Origin: Chrysochromulina tobinii
Taxonomy: Eukaryota; Haptophyta; Prymnesiales; Chrysochromulinaceae
Assembly: GCA_001275005.1 (NCBI GenBank)
Contig: JWZX01002896.1
Coordinates: 1-22,173, forward strand
Direction: 5' to 3'
DNA length: 22,173 bases
In this document: in pieces, positions 1-22,173 of the stretch
How positions within the stretch are numbered: the first letter of the stretch is position 1
How the letters are laid out: every line of letters begins with the position of its first letter
Made by a program: the position numbers and the translations under genes
The notes under the pieces: generated by a model
What the model saw: the letters and a program-made list of their open reading frames with translations, nothing else
What the model was told of the DNA's origin: nothing
The model's database searches: none

Positions 1-570
1 CTGTATCCTGGATGAGGGTTGGGCCGCTTTGGATTCTGCTCGTCACCGAGGCGACCAACGCGAGAGCGATCGTGGCAGCGAACATCGTTTGGAGTCGCGA
101 TCGATCGCAGAAGGTCGACAGAAGGACGCGAGGCGCAAGGCAAGAGAACCCGTCCTCTGCTGGGGGCAGACGTGGAGCTCCTTTGGGGAAAAAGGAATCC
201 TCGTGCATCATTAGAAAATTGCAAAATTTTGGGTGACGAAACACAGATTTACATTTCGGCGACGCGCATCGCATGCGGGCGACTCTTGGCGACGTCACCC
301 CTGAGTACCCACAAAGCAAGCCGAGCGCGCGCAGGAGAGAATTCTGAATCGGAGGTGAACTCGAATTACGGCGCCCCGTACTATTGTACGGCTGATGCCC
401 GTATTGCGTATGTAACGCCCATCGCGACCATCGAGCATCGGTACGCGGCGGTCGGACGCACCCCACCGTATTCGAAAGAAACGTTCGGCGGCCACCGACG
501 CACACGTCGAATGCAAGCACCAGGTAAGCACCAGGTTAGCACCGTCCGGCACGGCACACGGCCTTTTTCT
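1..570. other. Left flank, no supported gene
   Basis: I see no convincing coding region here. Open frames exist on both strands, but their translations are Arg/Ala-rich, lack recognisable motifs and overlap one another, as expected of GC-rich DNA. The segment is the 3' flank of the minus-strand gene ending at 571. A short direct repeat (AAGCACCAGGT, then the near-copy AGCACCAGGTT) lies at about 514-541. Confidence 0.5.
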
Positions 571-3373
571 TCAGCCGTTGCTTGCAATTGTGACGCCCGT
601 GCGCAACCCGTCGCGCTCGCAACGGCGCTCGAGCGTCGAGTAAGTTTGGAGCACCCAGCGCTCGGAGGGCGTGAGGTTCGTCAATAGGGCCGCGTCGGCG
701 GCGAGGGCGGCGGTGGTGGGGAGCTTCGCCCCGGCAGCTTGCAGCACGCGCGCAAGCCATGCGTGCGCAGCAGCCGCGTGCGCCCAGTTGGTTGGGAGCA
801 ACAAGGCAAGGTGCGCCTCGACAACGCGCGGGCTGCGGTCCTCGCCGGTGACATAGTGGATCCCGAAGTGTACCGAGCGCACCGACTGCGGGTTCGGGCG
901 CTGCTTCTCCCCAACGCCCTTGATGATGAGGAGCAGCATCGGCTCGTGCAGCAGCGAGGCAAGCAGGGCGAAGAAGCTCTGTCGCTCGTCAGGATCGAGG
1001 TAATGGAGGGAGAACGAGGCGAGCAGCAGGTGCGGCTGGCGCTCAGTACGGCGCTCCAGTTGTCCAAAGAGCTCACGTACGAGTGCGCTCACGCCCGGCG
1101 CGGCGCTCGTCAGGTACTGGTCGGCGGCCTGCTCAGGCATGAGTGCGGGCCGGCCGTTGAGCGAGGGTTTCGTCATCGCCTCGAAGGCGCGGCGGAAGCG
1201 CCCGCTCGAGGAGGCGACGTCGATCGGCCACAGCCTGCAGTCCTGCTCTTCCCCCGCATGCTCGTGAAGGGCAATCTGCGCTCCAAGGCAGGCCGCGCAC
1301 GTGCCCGCGCCGAGGTCGCTGATCGAGAGCGGCGCGTCGCTAGGTACGCCCGGGGCGCACTCGAGCATCCAAAGGACAGCCTGACGCGCGGCCGCGACAC
1401 GTGGTACGTGCAGCCGCTGCGCATACAGCGCCGCAAACCCGGGCATCGCGTACTGCTCAAGCGTCCAGCACGCGGCGGGCTTAGCACGCCTCTCGAGCGG
1501 CGTGCGCGGGTCGAGCCAACTGGAGGCAGACCAGCTCTTGAAGGCGGCCTGCGCGGCCTCAAGCTCGAGGGGGCTCGCCTGCGGAGGGCAAGGTCATCCG
1601 TGGTCATCCGAGGTCATCCGAGGTCATCCGAGGTCATCCGAGGTCATCCGAGGTCATCCGAGGTCATCCGTGGTCATCCGAGGTCATCCGAGGTCATCCG
1701 TGGTCATCCGAGGTCAACAGAGGTCATCCGTGGTCATCAGTGGTCAGCTGTGGTCAGCTGTGGTCATCCGTGGTCATCAGGAGTGGCTCTCAGTGTGGCA
1801 CTCAGTGGGACTCAGAGGCACTCTGGGCTCGAGCTCGATGGGAGCTCGCCTCGAGATGCAGCTTGTGGGTGAGAGCGTTGAGGACGAGCTTGAGGGAGGC
1901 GCGCATCTTGTCCATAATCTCGGGGGGCACAGGTAGGACAGGTGGCATGCCGCCCTTGGCCAACGAGACGGCAAAGTCGCTCGACACGCCCAGTCGCTGA
2001 CTCAAGCTCGCAAGGTCTGCTTGCATCAGCGAGGCAAGAGCCCCAAGCCCGCTGTGCCCACCAAGGGCGCATCGCCTGAGCACGATGGCGGTCGCATTGT
2101 GCTTCGACTGCGCCGCGTCATCAGCCGGCTTGCCGGGACGCGCGTCAGAGGCGTTCAGAAGGCGGAGGCTGCTGCTGCCCGAGACGGCGCTTATAGATGC
2201 GCGGGCAGCGTGGGCGGCGCGAAAGCCGAAAGAGGACAGGGCATCCGGATGCTTCGACACGGCCGTGCCGGGCTCGGACGTGTTCGGTCGAGCGTCTGCG
2301 TTTGCTGTGGAAGGCACATGCTCGGTGGCTGCAGCCTTCGCCTCGGCGGTTACTGGCTCGGCCAAGGGGCTGGGAGGTTCGGCGGTCACAGGTTCGGCGG
2401 TCCGCAAGGCGTTCGCGCGGCTCAGAGCGGCCGCACGCGCTTGGGTGCGGGTAGCCTCGTTTGCGGCGACGCGTGCGGCGGCGCGTGCGGCAGCTGCGCG
2501 CGCGGCCGCGTCGTTATCCGCCTTGATCGAGCGAACGGCAGCGAATGCTCTGGTAGCCTGGGCAGTAGAAGCTGCTGCAGGAGTTGGAGCAGAAGCTGCA
2601 GCAGGTGTTGCAGTAGAAGATGCAGCAGGATTTGCAGCAGGGACGGTGGGCGCGGCCTCGAGTACCTCCACGTCATTCACAACCTCACCTCCATCGTGGC
2701 CTTCCCTCATTCCAACCTCGGTAGCGTTCTCCGTCTCCCATCTGGTAATCAAGCGGGCATTCTTCTCCCTCGCTGCCGCCTTTCGACTAGCAACGGTATA
2801 CGCCGCCTGCGCGAGCTGCAGAGCGTCGGTGGCCTTGACGCGGCGTGCCTCGCCCACGAGCACGCGCAGCTTACTCACGAGCGAGCTCTCCGTACTCGTG
2901 AGCGCCTCCTCGTGAGCGAGCTGGCATCGCTCCATCAGCTTGACGGCCGCCTCAGCCCTCGCGGCCGCCTCCGCCGCGTTGGCCAGCCTGGCCGCTGCCA
3001 CGGCTTCCCGCATGCTGATGATTGCGGATGAGGTCGCTTGCGCCGGACGCAATCTGTTCATCGCTGCCGCTTCGGCAGCCTTTCTGATCTGCTCCGCCGC
3101 CTTGACAGCGGCCGTGTTCTGTGCTCTTGTGAAGATGGCCGCCTTTGCGACGACAGATGCCTCCCTCGAAGAGTCTTTGTCAAACGGGCGGTCCTCGACG
3201 GTTTTGCAAGCGATGGCCGCTGTGGCGAGCCTCTCAAACACCGAACGGGCCCCAGCTCTCCCCAACAGCTCGTGCGCCTTTCCTTGTCCAGGTGATGTGC
3301 CAATGCTGCTCTCGGCGCAAGTAAGACCTCGCCCAGGCGGGGGCTCAACCGCCTCGAGCTTCGGCTCGCCCAT
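571..3373 (-). CDS. Ala-rich coiled-coil protein with C-terminal methyltransferase-like domain, two exons
   Basis: Predicted join on the minus strand: exon 1 3373-1850 (508 codons), exon 2 1578-571 (335 codons plus stop), both phase 0, 843 aa. Exon 2 stays open upstream of its first Met to a CCCTCCGCAG acceptor, which is why I join it to exon 1. Residues 1-508 are hydrophilic and very rich in Ala, Lys, Arg and Glu, with AEPVTAE repeats and probable coiled coil. I recognise no family there. The C-terminal part resembles a class I SAM-dependent methyltransferase: motif I ISDLGAGT at about 593-601, an acidic strand end WPIDVASS at about 625-632, and LLLASFSLHYL at about 692-702. The substrate is unknown; an Rsm22-like or RNA methyltransferase is only one possibility. 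The fold call is moderate. The alternative is two genes, with the methyltransferase starting at 1446, but that discards 44 coding-like codons. Confidence 0.5.
1579..1849 (-). other. GC-AG intron filled with decamer repeats
   Basis: Predicted intron of 271 nt, sense 5' end GAG|GCGAGC and 3' end CCGCAG|GCGAGC. A GC donor is inferred because the frame then runs phase 0 into phase 0. The interior is mainly a tandem array of 10-bp units. The sequence around both splice sites is a direct repeat: plus-strand 1828-1851 and 1558-1580 share 21 of 24 aligned columns. No transcript evidence is available here; an alternative donor within the array cannot be excluded. Confidence 0.55.
1591..1780. repeat. 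10-bp tandem repeat array, 19 units
   Basis: Nineteen consecutive 10-bp units on the plus strand, mostly AGGTCATCCG or TGGTCATCCG, with a few variants (AGGTCAACAG, TGGTCATCAG, TGGTCAGCTG). In the sense of the surrounding gene the unit reads CGGATGACCW. Because 10 is not a multiple of 3, the TGA in each unit falls in all three frames. There are no unique spacers, so it is not a CRISPR array. It lies wholly inside the predicted intron. Confidence 0.95.
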
Positions 3374-3509
3374 GTGGGCGATCTCCCAGCCCGTTCGCGT
3401 GGACTGGCGGGGCCTTTGAGGGATCGCTCGGGCAGAGGGCCGGAAAGGAAACGTCGGCGGGGCTTCTTGCAGGGGCTTCTTTAAATCTCAAGACGACGCG
3501 TTCTTGCAC

Positions 3510-4919
3510 TCATGACCTTCCCGCCGTCGCGCACATCCCCCTCGCCGGCACCTCGCGGAAGTGGCTCGCCTTGGAGAGCGCCTTCACGTCGGCGTCCACG
3601 TAGCTGCTGCCGAGCACGTCGCTGATGAAGATGTGATCCTCATCAGGCTTGACGCCCTTGAGGTTGATCTCCTCGCCGCTGGGCGTGGCGTACGAGGCGA
3701 CGGTCTCGACGAGCGCGCCGCCATCGGAGAGTCCAAAGACGCCCTGGATCACGCCCTTGCCGTACGTCGTGCCTCCGAGCACCTGGGCGCGGCAGTTATC
3801 CTTGAGCGCTGCGGCGAGCACCTCGGCCGACGACGCGGTGCGCGCGTCGACCCAAATTTGGAGTGGCAGCCCTCCGCCCGCGAGGGGTGCGCCGCCACCC
3901 GGCTCGCGCGAGTAGAGCGGCTGCTGCGCATGGTTCGCGTCCGTCACGTACAGCACGAGCGGCTTGTCCAAGAACAGGCCAGCGATCCCGAGCGCACCAT
4001 CGAGCACTCCGCCGCCGTTGCCACGAAGGTCGAGGATGACGCGCGTGGCGCCTCGTAGCTGCATATCGGCGAGGGCCTCGCGCATGGCGCGTTTGCACTG
4101 CGCGTTGAACTCGTTCAGCTTCACGTAGCCTACCCGCAGCCCGCCCTCGCCCTCGACGAGGTGGTACGTGACAGGGTTGCGCTGCTGAAATGCCTTCTTG
4201 AGCACCACCTCCCGGCTCGGCCCCCCTGCCGCCGGCTTGAGCGTGAGAGAGACGCTGTCGCCGTCGGACTGGATGGCCTCGAGCGCGTCGAAGGACGTCA
4301 TGCCCTCGGCCGCCCGCCCGTTGATCGCCGTCACCACGTCACCGAAGGTCACGCCGAGCTTCGCAGCGTCCGAATCGGCGGGAGGCACGGCGCCGACCGT
4401 CACAGCGCCCGAGTCGGCGATGACCAGGTTGATGCCGACTCCGGTGACATCGTACTTGCCCAGCTTGAACGCCTGCTCCGGCGCGAGCACGCGCGTGTAC
4501 CGGTCGCCGAGCGAGCTGACGAGGCGCGTCGACTCGTCGAGCGCCTGCTGCTCCGTCAAGTCGCTCGCCTCGAGCCGCGTGAGCGTCGCCTTGAGGTCGA
4601 CACCGTTAAACGAGCGGTCGAGAAAGTACTTGTCGACGAGCGCGGCCACCTCACGCGCGACCGGGCTGCCTCTCGGCTCGGCGGCAAGCGACGCGCGAGG
4701 CGGGCCGGCAAGCGACAGGCAGAGCAGCGAGGCGGCGGCCACGCGTGCAGCGGCGGCCACCGCGTGGGCAAATGGCGGCTTCGTCATACGCGGCGGCGTC
4801 CACGCGCATGGTGAGGACTCGGCGGTGGATAGCAACGGGCGGCGCAGTGCCGCGGAAGCAGATCCAGGCGCTGCGGCAGCGGACTGGGTGCCGACAAGGA
4901 CTCGCATATGTTCGTTCAC
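3510..4919 (-). CDS. ctpA: Carboxyl-terminal processing peptidase (CtpA/D1-processing type, S41 family)
   Basis: A single-exon S41 serine peptidase. In plastids this family trims the C-terminus of the photosystem II D1 precursor in the thylakoid lumen. An N-terminal helical domain (about 85-150) is followed by a PDZ domain (about 155-230, with KLGVTFGDVVTAINGR) and the protease core. The strand VILDLRGNGGG is at about 294-304. The Ser-Lys dyad is visible as TASSAE, with Ser363, and TYGKGVIQ, with Lys388. The 25-residue spacing matches characterised CtpA/D1P enzymes. A hydrophobic stretch ending in SLAAEP (about 58-81) resembles a lumen-targeting signal. The start is uncertain. Met1 gives a leader before that signal, whereas Met45 (4787) would put the signal at the very N-terminus. 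Length, 469 aa, is normal for the family. Divergent neighbour: uL18. Confidence 0.93.
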   Translation of the reverse strand: MNEHMRVLVGTQSAAAAPGSASAALRRPLLSTAESSPCAWTPPRMTKPPFAHAVAAAARVAAASLLCLSLAGPPRASLAAEPRGSPVAREVAALVDKYFLDRSFNGVDLKATLTRLEASDLTEQQALDESTRLVSSLGDRYTRVLAPEQAFKLGKYDVTGVGINLVIADSGAVTVGAVPPADSDAAKLGVTFGDVVTAINGRAAEGMTSFDALEAIQSDGDSVSLTLKPAAGGPSREVVLKKAFQQRNPVTYHLVEGEGGLRVGYVKLNEFNAQCKRAMREALADMQLRGATRVILDLRGNGGGVLDGALGIAGLFLDKPLVLYVTDANHAQQPLYSREPGGGAPLAGGGLPLQIWVDARTASSAEVLAAALKDNCRAQVLGGTTYGKGVIQGVFGLSDGGALVETVASYATPSGEEINLKGVKPDEDHIFISDVLGSSYVDADVKALSKASHFREVPARGMCATAGRS

Positions 4920-5090
4920 GGGTGACCCGCAATTAGTAACCTTTCACGGTTGAGGAATCGCCTCTGGTAGCCTTCTGCCCAGTCGCGCCGCAGATGTTTT
5001 CACATCTCGTTGGTTACGAGGAGCTCCGAGGTCGTAGGGAGCTCTTTCCTGGACTGTCTCTCCTCCCAGCTCTCCCGTCAGTCCTTCGCC
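4920..5090. promoter_or_regulatory. Divergent intergenic region between CtpA and uL18
   Basis: 171 bp separate the two start codons (303 bp if CtpA starts at Met45). Both flanking products are plastid-type proteins, so a shared bidirectional promoter is plausible. I see no clear TATA box or named motif. The call rests on geometry only. Confidence 0.45.
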
Positions 5091-5760
5091 ATGCCTCGCC
5101 TCATCGCTGGTCTGCTGCTGCTGGCGACGTGCTCGCATGCGCTCGTCACGCTGCTGCCTGCCGTCGCGCGCTCTAGCCGCGCCGGCACCGTCGAGATGAA
5201 GCACCCTGACTATTTCCAGCGCATCGCTCGCTCGGAGGCGGGCCGGCCACGCCTCTGCGTCTTCCGGTGCGTGCCCTATCCGCCGCGAGGCGCGCAACGC
5301 CTGACTGTAGCTCGAGGAGCAGCCTCATGTGCGGAGGACGCAGAAAGGCTGCTGGGCATCCAGCGGGGTCCACCTGGACCTCTATTGGAGGCCGGCATGA
5401 CCTGCGTCGCCCTCCTTCCAGTTGGCTGCATTGCCTGCGCGCGCGCCTAGTTGATGAAGGCACGCCTCTCACGTGCTCTGGTCGCGTATTGCCGCGCACA
5501 GCTCCAACAACCACATCTACGGCCAGGTGATCGACGACAGCAAGGACGCCGTTCTCGTTGCGGCCTCGACGACTGAGGCAGAGATGCGCGAGGGCAACAC
5601 GGCCAATCAGGAAGCGGCCACAGCGGTGGGCAAGCTGCTTGCAGCGCGCGCGCTTGCCAAGGGCATCGACAAGGTCTACTTTGACCGCAATGGCAAAAAA
5701 TACCACGGGCGCATCATGGCGCTCGCCGATGGCGCGCGCGAGGGCGGCCTCAGCTTCTGA
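5091..5760 (+). CDS. rpl18: Plastid ribosomal protein uL18, nuclear-encoded, two exons
   Basis: Predicted join 5091-5266 and 5502-5760, 144 aa. uL18 binds 5S rRNA in the large ribosomal subunit. The exons meet inside an Arg codon (CG|C), giving RPRLCVFR followed by SNNHIYGQVIDD, which is the family's conserved core. Exon 2 continues with GNTANQEAATAVGKLLA, DKVYFDRNGKKYHGR and MALADGAREGGLSF, the usual uL18 ending. The first 17-18 residues (MPRLIAGLLLLATCSHA) form a hydrophobic signal-peptide-like core, followed by an Arg/Ser stretch. This is the bipartite leader expected for a plastid with an ER-derived outer membrane. The start at 5091 is chosen because it begins exactly at this leader; an upstream ATG at 5010 in the same frame would bury it. 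In most red-lineage algae rpl18 is on the plastid genome, so a nuclear copy is notable. Confidence 0.92.
5267..5501 (+). other. uL18 intron, GT-AG, non-repetitive
   Basis: 235 nt, donor TTCCG|GTGCGT, acceptor GCGCACAG|CTCC. Removing it restores the uL18 core in frame. Unlike the minus-strand introns of this window it contains no decamer array, so it serves as a local example of an ordinary intron. Confidence 0.88.
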
Positions 5761-6467
5761 GCGCGAGGCTCCCGCTCTGCGGGCGGACGCTGGTGTAATA
5801 GCTGACTATGCGGAGCTGTGAGGCCGCGGGCGCCGCTGCGATCGGGGCAGGCGCACGCGCGCGCGCTCCGAGCGTGCACCATGCCACGCGCACACTCACA
5901 ATTGGCTGCGCTTCCCCCTAGTACTCCTCCCGTTCCCATTACGGATTACTCTGCCGGTCTGTCCTCTAAAGCTCTATGCGTCCGAAAGCGCGATGGCGCC
6001 CATCGTACGGTAGCGACAGCGTGAGAGATGTTCAGCATATCAGTACGCTCGATATTTCACACTCGGATGACACCGAACAGCGAACACACGAGATTATAGC
6101 ACCCGAACCGAACGTCGATTCGGTGCACATGCGCTCAGGTAACGCTCAGGCTCACACAACGACACATGAGTCATGACTCGCCATGACGTGCACCTCACAG
6201 CTCTCTCTAACGACAGTAACTGACCGGACGTGTGACGACATGACTCCGACAAAATTCGGGTGACGCCGGGATGCCGTCGTACGGTAGGCTGTGCTTATAG
6301 CTGTGCTCATCGCGCGTCAGCATGGCACTTCCACACAGCGGCATCGTCGCCGCCGCCGCTGCTGCTGCCCGCACGTGCGCGCTCGTAACGGCGCTCGTAA
6401 CGGCGCTCGAAATGGCCCTGAGTGCCTTGAGCCAACATGGCCAGCCATCACCTGATGAGGGAGGCAA
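5761..6467. other. Convergent intergenic region
   Basis: About 700 bp between the uL18 stop and the stop of the minus-strand gene at 6468. No supported gene. It must hold both 3' UTRs. A small 12-bp repeat (GCGCTCGTAACG, about 2.6 copies) lies near 6379-6413. One copy of a 29-bp direct repeat lies at 6421-6449; its partner spans the neighbouring stop codon. Confidence 0.6.
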
Positions 6468-6498
6468 TCAGTGCCACGAGCCCACGTGGCCAGCCATC
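6421..6498. repeat. 29-bp direct repeat flanking an introner-like fragment
   Basis: Copies at 6421-6449 and 6470-6498 match at 25 of 29 positions. They are separated by 20 bp (6450-6469) whose minus-strand reading contains GATTGCCTCCCTCATCAG. This is the same element that ends intron 1 of the antiporter gene at 12809-15766. The insert supplies the stop codon of the gene ending at 6468. Confidence 0.85.
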
Positions 6499-7694
6499 TT
6501 GCGAGTAGCATCGACCTTGCTCAGGTCCGGCACGGTAAAGCATGCCTTGTACGTCGACGTGTCGCATAGGCCCGCCGCCACGATCTCGGGCGGGCTCTTG
6601 GTCCATGTGTTGCGGTAACTCTCGACCGTGTAAGTGTTCTGTTTGCCTTTGACTGGGCGACCGATGATCTGCGTGGAGTTGTACACGGGGTCGTCGCACG
6701 CAAACTCGTTCGACTTGACCGTGCAGAGCATCTTGCTCTTGCCATCACGTCCAGGGTCACGGATCTGGAACGGCGGCTTGTATTTCAGATCGCACCGGAC
6801 GGTGCAGTTTGGCAAGACCTTCTCCGCCGGGTCTTGGTAGCCGGCCATCGTTGTACTTTCGTAGAACGGAAGCTCGTTGATCTTGCCGCCCACCGCCGCG
6901 ATCAGGTGCTGCCGGCCCGCCTGGTAGCTGACATAGTTGCCCGGCCGCCGCGAGGCCGACCGGTGGTCGCCCTTGAGGTAGTCGTCAACCTCGGGCACGC
7001 ACGGCTCCGCATTGGAAGATTTAGACTCCTCCTTGACCCCCGTGGCGAAGGCGGAGCCCTTCTGCGTGTACATCGTGTCCGAGTTGGAACCCTTGGGTGG
7101 GCGCACCAAGTGCGAGCGGTTCTTGGTCATCTCACCGTACGTCGTCTCCATCCACCAGTCGTTGCCCGTGCTCGCCTTGAGATCTGAAGGGTTGTAGCTC
7201 TTGTCAGAACGCTCCTCCGCCCAGTTGCCGCAGAGCACGCGCGCATCGTACGAGTTGACGCCGAACACGTGGCCGGGGCACATGACATGCTCCGTGCGCT
7301 CCTGCCGCAGCCCGTTGACCTGGATCGCTGTCGGGTGGTCGGGCACGTTGGTCGGCAGCGATCGCTCAAGCCCGCTCGTCTCGTTGTAATGCTGCACCTT
7401 CACCGGCGGCGGCAGAACGGTAGGCTTCGCGGGGCGCGCCATCGAGTTGGCAAATGCCTTGGATTCGTTGTTGATCGCCTCGCCAAACAGCTTGCCCTGA
7501 ATGTTAGGGTTGGTCATCGCCGCCTTGGTGTCGGCGACCGTCTGGCCGGAAATCCACGAGGCACGATAGTCGAGCGACGCAGTCGTGTAGGGCGTGATCG
7601 GGTTAATGCCGGGACTGCTGCCCACGCCGTTGCCCGACCGATTCGTACGAAAGATCGGCGACGGCGTGCTGTTTCCAGCCCAATAGCACGGCAT
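6468..7694 (-). CDS. Hypothetical protein, no recognised domain
   Basis: I do not recognise this family. The frame is open from 7832 (454 aa). I prefer the Met at 7694 (408 aa, MPCYWAGNSTPSPIF) because the 46 residues before it look like translated UTR (Arg/Ser/Ala-rich), while composition becomes protein-like from there. The product is soluble and polar, rich in Asn, Thr, Lys and Tyr, without signal peptide, membrane segment or low-complexity tract. It has scattered Cys residues and Trp/Tyr-rich stretches such as NDWWMETTYGEMTKNRSH and YVSYQAGRQHL. Such balanced composition in a GC-rich genome supports a real conserved gene, perhaps cytoskeletal or flagellar, but that is a guess. The last eight residues are encoded by one arm of a 29-bp duplication and may be recently altered. 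Confidence 0.65.
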   Translation of the reverse strand: MPCYWAGNSTPSPIFRTNRSGNGVGSSPGINPITPYTTASLDYRASWISGQTVADTKAAMTNPNIQGKLFGEAINNESKAFANSMARPAKPTVLPPPVKVQHYNETSGLERSLPTNVPDHPTAIQVNGLRQERTEHVMCPGHVFGVNSYDARVLCGNWAEERSDKSYNPSDLKASTGNDWWMETTYGEMTKNRSHLVRPPKGSNSDTMYTQKGSAFATGVKEESKSSNAEPCVPEVDDYLKGDHRSASRRPGNYVSYQAGRQHLIAAVGGKINELPFYESTTMAGYQDPAEKVLPNCTVRCDLKYKPPFQIRDPGRDGKSKMLCTVKSNEFACDDPVYNSTQIIGRPVKGKQNTYTVESYRNTWTKSPPEIVAAGLCDTSTYKACFTVPDLSKVDATRKMAGHVGSWH

Positions 7695-8155
7695 CTTCGC
7701 TGCGCTGCGCTGCTCGGCTGCGCTTGGTCCCACTGCTCGCGCTTGGAACGACAAGAGGTCGAACGAAAGAACGGCGGCGCGTGGGCGCTTGGAACGGCGT
7801 TTTGTTGGGGATGTCCGAATTGGTCCGCGCAATACGCCTCCCCGACTCCCCTTGTCCGGAGATCTGAGCCGGACCTTGTCTCTTTGACTGAGTGACTCTG
7901 TCCATGAAATTAAGATGTGATAGCCGCACGCTTGGAGGGTGGTATACTGTATTCCGTGATAGCCGCACGCGTGGGGTATAACCCCCTTTCAAAACATTGC
8001 GGTAGCGCCCCCCCGGAGTCCCCGCGATGCGCTTCGCATTCGTCGGAGGGCTCGACGTGTGCGCGCTCTGCATGGTCGGCACGCAGCATGTGTGCTGTGG
8101 TGAGCTCTGCTGAGCTTGTGCGGCACGTCTCGGCGTGGAGGGCTGCGCCAGGATG
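7695..8155. other. Upstream region of the 6468-7694 gene, 15-bp direct repeat
   Basis: Between the preferred start of the hypothetical gene (7694) and the stop of the C2-protein gene (8156). No other gene is supported. GTGATAGCCGCACGC occurs exactly twice, at 7917-7931 and 7956-7970, a 39-bp period, each followed by a G-rich stretch and GGTATA. On position it could be part of the promoter of the minus-strand gene to its left or of the 3' UTR of the gene to its right. Confidence 0.5.
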
Positions 8156-10531
8156 TCAGTCAGTCTTCTCGTGGCCGACTCGATCCACGGCCGTAAGCCC
8201 CCATCCTAGCGCCACCCCTGGTGGCGCCAGGCGAGCAGTGGAGCGTGCAGGGTCGGGCAGCGTGACCTCGCCCAAGTGACCCGCCATGCGCCAGTCATGC
8301 AGGACAAAAGGCTTGAGCTCAGGGTGCGCGTCGAGGAACCGACCACTGGCGAGCGTGTGCGCGGAGCGCTTCGCATGTGCCTTGTGCGCGCGCGCGACGC
8401 GAATGTGGGCCTCATCCATGAGCTTCTGCTCAAAGACGGCGAGGATGGCCGCGCGCTCGTCGGCGTTAGCCGCGCGGTATGCGCGCTCGGCCTCGCGCTC
8501 GGCACGGCGCGCTCGGTCGACGGAACGGCCGACAACCAGCATGTGCGGCCCTAAGGCCACCAGTCCAAAGGTGCGCAGCCCGTAAAACAAGAGTTTCGGC
8601 CAAGGGACGAAGATGTTGGCGAAGGTGACGAAGCCGAGCCCGAGGTAGAACCAGGTCGTCAGCCAGCGGTCATTCCACGTCACAAGCTTGACGAGCCCTC
8701 GGAGAGGATGGAGAGCATCAAGCAACTTTGCCTCGAAACTTCCCAGCAGCGGCGCCAGCGGATTGATGAGATTGACCGAGATCGTCTTCACATCGCTTTC
8801 GCGCGCTTTTTGCGCCTTGTAGTGGCGCTCTTCGATCGTGTCGTCTGCGAGGTCGATTTGCTGCTCGACTCTCATCAGGATGGCAAGCTGGTCGGTCGCC
8901 CGCTTCGAAAGCTCGCGCTCGTACACCTCCTTGCCGTCGAGCGAATACATCGGCGGATTCAACATGCGTTGCCAGTGACGCACGCCCAGCTGGTAGTCGT
9001 CCGTAATGAGCGCGGGCGCAACAGTGTCTTCGTAGCGGGTCCCGGTCACAGTTGCCGACACTTTTCCCACCGCCTCGGCCGCCGCCACTTCGGCCAACGG
9101 AATCTCGGCCAAACCTGGCCTCACGAGGGAGCCCAGCAGTCGCCAGAACCTTGGCTTATGGATTGGCTTGCGGTATAGTGGGACAAACGCGGTCTCGGCC
9201 TCGCCATCCTCACCCGCGGACATGTCGGCGGCCCTGTAAGTCGCATTCATCCCTTGCAGCCCGAGGCAGCACAGCGCGGCGGGAAGGTAGCGAGGGCGCA
9301 TGAGAACCAGCTGCCACCCAACGAGCAGCGCGAGAGAGCCCCAGCGCACCCCAGGGCGCCACAGCAAGACGTGCTCAACGGCCGCAATCGCCGTGCCCAG
9401 TTGCTTCAAGTACCCGCGAAGCTCGTTGAGGCGCGCCTTCAGCACCTGGTAGTCGTAGCCTTCCGAGGCGCGACACACATCACTGGTGGCGAAGAGGCCA
9501 AGCTGCCGGTACTCCTCACGAGTGAAAGGGATGACATGCAGCGGTGGCGCGCTCAAGTAGGAGAGCATGCGCGCTCGGCTGGAGGTGATGCGCAGCGTGT
9601 AGCGCAGACGAACAAAGCCTTGCTGCCCTGGCTGGTCCGACAGCCGATTGAATGCGAGCGGGAACCAGGCATCGTACTGCACACCCGACACGAGCGTACT
9701 CAGAGGCAGCGTCACGCGACCAACAGGGTCGTCCCCGATCTGGTCTAAGGCGATGGCGCCGAGCGCCTTAGAGGCCGTGTTTGAAATCAGGTTGCTCTCG
9801 CCCATGTTCAACAAATCTTCGAACAAGCTGGCCTCGTCGAAATCGAACAGGGAGAGGTACAGGCACGAGGAAGCATGCGACACGGGTAGCTGAAACGCAC
9901 GGCAGCTTGATGCGGCTGCCCAGCGCGGAGAGAGCGAGTCTTGGACTGCGGACGAGCGCGCCGCCACGCCCTCCAGCAGGAGAACGGCGTACGCGTCTGT
10001 GCTGCCCATAATGTCCTTGTTCGGCAGGTTCTCGGCCTCGAGCATCTCCACCTCGAGTATGCCGAGCGCCTCTTCGGGCGCGATGGCCGGATAGTCGCGC
10101 GGCATCAGCAGTGGTGGCGTCGGCGTTGCCTTTGATTCGCCGGCGCGCAGCACTGGCTTGCATGTCCACCCTGCGGCCGGCGTGAACCATCGGTCAAGCG
10201 GCGTCGGTGCATTCACTTCATCATCGCTGACAGGTACAACTGTGTCCCGACCACCCGAGACGATCGTCGTGGCGGTGGAAACTGTCGCGCTCACGGCCGC
10301 TTCAGCTGACTTGCCGATTGTGTCCACCGTGGCAACGGCCCTTTGGCTGATTGCCCCCGCGACAGCTTGTGCCGCATGTCTCATAGCATTGAGCATGTCT
10401 TCCGCGAAATTGGGTGAACTCACCGCCTCTATCGGATCCTCTGGTGGTTTTGATGCCGACGATGAGGCAAGGCCGGAGTCGCCCATCGTCGGCTCCGTCA
10501 TCGGAAAGCCGCTAAGGAACCAGCCCAGCAC
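8156..10531 (-). CDS. C2-domain protein with two C-terminal hydrophobic regions, MCTP-like
   Basis: 791 aa in one exon. C2 domains bind phospholipids, often Ca2+-dependently, and in MCTP- or synaptotagmin-like proteins tether membranes. The C2 domain spans about 155-315: LEVEMLEAENLPNKD, then GSTDAYAVLL, then LFDFDEASLFED. Candidate Ca2+ ligands are Asp173, Asp179, Asp230 and Asp232, so binding looks possible. A hydrophobic, hairpin-like segment is at about 397-425. A second hydrophobic region, at about 624-668 (WFYLGLGFVTFANIFV then FYGLRTFGLVAL), is followed by a basic/acidic helix (about 670-740). Paired hairpins after C2 recall the MCTP C-terminus and reticulon-like ER proteins, so an ER or contact-site membrane protein is likely. 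The N-terminal 150 residues are low complexity. Met11 or Met16 could also be the start. Exact family not identified. Confidence 0.8.
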   Translation of the reverse strand: MLGWFLSGFPMTEPTMGDSGLASSSASKPPEDPIEAVSSPNFAEDMLNAMRHAAQAVAGAISQRAVATVDTIGKSAEAAVSATVSTATTIVSGGRDTVVPVSDDEVNAPTPLDRWFTPAAGWTCKPVLRAGESKATPTPPLLMPRDYPAIAPEEALGILEVEMLEAENLPNKDIMGSTDAYAVLLLEGVAARSSAVQDSLSPRWAAASSCRAFQLPVSHASSCLYLSLFDFDEASLFEDLLNMGESNLISNTASKALGAIALDQIGDDPVGRVTLPLSTLVSGVQYDAWFPLAFNRLSDQPGQQGFVRLRYTLRITSSRARMLSYLSAPPLHVIPFTREEYRQLGLFATSDVCRASEGYDYQVLKARLNELRGYLKQLGTAIAAVEHVLLWRPGVRWGSLALLVGWQLVLMRPRYLPAALCCLGLQGMNATYRAADMSAGEDGEAETAFVPLYRKPIHKPRFWRLLGSLVRPGLAEIPLAEVAAAEAVGKVSATVTGTRYEDTVAPALITDDYQLGVRHWQRMLNPPMYSLDGKEVYERELSKRATDQLAILMRVEQQIDLADDTIEERHYKAQKARESDVKTISVNLINPLAPLLGSFEAKLLDALHPLRGLVKLVTWNDRWLTTWFYLGLGFVTFANIFVPWPKLLFYGLRTFGLVALGPHMLVVGRSVDRARRAEREAERAYRAANADERAAILAVFEQKLMDEAHIRVARAHKAHAKRSAHTLASGRFLDAHPELKPFVLHDWRMAGHLGEVTLPDPARSTARLAPPGVALGWGLTAVDRVGHEKTD

Positions 10532-10944
10532 GAGGGGAAGGCGCGCAAACCAAATTTGGAATCGGATTCTTCGCGATCTTTTTTGCTACGATCATCAGGA
10601 GACGCGACGACACGCGCGCATACCATACTGCTCTTCAGACAGGTCAACAAGAGCAAGCGTGCGTACACGACGGGGCCAGCGCCTGACCATTAGTGATTAG
10701 ACACATGGTCTAAAACCGCCCCCGCGCGGCACCTGCCATGGTGTGAATGTGTGTGTGTGAATGTGAATGTGTGTCTGTGTGACTTCTAACACATGATCGT
10801 TGGTCCCCGTCCGCCCGCCCCCCTGCGTCCTCGGTCCTGGCTCGTGGTGGTGGAGGCTGATGGCTGGTGTGCCCGCACCGATCCGCACTATACCATTGCG
10901 CGTTGAGGTTACTGTAGTCTGTGACCTTTCACCCTACCTAGTAC
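10532..10944. other. Intergenic region with TG-rich microsatellite
   Basis: No gene seen. A (TG)n-type tract with GAATG interruptions occupies about 10741-10781. The segment contains the upstream region of the C2-protein gene and the 3' flank of the zinc-cluster gene. Confidence 0.6.
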
Positions 10945-12648
10945 CTACGTAGTATGTTGAGGTGCGTCTTGGTGCGGTTTGAACGAAGCTCTCTGAGAAC
11001 TACATGAGCTGCTAGGGCTGCCCGGCAGGTACGCGCCATGCCCCAGAGGCGCGAATAGCGACATATCTAGCGACACATCGTGCACCGGGCCTGTAGGTGT
11101 AGCGCCCTGGTGAACTTCATCCGCGACCACCTCGACAGTCGGGTGGAACTCACGCTGCGTGACGCCAAGGAACCTTGGCAAGCAGGTGCCCACCGCCGCA
11201 GCTCCCGCCACCGCTGCGCCCATCGCTGCTGTGCCCATCGCCGCTGTGTTCAGGCTGAAGGCTGGCATAGGGGCGGGCGCGTATGGGACGGCGGGAGTCA
11301 TATAGCCGTAGCCGAGCTGAGTGGCAGAGGCCTCGTGCTGCTGGCACGCGGCGTACATGGCGGGCATGCCGCGAGCGCCGAGCGACTGGGCCATGTGTCG
11401 CACGTACGCCACTGCAGGCGGCGTGCTGAGTGACGAAGCGGCCGGTAGCGGTGCCGCCCCAGTTGGATTGGTCCAGGAGCTCTCGCCGGTGGTCCTGTTG
11501 AGGTAGTAGGTTCCTTGTGCGCTCGGAACCGCATCCCATCCGGCCAGCAGCGCGTCGCCGCTCATACCGATCGCCACGGGTCGTACTTCCCCATATGACA
11601 GGGCCGGCACGGCCGGCACGGCCGGCACGGCTGGATGCCAGTATGGCGGGTAGTATGAGCCGTAGTAGTTCTGCGGAGAATGCGCCCCAGCTTGGAGTCC
11701 TGCCAAGTATGCCGCTTGGATGGCATACTCGTTGATGGCGTTGTCACGAACGCCAGTAGGCTCCACGCCTCTGGGCTTTGCGCTCTTCGCTCGTTCTTTC
11801 GAGCGCTGCATGAGTTGCTCGATGTTGTCTGCCGTGATACGCGGCCGGCCGCGCTTCTTCTCCAGTCGCAGCTTGCACTCAATGCCGCGCTCGGTACATT
11901 GTTTGCACTGGACTGTGGGCAGCATGATGCACTTCAGACGGTTATCCGAGCATAGACTGCAGGCCTTTGCCAAGCGTCTTGTGTACTTGCCGTCTTCTCC
12001 CTCCGTGAACTTGCCGTCTTCTCCCTCCGTGAGATCTTTGGCCTCAATTGCCACCGTATTGCCGGTGGCTGCTGGCGCGCCGCTACTCGTGGTCGCTGGT
12101 GCGCTGCTACTCGTAGCCGCGAGCACGCCGCTCCTCGTGGTTGTTGGCACGCCGCTACTCGCCGCTACTGACACGGCGCCGACCATGGACGGCTGGCCGG
12201 TAATCGCCGGGCTGATCACCTCGTCGAGCATCTTCAACGCTGGCGGTGCATACGTGGATGTCGCCTCATCCGGGACACTCAAAGAAAGGCCTGCGCCTGG
12301 CTGAGAGACGTCTGCATTGTCTAGTACCGACGCAGAATCATCTACAGCCTGTAACCGCTCTTCCGTGTGCTTGCGAAGCGAACGACTAGCTGGTACAGTA
12401 GTACCTTCAGACTGCTCTTTCTCCTTCGAGACGGTCGCCTCCTCTTCCTGAACTGCCACGGTTCCATGCATCGACGACTTAGACGAATCCTCCGAACCGC
12501 CTGCCCCCTTCTCCATTGATGCGAATCTTTGGGGAGGGGTAGCTGGGTTTTTGCGACGACGGTAACCGAGTTGGGGTCCAACGGAAAAAGGCCGAGATAC
12601 GGACGTGCCATGTTGATTCCGTTCAGATTCCGGAGTCTTCGATGGCAT
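10945..12648 (-). CDS. Zn2Cys6 binuclear-cluster protein with AT-hook-like motif and WW domain
   Basis: 567 aa in one exon. A complete Zn(II)2Cys6 cluster is visible: Cys230, 233, 240, 248, 251 and 258, spacing C-X2-C-X6-C-X7-C-X2-C-X6-C, with basic residues between (SDNRLK) as in fungal Gal4-type DNA-binding domains. It is directly followed by KKRGRPR (264-270), an AT-hook-like minor-groove motif. A WW domain follows at about 368-397 (Trp371, Tyr381/Tyr382, Trp392, Pro395), which would bind proline-rich partners. The N-terminal 220 residues and the C-terminal tail are Ala/Ser/Thr/Pro-rich. Inferred role: a nuclear transcription factor or chromatin adaptor. No fungal-type middle homology region is recognised. 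Local duplications include TEGEDGK twice and VPA three times. Met45 is an alternative start. Confidence 0.82.
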   Translation of the reverse strand: MPSKTPESERNQHGTSVSRPFSVGPQLGYRRRKNPATPPQRFASMEKGAGGSEDSSKSSMHGTVAVQEEEATVSKEKEQSEGTTVPASRSLRKHTEERLQAVDDSASVLDNADVSQPGAGLSLSVPDEATSTYAPPALKMLDEVISPAITGQPSMVGAVSVAASSGVPTTTRSGVLAATSSSAPATTSSGAPAATGNTVAIEAKDLTEGEDGKFTEGEDGKYTRRLAKACSLCSDNRLKCIMLPTVQCKQCTERGIECKLRLEKKRGRPRITADNIEQLMQRSKERAKSAKPRGVEPTGVRDNAINEYAIQAAYLAGLQAGAHSPQNYYGSYYPPYWHPAVPAVPAVPALSYGEVRPVAIGMSGDALLAGWDAVPSAQGTYYLNRTTGESSWTNPTGAAPLPAASSLSTPPAVAYVRHMAQSLGARGMPAMYAACQQHEASATQLGYGYMTPAVPYAPAPMPAFSLNTAAMGTAAMGAAVAGAAAVGTCLPRFLGVTQREFHPTVEVVADEVHQGATPTGPVHDVSLDMSLFAPLGHGAYLPGSPSSSCSSQRASFKPHQDAPQHTT

Positions 12649-12808
12649 TTGAGGAAGGTGAAGAATCTCTACTTGGAAATACTACCCATTTGGAAATTAT
12701 TTAATTTGCGCGTCTCGTCGAGCAAACTTGTAACTGAGCCCGGGCTCGCGCAAGCGTGGTGTGGGGCAAGCAAGCTAGCTTGGTGTGTGGGTTCGCCCAT
12801 CGACGACG

Positions 12809-14250
12809 TCACCACTCGTCGCGCTCAAGCTCCGCCGGCTCGGGCAGCGTGTTGTCGAGGATGTATGACCGTGGGAATTGGGGATGGAGAACCTCAGCGA
12901 TCAGATTGGGGAGCGCCGCGTGTGCCGTGACCGTCGTCACATGGAAGGCTTCGCTCAGGCCCTCCTCGGTGTAGTAGCGAGCCTCGGCCGTTGGGATGTT
13001 CACGCGCACCACGAGCTGCGGCATGCTCGTCTGCCGCCTGTGAATAGACGGGAGAAGGTGCGCCGACGAGCTGAGCAGCCGACACAGCGCCAGGTTGGAT
13101 GCGTCATCAGGCAGCATAAAAGCAAGCACGTCGAGGGTTTCGAGGCGCCCGAGGGCCCTCCGAAGCGCTGTGTCGAGCGCGCGCTCCTGCTGGGCACCGT
13201 GTCGGTCGCCCCATTCGAGCCCCGACACGGCCGCCGCGCCTCCCTGCGGACTCGAGAGAAGCGGAGTGCTGAGCGACGTCTCGAGCAACGATCGCCTAGC
13301 TTCGAGCGCCGTATCGAGCTCCGAGGCCGTCGTGCGCGCCGAGGCCGTAGCAGACGCGCCCGCGCCGCCGGCTGGTAGCGGCTGCTGCGGCCCGCCTCCG
13401 ACGACGCTCAGAACGACGCTCAGCTCGGGATCGCAGAGCACGATCGTCCAGCCACGCTGCCGCAGCCGCTGGACTAGCGCCGTCGCGAGCGCATCAGCCC
13501 GCTCGGCGACGATGAGGACGGAGCGCGGCGATGGGTGGGCAGACGAGGCGCTGTCGAGGCGGGGCGGCGTCTGGCCAGGGGCGCACTCATGGTGACGTAG
13601 CTCATGGTGCGCCTCCCCCACAGCCACGATCGCGGCCTTGAATAGAATGGGGCCAAGTAACTGGTTCAAGAGCACCTCGGCGGTCACTGTCAGGGCGAGG
13701 AGAGGCCCAAAGGAGGTGCCGAACTCGGTGGAGGCCTTGGCGGCAAGCCCGAGGGTGACGCCGGCCTGTGTGAGGATGGCGCCCATCCGGTAGCGATGAG
13801 ACGCAATCAGAGGCAATCAGAGGCAATCAGAGGCACTCAGAAGCACTCAGACGCACTCAGACGCACTCAGAGGCACTCAGAGGCACTCAGACGCACTCAG
13901 GTGTACTCAGGTGTACTTCCAGCGGCACTCGCCTGCGTCACAAATGCCATCCAGTAGCGCTCATAATGGCCAGGCGCGGCGCCACCCAGCCGGCCTCCCC
14001 AATAAGCTCCGATCGAGATGCCCGCCAGCCGGAGGGCGAACATGAGCGCTGCCGCGGGCAGATGAGGTAGTAGGACCTCGAGCGCGAGATTCATGCCGGT
14101 GAGCGCGAAGAAGGCAATGTACCTGATGAGGGAGGTCATCAGAGGCCATCAGTGGATGAGGGAGGTCATCAGAGGCCATCAGTGGATGAGGGAGGTAATC
14201 AGAGGCCATCCGGTACCTGATGAGGGAGGTCATCGGAGCCGCTCAGAGGC

Positions 14251-14307
<57 letters not shown>

Positions 14308-15766
14308 CACTCAGTGGCCATCAGTGGCCATCAGTGGCCATCAGTGGCCATCAGCGGCCATCAGCGTACACAGGCTCAGACGAATCTCGAAGGATGCGTA
14401 GAAATGAGCGGCGCGAGGGTGTGAAGTTGACCACCACAAACCCGGCGGCCATCGTGATGACCAGAGGCTGATGCAGCCCGATGCCCATGAGCTGCTCCTC
14501 CAACGCCTGCAATCGGATGCAATCAAGCGCAATCAGATGCAATCAAGTGAAATCAAGCGCAATCAGATCCAATCCAGTGCAATCAAGAGGCTGACCTCGC
14601 CCTTGAAGATACCAAACCCGAGCAGCTGCATGGTGAGCGATTCGATGACCATAATCCCAAGCTTGGCCGCGAGCCAGAGGAAAGCAAGCACCGCCGCACG
14701 GTGCGAGCGCGACGAGCGGTCGATCACCTGATGAGGGAGGCAACTATCGATGAGGGAGGCAATCATTGAAGAGGGAGGCAAGCAGAGACGAGCGGTCGAT
14801 TCGCATACCGGAGCCGTTCGTGATGAGGGAGGCAATCATTGATGAGGGAGGCAATCGATTCGCATACCGGAGCCGTTCGTGATGAGGGAGGCAATCATTG
14901 ATGAGGGAGGCAATCGATTCGCATACCGGAGCCGTTGGTGAGGCCATCGACGGCTTCATGGCGGCTGTCGCGACGGCGGCGGAAGAGAAGGAGGAGGCCG
15001 TCTCGTCGCTTGCCGCCTTCTGAGAAGAGACAGTTACGCCAGCGTCGGTGCATGTGATGAATCCATGCACCACGCCACCGAGCGCTGCTCCGAGCACGAC
15101 CGAGATGGCGATCTGGAAGGCAAACAGTCCGAGGACCAGCCCGACGGGGGCTGAGTCTTCGCCCGGCGTGGGCGCGACCACACGCACCATCAGCACTGTG
15201 AGCGCAAATAGCAACACCACCACGACGTCCATCAGAATCACCACCGAGAGCGCCACCGTCGTGAACGGACCGTATGCGTTCAGCTCTGTCACGACAGCGA
15301 TGGCCGATGAGGGTGAGCGCGCGACGGCTAGGCACGCGATGAAAAGGCAGACTGGGAGCACGTCGTTCGGCTGGCTTGCCGTGAGCGAAAGCCACGGCGA
15401 TGCGAAGAAGAAGCCCGTGAAGACCAAGCAATAGGTGACGCAAACGAGGCCGGCGAGGAGAGTCAGGAAGAGCCGGAGTGAGCCTTGCAGCTCGGAGAGG
15501 AGAAATTTGGAACCCGCTGAGAAGCCGATGAAGCCCATGGCGTCGTCGTTGACGATGCGAGCGAGCTGCTTCGTCTCTGTGCTGGACAGCAGCGCGAGCA
15601 GGTGCGGGCCACAGATGACACCTGCGAGGATGTAGCCCGTGACCAGCGGCAGGTTCACCGCCTTCCGCAGCGTCTCGGAGATTGAGGCCGCGGCGGTCGC
15701 AAGGACGATGAAGACTAACACCGTGCGCAAACTTGGAAACTCTTCCTCGAGCGCATCGGGCATCAT
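12809..15766 (-). CDS. CPA2-family monovalent cation/H+ antiporter with C-terminal Rossmann-like domain, five exons
   Basis: Predicted exons: 15766-14927, 14727-14596, 14506-14370, 14122-13933, 13765-12809; 2256 nt, 751 aa. All junctions keep frame. CPA2 antiporters (KefB/KEA/CHX relatives) exchange K+ or Na+ for H+. Exon 1 carries the N-terminal helices with NLPLVTGYILAGVICGP. Exons 2-4 supply AVLAFLWLAAKLGIMVIE, PLVITMAAGFVVVNF and VYIAFFALTGMNLALEVL, the characteristic inverted-repeat helix. Exon 5 begins AGVTLGLAAKAS and continues NQLLGPILFKAAI. The cytosolic tail (about 440-751) contains SVLIVAERADALATAL and DVLAFMLPDD, resembling a TrkA-N/RCK nucleotide-binding fold. Location (plastid envelope, vacuole or plasma membrane) cannot be read. 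Introns 1-3 are GT-AG, intron 4 is GC-AG, and all four are made of related short repeats. Confidence 0.9.
12810..13210 (-). other. C-terminal TrkA-N/RCK-like end of the antiporter
   Basis: Sub-region of the antiporter's exon 5 coding the distal half of its cytosolic domain. It includes DVLAFMLPDDASNLALC and a QLVVRV strand, consistent with the second half of a Rossmann fold that senses nucleotides in Kef-type antiporters. The glycine-rich NAD loop is not canonical (IVAERADALA instead of GXGXXG), so ligand binding is doubtful. Confidence 0.45.
13766..13932 (-). other. Antiporter intron 4, GC-AG, decamer array
   Basis: 167 nt, donor ACGCAG|GCGAGT, acceptor CACACAG|GCC. The GC donor otherwise matches the donor consensus. 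Joining gives FVTQ|AGVTLGL, the expected CPA2 motif. Eleven 10-bp units, sense TCTGAGTGCC/TCTGATTGCC, fill 13801-13910. The last 32 nt (13764-13795) resemble the end of exon 4 (13931-13959): both encode RYxM...TQA. Confidence 0.8.
13801..13910. repeat. 10-bp tandem array, 11 units
   Basis: Plus-strand units AGGCAATCAG, AGGCACTCAG and ACGCACTCAG, with GTGTACTCAG at the right end. The sense-strand reading is CTGAGTGCCT and relatives. It is the same degenerate family as the arrays at 1591-1780 and 14307-14365, in the same orientation relative to transcription. Confidence 0.93.
14254..14306. repeat. (GA)n microsatellite
   Basis: About 53 bp of uninterrupted GA dinucleotides on the plus strand. 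In the sense of the antiporter gene this is a (CT)n polypyrimidine run in the middle of intron 3, about 130 nt before the acceptor. Confidence 0.97.
14307..14365. repeat. 10-bp repeat array in intron 3
   Basis: Five to six 10-bp units, plus strand CAGTGGCCAT or CAGCGGCCAT, sense ATGGCCACTG. It adjoins the (GA)n tract and starts a few bases from the intron donor. Confidence 0.9.
14507..14595 (-). other. Antiporter intron 2, GT-AG, decamer repeats
   Basis: 89 nt, donor GGCGAG|GTCAGC, acceptor GATTGCAG|GCG, phase 0. Nearly the whole intron is a 10-bp-period array of TGATTGC variants (CTTGATTGCA, TCTGATTGCG, CTTGATTTCA). The last unit itself forms the acceptor ATTGCAG. This is the shortest intron in the window. 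Confidence 0.85.
14728..14926 (-). other. Antiporter intron 1, GT-AG, 59-bp tandem repeat
   Basis: 199 nt, donor GCTCCG|GTATGC, acceptor CTCATCAG|GTG, phase 0. It contains two full 59-bp units (14798-14856, 14857-14915) and a partial third that runs across the exon 1 boundary. Each unit includes a copy of the last exon bases plus the donor and two TGATTGCCTCCCTCATC elements. Only the final element has AG, and this is the acceptor used. Confidence 0.85.
14798..14940. repeat. 59-bp tandem repeat, about 2.4 copies
   Basis: Copies begin at 14798, 14857 and 14916, each starting GATTCGCATACCGGAGCC on the plus strand. The third is truncated within exon 1. An exact 14-bp copy of the exon 2 start (GACGAGCGGTCGAT, 14787-14800 versus 14711-14724) abuts the first unit. 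Confidence 0.95.
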
Positions 15767-15894
15767 TCGGGCTTCACGTTCGGGAGAAATCGGACGGAAG
15801 GATGCGTCGCCATCTCGCCAGGGAGCCTGAGCGTCGTTTTGAGCGCTTCAAACGCTCAATACATCGGTACAATCAGAGCGATCTTCGGAGAAAC

Positions 15895-17184
15895 TCACGC
15901 CGCTTCGTAGCGCCCCGCGCGCCCATAGCCTGTGTGCCGCTGCATTCGCAGCACCGGGCTAAACGAGGTGAGGTAGCGCTGCGTCAGGTATCCGACGAAG
16001 CCAACGAATGAGGACTGCTCCTCGAGCTGCTGCTCCTCGAGCTGCGTGGAAGGAGCCTCCTGTGTAGCCTCCTGCGCCGCGTCCCCGAGCTTCTCGGTCG
16101 CGGATGCCTCCGCGCTGCCGGTGGGTGCTATCGGAGGCGCGGGTCGAGCCCTGACGGAAGCCTCCACGGAAGCCTCGCTGCACGGCAGCGCCCACGGCAG
16201 CGCCTCGTCCACCCCCGCCTCGTCCCACCCCGCCTCGTCCCCCGCCGCCTCGTCCCCCCCCGCCTCGTGCCCCCCTGCCTCGCGCGCTCCTCTCAAGCCT
16301 CGTTGCCTGGAGCGCTTAGCCTTCTGCTTGGCAACTCTCGTGTGAGTAGGCTCAATATGAGCGCCGATTTGAGCGCGATGCAAACCCATGGAAAGCACGC
16401 CGACGCAAACCAGTGCCGCCCCAAACGCGCCTAGCAGAAAGTGGCCGAGCAGAAAGTTGTGTCGCGCAAACCAGGCATGCTTCTGATGTTGCGGCGGCTG
16501 ATGCGGCCGCTGCGTCGGTGGCGGCGGCGGTGGCGGCGGCACCTCGAGGTTGCTCTGGCTCTCAATCGTCCACCACCACGGCGGTGAGATGGGCGGCCTG
16601 GGGAGAGCAGGAGGCAGCGGAGGCATCGAGGGTGGCAGCGGCGGTGGCGGCAGTCCGGGCGGCAAAGGTGGCAACGAGGGTAGTGGAGACGCGGGCGGCG
16701 GCGAAGGCGGCGGCTGCGTCGGCGGCGGCGAGGGCGGCGCCCGTGGAGGCATCGACGGCGGCGCTGCAGGATCTGGCGGCGGCGCATGAGGCGGTGGGGG
16801 TGGCCGGCTGGGCGGCGAAGGTGGCGAGAAGCAGATGGGAGCCCTGCACCCGAGGCAGTCGTGATTTTTGCAGGTCCATTGGTTGCAATGACGTAAACAT
16901 GTGTATGGAGCGTGCGGCGGCAAGGGCGGCGAGTGTGGTGGCGTCGGAGGTAGCGAAGGTGGCGCGGGCGGCTGAGGGTCTGCCGGCGGCCATGGTGGTG
17001 GCGTTGATGACGGCTGCAGCGGCAGCGGCATTGGCAGCGGAGGCTGCAGGGGTGGGTGAGGAGGCAAGGCTGGCGCTGAGGGTGGTCGAGGGCAGAGTGG
17101 GGCCTCGCAGGCAAGGCAGTCCCACTTCTCGCAGGTCCACTCGTTGCAATACGGCAAGCAGAGTCCAGCTGAAAGCGTCGCCAT
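15895..17184 (-). CDS. Cys-module, Pro-rich single-pass membrane protein
   Basis: 429 aa from the Met at 17184. The frame stays open to 17493, but the 103 extra residues look non-coding and would overlap the next gene. Two matching Cys modules (about 9-31 and 96-118) share C-X3-C-N-X-W-T-C-X4-C-X2-C-X4-C. They are separated and followed by long Pro-rich linkers (SPPPP and LPPLPP types) typical of hydroxyproline-rich algal wall proteins. One membrane segment (about 243-268, FLLGAFGAALVCVGVLSMGL) precedes a basic patch (KQKAKRSRQR) and an Ala/Glu/Gly-rich tail with EAGGDEA repeats. The Cys-Pro part is therefore probably outside. No signal peptide is visible. A TTTCAG acceptor inside the first codons hints at an undetected 5' exon carrying one. 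Related modules occur, from memory, in haptophyte and dinoflagellate proteins; the ligand is unknown. Confidence 0.7.
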   Translation of the reverse strand: MATLSAGLCLPYCNEWTCEKWDCLACEAPLCPRPPSAPALPPHPPLQPPLPMPLPLQPSSTPPPWPPADPQPPAPPSLPPTPPHSPPLPPHAPYTCLRHCNQWTCKNHDCLGCRAPICFSPPSPPSRPPPPPHAPPPDPAAPPSMPPRAPPSPPPTQPPPSPPPASPLPSLPPLPPGLPPPPLPPSMPPLPPALPRPPISPPWWWTIESQSNLEVPPPPPPPPTQRPHQPPQHQKHAWFARHNFLLGHFLLGAFGAALVCVGVLSMGLHRAQIGAHIEPTHTRVAKQKAKRSRQRGLRGAREAGGHEAGGDEAAGDEAGWDEAGVDEALPWALPCSEASVEASVRARPAPPIAPTGSAEASATEKLGDAAQEATQEAPSTQLEEQQLEEQSSFVGFVGYLTQRYLTSFSPVLRMQRHTGYGRAGRYEAA

Positions 17185-17375
17185 GACAAATGAATGTTTG
17201 GAGCAAGGATTGTTGCGCGTGCGTGCCTTCCGTTTGTCTGATCTTTGATCCGGCATGCAATACACGTGATACTGGAAAGCATCAACTGCTATGTCATGGA
17301 TGTCGGCTACAGGTAGTGCGTGGCATTCTCGAACGCAACATATTACTCTCTTTTCGTGGGTCCAGGAGGGTCCAA

Positions 17376-17891
17376 CTACTGATTCGTACTTCGTCCTCGC
17401 CGCGCCAGATGTAGTAGCGTCGAAACGACGCAGGTGGCTATCGGGACACACAATGGCGCCCACGTTGCGAGCGCCCCCTGAAACACCGTCCAAAAACTGC
17501 TGCTCCCAACGTACGGATGTCGGACTGCAGTCTTTGCTTGACGACGGGCAAGCTTAGCCATAGCACATGCGGTGACGAACTCGCCTTGCCAAAACCTTTG
17601 TAAACTCATGTCCGCGAGGGAGCGCGCAGAGACGGCCAAGGCTGACTCGTCGTCTCCCAGGAAGCGTAGCCTCTTCAACTCTGCTACCAAGTCCGCCAAG
17701 TGAGCTTGCATGCACCTGAGCTGCAGCAACGGTGCCTTCGGGCAAAAAGCGCCGGGTTGTGCAAGTACTGCTTCGAAAGGCACGGAACCCAACAACAAGT
17801 CGCTCACGCAAAGCTCGGCGAGTAAGGACTGGTCGGCCATGCAGCGCACCCGCGCGACGGTGCCGAGCGCCAATAACCTCACGAGACGCAT
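17376..17891 (-). CDS. Possible small tail-anchored hypothetical protein
   Basis: 171 aa from the Met at 17891; the frame opens at 18002, but the first 37 residues contain a duplicated Ser/Ala-rich block. I do not recognise it. The middle looks helical and protein-like (QAHLADLVAELKRLRFLG, SLADMSLQRFWQGEFVTAC). The C-terminus has a hydrophobic stretch (about 23 residues within FWTVFQGALATWAPLC and PIATCVVSTLLHL) followed by Arg residues, which suggests a tail anchor. Support is composition only; it may be spurious. Confidence 0.35.
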   Translation of the reverse strand: MRLVRLLALGTVARVRCMADQSLLAELCVSDLLLGSVPFEAVLAQPGAFCPKAPLLQLRCMQAHLADLVAELKRLRFLGDDESALAVSARSLADMSLQRFWQGEFVTACAMAKLARRQAKTAVRHPYVGSSSFWTVFQGALATWAPLCVPIATCVVSTLLHLARRGRSTNQ

Positions 17892-18437
17892 AAAACCAGA
17901 CGACGCCCACGAGGACGCGTCGAGGCGAAACGAGGACGCCCACGAGGACGCTTTTCCACACAGACGTGACGACGAGGGCATCTCAACGCATGAGCATCTC
18001 ACAAGGGAGGTCGTGCGGAATAATTTTTATACCGCGCGCGCGCGCGGCGCCGGCGGCGCGCGCCTCGCCGGTGCCACATGACCGCCATGATTGTCGCGCG
18101 TGTGCCGTGTTGATCTGCCAAGAGAGAAGAGTGCCTTGGCCATGGCCTTGGCATGTGCTTTCGTCTTGTGCTGGCCGCGCGGTGCGCGCGTGCGCCTTGA
18201 CCTTGCCGCTCGCCGCGCGCGAACGTCCTATTCAATGAAATTCAATGGTCCTATTACCAGTTGCAGTTCTCCGGACCGTGCACCGGCACGGACGCGCCAA
18301 CGGCGCTCCACTCCGGTCAACACGGTCGGCTGTGGGCTCTAGCATGCGTGGAGTCGTTAGACTGCATTCTTAGGGATCAAAGTCCGCAACCATGACCAGC
18401 CCAACGCCCGGTCACTCCGATGACATCAAGTCTACTC
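17892..18437. other. Intergenic region with CG-rich palindromic tract
   Basis: No supported gene. A duplicated GACGCCCACGAGGAC block lies at about 17902-17951. A dense CG alternating tract at about 18032-18065 (CGCGCGCGCGC then GGCGCCGGCGGCGCG) could form hairpins. The region separates two minus-strand genes. Confidence 0.5.
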
Positions 18438-19472
18438 TCACGAGAGCCCGAGCTCTTCGAGCTTGGCTCGGTTGCGGGCCTTGGTTGCTTCCCTCTCAAG
18501 CTCATACGGCACCAACGGCGCAGCCGGCGGCGCGGCCGATCGCCTCGCAGCCGCGCAGCCGCCCGTTGGGGCTGCCTGGCGCCGTCGCTTGGGCGCGCGC
18601 TCCTCGCCCCCGTCTGCGTCTGCGTCCGCTCCGCTGGTGCGGCTCGAAGCGGACGCTGGCTCGGCACGGCCGCGACGCTCGGCCCGCCTGGAGCGCGCCT
18701 CGGCGGCTTCGGCGGCGGACTGCGCCGTCGGCAGCGCCTCGTCGGCCACCGCCGCCGCCGCGCGCTCCGCCTCGTGCTTTGCCTTCGCCCTGGGGGCGAG
18801 CACGGCTACGAGCTGGTCACGTGGCACATACGTCGCCCCGTGCGTGCGCACACGCTTGGCGCCGTGTAGAAAGTCGGCCTCGGTGAGCTCGTACGCCCAG
18901 TGCAGGAGCGTCTGGCGCACCACGGGGCTCACGCTCACGTCGTCGAAGCTCGCGCCCTGCATGATCACTTTGGCGATCAGGTTCTGCTTCCACCGGCCCT
19001 TGTCGCCCGCCAGGGCCGACCAGCGGCCAATCTGGCGCTCGTCCTCGCCGTCGTCGAGACGGCGCCCGCTGTAGAAGCGGAAGTACCATTGCGTCCACCC
19101 GCGCGGGTCGTGGTCGGTGATCCAGCCCGACGACTCCCAGCCGGCCTGGTCAAGGCCCGACTTGACCTTGTAGCAATTGTTGTTCGTCGAGTATCTCCGG
19201 CTCAGGTAGAGCTCCTTGGGCACACCCTCGAACCACTCTTTCGGGAACTCGTCGATGCTCACGCCCGGAATACCCTTGGGGAACTTGTTGCGCGGGTACC
19301 GGATGCCCGGCTTGCCGCCCTTGGGATTCCAATAGATGCCGCCGTGCATGCCCTTGCGGAGCATCTCGCTAGGAGTCAGGTTGGGCTTAAAGTGCGCGGG
19401 CGCGTCCTTGAACGGCGTGAGACGCCCTTGTGCGTCCTTGGTGCCCTTGTGTGGCGCGACACGGCGCCCCAT
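18438..19472 (-). CDS. Uncharacterised conserved-looking protein with DPRGW...GRR...RQIGRW signature
   Basis: 344 aa in one exon. Residues about 30-205 look strongly conserved: TPSEMLRKGMHGGIYWNP, FPKGIPGVSIDEFP, YSTNNNCYKVKSGLDQAGWE, DPRGWTQWYFRFYSGRR, DDGEDERQIGRWSALAG and GRWKQNLIAKVI. I recall uncharacterised algal and fungal proteins with this aromatic/Arg signature, but give no function. The segment QTLLHWAYELTEADF reads as a helical end. From about 225 the protein turns into an Ala/Arg/Glu-rich tail with a basic KRRRQ that could act as a nuclear signal. There is no signal peptide or membrane segment. It is divergent from the cytochrome b561 gene with only 85 bp between starts. Confidence 0.72.
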   Translation of the reverse strand: MGRRVAPHKGTKDAQGRLTPFKDAPAHFKPNLTPSEMLRKGMHGGIYWNPKGGKPGIRYPRNKFPKGIPGVSIDEFPKEWFEGVPKELYLSRRYSTNNNCYKVKSGLDQAGWESSGWITDHDPRGWTQWYFRFYSGRRLDDGEDERQIGRWSALAGDKGRWKQNLIAKVIMQGASFDDVSVSPVVRQTLLHWAYELTEADFLHGAKRVRTHGATYVPRDQLVAVLAPRAKAKHEAERAAAAVADEALPTAQSAAEAAEARSRRAERRGRAEPASASSRTSGADADADGGEERAPKRRRQAAPTGGCAAARRSAAPPAAPLVPYELEREATKARNRAKLEELGLS

Positions 19473-19557
19473 CCTGCTCGACAGCGGCGGCGCGGCGCGT
19501 TCTTAGCAATTTCCTGCAAATTTCCTCCTTTCTCCCGGTACAAAAGCGGAATCTCCG
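19473..19557. promoter_or_regulatory. Very short divergent intergenic region
   Basis: 85 bp between the start codons of the 18438-19472 gene (-) and the b561 gene (+). It contains CAATTTCCTGCAAATTTCC, with the imperfect repeat AATTTCC, and a pyrimidine-rich stretch. Both promoters and 5' UTRs must fit here or overlap the opposite gene. No canonical box is certain. Confidence 0.5.
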
Positions 19558-21231
19558 ATGCTGCTCCTCCTGCTGCATGCAGCGAGCGGCTACCCGGAAT
19601 GGATGCAATGCTCGCGGGCCTTGACTGTGGGCACCAACATCATGAGTTTCGCATCCGTCAGCGATTCCCAGAGCACGGCCTCCTTTGTCAACAAGGCGTG
19701 CGGCGGCACGTTCACCGCCGGCGAGACGCTCACGGCGACAACAAACGCTCCAGGCCAATACGTGATGGAGCTCACTGGCGGCGCGACGTTCACTGGCGGC
19801 AAATGCGACGGTTTGCGCATCGACAATACCAACTCCGCGACCGTCTCGACGACGGGCGCCGGCGCCACGATCACCCTCAAGCACGGGCGTGCTTCCGGCC
19901 GAACGGCGGTCCAAATCTCAGCACCGTGTACGCTGACCCGCCTGGCCGCGTCGTCGCCCCCGCTGTCCCCGCCGCCCCCTCCACCATCACCATTACCGCC
20001 GTCGTCGCCGCCCCCCCCTCCGCCATCGCCGCCGCCGCCGTCGCCGTCGCCGCCGCCGCCGTCGCCATTCCCCCCGAATGTCCCGCTCAACGCGCCGCAG
20101 CGTCCGCCACCACCGCCGTCGACGCCGCCGTCGCCGTCGCCGTCGCCACCGCCACCGTCGCCATCGCCGCCACCGCCATCGCCGACGCCATCGCCACCGC
20201 CACCGTCGCCATCGCCACCGCCGCCGTCGCCAGCACCGCCAGGTGCCCGATACTCGCCAGCCGTGCGGGCAACCTTCACGATCTCGGCCACCTTTGAGGA
20301 GTTCGACCGTGCCGCATTCCGCACCAATCTCGCTACGTATCTTGATGTCCCGGCGGTGTCCATCTCGCTCGAATTCATGGTGGGCTCGATCATCGTCCTC
20401 GCCACGGTCACGTACCCGACCATGATGGATGCGACGAGTGCATCGAGCGCGCTCAGCTCGGCAACTCCGACGGCGCTGAGCACTGCGCTTGGCGTGACGG
20501 TCGCAAGCGTGACGGCCCCTGCGGTCCTGCAGCTCTTCGATGCGCCGTCTCCACCGCCGAGGCCGTACTTGCCCGAGTATGCCATCGTCTCCGACAAGCA
20601 GATGAAGTTCGAGGTGCACGGCATCCTGATGCTCATTGCGTGGGGCCTCTTCGCTCCCCTCGGGCTGGTCGTCGCGCGCTACGGCAAGCCGGCGGCCGCC
20701 CTGACCGCGGTGAAGGCGATGGCGACGGACCCTGCGCCGCCCGCCCCGGCGCCGCCCGCAACGTGGTTCGTCGTCCACCGTGCGTGCATGTACAGCGCCG
20801 TGGTGATCACGCTCGTCGCCTCGATCATCTCCCTCGCCACTGTGGAGGAACACGTGAACGACGCGCACAAGAAGATCGGTGTGATCCTCACGTCCGTCAT
20901 GTTGATTCAGCCGGTGAACGCCTACTTCCGTCCGCACAAGCCCAAGGCTGGCGAAGCACCCTCGTCGGCGCGCGTGGCTTGGGAGTGGGGCCACCGATGG
21001 CTTGGTCGGGCTCTGGTCGGCCTCTCCTTCGCCACTCTCATCTCCGGCGGCGAGCTCGCCGATGCCTACTACGACAGAGAGTACTATAACGTCTCGGTGG
21101 CGCTCGTCGTGATCTGGTGCGCCGTCGTCTGCCTGTGCGAGGCGCACAGGTTCTGCCGCTGGTACAGCGCCTCGTCGCCGAGCGGCGGGCAGCAGGAGAT
21201 GGTCACATACGGGCAGCACAATAAGGCGTGA
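19558..21231 (+). CDS. Secreted-leader, Pro-rich, SEA-like, cytochrome b561 membrane protein
   Basis: 557 aa in one exon. A short signal peptide (MLLLLLHAASG) is followed by an extracytoplasmic domain with Cys residues (about 12-130), possibly reeler- or DOMON-like in role but not recognised. An SPPPP-type Pro-rich linker spans about 132-232. A domain at about 235-320 (RATFTISATFEEFDRAAF then GSIIVLATVTYP) resembles the SEA-like modules seen in algal surface proteins. The cytochrome b561/ferric-reductase core (about 350-535) has MKFEVHGILMLIAWGLF, WFVVHRACMYSAVV, DAHKKIGVILTSVMLIQPV and WGHRWLGRALVGLSF. His354, His407, His437 and His479 are the expected four haem ligands. Family role: trans-membrane electron transfer from cytosolic ascorbate or a similar donor to outside acceptors such as Fe3+. 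The outward domain would face the cell surface. The start is chosen by the signal peptide. Confidence 0.88.
   Translation: MLLLLLHAASGYPEWMQCSRALTVGTNIMSFASVSDSQSTASFVNKACGGTFTAGETLTATTNAPGQYVMELTGGATFTGGKCDGLRIDNTNSATVSTTGAGATITLKHGRASGRTAVQISAPCTLTRLAASSPPLSPPPPPPSPLPPSSPPPPPPSPPPPSPSPPPPSPFPPNVPLNAPQRPPPPPSTPPSPSPSPPPPSPSPPPPSPTPSPPPPSPSPPPPSPAPPGARYSPAVRATFTISATFEEFDRAAFRTNLATYLDVPAVSISLEFMVGSIIVLATVTYPTMMDATSASSALSSATPTALSTALGVTVASVTAPAVLQLFDAPSPPPRPYLPEYAIVSDKQMKFEVHGILMLIAWGLFAPLGLVVARYGKPAAALTAVKAMATDPAPPAPAPPATWFVVHRACMYSAVVITLVASIISLATVEEHVNDAHKKIGVILTSVMLIQPVNAYFRPHKPKAGEAPSSARVAWEWGHRWLGRALVGLSFATLISGGELADAYYDREYYNVSVALVVIWCAVVCLCEAHRFCRWYSASSPSGGQQEMVTYGQHNKA
19957..20245. repeat. 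CCG/TCG trinucleotide-rich linker DNA
   Basis: About 290 bp of CCN and TCG codons coding the Pro/Ser linker of the b561 protein. The antisense reading is Gly/Asp-rich and open for long stretches, which is an artefact of this composition. Such tracts often vary in length between alleles. Confidence 0.9.
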
Positions 21232-22173
21232 GTGTACTGGCGTACCTCCCCTGTGGCCGCCTTGTGGCCGCCTTGTGGCCGCCTCGTTGCTGCTGCCGTG
21301 GCCCGCCTCACCCTGCGCCGGCCCGTTTACGCCCGTGACTCGATGGCACACTGCTGGCGCCTCCCTCGCAGAAATCGCCCTCGCGCAATCTCCCCCGCAG
21401 TCTGCTGATCACCACGGGTAGTAAGTGGCTGCGTAGGAGCTTGTCAACCGTGCATTCAGAGTGATCACAGGGTCTGTGAGGATAGTCATGCATGCAACGC
21501 ATCCGGAGTGCCGCTAGGGTGTGGCTACAAGAGGATCGAACCTTGCAACCACGACGTGTTTGTTTTAGTGCTGTGTAGTCGTTTGACGTTTCGTTCGGGA
21601 TGTGTATTACGTGTTTTTCGCAGCGAAAAGGTCAGCATCGATCGACACACGCCAGCTTTTGTTTCGAAAAGTTCAGCTCATAATGGCATTTAGCATGTTT
21701 TTGCATGTTTTTGTCATAGGTCAGCATTAAGAACTAAAGACAGCACAACTGTACAAGGTGATGGAAATCGAAATACATAAACCAGAGAGGCTTGAGCCTT
21801 GACCTCAACATGTACCGCCTTCGAGCAGGCGCAGGGAGGCGCTCTGGGAGCGGGTGGCGGCAGGGTCGGGTTCGCTGGGGGCGGCCTCTTCTGAATCGGC
21901 CGCGGGGAGCGGTCGGCTCCGGGGCTGCGGCTGTTGAGTCGGCCGCGGTTTCGGTCGTCGCGCGGTACCGTGCGTGTGTGGGTGCGTTGGCGGGTTGGGA
22001 TGGTTGTGAGGTTCGTGATACGTCTCCACCCTATTTACATGATCACCGGGGACCCCCATGCCCCGCTTCGCGCTACTCGAGCGGTATACACACCCCGGGG
22101 CGATACACACGCCCCGGATATGAAACCACCGTAGTTGCATGAAACCACCCGCCTTGTTCGGCGGGCACCGAGA
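21232..22173. other. Right flank, no supported gene
   Basis: I see no coding region. A TTGTGGCCGCC 11-bp repeat, three copies, lies just after the b561 stop (about 21251-21283). A relatively AT-rich stretch at about 21535-21785 includes GCATGTTTTT twice (21693-21712). Near the right edge, ATGAAACCACC occurs at 22120-22130 and 22139-22149, and two related ATACACACSCCCCGG segments lie at about 22083-22117. These could belong to a neighbouring gene's promoter beyond the window. Confidence 0.55.

Follow-up and report, generated by a model that had tools for sequence, protein, structure and literature searches.

Arrays of a Decamer Motif Are Probably Introns of an Introner-like Family in Chrysochromulina tobinii

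Introduction

The four introns of an antiporter gene in the haptophyte Chrysochromulina tobinii contain arrays of short repeats, and the question is whether such repeats made the introns or expanded inside introns that were already present. The origin of new introns is a long-standing open question. To our knowledge, proven young introns are few. From the comparisons of genomic sequence described below, it is probable that these arrays form spliceosomal introns belonging to a single introner-like family, which would have been inserted with target duplication, grown in tandem, and kept a sense bias by selection.

The Antiporter Gene and Its Introns

The window is a stretch of 22,173 nucleotides, which corresponds to one contig of the assembly (53.15 Mb in 2,253 contigs). 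It includes a cation:proton antiporter gene on the minus strand, from 15766 to 12809, whose spliced frame encodes 751 amino acids (Table 1). The spliced protein matches PF00999 at residues 27-239 with 28.1 bits. The earlier note had placed four introns at 13766..14926, and the spliced coordinates match this span exactly. Eight homologs (39-47% identity in the search), including the MMETSP transcript P0103, were aligned and are unbroken over junctions 2, 3, and 4. Junction 1 is less sure in this alignment; it falls in a variable loop, and its donor is the least certain. Introns 2 to 4 have a GT or GC donor and an AG acceptor, and their removal restores the conserved frame, as was also found at two other loci, L024 and L061.

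Table 1. Coordinates of the antiporter gene, its introns and exon copies, and a further array in the window
Feature	Position	Strand	Description
Exon 1, antiporter	14927..15766	-	Spliced frame; PF00999
Intron 1	14728..14926	-	199 bp, GTATGC..CATCAG; 59-bp and 19-bp repeats of TGATTGCCTCCCTCATCA module
Exon 2 start copied inside intron 1 (ATCGACCGCTCGTC)	14787..14800	-	14/14 identical
Exonic counterpart (exon 2 start) of the ATCGACCGCTCGTC copy	14711..14724	-	
Exon 1 end copied inside intron 1	14868..14882	-	14/15 identical to 14927-14941
Exon 2	14596..14727	-	Spliced frame
Intron 2	14507..14595	-	89 bp, GTCAGC..TTGCAG; decamer array, CTTGATTGCA / TCTGATTGCG units; junction agrees with homologs
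Exon 3	14370..14506	-	Spliced frame
Intron 3	14123..14369	-	247 bp, GTACGC..CATCAG; decamer arrays CTGATGGCCA, CTGATGGCCT and CCTCCCTCATC modules and (CT)n run
(CT)n microsatellite within intron 3	14254..14306	-	Tandem Repeats Finder
Exon 4	13933..14122	-	Spliced frame
Intron 4	13766..13932	-	167 bp, GCGAGT..ACACAG, GC-AG; decamer array, TCTGAGTGCC / TCTGATTGCC units
Possible decayed copy of exon 4 end, near 3' end of intron 4	13783..13795	-	12/13 versus 13947-13959
Exon 5 through stop codon	12809..13765	-	Spliced frame
Further decamer array, CGGATGACCT units	1591..1823	-	18.8 copies followed by 4 looser ones; a minus-strand open frame on either side

All four introns had been described as arrays with a period of ~10 bp. 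This holds for introns 2, 3, and 4, in which Tandem Repeats Finder reported 10-bp arrays (14508-14585 in intron 2, 14132-14182 and 14311-14364 in intron 3, and 13799-13900 in intron 4), but not for intron 1, which is made of 59-bp and 19-bp units carrying the 3' module of the family, TGATTGCCTCCCTCATCA, and yielded no decamer units with the extractor. In intron 1, 2.5 copies of the 59-bp unit were reported by the same program, reaching into exon 1. The ends noticed before, CATCAG (introns 1 and 3) and ATTGCAG (intron 2), are found in three of the four introns, with ACACAG in intron 4, and the repeats of all four share one orientation relative to antiporter transcription. The candidate exon copy in intron 4 is suggestive only, as its score of 21 lies within the range of the controls. 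The program also reported a 10-bp array at 1591-1778, and the array there is probably an intron of another gene. Among the homologs of the antiporter and of an S41 protease are sequences labelled, for example, as Prymnesium or as MMETSP transcripts, which suggests a haptophyte host.

The Decamer Family Across the Genome

The consensus computed over 32 arrays, TCTGATKGCC, is close to the motif WCKGATKRCC that had been proposed from the window. The extractor of decamer units demanded GA at two positions, which shapes this consensus and also the proportions of extracted units containing TGA (74%) and YTNAY (50%). YTNAY is the loose branch-point pattern from which the earlier note suggested that an array could offer many branch points; variants such as CTGAG and CGGAT do not fit it. 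The spacing from unit to unit is 10 for 135 neighbours and 11 for 21. Units differ by 3.7 mismatches between arrays and by 3.0 within arrays.

The sequence CTGATGGCCWCTGATGGCC occurs 560 and 499 times on the two strands of the genome, and its reversed sequence does not occur. Similar introns are present at many non-homologous sites, and together with these copies they bear out the proposal of a repeat family and show it to be genome-wide. An acceptor module of 22 bases, CTGATKGCCTCCCTCATCAG, followed by GT has 278 + 281 = 559 exact copies in the genome, and its reversed control has none.

The density of arrays was estimated in a sample of 183.5 kb, composed of the window and loci L031-L065 (five arbitrary 10-kb pieces and thirty kinase loci). 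The array caller found 19 arrays, of which 12 were judged by eye to be of the family and 7 to be look-alikes. Five of the 12 family arrays are within the window and seven outside. The controls, made from the same sample plus L086, gave four arrays in reversed DNA and one to two in block-shuffled DNA. From 7 arrays per 161.3 kb, a rough guess for the genome total is about two thousand, with kinase loci favouring genes. A pattern scan of viral contigs gave no match. The sole match among GTDB contigs is L086, from a Verrucomicrobia MAG; it has three units in unrelated-looking DNA, and the match was taken as chance.

The host U2 snRNA was found as one match (134.1 bits) in which GTAGTA is present; branch recognition therefore need not be unusual in any way. 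Multiple branch points, guarding by stop codons, and splicing enhancers could not be separated as reasons for the motif.

Orientation Relative to the Coding Strand

A bias to the sense strand had been left by the earlier note to a wider check. This check was run on DNA alone, with intergenic DNA sampled only in passing, and the two strands are not used equally in the sample. The genome was searched for the kinesin, Na/H exchanger, AMP-binding, and TCP1 domains, and breaks were taken where a domain match stops and then resumes. In 52 domain-interrupting gaps chosen without regard to the repeat, the strict unit, [CT]TGA[TG][TGA][GA]C, is present 108 times in sense and once in antisense.

Thirty-two domain stretches from 20 regions were hand-picked from breaks in kinesin, Na/H exchanger, and TCP1 matches, mostly with different open frames on each side; at L073:18776, L074:34104, and L076:6787, the open-frame length is equal on both sides. 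Split domain matches in, for example, C1275, C1710, C2008, and C2068 lie outside the sample. These stretches (5,560 bp, with flanks set by the domain match, which may include intron) have 102 sense and 1 antisense strict units, and 174 sense and 20 antisense loose units. The kinase coding DNA (21,635 bp) has 18 and 14 strict units, respectively. Because requiring different frames could favour introns with stops, 20 breaks whose sides lie in one shared frame were also examined, and they have six strict units in sense and none in antisense. Three of the 32 stretches (L066, the second of L078, and L082) are frameshift-like or without an intron and were removed. Among the 29 domain introns, 22 have at least three loose sense units, and seven lack an array by this count. 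Array-free introns exist at L080 and L081. Kinase matches were set aside as a source of introns, as all seven split ones lie in a single open frame; in the shared-frame check, L122 proved to be an array intron of 75 bp, and L121 is possibly related.

Another set of 35 loci was chosen by pattern, with 15 distinct loci from the first 30 CTGATGGCCWCTGATGGCC loci and 20 of those listed later; several share a contig. A naive strand caller based on codon usage in unmasked 300-bp flanks assigned 26 of the 35 to sense (beyond 10 units, 23 sense vs 5 antisense) and was discarded. Nine low-scoring loci were then read, and several of their flanks held further arrays; the caller was rebuilt with array masking. 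By eye, eight of these nine show coding on the sense strand, and L101 is unclear. The array-masked segment coding model, a second attempt after this rebuilding, assigned 34 of 35 to sense, 30 of them by more than 8, and none to antisense by more than 8. For the seven family arrays outside the window, the summed flank score favours sense, narrowly at L046 (4.4 vs -3.1).

Exon Copies Beside the Arrays

The flanks of each array were compared with each other after masking of unit-like words. A score of at least 24 was reached by the own flank pairs of 10 of 35 arrays and by 32 of 1,190 swapped pairs (Fisher p = 7 × 10-8, the swapped pairs being not independent). In the domain introns, a copy of the downstream exon was found in 8/29 vs 10/784 swapped pairs, and a copy of the upstream exon in 6/29 vs 13/784. 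The signature of target duplication, similarity within a locus and not between loci, is seen in only 10 of the 35 and 9 of the 29 introns, and the latter nine come from only six regions. A recognisable exon copy is absent from 25 of the 35 pattern arrays and 20 of the 29 domain introns. In the domain set, masking of unit words concealed copies visible by eye in L071 and L076. Age may be the cause of missing copies.

In clear cases, the direct repeats of the adjoining exon are about 14-38 bp, variable in length, and usually located at AG|GT. Either the start of the next exon is copied at the beginning of the intron, or the end of the previous exon is copied at the end of the intron. In L062, a fresh case, the intron starts with GTGGCGGACGAAGCGGAGGCGACC and the next exon with GTGGCGGAAGAAGCGGAGGCGACC, which agree at 23/24 bp. 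L024 has a 38-column repeat with AG|GT in both copies. In L061 and L097, whose exon copy is 3', the recurrent 3' acceptor end is absent. As the exon copy is 5' in some introns and 3' in others, a single fixed insertion chemistry does not describe all of them.

It had been suggested that the family either spreads as introns or expands within them, and both seem true. Arrays are often accompanied by an exon direct repeat of the kind that an insertion would leave. Local growth of arrays is observed as the 59-bp tandem unit in the window and as longer units seen by eye in L073 and L079. The exon copies of these two loci are, by eye, partly from later tandem duplication of the array plus exon.

Restored Proteins and Intron Positions

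When flanks were joined by removing the array and one copy, long frames were obtained at five of nine loci; at L012, L015, L016, and L027, the frame was short or unconvincing. The joined L061, from an arbitrary contig, matches strumpellin (PF10266, 411 bits), with the best stretch 125-399 extending over the junction at 200. The joined L024 encodes a CNNM transporter, whose alignment to CNNM4 is gap-free at the junction.

Twenty-two array introns of kinesin genes were placed on the motor domain. They are at scattered model positions, and 70-84 of the 130 motor match pieces from the same genome run through each of them without a break; these positions are approximate and based on paralogs only, and those that cluster around 154 and 218 are possibly shared.

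Only one antisense array was found. It is located at L034 beyond the kinase domain, in frame and stop-free within the kinase ORF; the insertion measures 72 bp with one repeat counted in, and the two copies of the direct repeat agree at 14/14 positions. In sense, the 35 pattern-chosen arrays have 431 stops, in all three frames in 32 of 35, compared with 30 stops in antisense, a difference partly built in by the TGA contained in the search pattern. A 10-bp unit with TGA gives stops in all three frames and few in the reverse complement, which is a simple reason why orientation could matter. As a lead from one case, copies in sense could persist as introns, and those in antisense as peptides encoded in frame.

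Origin of the Arrays

The proposed course of events starts with an insert, which would be a short run of ~10-bp TCTGATKGCC units, often with the acceptor module at its end. It would enter an exon, usually at AG|GT, in a single event that also duplicates about 14-38 bp of the exon sequence. Of the two splice sites, the host duplicate would give one, either the opening GT or the closing AG of the intron, and the insert would give the other, so that splicing returns the original mRNA. Later local tandem duplication would lengthen the array, in some cases together with the exon copy next to it, and the exon copy inside the intron would decay. The sense orientation would dominate by selection, since acceptor-like and branch-like sequences are found in sense copies alone; an antisense copy would remain in the message and survive only if the frame is kept.

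Insertion could have used a DNA or an RNA route. An RNA route would agree with the recurrent 3' end, the variable 5' end, and the long duplications, but L061 and L097 lack this 3' end. A more specific version is a mobile intron-making repeat, in which the intron RNA after excision, or a SINE-like transcript that has this RNA at its end, would be copied into exons again at nicked AG|GT sites. A sense copy would then be an instant intron, protected from retention by its stops in every frame, and an antisense copy a stop-free coding insertion as in L034. We regard this version as tentative and rather doubtful.

Exon copies at splice junctions could also come from tandem duplication in which no mobile element takes part, as in the AGGT model (Rogers 1989). 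AG|GT exon pieces would be duplicated in place, the spacer would become the intron, and decamers would form locally, time after time, as splice signals (a GTGAKTGCC donor and a CTGAY branch site) slip, resembling each other by shared constraint. In clear cases the direct repeats cross or border on the splice junction, an exon copy without decamers is present in the third gap of L076, units differ somewhat more between arrays than within them, local tandem growth is present, and some donors, for example GTGAGTGCC, look by eye like a unit, all as this model would have it. However, the young cases L062 and L034 already hold several units and the CCTCCCTCAT end, and the number of exact copies of the 22-base acceptor module is hard to reach by convergence. 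Tandem duplication as the whole explanation is thus unlikely.

Old introns with minisatellite expansion, in which the bias appears only because splicing tolerates the sense unit, would account for the majority of the array introns tested, which show no exon copy, and for the introns that have no array, such as those at L080 and L081. Against this, the array introns of kinesin paralogs are scattered while most motor matches in the genome are unbroken there, and exon copies at a score of at least 24 are about tenfold above swapped pairs; such an origin appears very improbable. It is hardly conceivable that the arrays are translated or regulatory repeats and not introns. The array of L034 is read in antisense within the kinase ORF as that would require, whereas stops in sense close all three frames of nearly every pattern-chosen array (in part a product of the search pattern), and homologs are unbroken at the sites examined. 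Insertion of an introner-like family followed by tandem growth is the reading that we consider probable.

Comparison with Known Intron Gain

The decamer family combines parts of introners, of intron gain by tandem duplication, and of the Amoebophrya elements. It shares with introners of Micromonas, Aureococcus, and the 2022 survey, as far as the available passages of that survey describe them (PMC9860276), similar introns at many sites, a splice site partly from the duplicated target, and rare GC donors. In these passages, target duplications are 3-9 bp, and Chrysochromulina is among the examples, with 4-bp duplications. The decamer family differs in its body, an array of ~10-bp units of variable length, and in its duplication, which is variable and about 14-38 bp. 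The clear cases therefore do not have the 3-9 bp duplication of DNA-transposon-type introners, and shorter duplications are indistinguishable from chance.

The same passages state that families with many short repeat motifs were filtered out (PMC9860276). The remark of the earlier note that no introner is known to have been described as decamer arrays agrees with this removal. Decamer-array introns are not named in the titles or abstract openings among the literature matches listed, and the available part of another paper (PMC9481584) mentions introner-like introns for Pelagomonas only. The decamer family points to the class that the survey removed as low complexity. Intron gain could be dissected in this one genome, where candidate new introns are many and range in age, and about a third of those tested still show a readable exon duplicate.

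Tandem duplication of AGGT segments is known, in the available text of PMC4974935, from Rogers 1989, ATP2A1 (Hellsten 2011), potato RdRp, and fission yeast. As in those cases, an AG|GT exon segment is doubled, the intron extends from the GT of one copy to the AG of the other, and the peptide is unchanged (PMC4974935). Here, in contrast, the copies are separated by decamer filler of a shared kind, and many sites in one genome are affected. In the cases inspected, the duplicate is at the junction, yet most of the intron is decamer filler. The introner elements of Amoebophrya, as described in the available part of PMC7789003, are likewise repeated introns with direct repeats at exon/intron borders. 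They have inverted repeats of 8-20 nt, direct repeats of 3-5 nt, and non-canonical splice sites, whereas the introns described here have GT/GC-AG splice sites and decamer arrays.

Additional arrays and short repeats

A fifth array is present in the window, outside the span of the antiporter introns (13766-14926). Intron 4 of the antiporter gene (window 13766-13932) opens with a GC donor, GCGAGT, and the bases at its start resemble one of the array units. The antisense copy at the kinase locus L034 is associated with a perfect 14-bp direct repeat. Repeats around CGAGAT/ATCTCG at six sampled loci possibly constitute a second short-repeat family.

Coordinates of the array and repeat features
Feature	Location	Strand	Context
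Decamer array, ~19 copies of CGGATGACCT	window 1591-1823	minus	minus-strand open frames on both sides
Family copy, in-frame insertion of 72 bp	L034 1100-1185	antisense	past kinase domain
CGAGAT/ATCTCG repeat, 10-11 bp	L035 458-502
Same	L047 357-387
Same	L048 2599-2642
Same	L052 3064-3087
Same	L058 2766-2806
Same	L076 gap at C152:6563-6657

In the pattern scan of GTDB contigs, three exact units were found on a single contig, from a Verrucomicrobia MAG (L086, WBXE01000042.1); this match is probably due to chance.

By eye, the kinesin genes at L073 and L079 contain several tandem repeats of the array and the adjoining exon start, which are probably recent because they are nearly identical. Two contigs carry kinesin matches that score identically (G000:C3:9508-10677 and G000:C2170:40717-41886), which may reflect either an assembly duplication or a recent duplicate. 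The intron at L074 (C1912:34104-34361) appears by eye to contain a diverged copy of the sequence that its two flanking exons form when joined without interruption.
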